Source: Nocardioides ginsengisegetis (GTDB taxonomy: Bacteria > Actinomycetota > Actinomycetes > Propionibacteriales > Nocardioidaceae). From it: a stretch of 64,000 nucleotides of DNA. The notes beneath the pieces were generated by a model. That model worked only from the letters and a program-made list of their open reading frames with translations. It searched no databases and was not told the origin of the DNA. Shown piece after piece: positions 1 to 64,000 of the stretch; the first letter of the stretch is position 1, and each line of letters begins with the position of its first letter. The position numbers and the translations under genes were made by a program. Where the stretch lies: the NCBI RefSeq assembly GCF_014138045.1, contig NZ_JACGXA010000001.1, positions 3,705,001 through 3,769,000 on the forward strand. Reading direction: 5' to 3'.

Positions 1-134
1 CTTCGCCGGGGACTCGACGATCACCAACTTGTGTGCCACTGGCTGCTGTTTCCTGCCTTCAGATGCGGTTCAGATCCGTTGCCGCGCCCCGCGATGGGGC
101 TCACGGCCGAACACGGTAGCGCGTCGGTCCACCC

Positions 135-1625
135 CTAGCTGTCGCCTGGCGCCTCGAGGAAGCCCTCGACGAGCAGCTCCCTCACGACTGGAAGGTACGT
201 CGTGCGGGTCTCGGCGACGTCCAGGTCCAGCAGCTGGGCGAGCGCGTCGAGGATCTGGCCGACGGTCAGCTCGCCGTCGCAGGCACCCACCAGCGCCGCC
301 TCCACGGTGTCGGCCTTCCGGGCCCGGCGCAGGCCGAGCTGCTGGCGCAGGACGACCGTCTCTGGGTCCTCCGCGCCGGGCTGGCCGATCGTCTCCTGCT
401 GCACGTCGGGGCGTACGACGAGCCGGGAGTCGAGGTCGACGGGCACGTCGACGGCCGCGAACCACTCGCGGATCGCGGGCGCGACCGGCTGCTGCACCTC
501 GTAGGGCCACGACAGGAAGTCCCGGGTGGTCGAGCCTGCTCCGGTGGTCGAGCCTGTCGAGACCCGGCGCCGGAGGTTGATCCAGCCGAAGCCGATCCCC
601 TCGATGCCCTGCTCCTCGAACCACGACAGCCAGGTGTCGTAGCGGACGAGGTAGTCCGCGGCCCCGTGCAGCCCGGCGTCCTTGAGCCACAGCTCGACGT
701 ACGACGCGGGGTCGATGACCTCCCGCTGCACCACCAGGGCGTCGCAGTCGTCGGCGACCCACGGCGCGAGCCGCTCGTCCCACGGCTGGCCCTGTGCGAT
801 CACCCAGTTGGCCAGCACCTGGCAGACGCCGCCCTCGTTGAGGTGCCGCGGCGCGGCCCGGACGATGTCCTCGACGACGCGGTCCCCGGGGAGGCCGGAG
901 TCGCGGTAGACGAGCCGCTCCCCGGTCGCCGGCGAGATGACGAACGGCGGGTTGGTCGCGATCAGGTCGAAGCGCTCGTCCGCGACGGGCTCGAAGAACG
1001 ACCCGTCGCGTACGTCGATCGCGGCGGCCAGGTCGTTGAGCGCGGCGTTGAAGCGGGTCAGGCGCAGCGCCCGCTCGTTGACGTCAGTGGCCACGACCCG
1101 GGCCGCGTGGCCGGCCAGGTGCAGGGCCTGGACGCCGCAGCCCGTGCCGAGGTCGAGCGCGGTCGCGACCGGCTCGCGCAGGGTCAGCTGCGCCAGCGAC
1201 GTGGACGCGGAGCTGATGCCGAGCACGTGCTCGGGGCCGACCCGGCTGTGGCTGCCGTCGAGGCCCGGGGTCAGGTCGCTGACGACCCAGAAGTCGCGGT
1301 CGCCGGTCGCGTAGGGGCGCACGTCCAGCCGCGCGGCCACCTCGCCGACCGTCTGCTCGATGAAGCCCTCGGCGGAGAGCCGGTCCAGCAGGCCGGGGAG
1401 GGCCGCCTCCGCGGCGGCCAGGTCGACCGGGGTCTGGAGGAGGAAGAGCCGGATCAGGGTGTCGAGGGGCGAGCCGCCCGCGGTCTGCCGGAGACCGGGC
1501 GTGGTCTCGTTGCGCCCGAGGGCCGCGTGGCCGACGGGCCCGAGCACCTCGGCGACGGCGTCGTAGGTGAAGCCCGCGAGGGCGAGGGCGTTGCGGAGCC
1601 GCTGGGGAAGATCGCTCGTCGTCAC
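135..1625 (-). CDS. SAM-dependent methyltransferase with N-terminal accessory domain
   Basis: About 496 aa. A SAM-binding motif DLGTGCG lies near residues 158-164, and NPPF near 225-228 is the NPPY-type motif of N-methyltransferases that act on glutamine or nucleic-acid bases. The first 150 residues form a separate helical domain seen in actinobacterial methyltransferases of this kind. The target is unknown. I chose the GTG at 1625 (MTTSDLPQRL); an upstream TTG at 1685 would add 20 residues without an evident ribosome site. A TACGGT box lies 8 nt upstream of the GTG. Bases 526-564 contain a palindromic repeat read through in frame, which inserts a Ser/Thr/Gly-rich segment between NLRRR and SWPYEV. 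The gene ends 135 bases from the window edge, and I see no gene in bases 1-134. Confidence 0.8.
   Translation of the reverse strand: MTTSDLPQRLRNALALAGFTYDAVAEVLGPVGHAALGRNETTPGLRQTAGGSPLDTLIRLFLLQTPVDLAAAEAALPGLLDRLSAEGFIEQTVGEVAARLDVRPYATGDRDFWVVSDLTPGLDGSHSRVGPEHVLGISSASTSLAQLTLREPVATALDLGTGCGVQALHLAGHAARVVATDVNERALRLTRFNAALNDLAAAIDVRDGSFFEPVADERFDLIATNPPFVISPATGERLVYRDSGLPGDRVVEDIVRAAPRHLNEGGVCQVLANWVIAQGQPWDERLAPWVADDCDALVVQREVIDPASYVELWLKDAGLHGAADYLVRYDTWLSWFEEQGIEGIGFGWINLRRRVSTGSTTGAGSTTRDFLSWPYEVQQPVAPAIREWFAAVDVPVDLDSRLVVRPDVQQETIGQPGAEDPETVVLRQQLGLRRARKADTVEAALVGACDGELTVGQILDALAQLLDLDVAETRTTYLPVVRELLVEGFLEAPGDS
526..564. repeat. Intragenic palindromic repeat (partial plus full copy)
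   Basis: GGTGGTCGAGCCTG occurs at 526-539 and again at 543-556, where it continues into TCGAGACC. The full copy GGTCGAGCCTGTCGAGACC is nearly self-complementary (GGTCTCGACAGGCTCGACC in the other direction). Repeats of this form are, from general knowledge, common intergenic palindromes in high-GC actinobacteria. Here it lies inside an open reading frame without breaking it. Confidence 0.7.
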
Positions 1626-1845
1626 AACGGACCACCGTAGGGCCGACCACGGGTCTCCGGCACGCCCGGTCGCCGTCGGGGTCAAGGGGACGTGACCCCC
1701 CTCTCGGCCATGGTGGGGTAGCCCGAACGGGCCATCTCATGGCCAAAGCGAGCCAGATCGTCCGATCCGCTTCCTAGATTCGCGGGCAGCACCACACCAA
1801 TCCGCGCGGCACGGGGGCTGCACGGGCAACGGGAGGAAGCACCGC

Positions 1846-3432
1846 ATGAAGCTGCGCCGCGCCATCGGATCGACACTGACATCGGCACTCGTGGCCGCCA
1901 CCTTCGCAGTTCCGGCGCTCGGGTTCGCCGGGGCCGCCGAGGCCCGGCCGGGCCCGGCCCACCCACCGGCCGCGCGCGGGCTGCTCGACCCGCTGGCCCA
2001 GGTGACGGCGCCCGTCATCGCTGGCACCGGCGCCGTCGGCTCGCCGCTGGACCTGACCATGCCGACCTGGAACCTCCCGGGCGTGACCAATGCGGTCCAG
2101 TGGCTCAGCGACGGCGCGCCGATCCCGGGCGCGACCGGTGGCTCCTACGTCCCGGTCGTCTCCGACGCCGGCTCCGTGGTGATGGCCAGGGTCACCGGCA
2201 CGCTGTTCGGCCAGCTGCCTGTGGACACCTTCAGCAACGCGATCCCGGTCCCGGCCGACCCCGGCGGCGGGGGCGGCGGGGGCGGTGGCGGCACGGATCC
2301 GGGCACCGACGTGCTCACGCTGGTGAGCGGCCTGGGCCTGCCCGCCACGGCCGAGGTCGGCCAGCTGATCGTCCTGGCCGAGCCGGTGTGGAGCCTTCCG
2401 GGCGTCACCACGACCTACCAGTGGCTGCGCGACGGCGCCCCCATCCCCGGCGCCGACGACCCGTTCTACGTGCCCACGCTCGACGACGCCGGCCACCAGC
2501 TGCAGGTGCAGCTCACCGGCGCTGTCGCCGGGCTTCCGATGGTCACCGAGACCAGCCAGGCGCTCGGCATCCCGCTCACCTCGAACCCCGCAGTCACCCC
2601 CGCCGGCGACGTGACCGTGACCGGCCCGAAGAAGATCGGCACCAGGCTGGCGCTCCAGGGCCCGACCTGGAACCCCGCGGACGCCACCAACAAGTACCAG
2701 TGGCTGCGCGACGACGCACCGATCGCCGGCGCCACCCTCGCGACGTACGACCTGACGGCCCTCGACCTCGGGCACGCCATCACCGTGAAGGTGACCGGCC
2801 ACAAGGACGGCTTCACCGACGCCACGATCACCAGCGCCACGGTGACCCCGCTCGTCGGCGACCCGATCACCTACGTCACCAAGCCGACCGCGTCCGGCGC
2901 CGGCAGGGTCGGCCGGTTGCTGACCGCCGCCCCCGGCAACTGGACCGGCGGCACCGACGGCGGCGCGGAGCCGGCGTACGCCTTCCAGTGGCAGCGCAAC
3001 GGCGTGGCCATCCCGGGCGCCGTGGGCCAGCAGTACCAGGTCGCCCCCGCCGACGCCGGCCGCGACCTGTCCGTGCTGGTGACCGCGACCCGTCCGGCCT
3101 ACAAGCCCGGGTCGTTCACCACCGCCAACATCCACGTCGCCAAGCTGGCCTCCACGCTGTCGGCGAGCCTCGCGAAGTCCACGATCCGCAAGGGCAGCGC
3201 GGCCCTGGTGAAGCTCGCCCTCAAGGTCCCCGGCCAGGCCTTGCCGGGGGGCGCGGTGAAGATCATGGACGGCAGCAAGGTCCTCAAGACCGTCCGGCTC
3301 ACGGCCGGCAAGGCCTCGGTGCGCCTGACGAAGCTCAAGCCCGGCCTCCACAAGCTGCGTGCGGTGTACGCCGGCACGACCGCCGTGGCCGGCTCGCGCT
3401 CCCGCGTCCTCAAGCTGACCGTGAAGAAGTAG
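1846..3432 (+). CDS. Secreted Ig-like repeat protein
   Basis: 528 aa. A signal peptide (MKLRRAIGSTLTS, hydrophobic stretch, alanine-rich cleavage region) occupies about residues 1-35. Four related repeats of about 90-100 residues follow, each with the pattern P-x-W...YQWLRDGAPIPGA...Y..DAG..V.VTG, typical of bacterial Ig-like surface proteins. A glycine run (about residues 142-149) separates repeats 1 and 2. The last 90 residues look like a group-5 bacterial Ig-like domain (Big_3_5). There is no sortase LPXTG motif and no C-terminal anchor, so it is probably released or held in the wall by other means. The ribosome site GGGAGGAA lies just upstream of the ATG. Function is unknown; a structural or adhesive role is inference. 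Confidence 0.8.
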   Translation: MKLRRAIGSTLTSALVAATFAVPALGFAGAAEARPGPAHPPAARGLLDPLAQVTAPVIAGTGAVGSPLDLTMPTWNLPGVTNAVQWLSDGAPIPGATGGSYVPVVSDAGSVVMARVTGTLFGQLPVDTFSNAIPVPADPGGGGGGGGGGTDPGTDVLTLVSGLGLPATAEVGQLIVLAEPVWSLPGVTTTYQWLRDGAPIPGADDPFYVPTLDDAGHQLQVQLTGAVAGLPMVTETSQALGIPLTSNPAVTPAGDVTVTGPKKIGTRLALQGPTWNPADATNKYQWLRDDAPIAGATLATYDLTALDLGHAITVKVTGHKDGFTDATITSATVTPLVGDPITYVTKPTASGAGRVGRLLTAAPGNWTGGTDGGAEPAYAFQWQRNGVAIPGAVGQQYQVAPADAGRDLSVLVTATRPAYKPGSFTTANIHVAKLASTLSASLAKSTIRKGSAALVKLALKVPGQALPGGAVKIMDGSKVLKTVRLTAGKASVRLTKLKPGLHKLRAVYAGTTAVAGSRSRVLKLTVKK

Positions 3433-3481
3433 CCGGGCGCGACCTCCCGGACCGGGCCGGCGCGTGCTGTTTCAATGCAGC

Positions 3482-4105
3482 ATGCGCCGGCTCGTCCTGC
3501 TCCTGCTCCCCCTCCTGCTCCTGGGCACCACGACCGGCCCGCCGTCGTACGCCGGGGACGGCGCGACCGACCGGCGCCCGGTCCGCGCACTGATCACCTT
3601 CGACAAGGACGCGCAGCACCCGTGGGACAGCCGGGTCGTCTGGCGGGCCTACCGCCAGGACCCCGACGACACCTGGGAGATGACCGAACGCCGGGAGTGG
3701 CGGGCCGGCTCGGGGTTCGGCGGGCCCGACACCACCCACGAGTGCGTGCGCAACCGGGGCTGGCTGCCCAACGGCCGCTACTCCTTCGTCCAGCACGACG
3801 ACTACGCCGGCAGCCTGATCCACGGCCGCGTGTTCTTCCTCGGCGCCAAGGCCTGCCGCAACGGCACGGTCCGGCGCGACCTGTTCATCCACACCGAGAC
3901 AGGCGCGGGCAACCAGCAGTGCGCGGACACGAAGGGCGACCAGATCTGCCGCTGGGAGTGGCCGAAGATCAACGACTACCGCTCCGCCGGCTGCATCAAG
4001 ATGGCGCCGCGCGACCTCCTGGCCCTGACCCGGCACTTCCACCGCTACTTCGACGCCGGCGTGCGCTACGCCCGGCACCGGGTGCAGGTGAAGGTCATCC
4101 CCTGA
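3482..4105 (+). CDS. L,D-transpeptidase-like (YkuD-fold) secreted protein
   Basis: About 207 aa from ATG 3482 (a GTG at 3464 would add six residues ahead of the signal peptide). A strongly hydrophobic leader of leucines and prolines spans residues 3-16. The C-terminal half carries HTE followed by DYRSAGCIKM, which fits the His...Ser-x-Gly-Cys-x-(Arg/Lys)-Met active site of YkuD L,D-transpeptidases, enzymes that make 3-3 cross-links in peptidoglycan or attach proteins to it. The rest is not a close match to the well-known Ldt families, so the exact substrate is open. It follows the Ig-like gene by 49 bases and may be co-transcribed. A strong hairpin closes the unit. Confidence 0.7.
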   Translation: MRRLVLLLLPLLLLGTTTGPPSYAGDGATDRRPVRALITFDKDAQHPWDSRVVWRAYRQDPDDTWEMTERREWRAGSGFGGPDTTHECVRNRGWLPNGRYSFVQHDDYAGSLIHGRVFFLGAKACRNGTVRRDLFIHTETGAGNQQCADTKGDQICRWEWPKINDYRSAGCIKMAPRDLLALTRHFHRYFDAGVRYARHRVQVKVIP

Positions 4106-4112
4106 CGGAGCA

Positions 4113-4165
4113 CACGAACGACACCGGCCCCGGAGCGAAGCGCTCCGGGGCCGGTGTCGTTCGTG
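4113..4165. terminator. Bidirectional terminator hairpin
   Basis: A perfect 25-bp stem (CACGAACGACACC...) with an AAG loop at 4138-4140. It lies between the convergent transpeptidase-like gene and hppA. There is no U-tract, as is usual for actinobacterial I-shaped terminators. Confidence 0.85.
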
Positions 4166-4176
4166 CGTGCTGCCGC

Positions 4177-6603
<2,427 letters not shown>

Positions 6604-6790
6604 GTGATTCCTCCTGCGAGCTCAAGGGAGTGATGCAGATCACGAACGAGCCGGAGTCTACGCACGGGTGAGGTCCCAGCAGCAGGAAGGTGTGACGCGG
6701 GCCACACGGCGCGTCGGTGCCGACCGACGTACGTCGGGGCAGGCCGGAGCGAGCCGGGGCCGGCGAAGCGGCCGCGGGCCGCCGGTCAGT

Positions 6791-6806
6791 CGGCGCTCAG
6801 GCGCCG
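6791..6806 (-). terminator. Small hairpin just after the STAS gene
   Basis: CGGCGC-TCAG-GCGCCG starts two bases beyond the stop codon of the STAS gene, on its downstream side. It is only a 6-bp stem and may be a weak terminator before hppA. Confidence 0.35.
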
Positions 6807-6807
6807 G

Positions 6808-7146
6808 TCAGTTGCCGGCGAGCGCGGCGTCTGCCGACTCGTGGATCACGAAGACCTTGGCCAGGCCGGTGATCCGGAAGATCTTCAGGAGCCGGTCCTG
6901 GTTGCAGACCAGCTGGAGCGAGCCGTCGTGGGCACGCACCTTCTTGAGGCCGCCGACGAGCACACCGAGACCCGTGGAGTCGAGGAACTCGACGTCCTCC
7001 ATGTCGATGACGAGGTCGTAGACGCCGCCGGCCACGAGCTCGGTGATCTTGTCCCGAAGCTTGGGGGCGGTGTAGACGTCGATCTCGCCGCCGACACTGA
7101 CGATGGTCTTCCCATCGACGTCTCGCGTTGCAAGAGTCAGGTCCAC
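6808..7146 (-). CDS. STAS-domain anti-sigma factor antagonist
   Basis: 112 aa from GTG 7146, which has AGGAGAG seven bases upstream. A longer frame reaching 7212 lacks a ribosome site. Single STAS domain; [11 protein letters not shown] holds the serine phosphorylated by RsbW-type kinases in RsbV/SpoIIAA proteins. When unphosphorylated, such proteins bind the anti-sigma kinase and free an alternative sigma factor (SigF/SigB type). No partner kinase or sigma gene lies in the window. It is divergent from the helicase gene. Confidence 0.85.
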
Positions 7147-7315
7147 GGGTTCTCTCCTGATGGCACTGGTTTCACGGAGCCGGATCGGCGAAGCAGATGC
7201 AGGGTCGATCATCGGCCAGCATCATCAAACCACGCGACGTGGCCGCGCGCACAAAGAAGTAAAACCTGAGCGTGCGGCCGAGGGCTCTGTCGGCGCCCTT
7301 TGCGACACTGGAGGG

Positions 7316-9658
7316 GTGGATCAAGCCCTCGTCCGACGCCCCCTCGAGGTGGCCGCGCTGGTCGACCGGCTGACGTCCGTCCCCGGTCGCGAGGGGCGGC
7401 TCACCCACCTGGAGATGCTCCCGCCGCGCGCCGCGGTCACCGCCGCGTGGCCCGCGTGGGCCGCGCCCGACGTGGTCGCCGCGTTCACCGCGCGCGGGGT
7501 GGTGCTTCCCTGGCAGCACCAGGCGGCCGCGGCCGACGCCGCCCACGCCGGGCAGCACGTCGTCCTCGCCACCGGCACCGCCTCGGGCAAGTCCCTCGCC
7601 TACCAGCTGCCGGCCCTGTCGGCGATCCGCTCCGCGCGGGGCGAGCGCGGTCAGCGCGGTGCCACGGTGCTCTACCTCGCCCCGACCAAGGCGCTGGCCC
7701 AGGACCAGCTCGCCGGGCTGGCCGGGCTCGACCTCGACGTCCGGGTGACCACCCACGACGGCGACTCCGGCCGCGACCAGCGCGACTGGGCGCGTGACTA
7801 CGCCGAATACGTCCTCACCAACCCCGACATGCTCCACCGCTCGCTGCTCCCCGGGCACGCGCGCTGGGCGTCGTTCCTGGGCTCGCTGCGCTACGTCGTG
7901 GTCGACGAGTGCCACCACTACCGGGGCGTCTTCGGCGCCCACGTCTCCCACGTGCTGCGCCGGCTCCGCCGGATCTGCGCCCTCTACGGCGCGTCGCCGA
8001 CCTTCGTCCTCGCCTCCGCCACGGTGGCCGAGCCCGAGGTGGCCGCCCACCGGCTCACGGGCCTCGACGTGCTCGCGGTCACCGACGACGCCTCGCCCCG
8101 CGGCCGCGTCGCGCTGGCCCTGTGGGAGCCCCCCTTCACGTCGCACGCCGGTGAGAACCACGCCCCGGTCCGCCGGGCCGCCTCCTCGGAGACCGCCGAC
8201 CTGCTGGCCGACCTGGTCGCCGAGGACGTGCGCACCCTCGCCTTCGTCCGGTCCCGCCGCGGCGCCGAGCAGGTCGCGCTCACCGCGGCCGAGCTGCTCG
8301 CCGAGGTCGACCCCTCGCTGCCCTCCCGGATCGCGTCCTACCGCGGCGGCTACCTGCCCGAGGAGCGGCGCGCGATCGAGGAGGCGCTGCGCCGGGGCGA
8401 GCTCACCGGGCTCGCCGCGACCAACGCGCTCGAGCTCGGCATCGACATCAGCGGCCTCGACGCGGTGCTGATGGCCGGCTTCCCCGGCACCCGCGCGGCG
8501 CTCTGGCAGCAGGTGGGCCGGGCCGGCCGAGGCGCCCAGGACGCGCTCGGCATCCTCGTCGCCCGCGACGACCCGCTGGACACCTACCTCGTGACCCACC
8601 CCGAGGCGCTGCTCGGGCGACCCGTGGAGGCGACGGTCTTCGACCCGTCCAACCCCCACGTCCTCGGCCCCCACCTGTGCGCGGCCGCCCACGAGGCCCC
8701 GCTCACCGAGGCCGATCTGCCGCTCTTCGGGCCGACCACCCGCGACGTGCTCGACCTGCTCACCGGTGCCGGGCTGCTGCGCAAGCGACCGCGCGGCTGG
8801 TTCTGGACCGATCGGCGCCGCGCCTCCGACCTGGCCGACATCCGCTCCACCGGCGGTGCGCCCGTGCAGCTGGTCGAGTCCGAGACCGGCCGCGTCATCG
8901 GCACCGTCGACGCCTCCAGCGCCCACGGCACGGCCCACCCCGGCGCGGTCTACGTCCACCGCGGCGAGACCTGGCTGGTGCAGTCGCTCGACCTCGAGGA
9001 GCACGTGGCGGTCATCGAGCGCGCCGAGCCCGACTACTCCACCTCGGCCCGCGAGGTCACCGACATCGCGATCGTGGGCGAGCGCGAGCACCGCGACTGG
9101 GCGGGCTGCCGCCTCTCCTTCGGCGAGGTCGACGTGACCCACCAGGTCGTGTCGTTCCTCAAGCGCCGGCAGCCCGGTGGCGACGTGCTCGGCGAGGAGC
9201 CCCTCGACCTGCCCGAGCGTTCGCTGCGCACCTGTGCCGTGTGGTGGACCGTCCCCCAGCACGTGCTCGACGAGGCCGGTCTGGCCGCGGCGGACCTGCC
9301 GGGAGCCGCCCACGCCGCCGAGCACTGCTCGATCGGCCTGCTCCCCCTCTTCGCCACCTGCGACCGCTGGGACATCGGCGGCGTCTCGACCGCTGTCCAC
9401 CCCGACACCGGGATGCTCACGGTCTTCGTCTACGACGGCCACCCCGGCGGCGCCGGCTTCGCCGAGCGCGGCTTCCGGGCGGCCCACGAGTGGCTGACCG
9501 CCACCCGCGACACGATCGCGTCCTGCTCCTGCGACGAGGGCTGCCCGTCGTGCATCCAGTCGCCCAAGTGCGGCAACCAGAACAACCCGCTCGACAAGGC
9601 CGGGGCGACCCGCCTCCTCGACGTGTTGCTCGGCACCGACAGCGGCGCCCTGCGATAG
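7316..9658 (+). CDS. MrfA/YprA-type DEAD-box helicase with DUF1998 zinc domain
   Basis: About 780 aa from GTG 7316. Walker A ATGTASGKS at about residue 84, motif II VVDECHH near 196, and RecA-2 motif QQVGRAGRGAQ support an SF2 helicase. The C-terminal Cys cluster CSCDEGCPSC...C (about residues 735-752) is the DUF1998 zinc site that defines the MrfA/YprA family, a 3'-5' helicase that in Bacillus works in mitomycin C lesion repair. It is the counterpart of Rv3649 and, as in mycobacteria, lies tail to tail with the tad pilus genes; such linkage gave rise to the name helicase/secretion neighbourhood. I rejected the longer frame from 7103 because it crosses the divergent promoter region. Confidence 0.9.
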   Translation: MDQALVRRPLEVAALVDRLTSVPGREGRLTHLEMLPPRAAVTAAWPAWAAPDVVAAFTARGVVLPWQHQAAAADAAHAGQHVVLATGTASGKSLAYQLPALSAIRSARGERGQRGATVLYLAPTKALAQDQLAGLAGLDLDVRVTTHDGDSGRDQRDWARDYAEYVLTNPDMLHRSLLPGHARWASFLGSLRYVVVDECHHYRGVFGAHVSHVLRRLRRICALYGASPTFVLASATVAEPEVAAHRLTGLDVLAVTDDASPRGRVALALWEPPFTSHAGENHAPVRRAASSETADLLADLVAEDVRTLAFVRSRRGAEQVALTAAELLAEVDPSLPSRIASYRGGYLPEERRAIEEALRRGELTGLAATNALELGIDISGLDAVLMAGFPGTRAALWQQVGRAGRGAQDALGILVARDDPLDTYLVTHPEALLGRPVEATVFDPSNPHVLGPHLCAAAHEAPLTEADLPLFGPTTRDVLDLLTGAGLLRKRPRGWFWTDRRRASDLADIRSTGGAPVQLVESETGRVIGTVDASSAHGTAHPGAVYVHRGETWLVQSLDLEEHVAVIERAEPDYSTSAREVTDIAIVGEREHRDWAGCRLSFGEVDVTHQVVSFLKRRQPGGDVLGEEPLDLPERSLRTCAVWWTVPQHVLDEAGLAAADLPGAAHAAEHCSIGLLPLFATCDRWDIGGVSTAVHPDTGMLTVFVYDGHPGGAGFAERGFRAAHEWLTATRDTIASCSCDEGCPSCIQSPKCGNQNNPLDKAGATRLLDVLLGTDSGALR

Positions 9659-9665
9659 TCGCGAG

Positions 9666-9671
9666 TAGTGT
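9666..9671 (+). promoter_or_regulatory. -10 box TAGTGT, leaderless type
   Basis: TAGTGT ends seven bases before the ATG at 9679, so the predicted transcription start coincides with the start codon. Confidence 0.5.
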
Positions 9672-9678
9672 CACCACC

Positions 9679-9996
9679 ATGGTGATCCTGGGGCTCCTGC
9701 TCATGCTCGGTGGCGCGCTCGTCGTGCTCGCCGGCCTCTTCACGGCCGACGGAACGGCGCAGTTCCTCGGCACCGATGTGTCGGCTGCGGCCGTGTTCTT
9801 CTTCGGCGTGGCCGCCGGCGTGGCCGTGCTGTGGGGGTTCTCGATCATGAAGTTCGGCACGAAGCGGTCGATCCAGCACCGCCGCGACGCCAAGAAGCTC
9901 AACGAGCTCTCCCGCAAGCTCGACCGCGTCGAGTCCGAGCGTGCCGAGGACGACACCGACACCCGCGAGGAGCACCGGGGCGAGCACTCGCTCTGA
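9679..9996 (+). CDS. Small two-helix membrane protein with charged tail
   Basis: 105 aa. Two hydrophobic helices (about residues 2-21 and 35-56) are followed by a basic, then acidic, coiled-coil-like tail (KKLNELSRKLDRVESERAEDD). The layout resembles LapA-type envelope proteins but I see no diagnostic motif. The start is fixed by a TAGTGT box at leaderless spacing. It ends eight bases from the stop of the convergent TadE-like gene. Confidence 0.7.
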   Translation: MVILGLLLMLGGALVVLAGLFTADGTAQFLGTDVSAAAVFFFGVAAGVAVLWGFSIMKFGTKRSIQHRRDAKKLNELSRKLDRVESERAEDDTDTREEHRGEHSL

Positions 9997-10003
9997 CCCC
10001 GGC

Positions 10004-10348
10004 TCACCCGGGTCCGGCCCGCGCCTCGGCCTCGAGATCGGCGAGCTGACCCAGCCAGTGCGGGCCGGCGACACGCACGCGCACCTGGACGTCCCGACCG
10101 GTCACCGAGCAGCCGACGAGCACCGCTCCGTTGGCCGAGGCCAACACCGATCCCACGCCGCACGGGTCACCCCCTCGGGCCGCCGCCTGCGCGGCCGCGA
10201 GGGCGGCGAGGTCGGCGGCCGACTGCGCGTCGCGATGGGCCTTCACGAGTGCCGAGACCACGCCCAGGGCCGCGCCGAGGACGAGCAGGACCCCGGCGCA
10301 GGCCACCACGACGAGCGTGACCGAACCGCGCTCGTCGCGCCGGCTCAC
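10004..10348 (-). CDS. TadE/G-like pseudopilin (Rv3654c family)
   Basis: 114 aa. The N-terminus DERGSVTLVVVACAGVLLVLGAALG is a pseudopilin-like hydrophobic helix, followed by AQSAADLAALAAAQAA, the hallmark of the Tad-associated Rv3654c family (putative Flp pilus-assembly TadE/G-like). Two cysteines (GDPCGVG, VGCSV) may pair outside the membrane. It is the last gene of the tad cluster and overlaps the TadE gene by four bases (ATGA). It probably contributes a minor pilus or assembly component. Confidence 0.85.
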   Translation of the reverse strand: MSRRDERGSVTLVVVACAGVLLVLGAALGVVSALVKAHRDAQSAADLAALAAAQAAARGGDPCGVGSVLASANGAVLVGCSVTGRDVQVRVRVAGPHWLGQLADLEAEARAGPG

Positions 10349-10707
10349 GGCAGCTCCTCGACCGCGGCCACCGCGGTGGCGTGCAGGTGCACGCCGGGCA
10401 CGAAGCGAAACAGCCCGCCCGGTCCCGCCACCTCACCGGTCGCGGTCACGGTCACCCGATCACCGTCGGACCCGAGTGTGATCCGGCTGCCGTCGGGGGC
10501 GACGGCGAGCCCACGCGCCACCGCCACTCCCTCCGCGTCTCCGCGGGCGGCGGCCCGGGCCGACTCCCGCGCCGCGTCGACGATCCGGACCTGTGCCGCC
10601 CCGACGGAGAGCAGCCAGACCAGCCCGACCGTGACCGCGAGCAGCAGCGGCATCGCCAGGGCGAGCTCGGCCGTCGCGGCGCCGCACTGCCCGGGGGCTC
10701 GTCTCAT
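10345..10707 (-). CDS. TadE-family minor pilin
   Basis: 120 aa. The motif CGAATAELALAMPLLLAVTVGLVWLL is the TadE signature: a Glu in the N-terminal hydrophobic helix, as in type IV pilin-like proteins. Homologous in place and pattern to Rv3655c. It overlaps both neighbours by four bases (ATGA at 10704-10707 and 10345-10348), so translation is coupled from the pilin onward. Confidence 0.85.
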   Translation of the reverse strand: MRRAPGQCGAATAELALAMPLLLAVTVGLVWLLSVGAAQVRIVDAARESARAAARGDAEGVAVARGLAVAPDGSRITLGSDGDRVTVTATGEVAGPGGLFRFVPGVHLHATAVAAVEELP

Positions 10708-10892
10708 CCGATGCCCAGCAGCGAGAGCACGTGGTCGAAGAGCGTGTGCAGCAGCTGGTCGCCGAAGCCGCCGGTGAGGAGCTTGTAGAGCAGGCCGGCG
10801 AGCCCGGCGCCGGCGGCGGTGCCGACGGCGTACTCCGCGGTCGTGATGCCGTGCTCGGACTGCCGGGTCGTGGTGGCGGACGGTGCTGTCAT
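10704..10892 (-). CDS. Flp-type major pilin (DUF4244)
   Basis: 62 aa. A hydrophilic leader ends in HG, followed by ITTAEYAVGTAAGAGLAGLLYKLL: a prepilin cleavage site (G before I), Glu at +5 and Tyr at +6, as in Flp pilins. The length fits the Rv3656c/DUF4244 family. It carries its own strong AGGAGG ribosome site and is separated from tadC by 145 bases, which would allow the major subunit to be made in excess over the machinery. No prepilin peptidase (TadV/CpaA) gene lies nearby. Confidence 0.9.
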   Translation of the reverse strand: MTAPSATTTRQSEHGITTAEYAVGTAAGAGLAGLLYKLLTGGFGDQLLHTLFDHVLSLLGIG

Positions 10893-11037
10893 GAGGGACC
10901 TCCTGGTGAGGGGCGGCCGCGGCGCGGCCTCGTGGTCCGACCCTCGGCCAGGTCGGGGACGTCGCGCCGGGACGCGGACGCCGCCTGGGGACGGAGGACT
11001 CGCGGGGGCCGGCGGTGGACGACTCGTGGCCTGGTCG

Positions 11038-11760
11038 CTACAGGTCGAGCGAGGTGAGCAGGGCTGCCACCAGGGGGACGATCCCGATCAGCACGAAGGC
11101 CGGCAGCAGGCACAGGCCGAGCGGGACGGCCGCCTTGACGCCGACCGCCCGGGCGCGCTCCTCGACGTCGCCCCGTGCCCGCTCGCCGAGCTCGTCGGCG
11201 AGTCGCTCCACCGAGCGCACGACCGAGGCGCCCGTCGCCTGCGCCCGGGCCAGGGCCCGTCCGAGCGGCGCCAGGTCGGGGTCGTCGACGAGCGAGCCCC
11301 AGACCTCGACCGGGTCGAGGCCGAGGGCCAGCCGGGCGCCGACCCGGTCGAGGCGCTCGGCTGCGGGGCCGGGCAGGGCGGCGCACACCAGCCGGAGCGC
11401 GTCCTCGGGGGCCGTGCCGGACCGGAGGGCCGAGGCGAACAGGCTGACGAGGTGCGGCAGGTCCCGCCGGACCAGGGCCCGGCGACGGCGTACGTCGGCG
11501 GGCTCCGCGCGTCCGGCCACGACCCACGCCGCGACCGCGACAGCCAGCCCCGCCACCGGCCCGGCGCGGCCGTCGACGAAGAGCGCACCGCCCGCCCCGG
11601 CGAGGAGAGCGAGCAGGAGCCGGTGGCGCCGCAACCCGCCAGCCCGCGGCGTCGGCGGCGCGGCCGTGGCCGGCCCACGCGACAGACGGGGCCGCCCGGG
11701 CACGAGGAGGAACGCGGCCGCGGCCGCGGAGACGCCGGCGAGCCACGCCTGGCTGCTCAC
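11038..11760 (-). CDS. TadC-like type II secretion F-domain protein
   Basis: 240 aa from GTG 11760, which overlaps the upstream stop codon (GTGA). A cytoplasmic four-helix T2SSF domain (LVRRDLPHLVSLFASALRSG...LADELGERARGDVEERA) lies between N-terminal and C-terminal membrane helices (the last is PLGLCLLPAFVLIGIVPLVAALL). It is one of the two inner-membrane platform proteins of a Tad pilus, equivalent to Rv3657c. Confidence 0.85.
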   Translation of the reverse strand: MSSQAWLAGVSAAAAAFLLVPGRPRLSRGPATAAPPTPRAGGLRRHRLLLALLAGAGGALFVDGRAGPVAGLAVAVAAWVVAGRAEPADVRRRRALVRRDLPHLVSLFASALRSGTAPEDALRLVCAALPGPAAERLDRVGARLALGLDPVEVWGSLVDDPDLAPLGRALARAQATGASVVRSVERLADELGERARGDVEERARAVGVKAAVPLGLCLLPAFVLIGIVPLVAALLTSLDL

Positions 11761-12524
11761 GGCCCGGCGTCCACGGCCCGGGCGATGGTCTCGATCCAGG
11801 CGAGCCCGACGAAGCCGAACACCAGGCCCGCAGCGAGGCAGGCGAGTCCGACCGGGTGGCCGAGCAGGAAGCCCCAGGGGTCGCCCCCGGCCCCCGAGCC
11901 CGTCGCCAGGGACAGCACGGGCAACCCGGCGACCAGGCGCGCCGTCGCGCGTGCCGAGGCCAGCTCGCCGTCCACCACGCGGCCGGTGGCCGCCGCGGCG
12001 CGCAGGTCGCGGGCCACCCGGTCGACCGCCTCGGCGAGGCCCTGCCCGGTGCGGTGGGCCACCTGCCAGGCAGCCGCGACCAGCCGGAGGTCCCCGCAGC
12101 CCGGGCCGGTTGCGAGGCCACGGAGGGCGGCGGGGACGTCGGCCCCCACCCGGAAGGCCGCGGCGGCGGGTGCGAGGGGGGGCCAGGAGGCGGCGGCCCG
12201 GTCGAGCGCGGCACCGGGCGGCTGCCCTGCTGCGAGCTCGGCGGCGAGCAGCTCGCACGTCTCCCGGACACGCTGGGCCGTCGCCCGGACAGCCAGCCGT
12301 CGGCGTCGTGCGACCACGAGGTGGGCCGCGCCGGCCAGCACCCCGGCACCGATCACGAGCAGCACCATCCGGCGGCCGGGCACGGCGATCGCCGCCCCGG
12401 CGAGAAGGAGCCCGGCGCCGGCGACGGCCGCCGGGAGTGGCACGGCCCGGGGCGTCGGGAGGGACGGTCGACGCGGCAGCAGCAGGAGCACGGCGAGGGC
12501 CGCGCACCCGGCCGCGAGGATCAC
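11757..12524 (-). CDS. TadB-like type II secretion F-domain protein
   Basis: About 255 aa. I chose GTG 12524 because it overlaps the tadA stop as GTGA, the junction used elsewhere in this operon; GTG 12533 is an alternative. Several membrane helices flank a T2SSF region (VRETCELLAAELAAGQPPGAAL...WQVAHRTGQGLAEAVDRVARDLR). Partner of TadC in the pilus platform, equivalent to Rv3658c. Very alanine/glycine rich. Confidence 0.8.
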   Translation of the reverse strand: MILAAGCAALAVLLLLPRRPSLPTPRAVPLPAAVAGAGLLLAGAAIAVPGRRMVLLVIGAGVLAGAAHLVVARRRRLAVRATAQRVRETCELLAAELAAGQPPGAALDRAAASWPPLAPAAAAFRVGADVPAALRGLATGPGCGDLRLVAAAWQVAHRTGQGLAEAVDRVARDLRAAAATGRVVDGELASARATARLVAGLPVLSLATGSGAGGDPWGFLLGHPVGLACLAAGLVFGFVGLAWIETIARAVDAGP

Positions 12525-13675
12525 GCCGACCACCGCCGTGCCAGCAGGGCGTCGAGCCGCGCGGCGGCCGGCCCGGGCACCGCCCCACCGTCGGGCGCCA
12601 GGTCGAGCGCGGCCTCCATGGCCACCAGGCCGGCCGGCGTCCGCACCGGCACCGCCACCTGCCGCAGCCGGCGGCGTCCATCGCGCCCGCGGCCGAGGTG
12701 CAGGACCACGTCCACCGCCGAGGCGAGCTGGCTGTGCGCGGCCTCGCGGCCCAGCCCCGCCGCGAGAGCCAGCGCCTCCACCCGGCTCGGGACGTCCAGC
12801 GCCGAGTTGGCGTGGAGCGTGCCGCATCCTCCCTCGTGGCCGGTGTTGAGGGCGGCGAGGAGATCCACGATCTCGCCCCCGCGCACCTCCCCCACGACCA
12901 GCCGGTCGGGCCGCATCCGCAGCGCCTGGCGGACCAGGGTGCGGAGGTCGATCGCGCCGGCGCCCTCGATGTTGGGCGGTCGGCTCTCGAGGCCGACCAC
13001 GTGGGGGTGTTCGGGGCGCAGCTCGCTCGCGTCCTCGACTAGGACCAGGCGCTCCCGCGGGTCGACCAGGCTGAGCAGGGCCGAGAGCAGGGTCGTCTTG
13101 CCGGTGCCTGTGCCGCCGGTGACCAGGAACGCCAGCCGCGACTCGACGACCGCCGCGACGAGCCGTGCCGTGGCGGCGTCGAGGGTGCCGGCCTCGACCA
13201 GCTCGGGGAGGGAGAAGGCGGTGGCCCGGGGCACGCGCAGCGAGATCACGGTGCCTGGCCGGGACACCGGCGACAGCACCGCGTGCAAGCGGCTGCCGTC
13301 GGCCAGGCGGAGGTCGACGTACGGGCTGGCGTCGTCGAGCCGACGACCGCCCAGGGCCGCGAGGCGCTGGGCCAGGCGGCGGACCGACTCCTCGTCGGGG
13401 AAGCGGACGTCGGTGGGCTCGAGGCCCTCGCCGCGGTCGAGGTAGACGTGCTCCGCACCGTTGACGAGTACGTCGCTCACGCCCGGCAGCCGCAGCAGCG
13501 GCTCGAGCGGTCCCGCGCCGACCACGTCGCGCCGCAGCGCCTCGTAGACCGCCAGCACCGTCGCGTCACCGACCGGCCGGCCCGACTCGCGCAGCGCGAC
13601 CGCGACCCGGTGGGGCGTCAGGTCGCCCGGCTCGCGCGCCAGCCGTTCGCGGACCGCCTCGAGGTCGCCCGTCAT
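12521..13675 (-). CDS. TadA-family pilus assembly ATPase
   Basis: 384 aa from ATG 13675, which overlaps the upstream stop (ATGA). Domains: N-terminal helical region, then a secretion ATPase with Walker A GGTGTGKTT near residue 187, the Asp box LVLVEDASEL, Walker B RPDRLVVGEVRGGE, and a His-box region GHEGGCGTLHANS. It powers assembly of the Flp-like pilus, equivalent to Rv3659c (CpaF/TadA). Confidence 0.93.
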   Translation of the reverse strand: MTGDLEAVRERLAREPGDLTPHRVAVALRESGRPVGDATVLAVYEALRRDVVGAGPLEPLLRLPGVSDVLVNGAEHVYLDRGEGLEPTDVRFPDEESVRRLAQRLAALGGRRLDDASPYVDLRLADGSRLHAVLSPVSRPGTVISLRVPRATAFSLPELVEAGTLDAATARLVAAVVESRLAFLVTGGTGTGKTTLLSALLSLVDPRERLVLVEDASELRPEHPHVVGLESRPPNIEGAGAIDLRTLVRQALRMRPDRLVVGEVRGGEIVDLLAALNTGHEGGCGTLHANSALDVPSRVEALALAAGLGREAAHSQLASAVDVVLHLGRGRDGRRRLRQVAVPVRTPAGLVAMEAALDLAPDGGAVPGPAAARLDALLARRWSA

Positions 13676-14733
13676 GCCGCGGCCCCCATCACGCGCAGCT
13701 GGGCCAGCAGGTCGACGACCGCCCGGCCCAGGGGTCCGCGACGCGACCGGACCGGGCCCATCCCGAGGTCGACGGCCTCCGGGAGTCCCCGCTGGTCGGC
13801 CATCGAGGCGAGCACCGGGACCCCGGTCACCCGCGCGATCCGTTCCGGGGCGATGCCGGTGCCGCGGACCACGAGCCGCAGCCGGGACGGATCGGCGAGC
13901 CGGGCGCACAGGCGGGCGGCGGAGGCCACGCCCCCGACGGTCGGCACGACCACGACCAGCACCCGGTCGCAGCGGGCCACGACCTCGTCCACCAGGGGGT
14001 CCGGGGTGCGGGGCAGGTCCACGACGACGGTGTCGTGCCCACGACGGGCCGCCGAGAGCGCCTCGCGCACCGCGAACGCCTGGAGCGTGGCGGGTCCGGC
14101 GTGCACGCCGCGCCCCGGGCGCCAGCCGAGCACGCCGAGGGGGCCGCGGCGCGGCACCGCCTCGCGCAACGACCGGCCGCTGAGCCGCCCGGTCGTCTGC
14201 ACCAGCGCCTCCCAGCCGACCCCGTCGACGTCCTCCAGCCCGAGCACCCGGTCGCACCCGGGGCCGAGGGGATCGGCGTCGACCACCAGCGCGTCCCCCG
14301 CGCGCGCCGCCTCCTGGCCGAGGGCGCAGGCCAGGGTCGTCGCCCCAGCCCCTCCCGAGCCGCCGATCACCCCCAGCACGTGCCCGCGTGACGGGCCCCC
14401 CTCCCCGGCGTCGGTGAGCACCTCGGTCAACCACGCGTCCGACCGCGGCAGGTCCGTGACGGTCTCCGCGCCGACCCGCAGGGCCGCCCGGAACATCTCC
14501 GCGGGCGCCGGACCCCAGGTGACGACGTGCACCGCACCGCGGCGTGCCGGCGACAGGTGGGCCACCTCGTCCACCAGGTCCGCGCCGAGCAGGACCAGCG
14601 AGGCGCCGGTCCACCCCCGCAACGCCGCGCCGCCGTCGTGGGCCACGTCCGGCGTCACCCCCGCGGCCGCGGAGAGCCGCAGCAGGTCGTCGAGGAGCGT
14701 GTCGTCGCGGGTGATGAACAGCGGAGTGGTCAT
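13672..14733 (-). CDS. CpaE/Ssd-like ATPase of the tad operon
   Basis: 353 aa from ATG 14733. The first 110 residues resemble a degenerate receiver-like domain (MTTPLFITRDDTLLDDLLRL). Then comes a deviant MinD/ParA-type P-loop, GGSGGAGATT near residue 120, and VVDLPRTPDPLVDEV. Equivalent to Rv3660c, the septum-site-determining-like protein that heads mycobacterial tad operons; CpaE proteins position pilus machines. It is the first gene of the six-gene operon and its start marks the operon promoter region. Confidence 0.85.
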   Translation of the reverse strand: MTTPLFITRDDTLLDDLLRLSAAAGVTPDVAHDGGAALRGWTGASLVLLGADLVDEVAHLSPARRGAVHVVTWGPAPAEMFRAALRVGAETVTDLPRSDAWLTEVLTDAGEGGPSRGHVLGVIGGSGGAGATTLACALGQEAARAGDALVVDADPLGPGCDRVLGLEDVDGVGWEALVQTTGRLSGRSLREAVPRRGPLGVLGWRPGRGVHAGPATLQAFAVREALSAARRGHDTVVVDLPRTPDPLVDEVVARCDRVLVVVVPTVGGVASAARLCARLADPSRLRLVVRGTGIAPERIARVTGVPVLASMADQRGLPEAVDLGMGPVRSRRGPLGRAVVDLLAQLRVMGAAA

Positions 14734-14862
14734 GTCGCGGATGGTTCCCGGGCAACCGGCCACCCCAATCCGGAGGTCGCCCGGCCTGTGGACAACGCAC
14801 GCCGGACACCACGCCCGGGACGAGTGACGGCCCACACGAGGAGGCGCGACCACCCGCGCCCC

Positions 14863-14868
14863 TACGAT
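14863..14868 (+). promoter_or_regulatory. -10 box TACGAT, leaderless type
   Basis: TACGAT ends six bases before ATG 14875. Confidence 0.5.
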
Positions 14869-14874
14869 GACCGC

Positions 14875-15675
14875 ATGGCGTCCCGCCCGACCGCGGCCTT
14901 CTTCGACCTCGACAAGACGATCATCGCCAAGTCGAGCACCCTGGCGTTCTCCAAGCCCTTCCAGGCCGGCGGCCTGATCTCGCGGCGCGCGGTGCTGCGG
15001 TCGGCGTACGCACAGTTCGTCTACCTCGTGGGCGGCGCCGACCACGACCAGATGGAGAAGATGCGGCAGTTCATGTCGCAGCTCTGCGCCGGCTGGGACG
15101 TCGCGACCGTCCGCGAGATCGTCGCCGACACCCTCCACAACATCGTCGACCCGATCGTCTACGACGAGGCCGTGCAGCTGATCCAGGAGCACCACCTCGC
15201 CGGCCGCGACGTCGTCATCGTCTCCACCTCGGGCGCCGAGGTGGTCGGCCCGATCGGCGAGATGCTCGGCGCCGACCGGGTCGTCGCCACCCGCATGGAG
15301 ATCGTGGACGGCCGCTACACCGGCGACATCGAGTACTACGCCTACGCCGAGGAGAAGGCGCGGGCGATCCGCGAGCTCGCCGAGCGTGTCGGCTACGACC
15401 TGTCCCGCAGCTACGCCTACAGCGACTCGGTCACCGACGTGCACATGCTCGAGGCGGTCGGCCACCCGCACGCGGTCAACCCGGACCGGGACCTCCGCAA
15501 GATCGCAGCCGGCAAGGGCTGGCCCGTGCTGGTCTTCGTCAAGCCGGTCGCGCTGCGGGGGCGGGTGCCCCTCCCGCCGGCCAAGCCGGCCCTCGCCGCG
15601 CTGGCGGTCGGTGGGGTGGTCGCGGTTGGTGGAGTCATCTGGGCCAATGCCCGCAAGCGCCGCCTCGGGGCCTGA
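14875..15675 (+). CDS. HAD-IB family phosphatase (SerB-like)
   Basis: 266 aa. HAD motif I FFDLDKTI (DxDxT-like with the nucleophile Asp), motif II VIVSTSG, and motif III/IV AYSDSVTD-H are present. The family includes phosphoserine phosphatase-like and lysophosphatidate phosphatase-like enzymes; the true substrate is uncertain. Unlike SerB it ends with a membrane helix (AALAVGGVVAVGGVIWANARKRR), placing it on the inner membrane. Equivalent to Rv3661. A TACGAT box at leaderless spacing supports the start. Confidence 0.88.
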   Translation: MASRPTAAFFDLDKTIIAKSSTLAFSKPFQAGGLISRRAVLRSAYAQFVYLVGGADHDQMEKMRQFMSQLCAGWDVATVREIVADTLHNIVDPIVYDEAVQLIQEHHLAGRDVVIVSTSGAEVVGPIGEMLGADRVVATRMEIVDGRYTGDIEYYAYAEEKARAIRELAERVGYDLSRSYAYSDSVTDVHMLEAVGHPHAVNPDRDLRKIAAGKGWPVLVFVKPVALRGRVPLPPAKPALAALAVGGVVAVGGVIWANARKRRLGA

Positions 15676-15706
15676 CGACCGCCGCGATGACCTCAAAAGT
15701 CAAGGG

Positions 15707-15735
15707 TTGAAGGTCGCTCCGGGAGCGCGTAGAAA
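15707..15735 (+). promoter_or_regulatory. Promoter of the putative Ms1-like RNA
   Basis: TTGAAG at 15707-15712, a 17-base spacer, and TAGAAA at 15730-15735 make a good sigma-A-type promoter just after the HAD gene. Predicted start is near 15742. Confidence 0.55.
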
Positions 15736-15741
15736 CGAGAA

Positions 15742-15925
15742 CAGAACTCCAGAGCAGCACGTGATCCGGGTACCCACGCGGCGATCTACCCTTCCTTAGG
15801 GTGCATGCCACAACGGGAGAATCCCGGGGCAGCAGTTAGATGTTGCACGCTTGGTAGCCATCGGGTTCACGTGTCAGCGGCGGCATCCGAATCCCTGGTG
15901 AGTCGGGTGCCGCTCGCATGTCCAG
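15742..15925 (+). ncRNA. Putative Ms1/MTS2823-like 6S-like RNA
   Basis: The 261 bases between the Rv3661 and Rv3662c homologues contain no coding frame I can support. In mycobacteria exactly this gap encodes Ms1 (MTS2823), an abundant RNA that binds core RNA polymerase; Streptomyces has the related scr3559 beside the same gene. Structure fits a long interrupted rod: CACGTGA at 15758-15764 can pair with TCACGTG at 15867-15873, CGGGAGAATCCCG is a compact inner hairpin, and GCGGCATCCGA/TCGGGTGCCGC (15880-15913) makes an 11-bp terminal hairpin. Both ends are estimates. Confidence 0.6.
15880..15913 (+). terminator. Terminal hairpin of the putative Ms1-like RNA
   Basis: An 11-bp stem (one G-U pair) with a 12-base loop. 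It lies between the RNA and the convergent downstream gene and could end transcription of the RNA. Confidence 0.45.
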
Positions 15926-15936
15926 ACCAGCTGGGC

Positions 15937-16665
15937 CTACTCCGCCGCCCGTCGCAGCGGGCTCGCCTCGGCGCCCGCGGCGAACGCCTCCGCGGCGTAC
16001 AGCACCCACGCCTGGACACCGGGGCGGCCGCCCTCGCGGTAGCCCCGGAGGTTCGACTCGTACGCCGACCGCAGGGCCAGGTGTCCGGCTTCCGGGACGA
16101 CCAGGGACTTCTCGTCGACGCCGCGCGCCACGAGCACCAGCCGCTCGGCGGCCCGTGCGACCAGCCCGTTGTGGGACGCGAACGGCGCCCCGGTCGCAAG
16201 ATCGGCGTGCACGACCGCGGCCACCAGCAGGGCCGGGGCGGCGGTCGGGGCGGTCAGGAGCTCGGCCAGGCCGCGCAGGCGGTCCGCGGACGCGGCGTCC
16301 CGGGGGCGGCCCAGCTGGTCGGCGGGCAGCGTCGCGGAGCCGGCCAGCGCGTGGATCCGGGCCAGCGCCTGCAGCGGCGTCCGGGCGAGCAGCGGCGCCA
16401 GCGACAACAGCTCGGTGGACACCCTCAGGGCGTCCTGGGCGATCTCGTCCCCGGTCCCTTCACGCACGTCGGTCAGCGACGAGGACGAGCCCTCGAGCGC
16501 GGCGCTGGCGTGCGCGCCCCGCAGGAGCGACTCAGCGGTCGTCTCGGGCGAGGTGCGGCGCAGCCCGCGGTCGCGCAGCATCACGTCGATGCCGTCCCGC
16601 GCGGCGGCGTACGCGGACGGCACGCCCTCGAGGGACGTCAACCAGGCAAGGGGATCCGCGCTCAT
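15937..16665 (-). CDS. Rv3662c-like protein with degenerate Fic-type motif
   Basis: 242 aa, all alpha-helical in appearance. A central stretch reads HADLATGAPFASHNGLVARAAERL, which has the spacing of a Fic motif (HPFxxGNGRxxR) but lacks the initiating His and the key Gly/Arg, so AMPylation activity is doubtful. An earlier segment ALEGSSSSLTDV is like the inhibitory or substrate-contact loop of Fic proteins. The family is conserved beside the HAD gene in actinobacteria and is sometimes labelled oxidoreductase without support. Start at ATG 16665; a TAGCCT box lies eight bases upstream. Confidence 0.7.
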   Translation of the reverse strand: MSADPLAWLTSLEGVPSAYAAARDGIDVMLRDRGLRRTSPETTAESLLRGAHASAALEGSSSSLTDVREGTGDEIAQDALRVSTELLSLAPLLARTPLQALARIHALAGSATLPADQLGRPRDAASADRLRGLAELLTAPTAAPALLVAAVVHADLATGAPFASHNGLVARAAERLVLVARGVDEKSLVVPEAGHLALRSAYESNLRGYREGGRPGVQAWVLYAAEAFAAGAEASPLRRAAE

Positions 16666-16706
16666 GGACGTGAAGGCTATCGACCGGTGCCCGGCCACCC
16701 AGCCGG

Positions 16707-16712
16707 TAGCCT
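16707..16712 (+). promoter_or_regulatory. -10 box TAGCCT, leaderless type
   Basis: TAGCCT ends seven bases before ATG 16720. This favours the second of two consecutive ATG codons as start. Confidence 0.45.
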
Positions 16713-16719
16713 GCCGATG

Positions 16720-17589
16720 ATGAGTGACGACAACGCCGCCTGGGCGCGATCCTTCGGCTCCGTGGCCGAGGCCTACGACCGCGGGCGGCCGACGTACCCC
16801 CCTGAGGCGGCGGCCTGGCTGGTCGGCGAGCAGCCGGTCACCGTCCTCGAGCTGGGCGCCGGCACCGGCAAGCTCACCGAGCAGCTCGTCGCGCTCGGGC
16901 ACGACGTGCACGCCACCGACCCGGACCCGGCGATGCTCGCCGTGCTGGGTCGCCACCTCCCCGACGTCCGTACGTCGATCGCCGGGGCCGAGGAGATCCC
17001 GCTCGGCGACCGCTCGGTCGACGTGGTGGTCTCCGCCCAGGCCTTCCACTGGTTCGACCTGGACCGCGCCCTGCCCGAGATCGCCCGGGTCCTCAAGCCC
17101 GGCGGCCGGCTGGCCGTCGTGTGGAACCAGCGCGACGAGCGGATCCCCTGGGTCCGCAAGCTCGGCCACCTGATCGGCACCCAGGACCAGCTCCGCGAGC
17201 CCGCCGAGCCGATCGTGCAGTCGGCGCTGTTCGGGTTCGTCGAGGACATGGCGTTCAAGTCGTGGCAGATCGTCGACCGCGACTCCATCCAGGACCTGGT
17301 GCTCAGCCGCTCCAACGTCGCGGTGCTGCCGCCGGAGGAGCGCGAGGCCAAGCTGGCCGAGGTGCTGGCGTTCTACGACGACTACGGCCGGGGCATGGAC
17401 GGCATGCAGCTGCCCTACGTCGTGAGCTGCTTCCGGGCCACGGTGATCGACCAGCCGCGCCCCGGCGCCGCCGAGGACCCCGACGGTCCCGCCGCTCCCG
17501 GGGGGCCCGGCGACGCCGGCGACCCCGCCCCGGAGGGCGAGGTCTCGGACGGCACGGACACCGACATGCTGCTCATCGACTTCCGCTGA
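16720..17589 (+). CDS. Class I SAM-dependent methyltransferase
   Basis: About 289 aa. SAM-binding motif [15 protein letters not shown], acidic loop [10 protein letters not shown], and motif [18 protein letters not shown] identify a Methyltransf_11 (UbiE/biotin-synthesis-like) enzyme acting on a small molecule. The opening [19 protein letters not shown] is typical. The last 45 residues are a Pro/Gly/Asp-rich disordered tail ending TDMLLIDFR. Substrate unknown. Start 16720 chosen from the leaderless spacing; ATG 16717 is the alternative. Confidence 0.85.
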
Positions 17590-17654
17590 GGATCGCAACC
17601 TCCCGGCAACCCCTGCGGGGGCAGGCTGGACGCCGCCACCGGCACAGGTCCTAG

Positions 17655-17670
17655 GGTGGCGTGAGTCACC
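17655..17670. promoter_or_regulatory. Possible Crp-like site upstream of acs
   Basis: GGTGG-CGTGAG-TCACC matches 7 of 10 positions of the TGTGA-N6-TCACA consensus and lies 25 bases ahead of the acs start. A Crp gene is in this window, and Crp/GlxR-type control of acetate genes is known in actinobacteria. Weak on sequence alone. Confidence 0.25.
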
Positions 17671-17695
17671 ACAGGAAGCTGTTGAGGGAGTTGTC

Positions 17696-19711
<2,016 letters not shown>

Positions 19712-19795
19712 CCGACCGGTCGGCGATAGGCTGGGCTGCGGAGCGCCGGGAAGCCTGGTCGGCATGTCCTTGTCATGCCTACCCGACGGAGCTCG

Positions 19796-21262
19796 ATGTC
19801 CGACACCGCCGAATTCGCCAGCCAGGTCCTGCTCGTCGCAGCGGTCGGGATCCTGGCGCTGCTGTCCAACCGCCTCACCGAGCGGATCAAGATCCCCGCT
19901 CCCCTGCTGGTCCTGGTCGCGGCCGCCGTCGCGGTGCAGGCCATCCCCGCCGTGCACCAGCCGCCGGAGCGGACCGTCGAGCGGCTGGTCACCGTGGCGC
20001 TGGTCTGCATCCTGTTCAACGGCGGCCTGCACATGGGCGCTCGGCGGGTCCGCGAAGCCGCCGTTCCGATCCTGGTCATCGGGGTGCTCGGCACGTTCCT
20101 GACTGCCGGCGCGATCGCGGTCTTCATCCACGCCGCCGTCGGGCTCGACTGGTTCCCGTCGCTGCTGATCGCGACCGCGATCTCCCCGACCGACCCGGCG
20201 GTCGTCTTCTCGGTGCTGGGCCAGCGCGAGGTCTCGGGCCGCAGCGGCACCATCCTGGAGGGCGAGTCCGGCGCCAACGACCCCGTCGGCATCGCCCTCA
20301 TGGCCAGCCTGATCGCGGCCGGCGGGGTCAGTGGCGGAGCCTTCGTGCACATCGCCGCCGAGTTCACCCTGCAGATGGGGGTCGGCGCGCTGGTCGGCGT
20401 GGTCGGCGGACGGGCGCTGCTGTGGTTCATGCGCGCGGTGCCGCTGCCCAGCGAGGGGCTCTACGCCCTGCGCACGGCCGCCGGCGTCCTGGTTCTGTAC
20501 GGCGCAGCCACCCTCGCGCACGGCTCCGGGTTCCTCGCGGTCTTCGTCGCCGGCATCCTGCTCGGTGACGCGAGGGCGCCGTACAAGCGGGAGATCGAGC
20601 GGTTCCACTCGGCGCTCGCCAGCCTCGGCGAGATCGTGGCCTTCGTCGTGCTCGGACTGACCGTCGACCTGGCCGAGCTCACCCGCCTCGACGTGTGGGT
20701 GCCGGGCGTCGCGATCGCGGCGGTGCTGGCCTTCGTGGTCCGGCCGGTGTTCGTCGGCCTGTGCCTGCTGCCCGCCCGGCTGGAACGCAACGAGCGGGCC
20801 TTCGTCCTGTTCGCCGGGCTCAAGGGAGCCGTCCCGATCCTGCTCGGCTCGTTCATCCTGGCCGACCACGTGGCAGGCGCCGAGCGGCTCTACGCGATCG
20901 TCGTCGTGGTCGTGCTCTTCTCCGTGCTCGTCCAGGGCAGCCTCGTGCCGTCGGTGGCCGGCTGGCTGCACCTGCCGATGCGCACGGCCGAGCCGCAGCC
21001 CTGGGCGCTGGGCGTGCGCCTCGCCGACGAGCCCGAGAGCGCCCACCAGCTCACCGTCACCCCGGGCTCACCGGCCGACGGACGGCGCATCGACGACCTC
21101 GACTGCCTGCCCGAGGACGCCTGGCTCAGCCTGGTCGTGCGCGACGGCCGCCTGCTGCCCGTGCGGGGCGACAGCGAGCTGCGCGCGGGCGACGTCGTCC
21201 TGGTCATCGCCGACCCCGACGAGGCGGACGCGCTGACCGCGACGTTCACCGCCCCCGCCTGA
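19796..21262 (+). CDS. Cation/proton antiporter (CPA1/NhaP type) with RCK_C domain
   Basis: 488 aa from ATG 19796 (GGAG just upstream; ATG 19775 is an alternative). About 12 membrane helices carry family motifs ATAISPTDPAVVFSVLG and LEGESGANDPVG, the NhaP-type exchange core. After the last helix, a cytoplasmic part of about 110 residues (WALGVRLADEPESAHQLTV...GDVVLVIADPDEADAL) fits a TrkA-C/RCK_C regulatory domain. Exchange of K+ or Na+ for H+ is likely; the ion is not decidable here. Confidence 0.88.
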   Translation: MSDTAEFASQVLLVAAVGILALLSNRLTERIKIPAPLLVLVAAAVAVQAIPAVHQPPERTVERLVTVALVCILFNGGLHMGARRVREAAVPILVIGVLGTFLTAGAIAVFIHAAVGLDWFPSLLIATAISPTDPAVVFSVLGQREVSGRSGTILEGESGANDPVGIALMASLIAAGGVSGGAFVHIAAEFTLQMGVGALVGVVGGRALLWFMRAVPLPSEGLYALRTAAGVLVLYGAATLAHGSGFLAVFVAGILLGDARAPYKREIERFHSALASLGEIVAFVVLGLTVDLAELTRLDVWVPGVAIAAVLAFVVRPVFVGLCLLPARLERNERAFVLFAGLKGAVPILLGSFILADHVAGAERLYAIVVVVVLFSVLVQGSLVPSVAGWLHLPMRTAEPQPWALGVRLADEPESAHQLTVTPGSPADGRRIDDLDCLPEDAWLSLVVRDGRLLPVRGDSELRAGDVVLVIADPDEADALTATFTAPA

Positions 21263-21332
21263 GACTGACCTCCGCCGAGCTGTTGGGTAGGGTCTGGCCT
21301 GCAAGCCATCCGGCCGAGACGAGGGACACACG

Positions 21333-21752
21333 TTGAGCAACGAACCGGTCAAGGCAGCCACGCCCCAGGCAGGCGACCCGACCATCGGTCGTCTGGTCAC
21401 CGATGCCAGCCGTGACATCTCCACCCTGATCTCCAAGGAGATCGAGCTGGCCAAGTCCGAGCTCAAGGTGAGCGTCCGCAACGGTGGACTCGGTGTCGGG
21501 CTGTTCGCGGCGGCCGGGTTCCTGGCCGTGCTGGCGATCATCATGCTCTCGGTGTCGATCGCCTACTTCATCAACTGGAACGGCCACGGCCTGGCCCTGC
21601 ACTGGGCCTTCCTGATCGTCTTCGGCTTCTACCTGCTCGTCGCGGGCCTGCTGGTGTTCGTCGGCGTGAAGAAGCTCAAGAAGGTCGGCCCGCCGGAGAA
21701 GGCGATCCAGCAGGGCCGGCAGATCCCCGCCGCCCTCAAGGGCCGTTCCTGA
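21333..21752 (+). CDS. Actinobacterial holin-X-like membrane protein (phage_holin_3_6)
   Basis: 139 aa from TTG 21333 with GAGGGA upstream. An amphipathic N-terminal helix (LVTDASRDISTLISKEIELAKSE) precedes two membrane helices (residues about 52-74 and 88-108) and a basic tail. This is the DUF1469/holin-X family, common in actinobacterial chromosomes outside prophages. Despite the name there is no prophage here and lysis function is not implied. Often found, as here, upstream of the marP operon. Confidence 0.8.
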   Translation: MSNEPVKAATPQAGDPTIGRLVTDASRDISTLISKEIELAKSELKVSVRNGGLGVGLFAAAGFLAVLAIIMLSVSIAYFINWNGHGLALHWAFLIVFGFYLLVAGLLVFVGVKKLKKVGPPEKAIQQGRQIPAALKGRS

Positions 21753-21754
21753 GC

Positions 21755-21779
21755 CCAGCTGAGCCCCGGGCTCAGCTGG
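21755..21779. terminator. Bidirectional terminator hairpin
   Basis: CCAGCTGAGCC-CCG-GGCTCAGCTGG, an 11-bp perfect stem between convergent genes; it overlaps the stop codon of the marP-like gene. Confidence 0.7.
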
Positions 21780-22947
21780 CGCAGTCGCCGGTCGACACCT
21801 CGGTGTCGCTGGCCTTCCCGGCCTCGGCACTCTTGGCGACCTGGTCGGCCGTCAGCGCGTAGCCGGTCTGGGAGTCGGTGACGGAGGCGGCGAAGACCAC
21901 GCCGACCACGTTGCCGGCCGACGACACGATCGGCCCCCCGGAGTTGCCGGGGCGCACCAGCCCGCGCAGCGAGAACACCTCGCGGATCACGGTGCCGTCG
22001 CCGTAGATGTTGGGCGACCGGAGCCGCTGCTCGGAGCGGATGCGGCCCGGCTCCACGTCGTACGGGCCGTCCTGGGGGTAGCCCAGGATCGCCACGCCGT
22101 CGCGCTCCTTGGCGGTGTCGTCGAAGGACAGCGGCGAGACGCCCCCGTCGTCGAAGGACAGCACGGCCACGTCGATGTCGGGGTTGTAGTAGACGACCTG
22201 CGCGGGCACGGAGCCGTCGTCGAGCTCGACCTCGGGGTGGCGGACGCCGGCCACGACGTGGGCGTTGGTCATCAGGCGGTCGTTGGCGTAGAGGAATCCG
22301 GTGCCCTCGACCCCGCGGCCGCACACGTTGGTGCCGCGCACCTTGAGCACGCTGGGCCCGGCGTTCTCGACGTCGGGGTCCTTGAGCAGCCGCTGGGGGC
22401 CGGGACCGACCTCGACGATCCGCTCGGGCGCGAAGGGCTCGAGGTAGCGGGGGAAGAAGCTGGTGCCGACGACGTTGTTGAAGGCCTGGAGCACGCCGCC
22501 CGCCGACGAGGGCAGCGCCCGGTCGACCTCGGCGAGCACCACCGAGTTGCGGACCAGCGGGGTGATGCCGCCGATGCGGGTGCCGGACACGGCGACACCC
22601 AGCGCCCACGCGACGAGCAGCACCGCGACCGCCGACAGCGCAGCACCGCCCACGGCGTCGATCGCCCGGATCGGCTGCCAGGTGATCCGGTCGCGGATCT
22701 TGGCGCCGACGAACTGCAGCACCGCCTGGCCCAGCGAGGCCGACAGGATCACGATGAACAGCGCCCCGAGGGACACCAGCAGGGACGGCGTGGCGTTGCC
22801 GAGTGCGACCGGGGCCAGCCACACGCCGAAGAGGCCGCCGAGCAGCAGCCCCCCGGTGGCGAACGCGCCGGTCACGAAACCCTGCCAGTAGCCCGAGAGG
22901 GCGTAGGCCAGGACGAGCACGACCAACAACCAGTCGAGCAGGTTCAC
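21772..22947 (-). CDS. marP: MarP-like membrane serine protease
   Basis: 391 aa. Four membrane helices at the N-terminus (CvpA/colicin V-production-like) are followed by a periplasmic chymotrypsin-fold protease. Catalytic residues are His230 (NAHVV), Asp259 (PDIDVAVL region) and Ser336 (RPGNSGGP); the His-Asp distance of 29 residues equals that of mycobacterial MarP (Rv3671c). In M. tuberculosis MarP keeps cytoplasmic pH during acid stress by activating the peptidoglycan hydrolase RipA. Two cysteines (VCGR and DCAS at the C-terminus) may form the redox-sensitive disulfide. Last gene of the nth-TlpA-nudix-marP operon; overlaps nudix by four bases. Confidence 0.9.
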   Translation of the reverse strand: MNLLDWLLVVLVLAYALSGYWQGFVTGAFATGGLLLGGLFGVWLAPVALGNATPSLLVSLGALFIVILSASLGQAVLQFVGAKIRDRITWQPIRAIDAVGGAALSAVAVLLVAWALGVAVSGTRIGGITPLVRNSVVLAEVDRALPSSAGGVLQAFNNVVGTSFFPRYLEPFAPERIVEVGPGPQRLLKDPDVENAGPSVLKVRGTNVCGRGVEGTGFLYANDRLMTNAHVVAGVRHPEVELDDGSVPAQVVYYNPDIDVAVLSFDDGGVSPLSFDDTAKERDGVAILGYPQDGPYDVEPGRIRSEQRLRSPNIYGDGTVIREVFSLRGLVRPGNSGGPIVSSAGNVVGVVFAASVTDSQTGYALTADQVAKSAEAGKASDTEVSTGDCAS

Positions 22948-23648
22948 CGGCGATCCTCGAATCTGGTGTTGGGCTTGAAGTCCCGTCTCGGGGGATCACC
23001 CTGCAGCATGTAGCCCGGAAGGTCACGGACGGGGGCGTCCTCGATGTCCCGTGTCCAGCCGAGGAACTCGAAGAGCCGCGCGATGATGCCGGCGGTGAAG
23101 CCCCAGAGGATGACGTCCTTGTCCTCCCCGATCAGGAAGCCCGGACCGACCCAGCCACCGGGGTGGCGTACGGCGATCCGGTGGGTCGGGTCGACCAGCT
23201 CGCTGATCGGCACGCGGTAGACGGCGTGCACCTCGTCGGGGTCGACGACCCGGACCTCGGTGGGCTCACGCCACCACCCCAGCACCGGTGTGACCGCGAA
23301 GTTGCTGGGCGGCAGCCACAGCTCGGGCAGGTCGGCGAAGACCTCCACCCCGTCGGGGTCGAGCCCGGTCTCCTCCCAGGCCTCCCGCAGGGCGGCCTCG
23401 ACCGGGGTCTCCCCCTCGTCGATCGTGCCGCCGGGGAAGGACACCTGCCCGGGGTGGGAGCGCATGTGGTGGGCGCGCTCGGTGAGCAGCAGGTCGGGGC
23501 CCCGCTGCCCCTCGCCGAAGAGCATCAGCACCGCCCCGTAGCGGCCGTCGTGGTCGTCGGGCGGCATGAAGCGCGTGAGGTCGTGGACCGTGATCGATGC
23601 GGCGGCCGCCTCGACCGGCCGCAGCCAGTCCGGGAGCGCGGGGCTCAC
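22944..23648 (-). CDS. NUDIX CoA pyrophosphohydrolase-like
   Basis: 234 aa from GTG 23648, overlapping the upstream stop (GTGA). The Nudix box G-x5-E-x7-REAWEETGL is present (GTIDEGETPVEAALREAWEE), preceded by HHMRSHPGQVSFPGG, a pattern typical of CoA diphosphatases (NudL/PCD1). Equivalent to Rv3672c. The reaction would cleave CoA or its derivatives to 3',5'-ADP and phosphopantetheine; not provable from sequence. Confidence 0.87.
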   Translation of the reverse strand: MSPALPDWLRPVEAAAASITVHDLTRFMPPDDHDGRYGAVLMLFGEGQRGPDLLLTERAHHMRSHPGQVSFPGGTIDEGETPVEAALREAWEETGLDPDGVEVFADLPELWLPPSNFAVTPVLGWWREPTEVRVVDPDEVHAVYRVPISELVDPTHRIAVRHPGGWVGPGFLIGEDKDVILWGFTAGIIARLFEFLGWTRDIEDAPVRDLPGYMLQGDPPRRDFKPNTRFEDRR

Positions 23649-24271
23649 AGGTCGATCCCGAGGTGCTCGTGGACGAGGTCCACCAGCTCCTGCTCCGAGG
23701 AGACGCCGCCGGCCCCGACCCAGGCGAGCGAGCCGTCGGCGTCGACGAACGCCAGGTAGGGCAGGCCGCGGACGCGCGGGAACGCGCCGTTGCCGTTGAG
23801 GTCGCCGCCCGGGTCGGCCACGAGCGGGTAGGTCACGCCGGTCTTCTTCACCAGCTGGAGGGCGGCCTCGGGCTGGACGTCCTGGTAGTCGATCCCGACG
23901 ACCCCCACCTGGTCGCCGTGGTCGGCGTAGAACGCCTGCAGGGCGGGCATCTCCTCGCGGCACGGCCCGCAGAAGGCCTGCCAGAGGTTGACCACCAGCG
24001 GACCCTTGAGCGAGGACAGGTCCACGTCGGGCCCGCCGCCGAGGCAGGGCAGGGTCAGCGCGGGGAGGCCACCGTCGACCGCCGTGGCACCGCCGTCGGC
24101 GCACGGCTCGACGCCCGCGGCCCTGCGCATGTCGCGCAGCGTGGGGGTGTCGACGTCGACGCTGGACGCGCTCGGGCTCGTCGTGGCCTTCTCGGGCGCG
24201 GTGCAGCCCGCCAGGACCACCAGCCCGGCGACCATGAGCACCGACACGAGCGCCGTCAGGCTCCGTCTCAT
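23645..24271 (-). CDS. TlpA/ResA-type thioredoxin-like lipoprotein
   Basis: 208 aa. Signal peptide with lipobox LAGC (Cys23) gives an outer-leaflet lipoprotein. The thioredoxin fold starts after a linker and has the active site AFCGPCREEMPALQ. The cis-proline region reads VRGLPYLAF. Acts as an extracytoplasmic thiol-disulfide reductant or oxidant. Equivalent to Rv3673c. Its position just ahead of marP, whose protease domain has candidate disulfide cysteines, suggests a role in envelope redox, which is inference. Overlaps nth by four bases. Confidence 0.9.
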   Translation of the reverse strand: MRRSLTALVSVLMVAGLVVLAGCTAPEKATTSPSASSVDVDTPTLRDMRRAAGVEPCADGGATAVDGGLPALTLPCLGGGPDVDLSSLKGPLVVNLWQAFCGPCREEMPALQAFYADHGDQVGVVGIDYQDVQPEAALQLVKKTGVTYPLVADPGGDLNGNGAFPRVRGLPYLAFVDADGSLAWVGAGGVSSEQELVDLVHEHLGIDL

Positions 24272-24972
24272 GCGCGGCCCTCGGTCTTCACGAGCTTGGC
24301 CGCCGCGACCGGGTCGACCGGCCCCTCACCGTAGGCCGGGCACCAGCGGGCGACCGGGCAGGCCCCGCAGGCGGGGTTGCGGGCGTGGCAGATCCGGCGG
24401 CCGTGCCAGATCAGGTGGTGGCTGAGCATCGTCCAGTCCCGCTTGGGGAACAGCTCGCCGATCGCGTGCTCGACCTTGACCGGGTCGGTCTCCACGGTCC
24501 AGCCGAAGCGGCGCACGAGGCGGCCGAAGTGGGTGTCGACGGTGATGCCGGGGACGTCGAAGGCGTTGCCGAGCACGACGTTGGCGGTCTTGCGGCCCAC
24601 CCCCGGCAGTGTCACGAGGTCCTCGAGCCGGCCGGGCACCTGCCCGTCGTACCGCTCGACGAGGGCCTGGCTGAGCTTGAGCAGCGACTCGGTCTTGGCC
24701 CGGAAGAAGCCGAGCGGGCCCACGATCTGCTCGAGCTTGTCCCGCTCGGCTGCCGCCATCGACTCGGGGTCGGGGTAGGCCGCGAAGAGCGTCGGCCGGA
24801 CGGCGTTGACCCGCTTGTCGGTCGTCTGGGCCGAGAGGACGGTGACCACGAGCAGCTCGAAGGGGTTGTCGAAGTCGAGCTCGCAGCGTGCGTCGGGATA
24901 GGTCTCGGCCAGCACCCGGTCGATCTTCCGGGCGCGGCGGACCATCCCGGTCCTGGTTTCGGCGGCGGGCAC
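24268..24972 (-). CDS. nth: Endonuclease III
   Basis: 234 aa from GTG 24972 (VPAAETRTGMVRRARK aligns with the annotated start of Rv3674c); ATG 24945 is a second choice. DNA glycosylase/AP lyase for oxidised pyrimidines. Helix-hairpin-helix LPGVGRKTANV with the catalytic Lys, catalytic Asp in VDTHFGRLVRR, and a [4Fe-4S] ligand set C-x6-C-x2-C-x5-C (CHARNPACGACPVARWC). First gene of the four-gene operon that ends in marP; divergent from crp. Confidence 0.95.
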   Translation of the reverse strand: MPAAETRTGMVRRARKIDRVLAETYPDARCELDFDNPFELLVVTVLSAQTTDKRVNAVRPTLFAAYPDPESMAAAERDKLEQIVGPLGFFRAKTESLLKLSQALVERYDGQVPGRLEDLVTLPGVGRKTANVVLGNAFDVPGITVDTHFGRLVRRFGWTVETDPVKVEHAIGELFPKRDWTMLSHHLIWHGRRICHARNPACGACPVARWCPAYGEGPVDPVAAAKLVKTEGRA

Positions 24973-25069
24973 GAGCCCCAGCGTACGGCGCACCACCGAC
25001 CCCTTCGTCAGGTGCTCGGCCACCTGCCGGGACCGTCCCGAGGACCGACTCCCCGCACGCGGTTGTTCC

Positions 25070-25085
25070 TGTGACCTATTGCACT
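25070..25085. promoter_or_regulatory. Candidate Crp operator between nth and crp
   Basis: TGTGA-CCTATT-GCACT matches 8 of 10 positions of the TGTGA-N6-TCACA consensus and lies 54 bases upstream of the crp start. Autoregulation by the adjacent Crp is a reasonable inference. Confidence 0.4.
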
Positions 25086-25138
25086 GGTTAGGATCAGCGC
25101 GGCGCCCGTGTGGGGCGGCACCGTCACAAGGAGGACCC

Positions 25139-25816
25139 GTGGACAACGACGTACTGCGTCAGGCGCCGCTGTTCAGCGCGCTCGACGACGAGGCTGCCAC
25201 CGCCCTGCGGTCCTCCATGACCGAGAGCCGGCTCCGTCGCGGCGACGTGCTCTTCCACGAGGGCGACTCCGGCGACAAGCTGTACGTCGTCCTCGACGGC
25301 AAGGTGAAGCTCGGCCGCACCTCCTCCGACGGCCGCGAGAACCTCCTCGCGATCCTCGGCCCCGGCCAGATGTTCGGCGAGCTCTCGCTCTTCGACCCCG
25401 GCCCGCGCTCGGCCACCGTCACCGCCGTCACCGACGCGTCCTTCGCCTCGCTCTCCCACGAGGACCTGCTCCGCTGGCTCGAGGGCCGTCCCGTCGTGGC
25501 GCGTGGCCTCCTCGCCCAGCTGGCCGGTCGCCTCCGCAAGGCCAACGACGTCGTCGCCGACCTGGTCTTCTCCGACGTGCCCGGCCGCGTGGCCAAGGCG
25601 CTGCTCGACCTCGCCGACCGCTTCGGCCGCACCGCAGACGACGGCGTCCACGTCCACCACGACCTCACGCAGGAGGAGCTCGCCCAGCTGGTCGGCGCCT
25701 CCCGCGAGACCGTCAACAAGGCGCTGGCCGACTTCGCGTCGCGCGGCTGGCTGCGCCTCGAGCCCCGCTCGGTCGTGATCATGGACGTCGAGCGACTGGC
25801 CCGCCGCGCCCGCTGA
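25139..25816 (+). CDS. crp: Crp/Fnr-family cAMP-responsive regulator
   Basis: 225 aa from GTG 25139 with AAGGAGGA five bases upstream. Cyclic-nucleotide-binding beta barrel with FGELSLFDPGPRSATVTA, the phosphate-binding cassette (Arg-Ser-Ala and Glu), then a helix-turn-helix LTQEELAQLVGASRETVNKALADF. Dimeric transcription factor equivalent to Rv3676 and corynebacterial GlxR, global regulators of carbon and energy genes. No Fnr-type cysteine set. Confidence 0.93.
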   Translation: MDNDVLRQAPLFSALDDEAATALRSSMTESRLRRGDVLFHEGDSGDKLYVVLDGKVKLGRTSSDGRENLLAILGPGQMFGELSLFDPGPRSATVTAVTDASFASLSHEDLLRWLEGRPVVARGLLAQLAGRLRKANDVVADLVFSDVPGRVAKALLDLADRFGRTADDGVHVHHDLTQEELAQLVGASRETVNKALADFASRGWLRLEPRSVVIMDVERLARRAR

Positions 25817-25855
25817 GTCGAATCGGGACCTCTCGTCACTCGAGTCGGTAGTTCC
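25817..25855. repeat. Left inverted repeat bounding the DUF559 gene
   Basis: 39 bases starting at the base after the crp stop codon. Its reverse complement matches 26907-26945 at 32 of 39 positions. Contains the palindrome ACTCGAGT. Confidence 0.8.
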
Positions 25856-25857
25856 GG

Positions 25858-26775
25858 TCACCATCTCCGGGTGGTGTACGACGACCGCAGGGCCTCGCTG
25901 ACCTGCTGGAGCCAGTGGGTCAGTGCGTCCCCGGTGAAGTCACCGGCACGTACGACGATGACGGTCCACCCGTGGGCGCGCAGCCAGGCGCGACGGCGCT
26001 CGTCGTACTCGCGCTGGTCGCTGCCCTCGTGCGCCTCCTCACCGTCGTACTCCACCGCCACCCGCGCGCGGCGATAGGCGAAGTCGAGCCGGAACGTGGG
26101 CACGCCGTCGACCTCGATCCACACTTGCGGCTCAGGCAGGGCCAGCCCGGCCTCGGCGATCTCGAGGAACACCCAGGCCTCCCGCTGCGATTCCATCCGC
26201 GGGTCGACCAGCGCCGCCAGCCGCCGTGCCTGGATCACGCCTCGCCGGCGGCGGTAGCGGCGCGCAAGCTCCTGGAGGAGCTGGGCCCGGGTCAGTCCGT
26301 GCTCGTGCGCCAGGGCGACCATCGCGCCGAAGGCCTCACGGCGCCGCAGACAGCAGCCTAGATCGAGCGCGGTGCGCAACGGGGTGGTGACGTGCAGACC
26401 CTGGACCGTCATCACGTCGTCCGGCGCGAGGTCCCGGGTCCAGCCGTCGACGCCGGGCAGCGATGTCGGCTCGTGCCAGCGCAGCGCGCACACCTCGACC
26501 GGGAGCGGGACGTCGTGCTCAGCGAAGGAGTGGACGTCGACACCATGCAGCCACGCGGCCGTGCGGTCGGTGACGACGTGATGGGGCGTGACGACCTGCG
26601 CGACCGCCGCCACCCGCAGCTCGAACGTGTCCGGCAGGTCCGAGCGGAGGTAGACCCCGCGCAGGGGCGAGCTGAGCTCGCCGCGGCGCAGTCCCCGGCG
26701 TACGTCCGAGGGCCGGAGCCTCCGCTCCCGGATTGCAGCGAGGGTAAAGGGTTGGTCGGGCCAGATGCTCTCCAT
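25858..26775 (-). CDS. AbiEi-like winged-helix / DUF559 nuclease-fold protein
   Basis: 305 aa. Residues 1-75 (FTLAAIRERRLRPSDVRRGLRRGELSSPLRGVYL shortened here to its pattern) fit the AbiEi-antitoxin-like winged helix that opens many actinobacterial DUF559 proteins. Residues about 200-295 are DUF559, a Vsr-like PD-(D/E)XK fold: VEYDGEEAH carries the metal-binding acidic residues and WTVIVVRAGDF closes the core. No toxin gene is adjacent. The gene sits between crp and the MBL gene, which are neighbours in mycobacteria, and is bounded by 39-base inverted repeats, so it looks like an inserted element. The repeats end within five bases of both flanking genes. Possible homing-type or selfish nuclease; function unknown. 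Confidence 0.8.
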   Translation of the reverse strand: MESIWPDQPFTLAAIRERRLRPSDVRRGLRRGELSSPLRGVYLRSDLPDTFELRVAAVAQVVTPHHVVTDRTAAWLHGVDVHSFAEHDVPLPVEVCALRWHEPTSLPGVDGWTRDLAPDDVMTVQGLHVTTPLRTALDLGCCLRRREAFGAMVALAHEHGLTRAQLLQELARRYRRRRGVIQARRLAALVDPRMESQREAWVFLEIAEAGLALPEPQVWIEVDGVPTFRLDFAYRRARVAVEYDGEEAHEGSDQREYDERRRAWLRAHGWTVIVVRAGDFTGDALTHWLQQVSEALRSSYTTRRW

Positions 26776-26906
26776 CCGACGACCTTCGACGTCGAGCGGG
26801 TCCTCGCGCGTCCGTCCTCCCCCACCCTGTGGGGACCCACGTATCGAGGTCCACCTGTGGACGGCTCATGGCCCGTCGACGGCCACAGATCCCGACTCAT
26901 CTGACG

Positions 26907-26945
26907 GGAAGTACCGACTCGAGTGGCAGAAAGTCCCGATTCAAC
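26907..26945. repeat. Right inverted repeat bounding the DUF559 gene
   Basis: GGAAGTACCGACTCGAGTGG and the following 19 bases mirror 25817-25855 (32/39 identities). The last five bases overlap the stop end of the MBL-fold gene. Confidence 0.8.
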
Positions 26946-27738
26946 CTTGGAGGTGGGCCAGCTGGGCCCGCACGGACAGCTCGGCGGCGCCCCACAGCAC
27001 CTGGTCGACGTCCTGGTAGACGATCTCGACCACGCGTCGGGGCAGCTCGTCGTCGGTGAGCGGCTCCTCGCCCCCGCCCAGGGTCGCGACCGCGGCCTCG
27101 ACCTGCGCCAGCCGCTCCCGTCGGTGCGCGATGTAGTAGTCGAGCGCGCCCAGGGCGTCGTCGATGACCGGCCCGTGTCCGGGCCAGATGGCGGCGAGCT
27201 CGTGCTCGGCGGCGAGCGCGTGCAGCCGGTCGAGCGAGTCGAGGTAGGCGCCGAGCCGCCCGTCGGGGTGCGCCACGACCGTGGTGCCGCGGCCCAGCAC
27301 GGTGTCACCGGTGAGGACCACCCGCTCGGCGGGCAGGAGGAACGACAGCGAGTCGGCCGTGTGGCCGGGCGTGCCGACGACGTGCACCTCGAGACCGTCG
27401 AGCGCGACGACATCGCCGTCGGCCAGGCCCTCGGAGCCGAGCCGGTAGGCCGGGTCCAGGGCGCGCACGCCACAGCCCATCCGCTCCGCGAACTCGCGGG
27501 CCGCCTCGGAGTGGTCGGCGTGGTGGTGGGTGAGCAGCACCATGCCGACCTCACCGGCGGTCTCGGCCACCGCGTCGAGGTGGGACAGGATCGAGGGTCC
27601 GGGGTCGACCACGATCGAGCGCCGGGCGTCGGGCTCGCGCAGCACCCACGTGTTGGTGCCGTCGAGGGTCATCATGTCGGCGTTGGGCGCCAGGACGCAC
27701 GCGCCCCGCTCGCCGAACGTCCCCCCGGACCAGGTCAT
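26941..27738 (-). CDS. Metallo-beta-lactamase-fold hydrolase
   Basis: 265 aa from ATG 27738. Metal motif THHHADH (HxHxDH), a later His in GTPGHTADS, Asp in TGDTVLG and His in WPGHGPV complete the two-metal site. A C-terminal winged-helix-like part (TDDELPRRVVEIVYQDVDQ) is typical of LACTB2/Rv3677c-like enzymes, some of which are RNases. Substrate unknown. Overlaps the nudix stop by four bases. Confidence 0.88.
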   Translation of the reverse strand: MTWSGGTFGERGACVLAPNADMMTLDGTNTWVLREPDARRSIVVDPGPSILSHLDAVAETAGEVGMVLLTHHHADHSEAAREFAERMGCGVRALDPAYRLGSEGLADGDVVALDGLEVHVVGTPGHTADSLSFLLPAERVVLTGDTVLGRGTTVVAHPDGRLGAYLDSLDRLHALAAEHELAAIWPGHGPVIDDALGALDYYIAHRRERLAQVEAAVATLGGGEEPLTDDELPRRVVEIVYQDVDQVLWGAAELSVRAQLAHLQG

Positions 27739-28580
27739 CGCGAGGCCAGCAACCCGGCGCACCGCTCCGGCACGGACAGCACGAACTCCTCGCCGTCCGA
27801 GACCACCTCGGGCATGAACATCTCGACCCCACGGCCGGACGCCTCCGCGAGCACGCCCGCGGGCTCGGCGAACTGTGCCACCTCCAGGCAGGTGAGGTAC
27901 GTCGGCGGCATCATGAACATGTCGCCGGACTCCACCGCGGAGACGGCCGACATGGCCGGCAGCCACGTGACCGAGGACGACTCCGTGGAGACGTCCCGGG
28001 TCACCTGACCCTCGGGCAGCAGCGCGGTGAAGAACCACGTGCGGTAGCGCTTCGGCTCGAAGACGGGCGTCAGCCAGCCGGCCCAGACGCCGAGGAGGTC
28101 GGTGCGCAGCACCAGTCCGCGCCGGTCCAGGAACTCGGTGAACGCCAGCTCCCGGGCCTCCAGCGCGAGGCGGTCGGCCTCCCAGTCATCGCCGGTGGTG
28201 TCGGCGACGATCTCGTCGGCGGTGCCGGCCAGCAGCACCCCGGACTCCTCGAAGGTCTCGCGGACCGCGGCGCAGACCAGCGCCCGTGCCTTCGGCTCGT
28301 CGACCCCCAGCCGCCCCGCCCACTCCGCAGGCGTCGGGCCTGCCCAGGCGACCGAGTGGTCGAAGTCGCGCGGGTCGACGCCACCACCGGGAAAGACGCA
28401 CATCCCCGCGGCGAACGCCATCGACGCCTGCCGGCGCAGCAGGTAGACCGAGGGTCCCTCGGACGAGGGCCGGAGCAGGACCACGGTCGCGGCGTCGCGC
28501 GGCTCGGCGGGCGTCGCCGTCCCGTCGGCGTACGCCGCGGCCTGGTCGACGAGCTGCTGCGGGAGCGGGATGCGCTGCAC
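27735..28580 (-). CDS. NUDIX-family hydrolase
   Basis: 281 aa from GTG 28580. Begins with RIPLPQQL and continues to VYLLRRQASMAFAAGMCVFPGGGVDP, then a relaxed Nudix helix CAAVRETFEESGVLL (REx2EExG preserved). Resembles NUDT19/RNA-processing-like nudix proteins, the family that sits between RidA and MBL genes in actinobacteria. Substrate unknown; perhaps CoA esters or dinucleotides. Confidence 0.82.
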   Translation of the reverse strand: MQRIPLPQQLVDQAAAYADGTATPAEPRDAATVVLLRPSSEGPSVYLLRRQASMAFAAGMCVFPGGGVDPRDFDHSVAWAGPTPAEWAGRLGVDEPKARALVCAAVRETFEESGVLLAGTADEIVADTTGDDWEADRLALEARELAFTEFLDRRGLVLRTDLLGVWAGWLTPVFEPKRYRTWFFTALLPEGQVTRDVSTESSSVTWLPAMSAVSAVESGDMFMMPPTYLTCLEVAQFAEPAGVLAEASGRGVEMFMPEVVSDGEEFVLSVPERCAGLLASR

Positions 28581-28587
28581 GGGTCGC

Positions 28588-29046
28588 TCAGACCTCGACC
28601 ATGATCTCGACCTCGACCGGGGCGTCGAGCGGCAGGACCGGGACTCCGACCGCCGAGCGGGCGTGGACGCCGACGTCACCGAAGGCCGCACCGAACAGCT
28701 CGGAGGCACCGTTGGCGACCTGCGGCTGGCCGGTGAAGTCCGGCGTGGACGCGACGAAGGCGACGACCTTGACGATGCGCTTGACCAGCGACAGGTCGCC
28801 GATCTCGGCCTTCACGGCGGCGATCGCGTTGAGCGCGCACTGCTGGGCGCAGGCGACGGCCTCCTCCTGGGTGACCTCGCCGCCGACCTTGCCGGTGACC
28901 ATGAGCTCGCCCGACTTCATCGGCAGCTGGCCGGAGGTGAAGACGTAGTTGCCGCTGCGGACGGCGGGCACGTAGACGGCGACCGGCTTGGCCACCTCGG
29001 GCACGGACAGGCCGATCGCGGCCAGGCGCTCCTCGGGAGTGCTCAT
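28588..29046 (-). CDS. RidA/YjgF-family protein
   Basis: 152 aa. RidA fold with VFTSGQLPM, CALNAIAAVKAEIG and the closing VEVEIMVEV. Canonical RidA deaminates reactive enamine/imine intermediates using an Arg before the C-terminus; here the matching position is not clearly Arg (ARSAVGVPVLPLDAPVEVE holds an Arg earlier), so activity on imines is uncertain. Equivalent to Rv3678c. The DUF4177 gene ends five bases upstream of its ATG. Confidence 0.85.
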   Translation of the reverse strand: MSTPEERLAAIGLSVPEVAKPVAVYVPAVRSGNYVFTSGQLPMKSGELMVTGKVGGEVTQEEAVACAQQCALNAIAAVKAEIGDLSLVKRIVKVVAFVASTPDFTGQPQVANGASELFGAAFGDVGVHARSAVGVPVLPLDAPVEVEIMVEV

Positions 29047-29051
29047 GGTGT

Positions 29052-29210
29052 TCACCCTTCCAGCGGACGCTTGAAGTAGCCGACGAGGTTCTCGGGGTTC
29101 ATGCCCGGCGCGATCTGCACCAGCTCCCACCCGTCGGAGCCGAAGTTGTCGAGGATCTGCTTCGCGGCGTGCGTCAGGATCGGCGCCGTCAGGTACTCCC
29201 ATTTGGTCAT
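29052..29210 (-). CDS. DUF4177 small protein
   Basis: 52 aa: MTKWEYLTAPIL opening and SDGWELVQIAP core are characteristic of DUF4177. First gene of the run through RidA, nudix and MBL. TAGGGT lies seven bases upstream of the ATG, so a leaderless transcript starts here. Function unknown. Confidence 0.8.
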   Translation of the reverse strand: MTKWEYLTAPILTHAAKQILDNFGSDGWELVQIAPGMNPENLVGYFKRPLEG

Positions 29211-29217
29211 GCCCGGC

Positions 29218-29223
29218 ACCCTA
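29218..29223 (-). promoter_or_regulatory. -10 box TAGGGT, leaderless type
   Basis: Read on the minus strand, TAGGGT ends seven bases before ATG 29210. Confidence 0.5.
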
Positions 29224-29263
29224 CTCGGGCGATCCGACCGGTCCTGCACGCCTCCCGCGGGCC

Positions 29264-29896
29264 TCAGGCGAGCTCGGGCTCGGTCTTCTCCCGGACCTCG
29301 TCCTCGGTGACGCCGGGGGCCAGCTCGACGAGCTTGAGCCCTCCGCCGTCGGGGAGTACGTCGATCACCGCGAGGTCGGTGATGATCCGCTCGACGACCG
29401 CGCGGCCGGTGTAGGGCAGCGAGCACTCGTTGACGATCTTGTAGGTGCCGTCCTTGGCGACGTGCTCCATCAGCACGATCACCCGCTTGGCGCCGTGGAC
29501 CAGGTCCATCGCGCCGCCCATGCCCTTGACCATCTTGCCGGGGATCATCCAGTTGGCGATGTCGCCGCCGGCCGAGACCTGCATGGCGCCCAGGATCGCG
29601 GCGTCGATCTTGCCGCCGCGGATCATCCCGAACGACGTGGCCGAGTCGAAGAACGACGCCCCGCGCCGCAGCGTGACGGTCTCCTTGCCGGCGTTGATCA
29701 GGTCGGCGTCCTCCTCGCCCTCGAGCGGATAGGCGCCCACGCCGAGGATGCCGTTCTCGGACTGCAGCACCAGCTCGACGTCGTCGGCGACGTAGTTGGG
29801 CACCAGCGTCGGCAGCCCGATGCCGAGGTTGACGTAGGAGCCGTCGGTCAGCTCCGAGGCCGCCCGGGCGGCCATCTCCTCACGCGTCCAGCTCAT
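29264..29896 (-). CDS. scoB: 3-oxoacid CoA-transferase subunit B
   Basis: 210 aa. SENGILGVG contains the catalytic glutamate that forms the CoA thioester; [12 protein letters not shown] and [19 protein letters not shown] are typical of subunit B of succinyl-CoA:3-oxoacid (acetoacetate) CoA-transferase. Works with the overlapping subunit A gene (four-base overlap) in ketone-body or branched-chain use. Exact acyl specificity (oxoacid or oxoadipate) is not certain. Confidence 0.9.
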
Positions 29897-30666
29897 GCCT
29901 GCTCCTCGGTCCGCGGTCGCACGGTGCGCTTCTCGATCCGCTTGTCGGCGGCCTGCTCGGGGGTCAGCGCGACCACCCGCTGCACGAAGACGCCGGGGGT
30001 GTGCACGTGGTTGGGGTCCAGCTCGCCGGGCTCGACGAGCTCCTCGACCTCCGCGATCGTGACCCGACCGCACATCGCGGCGAGCGGGTTGAAGTTGCGC
30101 GCGGAGTCGCGGTAGACGAGGTTGCCGTGGCGGTCGCCCTTCCAGGCCCGCACCAGTCCGAAGTCGGCCACGATGGCCTCCTCCAGGACGTACTCACGGC
30201 CCCCGAAGTCACGGGTCTCCTTCGGTGGCGAGGAGACGATGACGTTGCCGTCGGCGTCGTACTTCCAGGGCAGGCCGCCCTCGGCGACCTGGGTGCCGCC
30301 GCCGGTCGCGGTGAAGAACGCCGGGATGCCCGAGCCGCCGGCCCGCATCCGCTCAGCGAGCGTCCCCTGCGGCGTCAGCTCGACCTCGAGCTCGCCGTGG
30401 AGGTACTGCCGCGCGAACTCCTTGTTCTCCCCGACGTAGGAGGAGACCATCCGCCGCAGCCGCTTGGCCATCAGCAGCCGGCCCAGCCCCCAGTCGTCGA
30501 CACCGCAGTTGTTCGACACCGCCTCGAGGTCACTCGCGCCACTGTCGAGGATCGCCTCGATCAGCACCGACGGAATCCCGCAGAGCCCGAAGCCACCGAC
30601 CGAGAGCGTCGATCCGCTCGCGATGTCGGCGACCGCCTCGGCAGCACTGCCCACGACCTTGTCCAC
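29893..30666 (-). CDS. scoA: 3-oxoacid CoA-transferase subunit A
   Basis: 257 aa from GTG 30666, with GGGAGGAA upstream. [16 protein letters not shown] is the CoA-binding glycine loop of subunit A, and [15 protein letters not shown] follows. A TAGGAT box lies upstream (reverse complement near 30690-30700), giving a short 5' leader. Divergent from the ArsA pair. Confidence 0.9.
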
Positions 30667-30757
30667 GCCGGTTCCTCCCTGTTCGACTCCGGCGATCCTA
30701 GTCATGACGCCGGTCACTCCCGTATGGCTGCCACTCACACTCCAGACGACGACCGCC

Positions 30758-30763
30758 TACGCT
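30758..30763 (+). promoter_or_regulatory. -10 box TACGCT, leaderless type
   Basis: TACGCT ends seven bases before ATG 30771. Confidence 0.5.
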
Positions 30764-30770
30764 GCGACAC

Positions 30771-31769
30771 ATGTCCGACTGGCCGAAGGTGCGCCTCCAC
30801 GTCGTCACGGGCAAGGGCGGGACCGGCAAGTCCACCGTCGCCGCTGCCCTCGCCCTGGCCCTGGCCTCCCACGGCAGGAACGTGCTGCTGTGCGAGGTCG
30901 AGGGGCGCCAGGGCATCGCCCGGATGTTCGACGTCGATCCGCTGCCCTACGAGGAGCGCCGCCTCGCGACCGGCCTCAAGGGACCCGACGGCACCCCCGG
31001 CACGCTGCACGCGCTGCACATCGACGCCGAGTCGGCGCTGCTGGAGTACCTCTCGATGTACTACAAGCTCGGCCGGGCCGGCCGGGCCCTGGATCGCTTC
31101 GGCGTCATCGAGTTCGCCACCACGATCGCTCCTGGCGTGCGCGACGTGCTGCTGACCGGCAAGGTCTTCGAGGCCGCCCAGCGCAACAGCCGCAACAAGA
31201 AGGCGACCCAGTACGACGCCGTCGTGCTGGACGCGCCGCCGACCGGCCGGATCACGCAGTTCCTCAACGTCAACAACGAGCTGGCCGGGCTCGCGAAGGT
31301 CGGACCCGTCAAGAGCCAGGCCGACACCGTCATGACGCTCTTCCGCTCCCCCCGCACCGCCGTCCACCTGGTGACGGTCCTGGAGGAGATGCCGGTCCAG
31401 GAGACCTCCGACGGCATCGACGAGCTGCGCCGGGCGGGGCTCCCCGTCGGCGGGGTGGTGGTCAACCTGGTCCGGCCCCGCGACCTCGACGCCGACGACC
31501 TCGCGGCGGCACGCGAGGGCCGGATCGACGCCGAGCAGGTCCGCGCCGACCTCAAGCAGGCCGGCGTCGAGGACGGCGACGACCTGGTCGAGGGGCTGCT
31601 GTCGGAGGCGGCCGACCACGCCGAGCGCCGGTCCCTGGAGGACACGCAGCGCGAGATCGTGGCCGGGCTCGACGTGCCGTCGTACGAGCTCCCGCGCCTG
31701 GCGGGCGGCGTCGACCTGGGCGCGCTCTACGAGCTCGCCGCCGAGCTGAAGAGGCAGGGCATGGCATGA
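30771..31769 (+). CDS. ArsA-family ATPase 1 (Rv3679-like)
   Basis: 332 aa. Deviant P-loop TGKGGTGKST at residues about 13-22, switch DAPPTGR, no cysteines or metal site of the arsenite pump, so it is not an arsenic gene. Mycobacterial Rv3679-Rv3680 form a Get3-like heterodimer linked to membrane lipids or protein handling; the role remains uncertain. Followed immediately by its partner (ATGA overlap), which implies a stoichiometric complex. Confidence 0.88.
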   Translation: MSDWPKVRLHVVTGKGGTGKSTVAAALALALASHGRNVLLCEVEGRQGIARMFDVDPLPYEERRLATGLKGPDGTPGTLHALHIDAESALLEYLSMYYKLGRAGRALDRFGVIEFATTIAPGVRDVLLTGKVFEAAQRNSRNKKATQYDAVVLDAPPTGRITQFLNVNNELAGLAKVGPVKSQADTVMTLFRSPRTAVHLVTVLEEMPVQETSDGIDELRRAGLPVGGVVVNLVRPRDLDADDLAAAREGRIDAEQVRADLKQAGVEDGDDLVEGLLSEAADHAERRSLEDTQREIVAGLDVPSYELPRLAGGVDLGALYELAAELKRQGMA

Positions 31770-32947
31770 GCCCCACCCACTCCCACGCGCGCCGCGGGCC
31801 GCAGTCCGACTCGCGAGCCGGCCACCTCGACGTGGACGCGCTCCTCGACGACCCGCACACCGGGATCATCGTGTGCTGCGGGTCCGGCGGGGTCGGCAAG
31901 ACCACGACGTCCGCGGCCCTGGCCCTGCGTGCCGCCGAGCGCGGCCGCAAGGTGGTCGTGCTGACCATCGACCCGGCCCGACGTCTGGCGCAGTCGATGG
32001 GGATCGAGGCGCTCGACAACACCCCGCGGCCGGTGGTCGGCGTCGACGCCGCGGCCGGCGGCGGGCTCGACGCGATGATGCTGGACATGAAGCGCACCTT
32101 CGACGAGGTGGTGGAGAGCCAGGCCACGCCGGAGAAGGCGAAGCAGATCCTGGAGAACCCCTTCTACATCGCGCTGTCGAGCTCGTTCGCGGGCACGCAG
32201 GAGTACATGGCGATGGAGAAGCTGGGCCAGATCCACCAGGAGGCCCAGCGCACCGGCACCTACGACCTGATCGTCGTCGACACCCCGCCGTCGCGCTCGG
32301 CCCTCGACTTCCTCGACGCGCCCGAGCGGCTCTCCAGCTTCCTGGACGGCAAGTTCATCCGGCTGCTGCTGGCGCCGGCACGCGGACCGGCCAAGGTGAT
32401 GACGGCGGGACTGAGCCTGATCACCAACGCGCTCACCAAGATCCTCGGGGCGCAGGTGCTGCGGGACATGCAGACCTTCGTGGCGGCCTTCGACACCCTC
32501 TTCGGCGGTTTCCGCCAGCGGGCCCAGAAGACCTTCGAGCTGCTGCAGGCCGACGGCACGGCGTTCCTGGTCGTGGCCGCACCCGAGCCGGACGCGCTGC
32601 GCGAGGCGGCGTACTTCGTCGAGCGCCTGAGCGAGGACGGCATGCCGCTGGCCGGGCTGGTGGTCAACCGCGCCAGCCCCGAGCCCGAGGGCGCCCTGTC
32701 GGCCGACGAGGCGATGGCGGCCTCCGCGCGGCTCCGCAAGGCGGAGGAAGGGTCGCTGACGGCAGGCCTGCTGCGGCTGCACGCCGACCAGACCCGGATG
32801 GTCGAGCGGGAGGCGCTGCTGCGCGACCGGTTCGCCGCGGCGCACCCGGAGGTGCCCACGGCGGTGGTGCCGGCGCTCGCCGGAGACGTGCACGACCTGT
32901 CGGGGCTGCGCCGCGTGGGCGCACTCCTGGCAGGCGAGCAGGCCTGA
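31766..32947 (+). CDS. ArsA-family ATPase 2 (Rv3680-like)
   Basis: 393 aa. N-terminal extension of about 30 residues, then P-loop GSGGVGKTTTSAALALRAA, TIDPARRLAQSMG (switch I Asp) and VDTPPSRSALDFL (switch II). It has the intact ATPase motifs of Get3/ArsA; no arsenite-binding cysteines. Partner of the gene upstream. Sits next to the whiB4-like gene as in mycobacteria, sharing a bidirectional terminator. Confidence 0.88.
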   Translation: MSPTHSHARRGPQSDSRAGHLDVDALLDDPHTGIIVCCGSGGVGKTTTSAALALRAAERGRKVVVLTIDPARRLAQSMGIEALDNTPRPVVGVDAAAGGGLDAMMLDMKRTFDEVVESQATPEKAKQILENPFYIALSSSFAGTQEYMAMEKLGQIHQEAQRTGTYDLIVVDTPPSRSALDFLDAPERLSSFLDGKFIRLLLAPARGPAKVMTAGLSLITNALTKILGAQVLRDMQTFVAAFDTLFGGFRQRAQKTFELLQADGTAFLVVAAPEPDALREAAYFVERLSEDGMPLAGLVVNRASPEPEGALSADEAMAASARLRKAEEGSLTAGLLRLHADQTRMVEREALLRDRFAAAHPEVPTAVVPALAGDVHDLSGLRRVGALLAGEQA

Positions 32948-32985
32948 GACGAGCTCGCCCCGCGTCACCGCGGGGCGAGCTCGTC
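32948..32985. terminator. Bidirectional terminator hairpin
   Basis: Perfect 17-bp stem GACGAGCTCGCCCCGCG with loop TCAC, between the ArsA pair and the convergent whiB gene. Confidence 0.85.
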
Positions 32986-33286
32986 AGACGTGCAGCGCGC
33001 CGGACTTGGCGGTGACCGGGCTGCCCTGCTCGCGGGCGGCCTCGAGGACCGCTCGCCACGAGGCGGCCGGGCGACGACGGAGAAGTGCCCGGCGCTCGCG
33101 CTCGGTCATCCCTCCCCAGACGCCCCACTCGATCTGGTTGTCAAGGGCCTCAGCGAGGCACTCGGTGCGCACGGGGCAACCCGCGCACAGCTGCTTGGCC
33201 TTGTTCTGCTCCGCACCACGCACGAACAGCTGGTCCGGCTGCGCCTGGCGGCACGCAGCGGCCGGCGTCCAATCTTCTACCCACAT
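32984..33286 (-). CDS. whiB4: WhiB-family iron-sulfur regulator (WhiB4-like)
   Basis: 100 aa. Four cysteines at 12, 34, 37 and 43 (C-x21-C-x2-C-x5-C) bind a [4Fe-4S] cluster; GVWGG near residue 55 and the basic RERRALLRRRP segment complete the WhiB signature. Its site beside the ArsA pair and a ponA2-like gene identifies the Rv3681c (WhiB4) orthologue, a redox-sensing DNA-binding protein in mycobacteria. ATG 33286; ribosome site GGGG eight or so bases upstream. Confidence 0.92.
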   Translation of the reverse strand: MWVEDWTPAAACRQAQPDQLFVRGAEQNKAKQLCAGCPVRTECLAEALDNQIEWGVWGGMTERERRALLRRRPAASWRAVLEAAREQGSPVTAKSGALHV

Positions 33287-33471
33287 GATGATGTCCCCAC
33301 ATCGTCCGGGATCGGTTCACGTCCCCATGACGTGCGATCCGGGAGAGTCCCCTCAAGTAAAGAAGTTAGGCGAGGGGCGAGCAGACAGGCAGACCTCTTC
33401 GACTCAAATCTCGTAGTCCGAAGTGACTAGTTCGATGTGATCACGACTAGGTTGGGGCTCCGGCGCTCCCG

Positions 33472-33477
33472 TACTCT
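33472..33477 (+). promoter_or_regulatory. -10 box TACTCT, leaderless type
   Basis: TACTCT ends seven bases before ATG 33485. GGAG lies between, so a short-leader reading is also possible. Confidence 0.45.
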
Positions 33478-33484
33478 GGAGCGC

Positions 33485-35854
33485 ATGTCCGTGCCCCGCA
33501 ACGAGCGTCTCTCCGCCGGCCGCATCGCCTCCCACCTGGGCGTCATGCTCGCCGTCGCCGTCGTGATGGGCGTCGTCGTGGCCGGGCTGGCCATCCCCTT
33601 CGCGGGCGTGATCGGCATCGGGGCCCGCAACGTCGCGACCACCATGGACGCGCTGCCGGCCGAGCTGAAGACCGAGGCGCTGGCCCAGAAGACGCGCATC
33701 GTCGACTCCCAGGGCAACGTGATCGCCTCGCTCTACGACGAGAACCGCATCAACGTCCCGCTCGACCAGATCTCGCGGACCATGGTCAAGGCGATCGTCG
33801 CGATCGAGGACTACCGCTTCTACCAGCACGGCGCCCTCGACCTGAAGGGCACGCTGCGCGCCCTCATCACCAACCAGGCCAGCAGCGGCGTGGTCCAGGG
33901 TGGCTCCTCCATCACCCAGCAGATGGTCAAGCTGACGCTGCTGAGCCAGGCGAAGACCAAGAAGGAGATGAAGGAGGCGACCGACGACACCTACGCGCGC
34001 AAGCTGCGCGAGCTGCGCTACGCCATCGCCTTCGAGCAGCACTACTCCAAGGACTGGATCCTCGAGCGCTACCTCAACATCGCCTACTTCGGCGACGGCG
34101 CCTACGGCATCCAGGCCGCCGCCCGGCACTACTTCGGCGTCAACGCCAAGGACCTCAACCTCCGGCAGTCCGCCGTGCTGGCCGGCCTGGTGAAGAACCC
34201 CACCGGCTACGACCCGACCAACTCCCCCGACCGGGCGATCGAGCGCCGCAACGTCGTGCTCGACCGGATGGCCGAGCTCAACGTGATCAGCCACGAGAAG
34301 GCCGCCAAGACCAAGAAGCAGAAGCTCGGCCTGCACGTCATCCCCTCGAAGAACGGCTGCGTCTTCTCACGGGCGCCGTTCTTCTGCGACTACGTCGTCA
34401 ACAAGCTCCTCCACGACCCCTCGCTGGGTCGCTCGGTCAAGGACCGCAAGAGCCTGCTCTACTCCGGCGGCCTGACCATCCGCACCACCGTCGACCTGCG
34501 CGACCAGGACGCCGCCGACGCGTCGGTCCGCTCGCACGTCTTCCCGACCGACCAGGCCATCGGCGCGCTCGCCATGATCGAGCCCGGCACCGGCGACGTG
34601 AAGGCGATCTCCCAGTCCCGCCCGATGGGCGGCGACCGGAAGGCCGGCCAGACCTACCTCAACTACGTCGTCCCCCAGAAGTACGGCGACTCCGCCGGCT
34701 TCCAGGCCGGCTCGACGTTCAAGGCCTTCGTGCTGGCGGCCGCCATCAATCAGGGCATCCCGCTGTCCAAGACCTTCAACGCCCAGCACACGATGACCTT
34801 CGACCAGGCCGACTACGCCAACTGTCCCAACGAGCCGCCGTTCGCCGGCACCTTCGACGTCAGCAACTCCACCGTCGACGGCGTCATGGACGTCTACCGG
34901 GGCACCCAGAAGTCGGTCAACACCTTCTACCTCCAGCTCGAGGCGCTCACCGGCGTGTGCGAGCCGTTCAAGCTGGCCCGCGAGATGGGCGTGGACCTGA
35001 CCGACCCCAAGGGCGACCAGTACGGCAACGGCGCCGAGCGCGTGCCGACCTTCACCCTGGGTGTCGACAACGCCAGCCCGCTCGAGATGGCGGAGGCCTA
35101 CGCGACGTTCGGTGCGCGCGGTCTCCACTGCGACGCCCGCCCGATCACCGCGATCGAGGACTCCGGTGGCAACACCATCAAGGAGTTCCCGAGCCAGTGC
35201 CAGCAGGTGATGCCGCAGAGCACCGCCGACGCCGTCAGCGACGTCCTGCGCGGCGTCCAGGAGCCGGGCGGCTTCGGCTACGACGTCGGCCACACCAACC
35301 TGACGGTGCCGTCGGCGGCCAAGACCGGAACCTCCCAGGACGGCAAGTCCGTGTGGTTCGTGGGCTACACCCCCCACATCGCGACCGCGGGCATGATCGC
35401 CGGTGCCGACCAGCTGGGCCGGCCGCTCAAGCTCGCCGGCCAGTACGTCGGCGGCAACTACGTCTACACCGCCACCGGCTCAGGCTTTGCCGGCCCGATG
35501 TGGGCCGAGGCCATGCACGTCGTGGACGACACCCTGCCCAACGACGACTTCATCCAGCCCTCGCCCGACGACGTCGCCGGCGTCATGGCCACGGTCCCCG
35601 ACGTCAACGGCTACGACATCGGCTCGGCCGAGGCGGCGATCGAGGCCGCCGGGTTCACCTACGTCCTGGGTGGCTACCGGCCCTCGACGTACTCCAAGGA
35701 CACCGTGGCCTACACCTACCCGGCCGGCGGGTCCGAGTCGAGCAGCGGCGAGACGGTGACGATCTACCAGTCGACCGGCAGCCCGCCGCCTCCGCCGAAG
35801 CCGCCGGGCCACCACCACGGTGGCGGGGGCAAGCACGGCGGCAAGCACCGCTGA
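33485..35854 (+). CDS. ponA2: Class A penicillin-binding protein with PASTA domain (PonA2-like)
   Basis: 789 aa. Short cytoplasmic tail, one membrane helix (about residues 16-40), a GT51 glycosyltransferase with EDYRFYQHGALD near residue 107 and GGSSITQQMVK, then a transpeptidase with STFK (near 410), SVN (KSVNTFYL) and KTGT (near 611). One PASTA domain (VPDVNGYDIGSAEAAIEAAG) precedes a His/Gly/Lys-rich tail (HHHGGGGKHGGKHR). Polymerises and cross-links peptidoglycan. Equivalent to Rv3682, needed in mycobacteria for non-replicating survival. Confidence 0.94.
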   Translation: MSVPRNERLSAGRIASHLGVMLAVAVVMGVVVAGLAIPFAGVIGIGARNVATTMDALPAELKTEALAQKTRIVDSQGNVIASLYDENRINVPLDQISRTMVKAIVAIEDYRFYQHGALDLKGTLRALITNQASSGVVQGGSSITQQMVKLTLLSQAKTKKEMKEATDDTYARKLRELRYAIAFEQHYSKDWILERYLNIAYFGDGAYGIQAAARHYFGVNAKDLNLRQSAVLAGLVKNPTGYDPTNSPDRAIERRNVVLDRMAELNVISHEKAAKTKKQKLGLHVIPSKNGCVFSRAPFFCDYVVNKLLHDPSLGRSVKDRKSLLYSGGLTIRTTVDLRDQDAADASVRSHVFPTDQAIGALAMIEPGTGDVKAISQSRPMGGDRKAGQTYLNYVVPQKYGDSAGFQAGSTFKAFVLAAAINQGIPLSKTFNAQHTMTFDQADYANCPNEPPFAGTFDVSNSTVDGVMDVYRGTQKSVNTFYLQLEALTGVCEPFKLAREMGVDLTDPKGDQYGNGAERVPTFTLGVDNASPLEMAEAYATFGARGLHCDARPITAIEDSGGNTIKEFPSQCQQVMPQSTADAVSDVLRGVQEPGGFGYDVGHTNLTVPSAAKTGTSQDGKSVWFVGYTPHIATAGMIAGADQLGRPLKLAGQYVGGNYVYTATGSGFAGPMWAEAMHVVDDTLPNDDFIQPSPDDVAGVMATVPDVNGYDIGSAEAAIEAAGFTYVLGGYRPSTYSKDTVAYTYPAGGSESSSGETVTIYQSTGSPPPPPKPPGHHHGGGGKHGGKHR

Positions 35855-35861
35855 GCCTGCC

Positions 35862-36320
35862 TCAGGCGAGCTGGCGGCGTACCTCCGCGGCGACGACGCC
35901 GCCGTCGGCACGCCCCTTGACCTGCGGGGTGACGACGCCCATCACCTTGCCCATCGCCTTCATGCCCTCGCCGGCCGCGCCGACCTGGGCGATCGCGGCG
36001 GTCACGAGGGTGGCGATGTCGTCGGCCGAGAGCTGCTCGGGCAGGTAGTCGGCGATCACCTCGGCCTCGGCCTTCTCCTTGGCCGCCATCTCGGCGCGGC
36101 CGCCGTCCTCGAAGGCGGTGGCCGCCTCGCGGCGCTTCTTGCCCTCGCTGGAGAGCACGCCGATGACGTCGTCGTCGCTGAGCTCGCGGGCCTCCTTGCC
36201 GGCGACCTCGGCGTTGGTGATCGCGGTCAGGACCATCCGCAGCGTGGAGGAACGCACCTCGTCACGCGCCTTGATGGCGGCGGTCAGGTCGGCGCGGAGA
36301 CGGTCCTTCAGAGCACTCAT
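35862..36320 (-). CDS. GatB/YqeY-domain protein
   Basis: 152 aa. MSALKDRLRADLTAAIKARD opening and a C-terminal tail (GKVMGVVTPQVKGRADG) match YqeY, a tRNA-amidotransferase-like helical domain occurring alone in many bacteria. The biochemical role is unknown. Start 36320 chosen; an ATG at 36329 would add MTC. Confidence 0.88.
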   Translation of the reverse strand: MSALKDRLRADLTAAIKARDEVRSSTLRMVLTAITNAEVAGKEARELSDDDVIGVLSSEGKKRREAATAFEDGGRAEMAAKEKAEAEVIADYLPEQLSADDIATLVTAAIAQVGAAGEGMKAMGKVMGVVTPQVKGRADGGVVAAEVRRQLA

Positions 36321-36347
36321 GCACGTCATTGTGGCAGCCTTGCCGAG

Positions 36348-37283
36348 GTGAGCCCCTCCCCCGTCCTGCGCACCCTCCGCGGCCTCGCCGCCGCCGGCGT
36401 GGTCGCGGGCGCCGGCCTCACGACGTACGCCGCGTGGGAGGCGCGTGCCTACACGCTGCGGAACGTCTCGGTGCCGCTGCTCCCTCCCGGCCACCGGCCG
36501 CTGCGGGTGCTGCACCTCAGCGACGTGCACATGACGCCCGGCCAGACCCGCAAGCAGGAGTGGCTGCGGGGCCTGGCCGGCCTGGAGCCCGACCTGGTGG
36601 TCAACACCGGCGACAACCTCGCCCACATGGCGTCCGTGCCGGTGGTCCGCGACTCGCTCGGACCGCTGCTCGACGTGCCGGGCGTGTTCGTGTTCGGGTC
36701 CAACGACTACTTCGCGCCCAGCCTGCGCAACCCGCTGCGCTACCTGCTGCCCGACGACGGCAAGCGCAACACCCACACCCCCCAGCTGCCGTGGCGCGAG
36801 CTCCGCTCGACGTTCACCGACGCCGGCTGGCTCGACCTGACCAACCGGCACGGGGCCCTCGAGGTCGAGGGCACGACGTTCGCCTTCGCGGGTGTCGACG
36901 ACCCCCACCTCGACTACGACCGGCTCGAGGAGGTGCGCGGGCCGGCCGACCCGACCGCCAACGTACGCCTCGCGGTCGCCCACGCGCCCTACCTGCGGGT
37001 CCTGGATGCCTTCGCCGCCGACGGGTACGACGCGATCATCGCCGGGCACACCCACGGCGGCCAGGTCTGCCTGCCGGGGGTCGGCGCACTGACCACCAAC
37101 TGCGACCTCGAGCCGGCCCGCGCCAAGGGCCTGCACCGGCACCCGGCCGACTCCCGCGACGGCGACCCCGGGTCGGCGTGGCTGCACGTGTCGGCCGGTC
37201 TGGGCACCAGCCCCTACGCCCGGATCCGGGTGGCCTGCCGCCCCGAGGCGACGCTCCTGACGCTGACGGCGCGGCGGTCCTGA
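36348..37283 (+). CDS. Membrane-anchored metallophosphoesterase
   Basis: 311 aa from GTG 36348. An N-terminal hydrophobic helix is followed by a calcineurin-like phosphoesterase with HLSDVHM, NTGDNLAH, FGSNDYF (GNHD variant, with Ser-Asn-Asp) and AGHTHGGQV. Equivalent to Rv3683, conserved next to ponA2. Related YkuE/LpxH-like enzymes act on lipid pyrophosphates, which would suit the PBP neighbour; that is inference. Confidence 0.88.
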   Translation: MSPSPVLRTLRGLAAAGVVAGAGLTTYAAWEARAYTLRNVSVPLLPPGHRPLRVLHLSDVHMTPGQTRKQEWLRGLAGLEPDLVVNTGDNLAHMASVPVVRDSLGPLLDVPGVFVFGSNDYFAPSLRNPLRYLLPDDGKRNTHTPQLPWRELRSTFTDAGWLDLTNRHGALEVEGTTFAFAGVDDPHLDYDRLEEVRGPADPTANVRLAVAHAPYLRVLDAFAADGYDAIIAGHTHGGQVCLPGVGALTTNCDLEPARAKGLHRHPADSRDGDPGSAWLHVSAGLGTSPYARIRVACRPEATLLTLTARRS

Positions 37284-37382
37284 GCCCCTCCGTCCCGAGG
37301 GATCGGGCCGATTTCAAGAGCCCGTCCGGGCTCGGGTATGCTCCCTTGCTCGTGGGCGGATCGAGTCGATCCGGTCCATGTT

Positions 37383-37456
37383 CGGGCTGTGGCGCAGCTT
37401 GGTAGCGCGCCTCGTTCGGGACGAGGAGGCCGCAGGTTCAAATCCTGTCAGCCCGA
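37383..37456 (+). tRNA. tRNA-Pro (CGG)
   Basis: 74-nt cloverleaf. Acceptor CGGGCTG pairs with CAGCCCG, anticodon stem CCTCG/CGAGG with loop TTCGGGA gives anticodon CGG at 37417-37419, and T loop GGTTCAAATCC is standard. The 3' CCA is not encoded. Same location as proU of M. tuberculosis. Confidence 0.95.
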
Positions 37457-37477
37457 CAGCAGGTCTCTCCCGAGGCC

Positions 37478-37513
37478 GTGAGGGGCCGGATCCACCAGGA
37501 TCCGGCCCCTCAC
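37478..37513 (+). terminator. Terminator of tRNA-Pro
   Basis: Perfect 16-bp stem GTGAGGGGCCGGATCC with loop ACCA, followed by GCATTT. Confidence 0.85.
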
Positions 37514-37568
37514 GCATTTCCGGGACGGTCACACCGCGACGACGGGAGCATCTGGCAAACTCACGGCC

Positions 37569-38210
37569 ATGGCTGAAGAGGATCAGGGAAACGGCGGACC
37601 GTCGCTGGAGCTGCCCTCGCTGGGGTTCGGCCGCCGGCGGCGCAGGAAGTCCGCACCCGCTGACGCACCGCCCGAGACGCACGACGAGACGCCCACGACG
37701 ATCTTCGAGCCGGAGCCCGCACCCGAGCCCGCCCCGGTGACCGCGCCGGTGCCAGCACCGGTGCCGGAGCCGGAGTCGGAACCCGCGCCGGGCGTCCGCC
37801 GCGCCCGCGCGCCCCGCCGTACGCTGCCGGCCGTCGGCGGGATGACCGCCGCGGTCCTCACCGGCCTCCTGGTCGGCGTCATCACCGTCGGGCTGACCTG
37901 GGCCTCGCTGCACCTCTGCGAGGTCGCCAAGGGCACGTCCTCGTGCGGCGGCCCCGGCTTCCTGCTGCTCCTCGCGATCATGATCGCGATGGTCTTCCTG
38001 GGGTCGCTGCTGCTGCGGGCGTTCGGGGTGACCGACCCCGGGAGCACCAGCTTCCTGGCCGTCGGCCTGCTGGCCGTCCTCGCGCTGCTGTTCCTCGTCG
38101 ACGTGCTCTTCAACTGGTGGATGATCATCGTCATCCCGGTGTTCTCGGTGCTCACCTTCGCCCTCGCCCACTGGGTCACGACGGCCTTCATCGAGCCGGC
38201 CGACCTCTGA
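37569..38210 (+). CDS. Membrane protein with Pro/Glu-rich N-terminus
   Basis: 213 aa. A basic patch (FGRRRRRK) and a disordered segment of Glu-Pro and Ala-Pro repeats occupy residues 20-85; four hydrophobic helices follow (starting about 93, 128, 157 and 182). No recognised domain. The ATG lies seven bases after a poor -10-like CAAACT. Function unknown. Confidence 0.75.
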   Translation: MAEEDQGNGGPSLELPSLGFGRRRRRKSAPADAPPETHDETPTTIFEPEPAPEPAPVTAPVPAPVPEPESEPAPGVRRARAPRRTLPAVGGMTAAVLTGLLVGVITVGLTWASLHLCEVAKGTSSCGGPGFLLLLAIMIAMVFLGSLLLRAFGVTDPGSTSFLAVGLLAVLALLFLVDVLFNWWMIIVIPVFSVLTFALAHWVTTAFIEPADL

Positions 38211-38231
38211 GGATCGGGCCCTGCGTCGGGC

Positions 38232-40585
<2,354 letters not shown>

Positions 40586-40674
40586 AGCTGGATCCTCGGA
40601 GGTCGATGGCGTCTCGAGGTCGCACGCCCGGACCGGCCGGGCCACGCCGCGCTGCGCTGCGACCGGCCTCGAGT

Positions 40675-41295
40675 CTAGCGGGGAGCGCTCTCCCCGGACT
40701 CCCGCATCTCAGCCTCGAGGATCTCCTCGGCCACGGCGAGCTGCTCCTCCTCGAAGGCGATCTCGGTGTCGAGGCGGTCATGGGCCACGACGGAGAGCAG
40801 CGCGTTGAGCGCGGCGCCCGCGAGGTTGCCCCACGAGGAGACGTAGGAGAACTGCCACCACCACAGCGCCTCGTCGATGTTGCCGAGGCGGTAGTGGCGC
40901 AGGCCGTTCTCGAGGTCGGTGGCGATGCTGGCGATGTCGTCGGAGAGCTGGCTCTCCACGGCGGCCTCGGGCACGTAGGGGTCGAACACGAAGCTGTAGG
41001 TGTCGACGTTGCCGAGGATCTCGGCCAGCCGCAGCCGGAGGGCGTCGATGTCGGGCTCGGGGCCCACGTCGGGTTGGTACTCGGCGCGGGGCGAGAAGTC
41101 GCTCTGGGCGCCCAGCCGGGCGCCGGCCAGCAGCACCTGGCTGATCTCGAGCAGCAGCAGCGAGATCGCCCGGCCGCCGTCGGCCTCGCGGGCGATGGCC
41201 TGCACCGCGATGAGGAAGCTCTCGACCTGGTCGGCGATCTGGGTCGCGAACTCCTCGGTCGCGCCGTCCATCCGGCTCTCGGGTGTCTCAGTCAT
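40675..41295 (-). CDS. DUF5063 protein
   Basis: 206 aa, acidic and helical. A central [25 protein letters not shown] is the hallmark of DUF5063, a family usually next to recR in actinobacteria. Its ATG overlaps the recR stop by eight bases, so they are translationally linked. Function unknown. Confidence 0.8.
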
Positions 41296-41887
41296 CGGCA
41301 GACCGCCTCCCAGCGAACGCTCGTCCCAGGGTGACCTCGTCGGCGTACTCGAGGTCACCGCCTACGGGCAGTCCACTCGCCAATCGGGTCACGCGCAAGC
41401 CGAGCGGCTTGAGCATGCGGGTGAGATAGGTCGCGGTGGCCTCGCCCTCGAGGTTGGGGTCGGTGGCGAGGATCGTCTCGGTGATGGTGCCGTCAGCCAG
41501 CCGCATCATCAGCTCGCGGATCCGCAGCTGCTCGGGGCCGATGCCGTCGATCGGCGAGATCGCCCCGCCGAGGACGTGGTAGCGGCCCCGGAACTCGCGG
41601 GTGCGCTCGATCGCGACGACGTCCTTGTACTCCTCCACGACGCACAGGACGGTGCCGTCGCGACGCGGGTCGCGGCAGATCCGGCACTGCTCGTCCTCGG
41701 AGACGTTGAAGCAGACCGAGCAGAACTTCACCTTGGCCTTGACCTCGATCAGCACGTCGGCGAGACGGCGGACGTCGGCCGGCTCGGCCTGGAGCAGGTG
41801 GAAGGCGATCCGCTGCGCGCTCTTGGGACCGACGCCCGGCAGCCTGCCGAGCTCGTCGATGAGGTCCTGGACGACGCCTTCGTACAC
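41288..41887 (-). CDS. recR: Recombination mediator RecR
   Basis: 199 aa. Helix-hairpin-helix [17 protein letters not shown] at the N-terminus, zinc ribbon FCSVCFN...CRICRD, and a Toprim domain ([16 protein letters not shown]). With RecF/RecO it loads RecA on gapped DNA. Sits between ybaB and DUF5063 as in most actinobacteria. Confidence 0.95.
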
Positions 41888-41898
41888 GGTGGGTGCTC

Positions 41899-42273
41899 CT
41901 AGAAGCCGAGCTGGCCGGGCATGCCGCCCGGGGCTCCGCCGCCGGCGAGCGGCCCGAGGGCCTCCCCGGCGAGGGCGTCGGCCTGGGCCTTGGCGTCGCG
42001 GTAGGCGGCGACGATCATGTCGCCGAGGTCGGACAGGTCGTCGGCGTCGCTGCCGTCGAACTCCCCGGCCTTGATGTCGACGTTGACGACCTCGCCGACC
42101 CCGTTGACGGTCACGGTGACCGCGCCGCCGGAGACGGTGCCGTCGACCGTGGTCTCGGTCAGGCGCTGCTGCGCGCTGGCGAGCTGCTCCTGCATCTGCT
42201 GCGCCTGCTGCAGCAGCGCGTTCATGTCGAAGCCGCCGGCTCCGCCGAGGGCGTCGAAGGGGTTCTGGCTCAT
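41899..42273 (-). CDS. YbaB/EbfC-family nucleoid-associated protein
   Basis: 124 aa. [20 protein letters not shown] then [23 protein letters not shown], the standard YbaB fold: a small dimeric DNA-binding protein. Lies between dnaX and recR, its usual place. A glycine-rich end ([15 protein letters not shown]) replaces the short tail of other members. Confidence 0.93.
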
Positions 42274-42340
42274 GAGGTCACCTCTGACTCGTGGGGTGGT
42301 GCAGGACTGCTGCTCTGGTGGGTCGAACGACCGGGATCGC

Positions 42341-44470
42341 TCACTGGTGCCGGATCTCCTCGATCACCCTCGCACCCAGCTCGCGCTGGAGGAGCTCCGC
42401 CCCGGCGAGGCCCTGGTGGTCGGCGTCGACGTCGTCGAGGCTGGCGTCGGCGTCACGCTCGGCGGCATCGTCGGAGCGGGCCGCCTCCTCCCCCGACTGG
42501 CGGGTGGACTGGATGGCGGCCTTGGCCGCCGCGATCGCCTCGGGGCCGGCCTTCTCCCGGGCCGGCGGCGACTCCGGGGCGCTGGCCTCGGGGGCGGGCG
42601 ACGTCGGCGCCTGGGCCGTCGGGGTCTCCGGCTCGTCGGAGACCCACGCGGGCGGGCTGACCGGCGCCGCCGCCTGCTCGGGCGCCGGCGCGTCGGACAC
42701 CGCCGGCGCGGCCGGAGCCGGGTCGGGAGCCGCCGGGGCCGGCGCGGGCGGGCGCTGGCCGGCGTCGGCCTGGGCTCCGGGGTCGACGATGGTCACGATC
42801 CGCCAGTCGGCGCCGACCACGTCGATCGCCGCCTGGCGCACGATCTCGGCGCTGCCGCCGTTGTCGAAGGACTCCCGGGCGCCGGCGTTGGGGAAGCCCA
42901 GGGTCAGCACGTTGCCCTCGATCGAGACGACCTGGCAGTTCTGGGTGAGGTGCATCCACGTGACCCGGCGGCGCAGCTTGGTGGCGTCGACGATGTCGGG
43001 CCAGAGGCGGCGTACGTCGATGAGCGAGAGCCCGCCACCGGCCGCGGGGGCCGCGGGGGCGGCGGCGGGGGCGGCGGGGGTGGCGGGGGTGGCGGCGGGG
43101 GTGGCCGGCTCGGGCTCGGGCGGAGCCGGTGCCCGGACGGGCTCCGGGGTGGGCGCGGGCTCGGCGACCGGCTCGGCGACCGGCTCGGGGCGGGCCGGTG
43201 CCGGGGTCGGGGCGACGACGTCGCTGGTCACGTGGACCTGGGCGGGCCGGTCCTGCTGGGGGACGGCGGGCTGGGGCGCGGGGGTGGCCGAGGGCACGCC
43301 GGTGATCGCGATCCGCTTCTCGATCCGGTCGAGGCGCGCGGCGAGGCCGTCGGTGGAGTGGTCGGCGCCGGGCAGCAGCACCCGGGCCACGATCAGCTCC
43401 AGCAGCAGCCGCGGCGCGGTCGCACCCCGCATCTCGGTGAGTCCGGAGGCGACGAGGTCGGCGGCGCGGCTGAGCTCGGCGCTGCCGAAGCGGGCGGCCT
43501 GGGCGACCAGCCGCTCGCCCTGGTCCTCGGAGCAGTCGATGAGGCCGGTCGCCGGGGCGTCCGGCACGGCGTCGACGATGACGAGGTCGCGCAGGCGGCG
43601 GAGCAGGTCCTCGGTGAAGCGGCGCGGGTCCTGACCGGTCTCGATGACCTTGTCGACCACGCCGAACACCGCCGAGCCGTCGCCGGCCGCGAACGCGTCG
43701 ACGACCTCGTCCAGCAGCGAGTCGGGGGTGTAGCCCAGCAGGCCCGTGGCCAGCTGGTGGGTCACGCCCTCGGGCCCGGCGCCGCCGAGCAGCTGGTCGA
43801 GGACACTCAGGGTGTCGCGGGCCGAACCGGCACCGGCCCGCACCACGAGCGGCAGGGCGGCCGGCTCGATGGAGACCTGCTCCTTCTCGCAGAGCTCGGA
43901 GAGGTAGGAGGAGAGCAACCGCGGCGGGATCAGCCGGAAGGGGTAGTGGTGGGTCCGGGACCGGATCGTCGGCAGCACCTTGTCGGGCTCGGTGGTGGCG
44001 AAGATGAAGCGCAGGTGCGGCGGGGGCTCCTCGACCAGCTTGAGCAGGGCGTTGAAGCCCTGCGTGGTCACCATGTGGGCCTCGTCGATGATGTAGACCT
44101 TGTAGCGGCTGCGCACTGGCGCGAAGAACGCCTTCTCGCGGAGGTCGCGGGCGTCGTCGACGCCGCCGTGGGAGGCCGCGTCGATCTCGATGACGTCGAT
44201 CGAGCCCGGACCGCCGCGCGCCAGGTCTCGGCAGCTGTCGCACTCGCCGCACGGGTCGGCGACCGGAGCGAGCTCGCAGTTGAGCGCGCGGGCCAGGATG
44301 CGGGCCGAGGTGGTCTTGCCGCAGCCGCGCGGTCCGGAGAAGAGATAGGCGTGGTTGACCCGGTTGTTCGCGAGCGCGGCTCTCAGCGGCGTCGTGACGT
44401 GATCCTGGCCGATGACCTCGGCAAACGTCTCGGGCCGGTAGCGGCGGTACAACGCGAGGGGTGACTCCAC
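42341..44470 (-). CDS. dnaX: DNA polymerase III subunit gamma/tau
   Basis: 709 aa from GTG 44470. Clamp-loader ATPase with Walker A GPRGCGKTTSARILA, zinc site (CELAPVADPCGECDSC), Walker B VYIIDEAHM and sensor GSARDTLSVLDQLL in domain III. A long Pro/Ala-rich linker (about residues 415-480) leads to a tau-like C-terminal region (IDVRRLWPDIVDATKLRRR). I see no slippery sequence for a shorter gamma form. TAGGGT lies six bases upstream of the GTG: leaderless. Confidence 0.95.
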   Translation of the reverse strand: MESPLALYRRYRPETFAEVIGQDHVTTPLRAALANNRVNHAYLFSGPRGCGKTTSARILARALNCELAPVADPCGECDSCRDLARGGPGSIDVIEIDAASHGGVDDARDLREKAFFAPVRSRYKVYIIDEAHMVTTQGFNALLKLVEEPPPHLRFIFATTEPDKVLPTIRSRTHHYPFRLIPPRLLSSYLSELCEKEQVSIEPAALPLVVRAGAGSARDTLSVLDQLLGGAGPEGVTHQLATGLLGYTPDSLLDEVVDAFAAGDGSAVFGVVDKVIETGQDPRRFTEDLLRRLRDLVIVDAVPDAPATGLIDCSEDQGERLVAQAARFGSAELSRAADLVASGLTEMRGATAPRLLLELIVARVLLPGADHSTDGLAARLDRIEKRIAITGVPSATPAPQPAVPQQDRPAQVHVTSDVVAPTPAPARPEPVAEPVAEPAPTPEPVRAPAPPEPEPATPAATPATPAAPAAAPAAPAAGGGLSLIDVRRLWPDIVDATKLRRRVTWMHLTQNCQVVSIEGNVLTLGFPNAGARESFDNGGSAEIVRQAAIDVVGADWRIVTIVDPGAQADAGQRPPAPAPAAPDPAPAAPAVSDAPAPEQAAAPVSPPAWVSDEPETPTAQAPTSPAPEASAPESPPAREKAGPEAIAAAKAAIQSTRQSGEEAARSDDAAERDADASLDDVDADHQGLAGAELLQRELGARVIEEIRHQ

Positions 44471-44476
44471 GCCTGA

Positions 44477-44482
44477 ACCCTA
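44477..44482 (-). promoter_or_regulatory. -10 box TAGGGT, leaderless type
   Basis: On the minus strand TAGGGT ends six bases before GTG 44470 of dnaX. Confidence 0.5.
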
Positions 44483-44561
44483 ACCACCCGCGCCGACACC
44501 GGGTAGCGCGCGGTGACCGGCGGCCGACGTACGGGGCCGTGGGGACCTCCGGAGACGAAGA

Positions 44562-44650
44562 GGCCCCCCGCGTACCCGACAGAGCTCGCCTACCCTTGCT
44601 GCCTTCCGGCCCTGGGGGAGTTCGGTGAGATGCCGCCACGCGGGGGGTTG
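44562..44650 (-). ncRNA. ffs: Signal recognition particle RNA, small bacterial type
   Basis: Minus strand holds GGGCCGGAAGGCAGCAAGGGT, the conserved SRP domain IV apical region with GGAA tetraloop. The two ends pair: CCCCCCGCGT (complement of 44638-44647) with ACGCGGGGGG (complement of 44564-44573), a 10-bp closing stem. About 90 nt. It binds Ffh to target membrane and secreted proteins. Between dnaX and tRNA-Ser, as is common in actinobacteria. Confidence 0.95.
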
Positions 44651-44745
44651 GCGCAGAGTCTAGGTGAGGGGCTCGGGCGGACCAACACGGCCACCCGGGG
44701 CAGGCCGATTTCATCGCCCGGACGCCGACCGGTAGCCTCCTCCGC

Positions 44746-44834
44746 GGAGGTATCGCCTAGTGGCCTATGGCGCTCGCTTGGAAAGCGGGTTGGGTTAATA
44801 GCCCTCGGGGGTTCGAATCCCCCTACCTCCGCCA
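44746..44834 (+). tRNA. tRNA-Ser (GGA)
   Basis: Class II tRNA with long variable arm. Acceptor GGAGGTA pairs with TACCTCC; anticodon loop TTGGAAA gives GGA; T loop GGTTCGAATCC. Discriminator G and encoded CCA at 44832-44834. Confidence 0.96.
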
Positions 44835-44836
44835 CT

Positions 44837-44869
44837 CTCGAGGGCGCCGACGCGGTCGGCGCCCTCGAG
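44837..44869 (+). terminator. Terminator of tRNA-Ser
   Basis: Perfect 15-bp stem CTCGAGGGCGCCGAC with loop GCG, two bases after the CCA end. Confidence 0.85.
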
Positions 44870-44896
44870 TGCATTTCGGGCTGGGTGGCCACGCCG

Positions 44897-44982
44897 CTTC
44901 ACCATGAGAAGTGGGCGAAGCGTCACTTCTCATGGTGAGTTCACCGTGAGAAGTGCAGACCCACCCACTTCTCATGGTGAAG
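44897..44982. repeat. Tandem palindromic repeat (four alternating copies)
   Basis: The unit TTCACCATGAGAAGTG occurs four times in alternating orientation: 44898-44913 forward, 44924-44938 reverse, 44940-44955 forward (one change), 44966-44981 reverse. This gives two adjacent hairpins. The rest of the 44835-45051 gap holds no gene I can support. Confidence 0.85.
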
Positions 44983-45051
44983 CTGTGACGGGTGGGACCG
45001 ACACCCCTCCAGTCAGGTTGATGGCAGGGCGCCTCAGCGACGGTGGCCGGC

Positions 45052-45855
45052 ATGACGACGACACCGCAGATCGCCACCGCGCGCCGCCAGATGCTCAACA
45101 AGGTCCCGGAAGTCACGGTGTTCTTCTGGATCATCAAGATCCTGTGCACCACGGTGGGCGAGAGCTTCGCCGACTACATCAACGAGACCCTCGGCTTCGG
45201 GCTCACCAACACCACCTTGGTCTTCTCGGCCGCCCTGCTGGTGGTGATGGTCTTCCAGTTCCGCCTCGACCGCTACGTGCCGGGCGTCTACTGGACGGCG
45301 GTGGTGCTGATCAGCGTGGTCGGCACGCTGCTCACCGACAACCTGACCGACGCCCAGGGCGTGCCCCTGGCGGTGTCCTCGACGGTCTTCGCGGTGCTGC
45401 TCGCCGCGGTCTTCGGCATCTGGTACGCCCGGGAGCGCACCCTCTCCATCCACTCGATCGTCACCACGCCGCGCGAGTCGTTCTACTGGCTGACGGTGCT
45501 GGTCACCTTCGCCCTCGGTACGGCGGTCGGCGACTGGACGCTCGAGCTCACCGGCTGGGGCCCGGGCCAGTCCGTGCTGCTGCCGCTCGGCCTGATCGTG
45601 GCCGTGCTCGCCGCCTGGAAGATCGGGATGGGCCCGGTGCTGTCGTTCTGGCTGGCCTACATCCTGACCCGCCCGCTCGGCGCCAACATCGGCGACCTCC
45701 TGAGCGCTGACAAGTCCGAGGGCGGCCTGGCGCTGGGCACGCTGTGGACCAGCGTGCTGTTCCTCGGCACCATCCTGGTGACCGTCGTCTACCTCTCCGT
45801 GACCCGTGCGGACGTCACCGAGAAGAAGGCCCACGCCGACGTCGCGGAGGCCTGA
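45052..45855 (+). CDS. COG4705-family multi-pass membrane protein
   Basis: 267 aa from ATG 45052. Seven to eight hydrophobic helices. The motifs TVGESFADY, LTDNLTDA, GTAVGDWTLE and LGANIGDLLS recur at similar places, an internal repeat with acidic residues inside helices typical of COG4705 proteins. Such membrane-embedded acidic groups suggest cation handling, but no function is proven. Ends 102 bases before the Usp gene. Confidence 0.78.
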   Translation: MTTTPQIATARRQMLNKVPEVTVFFWIIKILCTTVGESFADYINETLGFGLTNTTLVFSAALLVVMVFQFRLDRYVPGVYWTAVVLISVVGTLLTDNLTDAQGVPLAVSSTVFAVLLAAVFGIWYARERTLSIHSIVTTPRESFYWLTVLVTFALGTAVGDWTLELTGWGPGQSVLLPLGLIVAVLAAWKIGMGPVLSFWLAYILTRPLGANIGDLLSADKSEGGLALGTLWTSVLFLGTILVTVVYLSVTRADVTEKKAHADVAEA

Positions 45856-45958
45856 CCAAGGTCACCGGGCTCGACCCTTGCAACTGCGTCCCCCTCCCGC
45901 TACAACGGTGAGTGAGGGGGACGCAGTTCTGATTTCGGATCTGGTCCTGGGAGCCCGC

Positions 45959-46729
45959 ATGGCAGGCGTCGTGGTCGGCACGAGCGGCAGGCGCGACACG
46001 GGCGCGCCGGTGCGCTGGGCCGCGGACGCGGCCCGGCTCCGCAACACCGGCCTCACCCTCCTGCACGCCTGGCACGAGGACGTCGAGGTGTCCCTCGTCC
46101 TCTCCGGCGACGCGCACCCGGACCTACCGGCCGGCACGGTCAGCGCGGCCGTCCACGGGCGCCCGGCCGAGGCCCTCCTCGCCGCCGCGCCCGACCTCCT
46201 GGTGCTGGGCGGCCATGCCGGGGCGGGGCACGTCTCGCACGTGACCGCCGAGTGCCTGCGCGGCGCCCGCTGCCCGGTCGTGGTGGTCCCGACCTCGGGG
46301 CCGGCCACTCCCCTGCGCGGCCGGGTGGTGGTGGCGGTCGAGGGCGCCGAGGAGTCGCGGCCGACGCTGCTGTGGGCGGCCCGGGAGGCCGGCCGCCGCG
46401 GCGCCACGCTCGTCGTCGTCCACGCCTGGCAGTCCCACCTCGTCGGTCGTGGGCTGAGGCACCCGGCGGCCAGCGTGGAGGCCCAGGGACGGGTCGCCAC
46501 CGAACGCCTGCAGTCCTGGGTGGAGGCGGGCCTGGGCCACCTCGACGTCGAGCTCCACGCCGACCACGGCGGGCCGCTCGACGAGGTGCTCGAGCACAGC
46601 TGGGACGCGGACCTGCTCGTCGTGGGCCGCAGCCCGGCCCACGCGGGGCTGGCCCGGGTCATCCACGGTGCCGTCGACCACGACCTGTGCGGGCTGCTGC
46701 CCTGCCCCATCGCGGTCGTCCCGGCCTGA
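45959..46729 (+). CDS. Tandem universal stress protein
   Basis: 256 aa from ATG 45959 (GGGAG at good spacing; GTG 45908 is possible). Two Usp domains: the first about residues 1-115, the second from about 118 with VVVAVEGAEESRPTLLWAAREA and ending DADLLVVGRSPAHAGLARVIHGAVDHDL. The second has the GRS...G-x9-G(S/A) ATP-binding pattern in altered form. Likely a stress or dormancy nucleotide-binding protein. Confidence 0.82.
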   Translation: MAGVVVGTSGRRDTGAPVRWAADAARLRNTGLTLLHAWHEDVEVSLVLSGDAHPDLPAGTVSAAVHGRPAEALLAAAPDLLVLGGHAGAGHVSHVTAECLRGARCPVVVVPTSGPATPLRGRVVVAVEGAEESRPTLLWAAREAGRRGATLVVVHAWQSHLVGRGLRHPAASVEAQGRVATERLQSWVEAGLGHLDVELHADHGGPLDEVLEHSWDADLLVVGRSPAHAGLARVIHGAVDHDLCGLLPCPIAVVPA

Positions 46730-46741
46730 GCCCGGCCGTCC

Positions 46742-48022
46742 TCAGTCGCGCCGGCGGGCGAGCACCGGCCGCAGCATCAGGGCCACGAGCAGCGCGCCGC
46801 CGCCCAGGAGCCCCCACCAGACGGCGTGGTGGCGGGTCGAGGCGAGCACGTCCGCCTGGGGCCGGGGGGCCGTGGCGCGGACGTTGCTCTGCTCCTCGCC
46901 GGTCGCCCGCGGCAGGGTGCCGTCCTTGCGCGGGTGCAGCGGCCGGGTCAGCGCCTCGACCGGCTGGACCACCCCGTTGCCCTCGAACTTCGTCCGGTCC
47001 AGCGGGGTGCCGGTCGCGGTGTTCTCCAGCCGGGCGCGGATCTGGGCCACGGTGTCGCGCGGGTAGGCCGTCCGCAGCAGCGCCACGACGCCGCTCACCT
47101 CCGCCGCCGCCCAGGACGTGGCGACCTGGTCGATCCGGCAGGTGCTGCCGTTGACCCCGATGCTGACGCCGTAGAACGTCGGGGCCGCGAGGTCGGTCTG
47201 GGAGTTGGGGAGCACCGCGGCGCTGAGCGGCTGCGAGCGGTCGACCGGCCCGCCCTGCGTGGCGTTGACCGCGATGACGTCGTCGTACGCCGCCGGGTAG
47301 ACCGCGTCGGCAGCGTCCTCGCCGGGCCCGGTGTCGGTGCCGTCCTCGCTGTTGAAGCGGCTCCACAGCAGGTCGGTCTCGTCCTGGGGGCGGTTGCCGC
47401 TCGCGGCGACGACGGCGATGTCGAGGTCGTGGACCAGGTGGTGCACCGCCCGCTCGAGGTCGGTCGTCGGGGTCAGCGCCAGGGAGATGTTGACGACCCG
47501 GATGGCGTAGTCCGACGCGTGCTGGGCGACCCAGTCGAGCCCCGCGACGACGTCGTCGGTGTCGATGTCGTCGGCGCCGCCGGTGTCGGACCCGTCGTAG
47601 ACGCGGACGTCGACGAGCCGCGCACCGGGGGCGATGCCGGTCGGCTTGTCACCGCGGGCGCGGGCCGCGATCAGCCCGGCGACGGCGGTGCCGTGCGGGT
47701 CGGTGACGTCCCGGTGCGGCCAGGGGCTCCGGCCTGCCACCGTGACCAGGCCGCTGCTGTCGGAGATCCCCGAGTCGACGACGGCGACCGAGAGGCCACC
47801 GCCGGGCGACCTGCCCTGGGCCTTGAGCAGCTGTTGCGCCCGGTCGATGCCCAGCAGCTCGTAGGGGACGCTGGTGGAGGAGTCGGTCACTCGGGCGGTG
47901 TTGTCACTGAGACCCATGCAGGAGTAGGCCTCCGGCGCCGCGTGGGCCGGCGAGCCCGCGCCCACCGAGACGGCGGCCAGCGCGGCGGCCGCCACCGCGG
48001 CGATCCGGGGGGCTACAGGCAC
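46742..48022 (-). CDS. mycP: Mycosin (T7SS subtilisin-like protease)
   Basis: 426 aa from GTG 48022. Signal peptide, then subtilisin catalytic triad: Asp in VAVVDSG (about 79), His in DPHGTAVAG (about 107), Ser in ATSWAAAEVSG (about 301), with oxyanion Asn in VAASGN. A C-terminal membrane helix (WWGLLGGGALLVALMLRPVL) anchors it. Mycosins stabilise the ESX membrane complex and cleave some substrates. Overlaps eccB by ten bases. Confidence 0.93.
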   Translation of the reverse strand: MPVAPRIAAVAAAALAAVSVGAGSPAHAAPEAYSCMGLSDNTARVTDSSTSVPYELLGIDRAQQLLKAQGRSPGGGLSVAVVDSGISDSSGLVTVAGRSPWPHRDVTDPHGTAVAGLIAARARGDKPTGIAPGARLVDVRVYDGSDTGGADDIDTDDVVAGLDWVAQHASDYAIRVVNISLALTPTTDLERAVHHLVHDLDIAVVAASGNRPQDETDLLWSRFNSEDGTDTGPGEDAADAVYPAAYDDVIAVNATQGGPVDRSQPLSAAVLPNSQTDLAAPTFYGVSIGVNGSTCRIDQVATSWAAAEVSGVVALLRTAYPRDTVAQIRARLENTATGTPLDRTKFEGNGVVQPVEALTRPLHPRKDGTLPRATGEEQSNVRATAPRPQADVLASTRHHAVWWGLLGGGALLVALMLRPVLARRRD

Positions 48023-49464
48023 GAGGTGTCCTCGACCGGGTGCGGCCGGCACAGCGCGTCGTCGACCGAGAGCGGCACGCCGACCCCGAAGAGCTTGGTC
48101 CAGCTGTCGGGGACGACCACGACCGGGTGGTCGCCGTAGCCCAGGCGGGCCGCGGCGTCCTGCCCCTCGAGCGGGTAGCTGTTGCCCTTGGCGTCGACCA
48201 CGAACGGCGAGCCGGTGTCGCTGCTCTCCCAGTCGCCGGACAGGAAGTAGGCGCCGCGGCCCGAGTCGACCACGGGCACGACCTTGTCGGCGGGCAGCGT
48301 CGACGCCGTGGCGGCCTCGCTGGGGGCGGAGGCGAGGGCCACGCTGGGCGCCTCGCCTGGCGCGGTGACGAGCCGGGCGCAGGGGTCGCCCGCCGGGGCG
48401 GTGAAGGCCGCGGCAGGCCAGTGGGCGGCCGCGAACGGCGGCTCGGTCTGGGCACCGGTCGGCAGCGGCGCCTCCTGGATCCACGGGTGCTGGCCGACCC
48501 GGTGCGTGCCGGGCATCGGGCGACCCGCGGGAGTCTCGGTGTGGGAGTAGACCGCCAGCGAGAACGGGTCGAGCGAGGTCGGCGCATCCGCGGTCAGCAG
48601 CAGCGAGCTGTCGCCGTCGACGATGACGTCGCCGACGCGGGCGTCCTCCGGCACGCCGGGGTCGCCGGCGTACGACGGGGTGTCGCCGATCCCCCGGACG
48701 CCGAAGGTCGGGAAGTCCAGCGCGCCGCCGGCCGGGAAGAGGTTGAGCCACTCCGTCGGCACCCGGGTCGCGGACTCGCGGATCGGCAGCTGGAGCTCGC
48801 GCAGCATGTTGTCGAGGTCGTCGTCGGACCGCGACGCCGGGAGCTCGAAGCGGTAGGCGCCGGGCGTGGCGCCGTTGCCCTCGCGGCTCTGCGCGATGAC
48901 GTAGTAGGTGCCGGCGTTCTCGACGAGGAAGCCCGTCGTCGGGTCGAGCGGCGCCTGCGGCTCCTCGGCGACGTCGACGCGGGTGCCGTGGCCGTCGGCG
49001 GTGCACGCCGTCCAGCCGCCGTCGATCAGCAGTCCCGGGGTCGGCAGGCTGGCCGGGGCGCCGAGGATGCCGATGTCCTCCCCGACGGTCTGTTCGTCGA
49101 TGGTCTGCTGGGAGACGAGCGTCGGCTCGACGTCGCCCTCGAGGATCAGCCGCGCCGAGGTGATGTTGATGACCGGGCGGAGCACCGGGTGGTCGCTCTC
49201 CTGGAGGATGACGTAGGCGGCGCCGGTCTCCTTGGACAGGATCAGCCCGGGCTTGTTCCAGTCCTGGGCGTCGCGCGGCGCGAAGACGCCGGCGATGGCG
49301 GCGCCCGCGACGAGCAGGACCGCGAGCGCCAGGCCGCCGACGATGGTGCGGCCGGGGCGGGCGGGCTCGACCTCGCGGCCGCCGGGGGCGCCGGAGACGA
49401 AGGCGGTGACCAGCCGCCGGCGGCTGAAGGCGTGGGCCTCGACGAGGTCGCGCTTGGTGGCCAT
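48013..49464 (-). CDS. eccB: Type VII secretion protein EccB
   Basis: 483 aa. Cytoplasmic N-terminus MATKRDLVEAHAFSRRRLVTAFVSG, one membrane helix near residues 41-61, and a large periplasmic domain starting WNKPGLILSKETGAAYVIL, which fits the EccB repeat structure. Core component of the ESX pore with EccC and EccD. Three bases downstream of eccD. Confidence 0.94.
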   Translation of the reverse strand: MATKRDLVEAHAFSRRRLVTAFVSGAPGGREVEPARPGRTIVGGLALAVLLVAGAAIAGVFAPRDAQDWNKPGLILSKETGAAYVILQESDHPVLRPVINITSARLILEGDVEPTLVSQQTIDEQTVGEDIGILGAPASLPTPGLLIDGGWTACTADGHGTRVDVAEEPQAPLDPTTGFLVENAGTYYVIAQSREGNGATPGAYRFELPASRSDDDLDNMLRELQLPIRESATRVPTEWLNLFPAGGALDFPTFGVRGIGDTPSYAGDPGVPEDARVGDVIVDGDSSLLLTADAPTSLDPFSLAVYSHTETPAGRPMPGTHRVGQHPWIQEAPLPTGAQTEPPFAAAHWPAAAFTAPAGDPCARLVTAPGEAPSVALASAPSEAATASTLPADKVVPVVDSGRGAYFLSGDWESSDTGSPFVVDAKGNSYPLEGQDAAARLGYGDHPVVVVPDSWTKLFGVGVPLSVDDALCRPHPVEDTSCL

Positions 49465-49467
49465 CGC

Positions 49468-50820
49468 TCAGCCCCGGATCGAGGCGAAGATGCCGACGGC
49501 GACCACGAGCAGCGGCAGCAGGGCCAGCAGGCTCACCGACTCGGCGATGTCGCCGAACCGGCCGCGTCGCACCGACGGGGTGGCGGGCAGCAGCGTCACC
49601 GCGAGCAGCACGGCGCCGGTCGCGGCCAGCGCGACCGCGGCGGTCGGCCGCCACTCGGGATGCATCCACAGCAGCGAGATCGCCACGGACACGAGCCCGA
49701 GGATGCCGGAGACGAGCCCGACCAGGACCTCGGAGCCGGTGCGGTACTGGCGGGTCCGCAGCATCACGACCACGCAGGCGACGAGCGCCAGCAGGGTGCC
49801 GGCCAGGCCCAGCGAGACCGCCAGCGGGGCGATGAGCACGAGCAACAGGCCGACCGTGGCCGACACCGCGACCAGGATCTCGTGGGCGACCCGGGCGTCG
49901 GCGCCGACCCGGCCGGGGTCGATCTCGGCGGGGTCGGCGGTGATGTCCTCGGTGGTGAAGAGCTGGTCGACGTTGGTGCCGGTGGCGCCGAGGGCCAGCC
50001 ACGGGAAGACCGACCCGGCCATCACGACCAGGACCAGCGCGACGGTCAGCACGACCGCCGGGTCGAAGGTCGCGGAGTTCATGACGACGCCGGTGGCCAG
50101 GAAGATGGCTCCGACCACGACCGGCGGGATGACCAGCGTGCGGCCCTCGCCCAGGCCGACCAGCGAGACCAGGCCGGCCAGCAGCGCCCCCGCGCCGGCG
50201 GCGGCGACGGGGAGGCCGAAGAAGCGTCCGTCGGTGACGAGCATCAGCCCGGCGACCGCGGCGTAGAACGACCCCATCCAGGCGACCGCCACCGCGGCCT
50301 CGGGCTCGTCCTGGGCCCGCGAGAGCACGATGCCGCCGGTCACGAGGGCCAGCGCGACGACCGCGGCGGCGACCCCGGCGAGCGTCGACCCGCGCTGGAT
50401 CAGCAGGGCCACGGCGCCCAAGGCCATGAGCAGTCCGGCGGCGGCGAGCGCCGTACGCCGGCCGGAGGCGGGCTCCCAGGGCTTGAGGTCGCGCTCGACG
50501 ATGTCGGTCATGGCCTCCACGACGTCGTCGTAGACGCGCGGCGGGGCGTCGTCGATGCCGGCGGTGACAGTGAGCAGGCCGCCGTCCTCGACGCCCTGGA
50601 TGACCAGGCCGGAGTCCGTGGCGAGCTCGCGCCCCTCGGCGGTGACGAGGTGGTAGCCGCCGAAGACGGTGGAGGCGTCGAGCAGGCCGACGCTGCGCGC
50701 GAGCTCGGGCACGAGCTCCGCGACGGGCACCGCCCCGGGCAGGACGAGGTCGACGCGACGGGTGCCGGAGGCCACCGTGACCCGCACCAGACCGGATGCG
50801 CTGACGGGCGCCTGACTCAT
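49468..50820 (-). CDS. eccD: Type VII secretion channel protein EccD (copy 1)
   Basis: 450 aa. N-terminal ubiquitin-like domain (about residues 10-95, SGLVRVTVASGTRRVDLVLPG), a cytoplasmic linker DVVEAMTDIVERDLKPWEP, then 11 predicted membrane helices. EccD forms the membrane vestibule of the ESX pore. Grouped with eccB and mycP; separated by a hairpin from the substrate genes upstream. Confidence 0.93.
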   Translation of the reverse strand: MSQAPVSASGLVRVTVASGTRRVDLVLPGAVPVAELVPELARSVGLLDASTVFGGYHLVTAEGRELATDSGLVIQGVEDGGLLTVTAGIDDAPPRVYDDVVEAMTDIVERDLKPWEPASGRRTALAAAGLLMALGAVALLIQRGSTLAGVAAAVVALALVTGGIVLSRAQDEPEAAVAVAWMGSFYAAVAGLMLVTDGRFFGLPVAAAGAGALLAGLVSLVGLGEGRTLVIPPVVVGAIFLATGVVMNSATFDPAVVLTVALVLVVMAGSVFPWLALGATGTNVDQLFTTEDITADPAEIDPGRVGADARVAHEILVAVSATVGLLLVLIAPLAVSLGLAGTLLALVACVVVMLRTRQYRTGSEVLVGLVSGILGLVSVAISLLWMHPEWRPTAAVALAATGAVLLAVTLLPATPSVRRGRFGDIAESVSLLALLPLLVVAVGIFASIRG

Positions 50821-50867
50821 CGTCTCTCCCCCAAGATCGTGTGGACCCCGCCGGCGCTCGCGCCGCG

Positions 50868-50883
50868 GGTCCGGGCCCGGACC
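50868..50883. repeat. 16-bp perfect palindrome upstream of eccD
   Basis: GGTCCGGGCCCGGACC lies 48 bases upstream of the eccD start. It could be an operator or part of a hairpin. Confidence 0.5.
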
Positions 50884-50896
50884 GCTGAGATGCTAC

Positions 50897-50930
50897 CGCC
50901 CGGGCCGACCCCTGAGGGCCGCCCCGGGCG
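50897..50930 (-). terminator. Terminator-like hairpin between substrate gene and eccD
   Basis: CGCCCGGG and CCCGGGCG arms (8 bp) with an 18-base interior. Would reduce read-through from the substrate genes into eccD-eccB-mycP. Confidence 0.5.
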
Positions 50931-50950
50931 GGCGCACGTGCTGCTGTGGA

Positions 50951-52246
50951 TCAGTCGATGACTCCGGGCGCGGCGCCCTCGTCATCGACCCAGTCCTGCT
51001 CGTCGTCGAAGAACTCCGTGCCCTTCTTCTTCGGGTCCTTCTTGTTCTTGCCGCCCTGGCCGCCGGAGGCTCCGGTGCCGCGGCCTCCGGCCGCACCGCG
51101 CGAGCCGGCCTTGCCGCCACCGCGGGTCCCGCCGCCGGCGCTGCGGGCCGACGAGGCGGCCCCGCTGCGGCCGCCGGCCGCGCCCTCCTCGGCGAGGCCG
51201 GAGCTGCGTCCCAGCGCACCGCGTGCGACGCCGGCGCTGCGCGAGCTGGCGCCGATCTTGCCGGAGCTGGCGCCGCCGGCGCTGGAGCCGGTGGGCACGG
51301 CCATCGGACCGCGTACGGCGCCGCCGATGCCGGTCATGCCGCCGATGGCGCCGCCGCCGACCGCGCCGGCGATGCCACCGGCGGTCGAGCCGGTGATGCC
51401 ACCGGGTCCGGTCGTCGGCACGCTCGCACCGGGGATGCCGGTGCTGGGCGTGGTCGGGTAGCCGTCGATCGGGGTCGCCGGGAGGCCGCTCTGACCGGTG
51501 CCGCCCCCGGTGTCGTGGTTCGGGTCGTGCGGGTCGTAGCCCGGGTCACCCCCACCGTCCGTGGGAGGCACGTGGTGCCCGGTGCCGGTCGGGACGTGCC
51601 CGCCGGTGGGCGTGTAGTGGTGGGTGCCCGTCGGCGTCCGCGAGCCGCCACCCGGAGTCGTGCCCCCGCCGCCTCCACCGGAGCCGGTCGGGCTCGTGGG
51701 GCCGGTCGGCTGCGGATCGGGCTTGCCGTGGACCCCCATCATCTTCTCGGTGGCTGCGGCGTAGACCGTGTCCATGTGGGTGTTGGCGGCGGCGGCGTCG
51801 CTCTCCCGCTTGGAGGCGGCGGCGTTGTGAGTCGCCAGTGCGGAGTGGTAGGCCCGCTGCTGGTCGACGTCGTCCTGGTGGCTGGAGCCTGGAGTCGGCT
51901 GGGGCGCCGTCGGCGCCGGGCCGAGGGGGTTCTCGTCCAGCTGACGCTTGACGTTCTGAGCATGAACGATGGCTCCGTGGGCCATCGTCAGCGCGTCGCT
52001 GGCGTCCTTCATCTGCTGTGCGCGATCGGAGACCTTCTTCGAAACCTGCCGAAACGCGATCTCAGCCCTGGACCCGGTTTCGCCGAGCTGGTCACCCATG
52101 GGCCCGGCGGCGTTGTGCAGCGTCAAGGAGATGGTCCGGAGTGCACCACTCCCGACGTTCCACGCGTGCTGGGCCGCCGTGACGGCTTCCTCGCTCGAGG
52201 TGTCGACGATGGAGCGCAGCTTCGCCTCATGGGGGCCGTGGTTCAT
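50951..52246 (-). CDS. Candidate T7SS substrate with low-complexity and acidic tail
   Basis: 431 aa. Residues 1-165 look like a long helical hairpin (VSKKVSDRAQQMKDASDALT, AATEKMMGVHG), similar to LXG/PPE-type secretion partners, with a tryptophan turn HAWNVGSGA. Residues 170-395 are Gly/Pro/Thr/Ser rich, and the end reads KKKGTEFFDDEQDWVDDEGAAPGVID, an acidic tail with Trp and a terminal PGVID. Related acidic tails occur on helical proteins in other actinobacterial T7SS loci. Overlaps the 151-aa gene by four bases. No enzyme domain seen. Confidence 0.7.
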   Translation of the reverse strand: MNHGPHEAKLRSIVDTSSEEAVTAAQHAWNVGSGALRTISLTLHNAAGPMGDQLGETGSRAEIAFRQVSKKVSDRAQQMKDASDALTMAHGAIVHAQNVKRQLDENPLGPAPTAPQPTPGSSHQDDVDQQRAYHSALATHNAAASKRESDAAAANTHMDTVYAAATEKMMGVHGKPDPQPTGPTSPTGSGGGGGGTTPGGGSRTPTGTHHYTPTGGHVPTGTGHHVPPTDGGGDPGYDPHDPNHDTGGGTGQSGLPATPIDGYPTTPSTGIPGASVPTTGPGGITGSTAGGIAGAVGGGAIGGMTGIGGAVRGPMAVPTGSSAGGASSGKIGASSRSAGVARGALGRSSGLAEEGAAGGRSGAASSARSAGGGTRGGGKAGSRGAAGGRGTGASGGQGGKNKKDPKKKGTEFFDDEQDWVDDEGAAPGVID

Positions 52247-52698
52247 CGCCGGCCACCTCCGTTGCCGAGGTAGTGGTTGCGCGACTCGTGGTTGCGCTGA
52301 TCCGCCTCGGAGTGGCGCGTCGAGCCGACGATCGCCTCCACGGCCTGGCGACCGCGGGTGAGGTCGTCTGCAGTCGAGGTGTCCGCCTGCTCGATGAGCT
52401 TCTCCGCGGTGACGATGCCGTCGCGGAAGCGCGTGAGGTCCTCGAGCAAGCCCGTCAATGTGTCGCTGATGACTTCATGCGCCAAGGAGTGGTGCCGCCC
52501 GAGGGTGTTCCCCGACGGCGCACCACCGAAGGCTGACTCAGGCAGCGCGACGTCGCCGAACCGAATGCTCTCCAGTTCCTGGTGCGACGACCGCAACTGC
52601 GCCTTCACGCCGTCGAGGACGGACTGGTCGACCTTGATCTCGTCCGCGATGGACTGGATCACGTTCTCGATGCTGTTGAAGATCCCCATGAAGCCCAT
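52243..52698 (-). CDS. T7SS-associated helical protein (151 aa)
   Basis: Predicted alpha-helical: MGIFNSIENVIQSIADEIK, a mid-part FGDVALPESAFGGAPSG, then VISDTLTGLLEDLTRFRDGIVTAEK. The pattern (two helix regions around FG...ALP..AFG) is that of WXG100-related secretion partners in actinobacteria. Probably secreted with, or chaperoning, the 431-aa protein because of the ATGA overlap. GGTGAG upstream is the ribosome site. Confidence 0.65.
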   Translation of the reverse strand: MGFMGIFNSIENVIQSIADEIKVDQSVLDGVKAQLRSSHQELESIRFGDVALPESAFGGAPSGNTLGRHHSLAHEVISDTLTGLLEDLTRFRDGIVTAEKLIEQADTSTADDLTRGRQAVEAIVGSTRHSEADQRNHESRNHYLGNGGGRR

Positions 52699-52799
52699 GG
52701 GCGCTCACCTACCCCGCTGGTGTTGACGAAGAACGCCCCCGACGGGGCCGGACCACCCGGCAGGTGGACCGACCCCGTCGAGGTCGCGATCCGGATCGA

Positions 52800-53096
52800 T
52801 CAGATGTCGAAGGACGCGGCGCCGCGCTGGTCGGCGGCCTTGTACTCGGCGTTGGACTGGTAGACCGTCTTGGAGGTCTCCTCCAGCAGGTTGCGCATGT
52901 CCTGGATGGCGCCGTCCCACTTGGCCTTGGCCGTGGTGTAGGCCTGCTGGGCGCTACCGGACCAGTCGCTGCGCAGCGGCGCGAGCTCCTGCTCCAGGCG
53001 GTTGAGGCGGTCGTCGATGTCCTTGACCGTGCGGCCCATGTCCTCGGCCGCGGTGTCGAGGCCTGCGTGGTTGACGCGAAGTCCGTCGAGGCTCAT
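52800..53096 (-). CDS. WXG100-family protein (EsxA/EsxB-like, first)
   Basis: 98 aa from ATG 53096 with AGGAG eight bases upstream; GTG 53105 would add three residues. Two helices joined by the SDWSGSAQQAY turn containing W-x-G. The C-terminal part lacks an exact YxxxD/E signal: SNAEYKAAD is a good candidate (Y-K-A-A-D). Paired with the next gene as a secreted heterodimer. Confidence 0.9.
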   Translation of the reverse strand: MSLDGLRVNHAGLDTAAEDMGRTVKDIDDRLNRLEQELAPLRSDWSGSAQQAYTTAKAKWDGAIQDMRNLLEETSKTVYQSNAEYKAADQRGAASFDI

Positions 53097-53122
53097 TTCA
53101 GTCACTCCTGTTCCTTGTCGGC

Positions 53123-53446
53123 TCAGCCGCCGAGGCGGCCGGCGGTCCGGTTGTAGTTGGCCGACTGGGCTTCGTCGGTGCTCATGTTGTCCTTCTCGGT
53201 GGACTGCAGCGAAGCCTCGAACTCGTTGAGCGCGTTCGTGATCACGTTCTGCTTCTCGGTCCACGCCTGGTGCAGCTGGAAGAACGCGGAGCCACCGGCT
53301 CCGGCCCACTTGCCCTGGAGCCCGGCGATCTGGCCGTCGAGCTTGCGGCTGAAGCCGTCGAAGTCCTTCTTTGCGTCGACCACCATGCCGGCGGCCTTGG
53401 AGAGCGTCTTCTCGCCCTGTCCCATTTCGGGAGCGTTGTTCGACAT
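53123..53446 (-). CDS. WXG100-family protein (EsxA/EsxB-like, second)
   Basis: 107 aa from ATG 53446 with AAGGAAA upstream. WxG turn GKWAGAGGSAF between two helices. The C-terminal end STDEAQSANYNRTAGRLGG has no clear YxxxD/E signal, so it may travel with its partner. 26 bases separate it from the other WXG100 gene. Confidence 0.9.
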   Translation of the reverse strand: MSNNAPEMGQGEKTLSKAAGMVVDAKKDFDGFSRKLDGQIAGLQGKWAGAGGSAFFQLHQAWTEKQNVITNALNEFEASLQSTEKDNMSTDEAQSANYNRTAGRLGG

Positions 53447-53580
53447 GTCGCCATTTCCTTCCCCCGTGGCGGCATGTCGCCGCTCGAGAATTTGATGGGT
53501 GTTTCGTTCGATACTCGTGCCGACCATGTGGCGCAGCCGACACCAGCGGTTTACCCGGGGCCCCGGGCACTAAACCTCCG

Positions 53581-54942
53581 CTAGACCTGCATGTGGATGG
53601 ACTCCCACACCGCGCGGAAGACGCCGGTCGCCACCAGCACCGACGCGACGGCGGCGGAGCCGCAGAGCGCCTCGGCGATCTCCGCCCGACGCGACCACCA
53701 GGCCGAGCGCCAGCCGCGCCCGGTGGCGACGGCCGCGACCAGCACCGCGACCGCGGTGGTGATGGCGATGCCCGCGAGCGGGGTGCCGGCGCCGGACCGC
53801 AACGAGGCCAGCGCGGAGACCAGCACCGCGGACCAGCAGACGAGGCCGGCCGTGCGGAGCAGGGCTCGGGCCGCGGCGTGGCGGTAGCTGCGTCCGGCCA
53901 GGACCAGGCCGCAGCCGCAGAGCAGCACGAGGCACCGGGCACCCACCCGGTCGAGGGACAGCGTGGCAGTCCCGAGGAGCAGGGGCGCGGAGACGGACGT
54001 GACGGCCAGGATCGCGACGGCGTACGCCGTGACGATGCGGGTGCCCCGGGCGGCCACGGTCGCGACCGCGGAGGGCGGCACGACCGAGCGGCCGCGCCGG
54101 CCGGTCGCCCGCTCCCGGGCGGACCACGCGTTGACGGCGAGACGTTCGAGGTCGATGAGGTACTGGTCGGGCACGTCCACGGCGAAGCCGGGCACGAAGC
54201 GCGCGGCCAGCATGGCCGCGACCAGCAGCAGCGCCCAGGGCACGCGCGGCGGGAAGCCCAGCAGGGCGGCCAGGCCGGTGACGGCGAAGACCGCGACGCC
54301 CACCGTCACCCAGACCTTCAGTGCCTCCTCGTTGCGGCGGTCGAGGGTGCGTGCGACGGCCGCCGCGACGGCCGCGACCAGCGCGGCCACGCCGAGGACG
54401 GTGGGGATGCGGGCCGGCTGGGGATCCCAGGCGAGCACGAACGCCGCCGACCCGGCGTACGCCGGCACGGCGAGCAAGCGGTGGGCGGCGTACCGCCCGA
54501 GGGGTACGACGCCCACGACCGCCGCGGCGACCAGCAGCAGGACCGTGGCCTCGCGTTGGGCGTCGGAGCCTGACCGGGCGGCGAACCAGGCCGCGAGGAC
54601 GGCCACGACGACCGCTCCCGCGAACCACACCACGGAGAGCGGGCCGGGCCGGTCCTCGCGCGGGTGGGTCTCCCGGGGGAGCACCGAGCCACCGAGGCGC
54701 TGGACCTCGGTGGTGGCGACGAGGACCGAGCCCGTGCCGATGCCGACGTCGGCGAGCGCGACGTCCGGCTGCAGGTGCTGGCCGAGGCGGGTGTAGAGGA
54801 CGGGGACCGCGGCGAGGCCGGACTGCTCGGCGTACTCCCGGGCGACGTCGGTCGCGGCCGCTCCGGCCGGCACGAGGAGGTCGAGGACCCCCAGAGGACC
54901 GTGGACGCTGAGGGCCAGGCTGCCCCCGGTCGCTGCCGCCAC
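53581..54942 (-). CDS. Second EccD-like T7SS channel protein
   Basis: 453 aa from GTG 54942. N-terminal ubiquitin-like domain (LALSVHGPLGVLDLLVPAGA through about residue 85) and about 11 membrane helices, the EccD layout. It contains PDQYLIDLERLAVNAWSARE, a helical linker in a long cytoplasmic loop. Distinct from the 450-aa EccD downstream. First gene of the minus-strand T7SS run, divergent from the lipoproteins. Two EccD forms could make a heterodimer in each pore subunit. Confidence 0.85.
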   Translation of the reverse strand: MAAATGGSLALSVHGPLGVLDLLVPAGAAATDVAREYAEQSGLAAVPVLYTRLGQHLQPDVALADVGIGTGSVLVATTEVQRLGGSVLPRETHPREDRPGPLSVVWFAGAVVVAVLAAWFAARSGSDAQREATVLLLVAAAVVGVVPLGRYAAHRLLAVPAYAGSAAFVLAWDPQPARIPTVLGVAALVAAVAAAVARTLDRRNEEALKVWVTVGVAVFAVTGLAALLGFPPRVPWALLLVAAMLAARFVPGFAVDVPDQYLIDLERLAVNAWSARERATGRRGRSVVPPSAVATVAARGTRIVTAYAVAILAVTSVSAPLLLGTATLSLDRVGARCLVLLCGCGLVLAGRSYRHAAARALLRTAGLVCWSAVLVSALASLRSGAGTPLAGIAITTAVAVLVAAVATGRGWRSAWWSRRAEIAEALCGSAAVASVLVATGVFRAVWESIHMQV

Positions 54943-55013
54943 GTCGCCCCCCGGTCGTCGACGACGGGCGCCCGCCGCCCGTCGTCACGCAGGGTAGTCG
55001 CTCCTCGGCGCCC

Positions 55014-55025
55014 CGCCTATCATCG
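55014..55025 (+). promoter_or_regulatory. Shared promoter-like element CGCCTATCATCG (copy 1)
   Basis: Contains TATCAT, a -10-like hexamer, upstream of the first lipoprotein. Identical to 56255-56266 upstream of eccC. Confidence 0.5.
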
Positions 55026-55056
55026 CCCGCACAGCCCAATCTCTCGGGGGGGACAC

Positions 55057-55629
55057 ATGACCACGACACGCCGCGCCCGCACCACCGGCGTCGCCACCGC
55101 CCTGCTCGTCGCCGCCGCGATGCTCTCGGGCTGTGGCGGCAAGGACGCCGCCGCCGACCCTCCCACCGCGTCGGCGGATGCATCCTCGACGTCCGACCCT
55201 TCCATGAGCGCCTCCGCCTCTCCGGCGAGTGGTCCGCTTCTCGACAGCGACGTGGTGTCTCTGCACGCCCCCTCGGGCTGGAAGGTCACCGAAGGCGGCG
55301 GCCATGTCCTTGCCGAGGACGAGACGGCCCTGTCGGTCATTCAGCTCGACGTCATCGACAACTACGGCCAAGAGTTCACCCTGCAACAGCTGGCCCGGCA
55401 GGACCTGCAAGCGGCGGCGGTGCAGTCGCCCAAGGTCGAGGAGCCGGTGACGGTGGCCGCCCAGGCGGCGTACCACGTCACCGGGATGGCCGACTCGACC
55501 CGCCATTACGAGGGTTTCGGGTTCCGGCTCGGGGACCGATCGATCTACGTCGGGTTCACGCTGGCCGGCTCGCCGACCCATCGGCAGCAGGTCGTCGACT
55601 CCGTCCTCGCCACCGTCGTGCTCAAGTGA
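55057..55629 (+). CDS. T7SS-locus lipoprotein 1 (PsbP/Mog1-like)
   Basis: 190 aa. Lipobox LSGC (Cys27) then a Ser/Ala-rich linker and a compact domain: VSLHAPSGWKVTEGG, LSVIQLDVIDNY, VDSVLATVVLK. The pattern resembles PsbP/Mog1-like lipoproteins of the LpqN type. Paralogue of the next gene; sits between the two T7SS arms. Role in the locus unknown. Confidence 0.75.
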   Translation: MTTTRRARTTGVATALLVAAAMLSGCGGKDAAADPPTASADASSTSDPSMSASASPASGPLLDSDVVSLHAPSGWKVTEGGGHVLAEDETALSVIQLDVIDNYGQEFTLQQLARQDLQAAAVQSPKVEEPVTVAAQAAYHVTGMADSTRHYEGFGFRLGDRSIYVGFTLAGSPTHRQQVVDSVLATVVLK

Positions 55630-56222
55630 TGAGTCGTCCACCCGCGACGCCCGGCGCCCGCATCCTCGGCGCTGCCGCCGCACTGCTCGTTTCCATCTCG
55701 ATGCTGTCCGGCTGTGGCAGCAAGGACGCCGCCGCCGCCGACCCGCCCGCGTCGTCGGGCTCCTCCTCGTCCGACTCGTCCCCGGCTTCACCGAGCCCGT
55801 CGGTGGAGCCCGCGAGCGGCGGGCTGCTCGACACCGCGACCGCCTCGGTCAACGCGCCGCAGGGGTGGGCCGTCAGCACGCTGGTCAAGAACCAGACCGT
55901 CGACGCCGTGACCGACAACGGGCTCTCGGTCGTGGGGCTCAGCGTGATCAGCACCTTCGGCGCGGAACCTTCCCTCCAGCAGATGGCCCGGCTCGACATC
56001 CGCACCGGCAGCTACACCCACGGTCAGGTCATGCCCGAGGCCGAGGTGGCCGGGGAGCCGGCCTTCCACGTGCACGGCAAGGCCACGATCGGGACGACGT
56101 ACGACGCCTACGGCCTCGAGCACGACGGCCACACCGTCACCGTGGTCTTCAAGCTCCACGAGACCTTGAAGAATCCCCAGGAGATCATCGACTCCGTCCT
56201 CGCCACCGTCGCGCTGAAGTAG
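55629..56222 (+). CDS. T7SS-locus lipoprotein 2 (paralogue)
   Basis: 197 aa. Lipobox LSGC and KDAAAADPP nearly repeat those of lipoprotein 1; the end DSVLATVALK matches too, while the middle has diverged (VNAPQGWAVSTL, LSVVGLSVIS). A tandem duplication. The ATG overlaps the previous stop (TGATG), giving translational coupling. Lies directly upstream of eccC. Confidence 0.75.
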   Translation: MSRPPATPGARILGAAAALLVSISMLSGCGSKDAAAADPPASSGSSSSDSSPASPSPSVEPASGGLLDTATASVNAPQGWAVSTLVKNQTVDAVTDNGLSVVGLSVISTFGAEPSLQQMARLDIRTGSYTHGQVMPEAEVAGEPAFHVHGKATIGTTYDAYGLEHDGHTVTVVFKLHETLKNPQEIIDSVLATVALK

Positions 56223-56254
56223 CAGCCGCCGGCCATGTCCCCCGGCACGAGTCG

Positions 56255-56266
56255 CGCCTATCATCG
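56255..56266 (+). promoter_or_regulatory. Shared promoter-like element CGCCTATCATCG (copy 2)
   Basis: Lies 73 bases upstream of the eccC GTG; same 12 bases as 55014-55025. Confidence 0.5.
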
Positions 56267-56338
56267 TCGGGCAGTCGCAGGTGGTCGCGGCAATCGGGAC
56301 CGATCATCTTCACGGGGAACAGCACCAGGGGGACATGA

Positions 56339-59300
56339 GTGAGTACGACGCTTCGCGGGGGACGGGTCGACGAGCCCGAGATGCCCACCGGCCAGATCGT
56401 GCTCCAGCCGCCCCCGGAGATCGAGCCCAACGAGGGCGCCAGCGGCGTGCTCATGAACGCCATCCCGATGCTCGGCAGCCTCGGCTCGATCGTGCTGGTC
56501 GCGTCGATGGGCTCCTCGGCCGGCGGGCGTGGCTACATCGCGGCGGGCATGTTCCTCTTCGCCACGCTCGGCTTCATCATCGTCCAGCTCGACCGGCAGC
56601 GTAAGCAGCGCACCCAGCAGGTCACCGGCTCGCGCACGGAGTACCTCCGCTACCTCGGCAACGTCCGCAAGATCGCCCGCGACGCCGCCGACCAGCAGCG
56701 CCGGGCGCTGACCTGGCACCACCCCGACCCGGCCGCGCTGCCCGCGATCGCCGAGGAGCGCTCCCGGGTCTGGGAGCACGGCGCGACCGACCCGCAGTTC
56801 CTGCACGTCCGCTACGGCCTGTGCGCCCAGCCGCTGTCCCTCGAGCTGGTGCCGCCGGAGAGCGCGCCCATCGACCAGGTCGACCCGGCCGCGGCGTCCG
56901 CGCTGCACCGGCTCCTGGTCGTGCACCGACTCCAGCCCGACCTCCCCGCCTCCATCGACCTGCGTGCCTTCGACCGGGTCGAGATCTGCGGCGGTGAGGA
57001 GGAGGCTCGCTCGCTGGCCCGGGCGATGATCTGCTCGGCCACCGCCTTCCACTCCCCCGAGCACCTGGTCGTCGCGGTGCTCTCCTCGGAGCAGAACCTC
57101 GCCCACTGGGACTGGGTCAAGTGGCTGCCGCACGCGCTCAGCGGCCGGCAGTCCGACGCCGTCGGGCCGATGCGCCTGGTGACGACCAACCTCGCCGACC
57201 TGGCCGCCCTGCTGCCGCCGGACCTGAGCGAGCGACCGCGGTTCGGCGCCGACGAGCGACCGGCGACGCCGCACATCCTGCTGGTCGTCGACGGCGCGAC
57301 GCTGCCGCCCGGCAACCACGTCATCCCGCCCGACGGCCTGCACGGCGTCACCCTGCTCGACCTGCCTGCCCGGTGGGACGAGCTCGACGACGCCAGCCGG
57401 CTGCGGATCCAGGTCGACGGCCCGCCCGCCGCCGACGGGCGCCCCAGCGTGGCGGCACTCCGGCTGCGCGAGGAGCCGATCCGGGCGCGGGCCGACCAGT
57501 GCGACCCGGCCACCGCCGAGGCCTTCGCGCGCCGGCTGACCCCCCTCCACACGATCGCCTCCGGTCCCGCGGAGGGCACCGCCGGCGAGATCACCGGTCC
57601 GACCGACTTCATGGAGCTGCTCGCGCTGGGCGACGTACGCACCTTCGACCCGGCCGCCGCGTGGCGCCCGCGCCCGGCCCGCGACCGGCTCCGCGTGCCG
57701 ATCGGCCTCGGCGAGGGCGGCGGCATGGTGCACCTGGACATCAAGGAGTCCGCCCAGCAGGGCATGGGCCCCCACGGCCTGGTCATCGGCGCGACCGGCT
57801 CGGGCAAGTCGGAGTTCCTGCGCACGCTCGTGCTCGGCCTGGCCATGACGCACTCCCCCGAGCAGCTCAACATGGTGCTCGTCGACTTCAAGGGCGGCGC
57901 GACGTTCGCCGGCATGTCCGAGATGCCGCACGTCTCCGCGGTGATCACCAACCTGGCGCAGGAGCTCACCCTCGTCGACCGCATGCAGGACGCCCTGTCG
58001 GGCGAGATGGTGCGCCGCCAGGAGCTGCTCCGGGAGGCCGGCAACTTCGCCTCGATCCGCGACTACGAGAAGGCGCGGGCCGCGGGCGAGGACCTCGAGC
58101 CGATGCCGTCGCTGTTCATCGTGGTCGACGAGTTCTCCGAGATGCTGTCGGCCAAGCCGGAGTTCATCGACCTCTTCGTCGCCATCGGCCGGCTCGGCCG
58201 GTCGCTCGGGCTGCACCTCCTGCTCGCCTCGCAGCGGCTCGAGGAGGGCCGGCTCCGTGGCCTGGAGTCGCACCTGTCCTACCGGGTCGGCCTGCGCACC
58301 TTCAGCGCCGGCGAGTCCCGCTCGGTGCTCGGCGTCCCGGACGCCTACGAGCTGCCGCCGATCCCCGGCCTGGGCTACCTCAAGCCCGACCCGACCTCGA
58401 TGCTGCGCTTCAAGGCGGCCTACGTCTCCGGGCCGCCGTCGGGTCGTCAGCGGGTCCGCCGTGACGAGGGCGGCCACCTCCAGGGCATCCTGCCGTTCAC
58501 GATCTCCGAGGTGCACACCCTCGACGTGTCCGAGCCGGAGCCGGAGGTCGTCGCGGCCCCCGAGCAGGGTGAGCAGGCCTCGCTGCTGGACATCGCGGTC
58601 GACCACATGGTCGGCCACGGCCCCGCCGCCCACCAGGTCTGGCTGCCGCCGCTCGACGTCCCCGACACCCTCGACGACCTGATGCCCGACCTCACCGAGG
58701 ACCCCGTCCTCGGCCTGGTCTCGCCGCAGTGGCGCGGCCTGGGCGGCCTGGTCATCCCGCTCGGCACGGTCGACCGCCCGCGCGAGCAGCGCCGCGACAC
58801 CCTGACCGTCAACCTCAGCGGCGCCAGCGGTCACGTCGCGGTCGTCGGCGGTCCCCGCAGCGGCAAGAGCACGCTCCTGCGCACCATCGTCACCAGCTTG
58901 GCGCTGACCAGCACGCCGCTGGAGACCCAGGTCTTCGTGCTCGACTTCGGCGGCGGCACGTTCGCGCCGATGGCCCAGCTGCCCCACGTCTCGGGCGTCG
59001 GCACCCGCTCCGAGCCCGACGTCGTACGCCGGATCCTCGCCGAGGTCATCGGCATCGTGGACCGGCGCGAGGCCTACTTCCGCGCCAACGGGATCGACTC
59101 GATCGAGACCTACCGGTCGCGCCGCGCCCAGGGCCGCACCGACGACGGCTACGGCGACGTGTTCCTCGTCGTCGACGGCTGGAGCACGCTCCGGGCCGAC
59201 TTCGACGACATCGAGATCGAGCTGCAGCAGCTCGCCTCCCGCGGCCTGACCTTCGGCCTGCACATCATCACCGGCGCATCCCGCTGGGCCGACTTCCGCG

Positions 59301-60319
59301 CGGCGATGCGCGACATGTTCGGCACCCGGCTCGAGCTGCGCCTCGGCGACCCGATGGACTCCGAGATCGACCGCAAGATCGCCGCACTGGTGCCGGCCGG
59401 GCGGGCCGGTCGCGGCCTGGTGCCCGGCAAGCTGCACTTCCTCGCCGCCCTGCCGCGCATCGACGGGCGGCCCGAGGCCGAGAGCCTCGGCGACGGCGTC
59501 GACGAGCTGGTCAAGCGCGTCACCGCCGCGTGGACCGGCGAGTCCGGGCCCAAGCTGCGGCTGCTGCCCGAGCGCATCGACCTCGACACCGTGCTCTCGC
59601 AGGCGACGCCCGCTGCCGAGGACCGGCGCCTGGTGCTCGGCATCAACGAGAAGGAGCTCGCACCGGTCGCGCTCGACCCCGACGCCGAGCCGCACCTGCT
59701 CGTCTTCGGCGACGGGCAGTCGGGCAAGAGCGCCGTGCTGCGCGCCTACGTCAAGGAGGTCATGCGGACGCGCTCCCCCCAGGAGGCGCAGATCGTGATC
59801 GTCGACTACCGGCGCTCACTGCTGGGCGAGGTGCCCGACGAGTACCTCCTCAACTACCTGACCTCCGCGACCCAGGCACAACCGGCGATCCGCGACCTGG
59901 CCAGCTACCTCGAGAACCGCATCCCCGGCCCCGACGTGACGCCCGAGCAGCTGCGCAACCGGTCCTGGTGGTCCGGCGCCGAGGTGTTCGTGGTCGTCGA
60001 CGACTACGACCTCGTCGCCACCCAGCAGAGCTCGCCGATCCAGGCACTGCAGCCGTTGATGGCGCAGGCCCGCGACACCGGTCTGCACATCGCCGTGGCG
60101 CGGCGGTCCGGCGGCGCCTCGCGGGCGCTCTACGAGCCGGTGCTGCAGTCGATGCGGGACCTGGCCATGCCCGGCCTGCTGCTCTCGGGCAGCCCCGACG
60201 AGGGTCCGCTGCTCGGCAACGTCAAGCCGCAGCCCGCGCCCCCGGGCCGGGGCCGGCTCGTCTCGCGCGACCGTGGCATCGAGGTCGTGCAGATGGCGTG
60301 GACCGACAACACGCTGTAG
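56339..60319 (+). CDS. eccC: Type VII secretion ATPase EccC (single-chain, three FtsK domains)
   Basis: 1326 aa from GTG 56339 with AGGGGGAC upstream; an ATG at 56335 is in another frame. N-terminal LPTG-type segment and two membrane helices (about residues 38-85) precede three FtsK/SpoIIIE ATPases. Walker A sites: GATGSGKSEFL (about 483), GGPRSGKSTLL (about 837), GDGQSGKSAVL (about 1123). Only the first has a Walker B Glu (VVDEFSEM); the second reads VVDGWST and the third VVDDYDL, as in other EccC proteins where ATPase 1 drives and 2-3 bind substrate. Confidence 0.96.
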   Translation: MSTTLRGGRVDEPEMPTGQIVLQPPPEIEPNEGASGVLMNAIPMLGSLGSIVLVASMGSSAGGRGYIAAGMFLFATLGFIIVQLDRQRKQRTQQVTGSRTEYLRYLGNVRKIARDAADQQRRALTWHHPDPAALPAIAEERSRVWEHGATDPQFLHVRYGLCAQPLSLELVPPESAPIDQVDPAAASALHRLLVVHRLQPDLPASIDLRAFDRVEICGGEEEARSLARAMICSATAFHSPEHLVVAVLSSEQNLAHWDWVKWLPHALSGRQSDAVGPMRLVTTNLADLAALLPPDLSERPRFGADERPATPHILLVVDGATLPPGNHVIPPDGLHGVTLLDLPARWDELDDASRLRIQVDGPPAADGRPSVAALRLREEPIRARADQCDPATAEAFARRLTPLHTIASGPAEGTAGEITGPTDFMELLALGDVRTFDPAAAWRPRPARDRLRVPIGLGEGGGMVHLDIKESAQQGMGPHGLVIGATGSGKSEFLRTLVLGLAMTHSPEQLNMVLVDFKGGATFAGMSEMPHVSAVITNLAQELTLVDRMQDALSGEMVRRQELLREAGNFASIRDYEKARAAGEDLEPMPSLFIVVDEFSEMLSAKPEFIDLFVAIGRLGRSLGLHLLLASQRLEEGRLRGLESHLSYRVGLRTFSAGESRSVLGVPDAYELPPIPGLGYLKPDPTSMLRFKAAYVSGPPSGRQRVRRDEGGHLQGILPFTISEVHTLDVSEPEPEVVAAPEQGEQASLLDIAVDHMVGHGPAAHQVWLPPLDVPDTLDDLMPDLTEDPVLGLVSPQWRGLGGLVIPLGTVDRPREQRRDTLTVNLSGASGHVAVVGGPRSGKSTLLRTIVTSLALTSTPLETQVFVLDFGGGTFAPMAQLPHVSGVGTRSEPDVVRRILAEVIGIVDRREAYFRANGIDSIETYRSRRAQGRTDDGYGDVFLVVDGWSTLRADFDDIEIELQQLASRGLTFGLHIITGASRWADFRAAMRDMFGTRLELRLGDPMDSEIDRKIAALVPAGRAGRGLVPGKLHFLAALPRIDGRPEAESLGDGVDELVKRVTAAWTGESGPKLRLLPERIDLDTVLSQATPAAEDRRLVLGINEKELAPVALDPDAEPHLLVFGDGQSGKSAVLRAYVKEVMRTRSPQEAQIVIVDYRRSLLGEVPDEYLLNYLTSATQAQPAIRDLASYLENRIPGPDVTPEQLRNRSWWSGAEVFVVVDDYDLVATQQSSPIQALQPLMAQARDTGLHIAVARRSGGASRALYEPVLQSMRDLAMPGLLLSGSPDEGPLLGNVKPQPAPPGRGRLVSRDRGIEVVQMAWTDNTL

Positions 60320-60334
60320 CTCGTGCGGCGGGGG

Positions 60335-60802
60335 TCAGTGGGTGTGCTCGCCCGGGCCCTTGACCGTGAGGCCCGGCAGGTCGTCGAGGTTCCAGGTCAG
60401 CTCGAACGTACGCCGGTAGCCCGTGTGCGAGACGCGCCAGCCGTCCGCCGTGCGCAGGTAGGTGTCCTCGTAGAACGCGGCACCTTCGAGCATGAAGCGG
60501 AAGGCCTCGACGACCACCTTGTCCTGGAGGTACCACCGGCCGGTGGCGTGGTCGCCGTCGACGGTCACCTCGGGGTGGTGGACGGTGTGCATGGTGATCA
60601 TCCCGGGGCCGAGGTTCTCGCGCATGTAGGCCACCAGGGCGTCGCGGTCCTCGAAGCGCAGGCCGTTGTAGTCGGCGGTCGCCTCGGGCAGGAAGCAAGC
60701 CTCGAAGTCGTCCCACTGCTTGGTGTCCAGGGTCCGCAGGTAGCGGTACTTCAGCTGGCTGATCGCGGCGATGTCGGCGGCGGGGTCGGCGGTCGGGTCC
60801 AC
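60335..60802 (-). CDS. SnoaL/NTF2-like protein
   Basis: About 155 aa from GTG 60802; TACATT lies six bases upstream, so a leaderless start is favoured over GTG 60820. Single NTF2-like barrel: YLRTLDTKQWDDFEACFLPEA, ALVAYMRENLG, and the closing GYRRTFELTWNLDDLPG. Similar to steroid isomerase/SnoaL_4 proteins that take part in aromatic or steroid metabolism; a catalytic set is not decidable. Divergent from the 57-aa gene across an inverted repeat. Confidence 0.82.
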   Translation of the reverse strand: MDPTADPAADIAAISQLKYRYLRTLDTKQWDDFEACFLPEATADYNGLRFEDRDALVAYMRENLGPGMITMHTVHHPEVTVDGDHATGRWYLQDKVVVEAFRFMLEGAAFYEDTYLRTADGWRVSHTGYRRTFELTWNLDDLPGLTVKGPGEHTH

Positions 60803-60808
60803 GGACGC

Positions 60809-60814
60809 AATGTA
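60809..60814 (-). promoter_or_regulatory. -10 box TACATT, leaderless type
   Basis: On the minus strand TACATT ends six bases before GTG 60802. Confidence 0.45.
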
Positions 60815-60835
60815 GATCACAGCGATCCGGGCATC

Positions 60836-60865
60836 GGTTGACCTGGATGTAACGCCTGGTCAACC
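60836..60865. promoter_or_regulatory. Inverted repeat, candidate operator
   Basis: GGTTGACC at 60836-60843 and GGTCAACC at 60858-60865 are exact reverse complements 14 bases apart, between divergent genes. Confidence 0.55.
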
Positions 60866-60925
60866 TTCCGGCGATGTCGGCAGCAGAGGGTGGTCCCGAC
60901 ACCGAACACCAGTCAGGAGGCCGAC

Positions 60926-61099
60926 ATGGAGAGCACCAACCTCATCGAGGGAAGCTTCGACAAGGTGGCGGAGCAGCGGACCGCGCTGCGCACCCGTCAC
61001 TCTGCCGCCCTCACGTCGCTGATGGAGGCCCGCGAGGACCTCCGCGGCGTCCACGCACTCGCCGACTTCGTCGACGACTCCGTGCGGTGGTCCGCCTGA
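60926..61099 (+). CDS. 57-aa orphan protein
   Basis: ATG with a strong AGGAGG six bases upstream. Charged helical sequence (FDKVAEQRTALRTRH, LMEAREDLRGVH, FVDDSVRW); no signal peptide or membrane helix. I do not recognise it. The clear ribosome site and codon use argue for a real gene. Confidence 0.55.
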   Translation: MESTNLIEGSFDKVAEQRTALRTRHSAALTSLMEAREDLRGVHALADFVDDSVRWSA

Positions 61100-61164
61100 C
61101 AGCAGCACCTCAGGGGGATTGACCGAGCACGACGGGACCGGTCGTCGGCAGGCGTGTGGGGCGC

Positions 61165-62793
61165 CTACCGTCGGCCGGTCTTGAACATCCCGCGCACGAC
61201 CTCGCGGGCGGCGGTGCGCATCAGGTCCTTGAACGCCGACGAGGTGACGACGTCGTGCACGAGCCCCTCGTCCTGCTTGGTCGCCCTGGGCTTCGAGGTC
61301 GGCTTCGGGGTCGGCTTGGAGGGCGCCTTCGGCGCGGCCTCGTCGTGGGTCTTGTCCTGCGCCTGCCTGGCCGCGCCGGCCTCGAGCTTGGCGGCCAGCT
61401 TCTCGCGGGCCGACTCCCGGTCGACCGCGGTGGCGTACTTGGCGTTGCGGGGGCTGGCCTGCACGACCGCGGCCATCTGCGCCGGGTCGACCGGCCCCAT
61501 CAGCGACTCGGGGGCGCGTAGCCGGGTCCACGCGACCGGGGTCGGGGCGCCGCGCTCGTTCATCACCGTCACGATCGCCTCGCCGATCCCGAGCCCGGTG
61601 ATCACCTCGCCGAGGTCGGCGTACGCGCTCCGGGGGTAGGTGTTGACCGTGGCCTTGAGCGCCTTGGCGTCGTTGGGGGTGTGGGCGCGGAGCTGGTGCT
61701 GGACGCGGGAGCCGAGCTGGGCCAGGACGTCGTCGGGGACGTCGGTCGGGCTCTGGGTCACGAAGAAGACCCCGACCCCCTTGGAGCGGATCAGCCGGAC
61801 CGTCTGGGCGACCTGGTCGAGGAAGGCGTCGCTGGCGTCGTGGAAGAGCAGGTGTGCCTCGTCGAAGAAGAAGACGAGTCGCGGGCGGTCGGCGTCGCCG
61901 ATCTCGGGCAGGTCGTGGAAGAGGTCGGCGAGCAGCCACATCAGGAAGGTCGAGAAGACCGCGGGCCGGTCCTGGAGGTTGGGCAGCTCGACCAGGCTGA
62001 TCAGGCCCTTGCCGTCCGGCGTGGTCTGGAGGAAGTCGGAGGCCTCGAACTCCGGCTCCCCGAAGAAGGCGTCGGCGCCCTGGTCGGAGAAGGCGATCAG
62101 CTCGCGCAGGATCACGCCGGCCGTGGCCGAGGAGAGGCCGCCGAGCTCCTTGAGGTCGGCCTTGCCGTCGTCACTGGTGAGGTGGCTGACGACGGCACGC
62201 AGGTCGGCGAGGTCGAGCAGCGGCAGCCCGGCCTGGTCGGCGTAGTGGAAGACCAGCCCGAGGCTGGACTCCTGGGTGTCGTTGAGGCCGAGCACCTTGC
62301 TCAGCAGGGTCGGGCCGAAGGCGGTCATGGTGACGCGCAGCGGGATGCCGCTGCCCTGTCCGCCGAGCGCGTAGTACTCCACCGGGAAGCCGGTGGCCGT
62401 CCACGCCTGGCCGACGGAGGCGGCCCGGGCCGTGACCTTGTCGCTCACGGCCCCCGGCGCGCCGAGTCCGGACAGGTCGCCCTTGATGTCGGCGGCGAAG
62501 ACCGGGACGCCGTTGGCGCTCAGCTGCTCGGCCAGCAGCTGGAGGGTCTTGGTCTTGCCGGTGCCGGTCGCCCCGGCCACGAGCCCGTGCCGGTTGAGCA
62601 TGGCGAGCGGGATCCGGATGCGCACGTCCGAGAGCGTCGTGGCGTCCAGCATCAGACCACCGAGCTCGAGGGCGGCGCCCTCGAAGGCGTAGCCCGGCGC
62701 GACGGCCTGCACGATCAGGTTGTCAGCCGGAGTGTCAGCCGGAGTGTCGGCCGGGGTGTCGGAGCCGGGCACGGACGCGGGCGTCTCGGTCAT
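61165..62793 (-). CDS. HerA-like (DUF853) P-loop ATPase
   Basis: 542 aa. Walker A GATGTGKTKTLQ, Walker B RLVFFFDEAHLLF and VTQSPTDVPDDVLAQLG fit the DUF853/HerA-like helicase family. Near the N-terminus a short tandem repeat DTPADTPADTPAD precedes the core. A Lys/Pro/Ala-rich segment (SKPTPKPTSKP) links to a basic C-terminal region (DLMRTAAREVVRGMFKTGRR). Partner nuclease not seen nearby. TACTCT lies six bases upstream of the ATG. Confidence 0.88.
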   Translation of the reverse strand: MTETPASVPGSDTPADTPADTPADNLIVQAVAPGYAFEGAALELGGLMLDATTLSDVRIRIPLAMLNRHGLVAGATGTGKTKTLQLLAEQLSANGVPVFAADIKGDLSGLGAPGAVSDKVTARAASVGQAWTATGFPVEYYALGGQGSGIPLRVTMTAFGPTLLSKVLGLNDTQESSLGLVFHYADQAGLPLLDLADLRAVVSHLTSDDGKADLKELGGLSSATAGVILRELIAFSDQGADAFFGEPEFEASDFLQTTPDGKGLISLVELPNLQDRPAVFSTFLMWLLADLFHDLPEIGDADRPRLVFFFDEAHLLFHDASDAFLDQVAQTVRLIRSKGVGVFFVTQSPTDVPDDVLAQLGSRVQHQLRAHTPNDAKALKATVNTYPRSAYADLGEVITGLGIGEAIVTVMNERGAPTPVAWTRLRAPESLMGPVDPAQMAAVVQASPRNAKYATAVDRESAREKLAAKLEAGAARQAQDKTHDEAAPKAPSKPTPKPTSKPRATKQDEGLVHDVVTSSAFKDLMRTAAREVVRGMFKTGRR

Positions 62794-62799
62794 GGGCCG

Positions 62800-62805
62800 A
62801 GAGTA
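62800..62805 (-). promoter_or_regulatory. -10 box TACTCT, leaderless type
   Basis: On the minus strand TACTCT ends six bases before ATG 62793. Confidence 0.5.
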
Positions 62806-62834
62806 GAGCGTGCCGGGCGCGCCCGGTTGCTCGT

Positions 62835-62840
62835 TATAGT
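62835..62840 (+). promoter_or_regulatory. -10 box TATAGT, leaderless type
   Basis: TATAGT ends six bases before GTG 62847. Confidence 0.55.
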
Positions 62841-62846
62841 CGCGAC

Positions 62847-63143
62847 GTGATCTTCAAGCGCGTCGGCGAGGGACGTCCCTACCCCGACCACGGGCTGACG
62901 TCCCGGGCCTGGGCGACGGTGCCGCCGCGACAGGTGCGGCTCGACGAGCTGGTCACGACCAAGGACACCCTCCAGCTGGCCGCGCTCCTCGACGAGGACT
63001 CCACGTTCTACGGCGACCTCTTCGCCCACGTCGTGGAGTGGCACGGCGAGCTCTACCTCGAGGACGGCCTGCACCGCGCCCTGCGCGCGGCCCTCCAGCA
63101 GCGCAACGTGCTGCACGCCCGCGTCCACACGATGGCCTCGTGA
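62847..63143 (+). CDS. Conserved actinobacterial protein (often mislabelled VapB)
   Basis: 98 aa from GTG 62847. MIFKRVGEGRPYPDHGL opening, LVTTKDTLQL, and YGDLFAHVVEWHGELYLEDGLHRALRAALQ are strongly conserved in actinobacteria next to a LytR_C gene. Databases often call it a VapB-type antitoxin, but no PIN toxin is adjacent. The leaderless TATAGT box sets the start. Function unknown. Confidence 0.75.
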   Translation: MIFKRVGEGRPYPDHGLTSRAWATVPPRQVRLDELVTTKDTLQLAALLDEDSTFYGDLFAHVVEWHGELYLEDGLHRALRAALQQRNVLHARVHTMAS

Positions 63144-63153
63144 GGGCCGCCTG

Positions 63154-63660
63154 ATGCGCCAGGGCGTGAAGTCAGCGGCCACGATGGTGGTCCTCGGACT
63201 GCTCCTCCTCATCGGCGGCGCCTGGGGATGGTCGGCGCTGACCGAGCCGTTCCCCGGCAAGGCCGACCTCCCGACCTGCGTGGACACGTCGGTCTCGGCC
63301 GGCGACAAGGTCTATCCCAGCCAGGTGACGGTCAGCGTCTTCAACGCCGGCACCCGCGAGGGCCTGGCGGGCCGGACCATGGGGCTCTTCACCAACCAGG
63401 GCTTCGGTGCCGGTGACAGCGGCAACGCGCCCCACGGGACCAGCGTCGCCCGCGCGGAGATCTGGACCAAGGAGCCCACCAACCCGGCGGTCCTCCTCGT
63501 GGCGAGCAAGCTCGGCCCGGGGACGAAGATCGTGCGTCGCAACGCCTCCGGCGCCGGCGTGGTCGTCATGGTGGGCGACGCGTTCAACAAGCTGGCGAAG
63601 GGCAAGGGCAAGGTCACCGCCCGCGAGGACACCACGATCTGCAGCCCGCCGATCCGCTGA
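63154..63660 (+). CDS. Membrane-anchored LytR C-terminal domain protein
   Basis: 168 aa. N-terminal membrane helix (about residues 10-30) and an extracytoplasmic LytR_C domain: VSVFNAGTREGLAGRTMGLFTNQGF, TKEPTNPAVLLVASKLG, KIVRRNASGAGVVVMVGDAF. No LCP catalytic domain. Likely binds or organises cell-wall glycopolymer machinery. Follows the small conserved gene by ten bases. Confidence 0.85.
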   Translation: MRQGVKSAATMVVLGLLLLIGGAWGWSALTEPFPGKADLPTCVDTSVSAGDKVYPSQVTVSVFNAGTREGLAGRTMGLFTNQGFGAGDSGNAPHGTSVARAEIWTKEPTNPAVLLVASKLGPGTKIVRRNASGAGVVVMVGDAFNKLAKGKGKVTAREDTTICSPPIR

Positions 63661-63663
63661 CGT

Positions 63664-64000
63664 TCACGTCGTACGGCGCTTCTCGGCGCCCAGCCACTGG
63701 GCCAGCCGCCCGCCCTCGCTGACCTGCCGCAGCCGCTGCTCGGTCGCCTCCCGCATCTTGCGCGGGGTCACCACCAGCAGGTCGTCGCCGTGCCGCAGGA
63801 CGGTGCGCCGCTCGGGCACCAGCGTCTCGCCGTCGCGGATCACCATCGACACCGACGCGCCCTTGGGCAGCCTGAGCTCGCCGACCTCGACGCCGTGCAT
63901 CCGGGAGGTGGGGGCGATGGAGACCTGGAGCAGGTCGGCCGCGATCCGCTCGAGCGGCGCGGCCTCGACCTCCAGGCCCCGCGGCTCGGACCGGCGGGCC
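63664..64000 (-). CDS. K+/H+ antiporter, C-terminal part (truncated by window)
   Basis: The frame is open through the window edge; about 112 residues are visible. ADLLQVSIAPTSRMHGVEVGELRLP and VIRDGETLVPERRTVLRHGDDLLVVTP match the TrkA_C/RCK_C domain of CvrA/NhaP2-type K+/H+ antiporters, followed by EQRLRQVSEGGRLAQWLGAEKR. The transport part lies outside the window. Confidence 0.75.
   Translation of the reverse strand, partial: ARRSEPRGLEVEAAPLERIAADLLQVSIAPTSRMHGVEVGELRLPKGASVSMVIRDGETLVPERRTVLRHGDDLLVVTPRKMREATEQRLRQVSEGGRLAQWLGAEKRRTT

Follow-up and report, generated by a model that had tools for sequence, protein, structure and literature searches.

A DUF559 nuclease-fold gene between inverted arrays of 22-bp units in Nocardioides ginsengisegetis, and the dispersed array family to which it belongs

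The window analysed here, a stretch of 64,000 nucleotides of Nocardioides ginsengisegetis DNA, carries a DUF559 gene between the convergent genes crp and a metallo-beta-lactamase-fold (MBL) gene, with inverted arms of short repeated units on both sides (Table 1). The original prediction, made from the sequence, described a nuclease-like gene of 305 aa enclosed by 39-bp inverted repeats and accompanied by no transposase. These points are borne out: the 39-bp core sits within longer arms, 25817-25860 and 26902-26945, which are 82% complementary over 44 nt, the DUF559 gene is the sole recognised gene between the arms, and no transposase is recognised there. The flank score at this locus is 21.5-24.0, compared with 17.0 as the maximum of 960 shuffles. 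The placement of the repeats at the stop codons of both neighbours was likewise described correctly, the left arm beginning immediately 3' of the crp stop TGA (25814-25816) and the MBL stop, also TGA (26941-26943), lying within the outermost right-arm unit. The stop codon of the DUF559 gene, in turn, overlaps the left arm.

Table 1 Features of the crp-MBL locus, numbered from the first letter of the window
Feature	Position	Strand	Details
crp (cNMP-binding regulator), left neighbour	25139..25816	+	Pfam PF00027/PF13545, sequence
Left arm	25817..25860	+	Two 22-bp units, first bases 25819 and 25841; element end GTCGAATCGGG
DUF559 / AbiEi-like + Vsr-fold protein	25858..26775	-	305 aa
Right arm	26887..26945	-	Two clear units and a weaker inner third (26887-26899), first bases 26943, 26921 and 26899; element end GTTGAATCGGG, read on the opposite strand
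MBL-fold gene, right neighbour	26941..27738	-	

Each unit in the window consists of a GTYGARTCGGGANTT-like sequence followed by about 7 variable bases. The periodicity scores of the window's own arms, 9.0 and 6.5, fall below the threshold of 12.5, such arms being too short alone, and they are read as arrays of 22-bp units because sister elements show this array structure. Of the mobile cassette with inverted ends that had been proposed, the gene-carrying element stands, while its ends are arrays of 22-bp units and not simple terminal repeats. A 14-base core is not above chance frequency in the window; genome-wide it is present in three exact copies and once more with a mismatch, against one for the reversed control. 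A plasmid search at blastn sensitivity gave no match, and a known RNA family was rejected as a candidate, its single match being to a viral family, far below the gathering score and inside the gene.

DUF559/AbiEi-like genes are filed as solitary antitoxins or nucleases of unknown role. In the protein studied here, Pfam places DUF559/MTES_1575 at the C-terminus (residues 224-284) and finds a weak AbiEi match in the N-terminal part. The protein model matches AbiEi and Vsr-type nucleases, with the homing endonuclease I-Bth0305I as the top-ranked solved fold, and as modelled the protein is an AbiEi-like part joined to a Vsr/EDxHD homing-nuclease fold. The nuclease residues are conserved among homologues, and a DUF559 homologue is found in 91 of 296 sampled genomes of the phylum (actinobacteria). 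The open-licence PMC literature yielded neither a report linking DUF559 or AbiEi proteins to dispersed arrays nor an earlier description of such a system.

The ends of the window element recur in its own genome, where the 13-base end motif (at most 1 mismatch) has 20 matches and the two-unit pattern 25, with 0 control matches for either. Besides the window copy, there are seven gene-less elements of 100-166 bp, on contig C1 at about 0.24, 1.06, 1.25, 1.49, 2.15, 2.70 and 3.41 Mb. These consist of 2-3 units, a short centre and 2-4 inverted units, they have the same ends as gene-bearing elements, and six of the seven adjoin the 3' end of a gene. With seven scattered elements devoid of a gene, the feature in the window belongs to a dispersed family, of which it is the only member found to carry the gene. 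The expected recurrence of the repeats in the same genome is thus confirmed for the dispersed copies but does not extend to the gene, as seven of the eight elements are without DUF559.

A homologue is present in 96 of 98 genomes of the genus, and a close homologue (E<=1e-80) in 38 of them, amounting to 48 genes, with one copy in 30 genomes and two or three in the other 8. In a survey of the flanks of 96 homologue loci, close and distant, 81 showed an inverted match scoring higher than any of 960 shuffles, in line with the prediction that such repeats recur around DUF559 genes. The remaining 15 fail this test, several of them truncated or distant, and the close homologues L015, L018, L058, L063, L071, L075 and L182 have weak or one-sided flanks. 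When periods of 18-25 were scanned, 133 flanking arrays exceeded all shuffles, 93 with a period of 22 and 40 with a period of 21, and no other period occurred. A second set of 80 loci on named contigs, mostly from the same genomes and nearly all from Nocardioides and close kin, gave inverted repeats at 70 and arrays at 64 of the 79 usable loci (L298 lies near a contig end), and 109 of its 110 arrays have a period of 21 or 22. One named record comes from another genus, Leekyejoonella antrihumi (L308), and shows an array on the upstream side. As a control, the flanks of crp in 30 genomes contain no inverted match above 17; six downstream arrays there all belong to such elements abutting crp, and there is one upstream match (L136). 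Among 28 distant DUF559 loci in the phylum (L247, too near a contig end, was left out), six exceed the inverted-repeat threshold and two have any array, with periods of 19 and 25.

The unit differs among loci, for example TGAATCGGGAGTT..., TGAGTTGGGCC..., CGAGGAGTCAATCCC... and CGAAGTGCGCGG.... All 73 consensus units have a YGA anchor, as a consequence of how they were phased, and in 63 of them G or A follows it. Left units and inverted right units agree at 0.82 within a locus, as against 0.545 between loci and 0.505 in direct orientation. The geometry of the arrays was determined on 68 groups from eight genomes, groups of fewer than 3 units being dropped. Here, the spacing of adjacent units is 22 bp in 280 of 296 cases and 21 bp in 13, and 44 of the 68 groups are strictly inverted in layout, while the remainder are irregular or have one side only. 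The distances across the centre (44 values; L347 and L350, with units read on both strands, being left out) cluster near 25, 35, 45, 55 and 65 with few off-peak, such as 38, and the 20 values away from the main peak keep its phase (p<0.0001), although this helical phasing was first noticed on 27 loci that form part of the later test data. The phasing suggests that the units act as double-stranded sites. A hairpin model is disfavoured, as mirror-image units are barely more alike than non-mirror units (0.736 vs 0.713), so that hairpin pairing does not seem to be maintained.

Arms are commonly found at the ends of genes. A sense reading frame precedes 79 of 109 arms, frames that stop over 36 nt ahead of the arm being disregarded and L347 and L350 again being left out. 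In 13 of these 79 the unit itself supplies the stop as TGA; the stop codon lies up to 12 nt before the unit in 32 (TGA, TAG and TAA all occur) and 13-31 nt before it in 20, and in 14 the frame continues past the first unit. Six genomes provide 41 strict elements; in raw counts, 20 of these are placed between two convergent genes, and 38 adjoin one or more gene 3' ends.

The units are paired with the protein. Across 73 loci, from which the window arms were left out as lying below the array threshold, unit distance tracks protein distance with a Mantel r of 0.277 (p=0.0005, shared ancestry uncorrected). The co-variation is highest for residues 76-105 (numbering of homologue L009; r 0.317), which lie in the AbiEi-like part, and reaches an r of 0.200 for the nuclease part. 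Of 215 genomes, 19 contain class-1 units, in six cases as a single match; 17 of the 19 possess an intact close homologue, while it is frameshifted in G191 and absent in G150. Class-2 units occur in 16 of the 215. In the 98-genome sample, with homologue searches made without G124, G148, G173 and G210, a close homologue (E<=1e-80) is found in 17 of 18 genomes with arrays of either class and in 21 of 80 others (p=8.6e-8), and the one exception, G050, has a homologue at 2.6e-72. Dispersed repeats are cognate to the DUF559 flanks of their own genome: among the matches listed, the free 10 bases of class-2 units agree at 6.19/10 positions with the own flank and at 4.24/10 with the flanks of seven other genomes, and 34 of the 47 distinct 10-mers fit the own flank best (p=0.0001 at genome level). 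This comparison was made without copies within 3 kb of a DUF559 gene and without the window arms, which are of another class than class-2, and G050 is the one genome whose dispersed units fit the flank of another genome better. A backwards-pattern control for class-2 was not used, since the reversed core resembles the unit and the control is thus not independent; the reversed pattern gave matches in G061, G060, G049, G152, G120 and G173.

The number of two-unit matches varies from none to 133 between species. The highest number among the 215 genomes is that of G061, perhaps reflecting a recent expansion. In G191, the close homologue split by the frameshift (L186/L203, G191:C20:20081-20961) is accompanied by about a dozen gene-less arrays in the genome, and it may be either a decayed driver or a sequencing error.

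Relatives carry both empty and filled crp-MBL intervals, as had been anticipated. The gap is empty in G009, G068 and G032, with 27-133 nt to the MBL match, and filled by a close homologue in G010, G088 and G018 as well as in the present genome (G000), while no MBL was found within 1.5 kb after crp in 20 of 30 loci. In the empty site of G009, the stop codons of crp and MBL are 17 nt apart and the MBL protein ends in LQNR before its stop, as against LQG in the window, where the TGA of the element serves as the stop. Counting G050, 39 of the sampled genomes have a close homologue, and in 20 of these the gene is found no more than 4 kb from crp, a pattern that resembles inheritance accompanied by local relocation more than it does free hopping. 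By coordinates, it is next to crp in 9 genomes, about 2 kb further on in 5 and about 3.5 kb away on the other side in 6, and the other half of the close homologues is located elsewhere in the genome or on other contigs. Arrays also occur in other gaps nearby, for example after crp in G055 and G061.

One site differs in the presence of an element between close species. G164 and G036 are 96% identical at the DUF559 locus, and at site A an element is found in G164 and in neither G036 nor G018. The right-hand gene of this site uses the TGA of the element as its stop in G164 and has lost its stop in G036 (frames read from alignments), and for this reason G036 may represent a deletion. Target duplications, which the original prediction had suggested looking for, did not appear consistently when element flanks were inspected by eye; at site A there is a possible 4-bp repeat, CCCT, which could be a target duplication or a deletion microhomology. 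Three of the five G164 elements are common to G036 (one of them with a different unit number), one is absent from it, and the fifth has no counterpart in the G036 stretches compared. As most elements are common to both, movement appears to be slow. Arrays also occur at places where gene content differs between close species. For example, a 1.48-kb pair of a MerR-type regulator and an alcohol dehydrogenase-like gene lies between array remnants in G036 only (L470, G036:C1:~3746158-3747639, vs L468 in G164), as if gained or lost by recombination at the units.

These two genomes differ further in a segment of about 1.9 kb that separates the DUF559 element from crp, present in G036 (L010) and absent from G164 (L178), with the break just outside the element end.

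The pairs of gene and arrays in relatives point to an unrecognised kind of small mobile DNA that is kept by a nuclease gene and not by a transposase. The feature in the window is best read as a partnership resembling REPIN-RAYT with an unrelated nuclease and no transposase, the latter having been searched between the arms; at a probability of about 0.6, it represents, within a family of short array elements dispersed over the genome, the copy that bears the gene, its protein binding, cutting and driving gene-less copying. An element would then comprise two inverted arrays of ~22-bp units, each with the YGA anchor and a lineage-specific core, around a short centre that is empty in most copies and in one copy here holds a single two-part protein gene. 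The elements themselves, their scatter over the genome, the geometry of the units, the pairing with the protein and one presence/absence site between close species are established, whereas unit binding by the protein, its cutting of DNA and its role in driving array copying are inferred. The AbiEi part would bind the units in duplex form, along a single helix face, and bring the two arms together, and the nuclease may cut at the array or at the new site, upon which repair would copy gene-less arrays to new places. Copies at gene 3' ends would persist, since they do least harm there. Points against this explanation are the class-1 arrays of G150 without a close homologue, the 15 homologue loci that fail the inverted-repeat test, the better fit of G050 units to a foreign flank, the slow movement, and flanks that gave no consistent target duplication. 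Tentatively, and at slightly less than even odds, the elements could form a new class of small mobile DNA in bacteria, in which helically phased inverted 22-bp arrays are copied by a resident AbiEi-Vsr nuclease in place of a transposase, with specificity from its AbiEi-like part, re-invented repeatedly within the genus.

That the arrays are instead chromosomal target sites of a selfish homing gene, whose nuclease cuts gene-less arrays and is followed by repair that inserts the gene, is unlikely. Although the fold ranked first among solved structures, the ends common to both kinds of array, the three places occupied by close homologues near crp and the arrays in other nearby gaps (G055, G061) would all fit, every array seen in the own genome but one is empty, 30 of 38 genomes have one close homologue and 8 two or three, and the model offers no explanation for how gene-less arrays reached unrelated places. 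Quite unlikely, too, is a regulatory role of the arrays at gene ends, as 3'-end or terminator elements working in both directions that spread long ago and are now a property of the host; the protein would then be a regulator that binds DNA or RNA, with the nuclease fold serving another purpose. The arms would presumably fold as RNA, 45 of the 79 sense arms start at or within 12 nt of the stop, and nearly half of the strict elements lie between convergent genes (the same raw count); yet the mirror units give no sign of maintained pairing, helical phasing fits duplex DNA, the nuclease residues are conserved and two-unit matches range so widely across species.

The cassette as originally conceived, in which the gene-bearing unit is mobile and gene-less copies are its MITE-like deletion remnants, seems very unlikely. 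It would account for the identical ends of both forms and for relatives with empty and filled crp-MBL gaps, but gene-less copies outnumber the gene-bearing one 7 to 1 in the own genome, the gene remains within 4 kb of crp in 20 of 39 genomes, no consistent target duplication was found, and the gene enclosed by arms in G061 is a resident one in relatives.

According to passages of PMC3116915, PMC8266576 and PMC8049555, REPIN-RAYT systems consist of short dispersed non-autonomous inverted-repeat elements tied to a resident gene near the same repeats, and repeat and protein co-evolve. The elements described here share the dispersed inverted repeats, cognate to the flanks of the partner gene in the same genome, the resident partner gene and the co-variation of repeat and protein. 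REPIN-RAYT partner genes are single-copy and inherited vertically; here, 30 of 38 genomes have one close homologue and 8 have two or three, and the position near crp, seen in 20 of 39, comprises three different places. However, the REPIN-RAYT partner is an HUH tyrosine transposase (TnpA-REP), as opposed to an AbiEi-like part with a Vsr/EDxHD fold, and its repeats are single palindromes forming single-stranded hairpins, as opposed to 22-bp direct repeats in helically phased arrays. As enzyme fold and repeat architecture differ, the likeness is one of working and not of membership. EDxHD homing endonucleases such as I-Bth0305I resemble the present protein in its predicted Vsr-like EDxHD catalytic domain, but their gene resides in an intron or intein splitting one recognition site, whereas none was seen here, the gene lies between two complete genes, and the flanks are multi-unit arrays that are widespread without it. 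The modelled AbiEi fold recalls type IV AbiE toxin-antitoxin systems, in which an AbiEii nucleotidyltransferase toxin is adjacent; here the neighbours are crp and the MBL-fold gene with no AbiEii, and unlike AbiEi antitoxins the protein is fused to a nuclease and has arrays on both sides. With regard to Tn7-type ends and TnsA, neither TnsB, TnsC nor another transposition gene is recognised between the window arms. With regard to insertion sequences and MITEs, no transposase is recognised between the arms, and the flanks inspected by eye show no consistent target-site duplication beyond the possible 4-bp repeat at site A.

DUF559/AbiEi-like genes gain a partner here in the form of genome-wide cognate DNA arrays, and with it a testable function, for which more than 70 protein-site pairs with different units provide a natural series. 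The family is a second, enzymatically unrelated case of a resident gene accompanying a population of short repeats, and it bears on the persistence of such repeats in compact genomes. If the elements do form a new class of small mobile DNA, it would be a convergent counterpart of REPIN-RAYT acting on double-stranded DNA.

Arms are also found around other genes. Inverted arms of 2-7 units flank single ordinary genes at L386, L387 and L389 in G061 and at L392 and L396 in G124, the genes being, as named by eye, YceH/methyltransferase-like, VOC, DUF2695-like, cation efflux and methyltransferase. A cargo-cassette system was rejected for the DUF2695 gene beside a BtuF-like gene in G061, the sole case examined: the same neighbour gene is found in G055 and G038, where arms are missing, so in G061 a gene that was already resident received arms on either side.

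Finally, several DUF559-like genes have flanks of other kinds. The second such gene of the own genome (L002, G000:C1:1945844-1946617; 40% identical) lies within a 65-nt inverted match of a different kind with no significant 22-bp periodicity, the flanks of L093-L096 are similar in both respects, and L193 has 149-nt flanking repeats, again with no significant 22-bp periodicity. The crp-MBL gap holds a more distant DUF559-like gene in G091 (L141) and on one G004 contig (L148) and an insert of about 1.4 kb in G041 (L135), with palindromic repeats such as GCGCAATTGCGC nearby downstream of crp, perhaps representing a second element type in this gap. Distant DUF559 relatives in other actinobacterial families (L236, L243, L245, L252, L255 and L256, with L237 and L254 at the threshold) have inverted or palindromic flanks of other kinds, with no 22-bp arrays, and these are possibly further element types.
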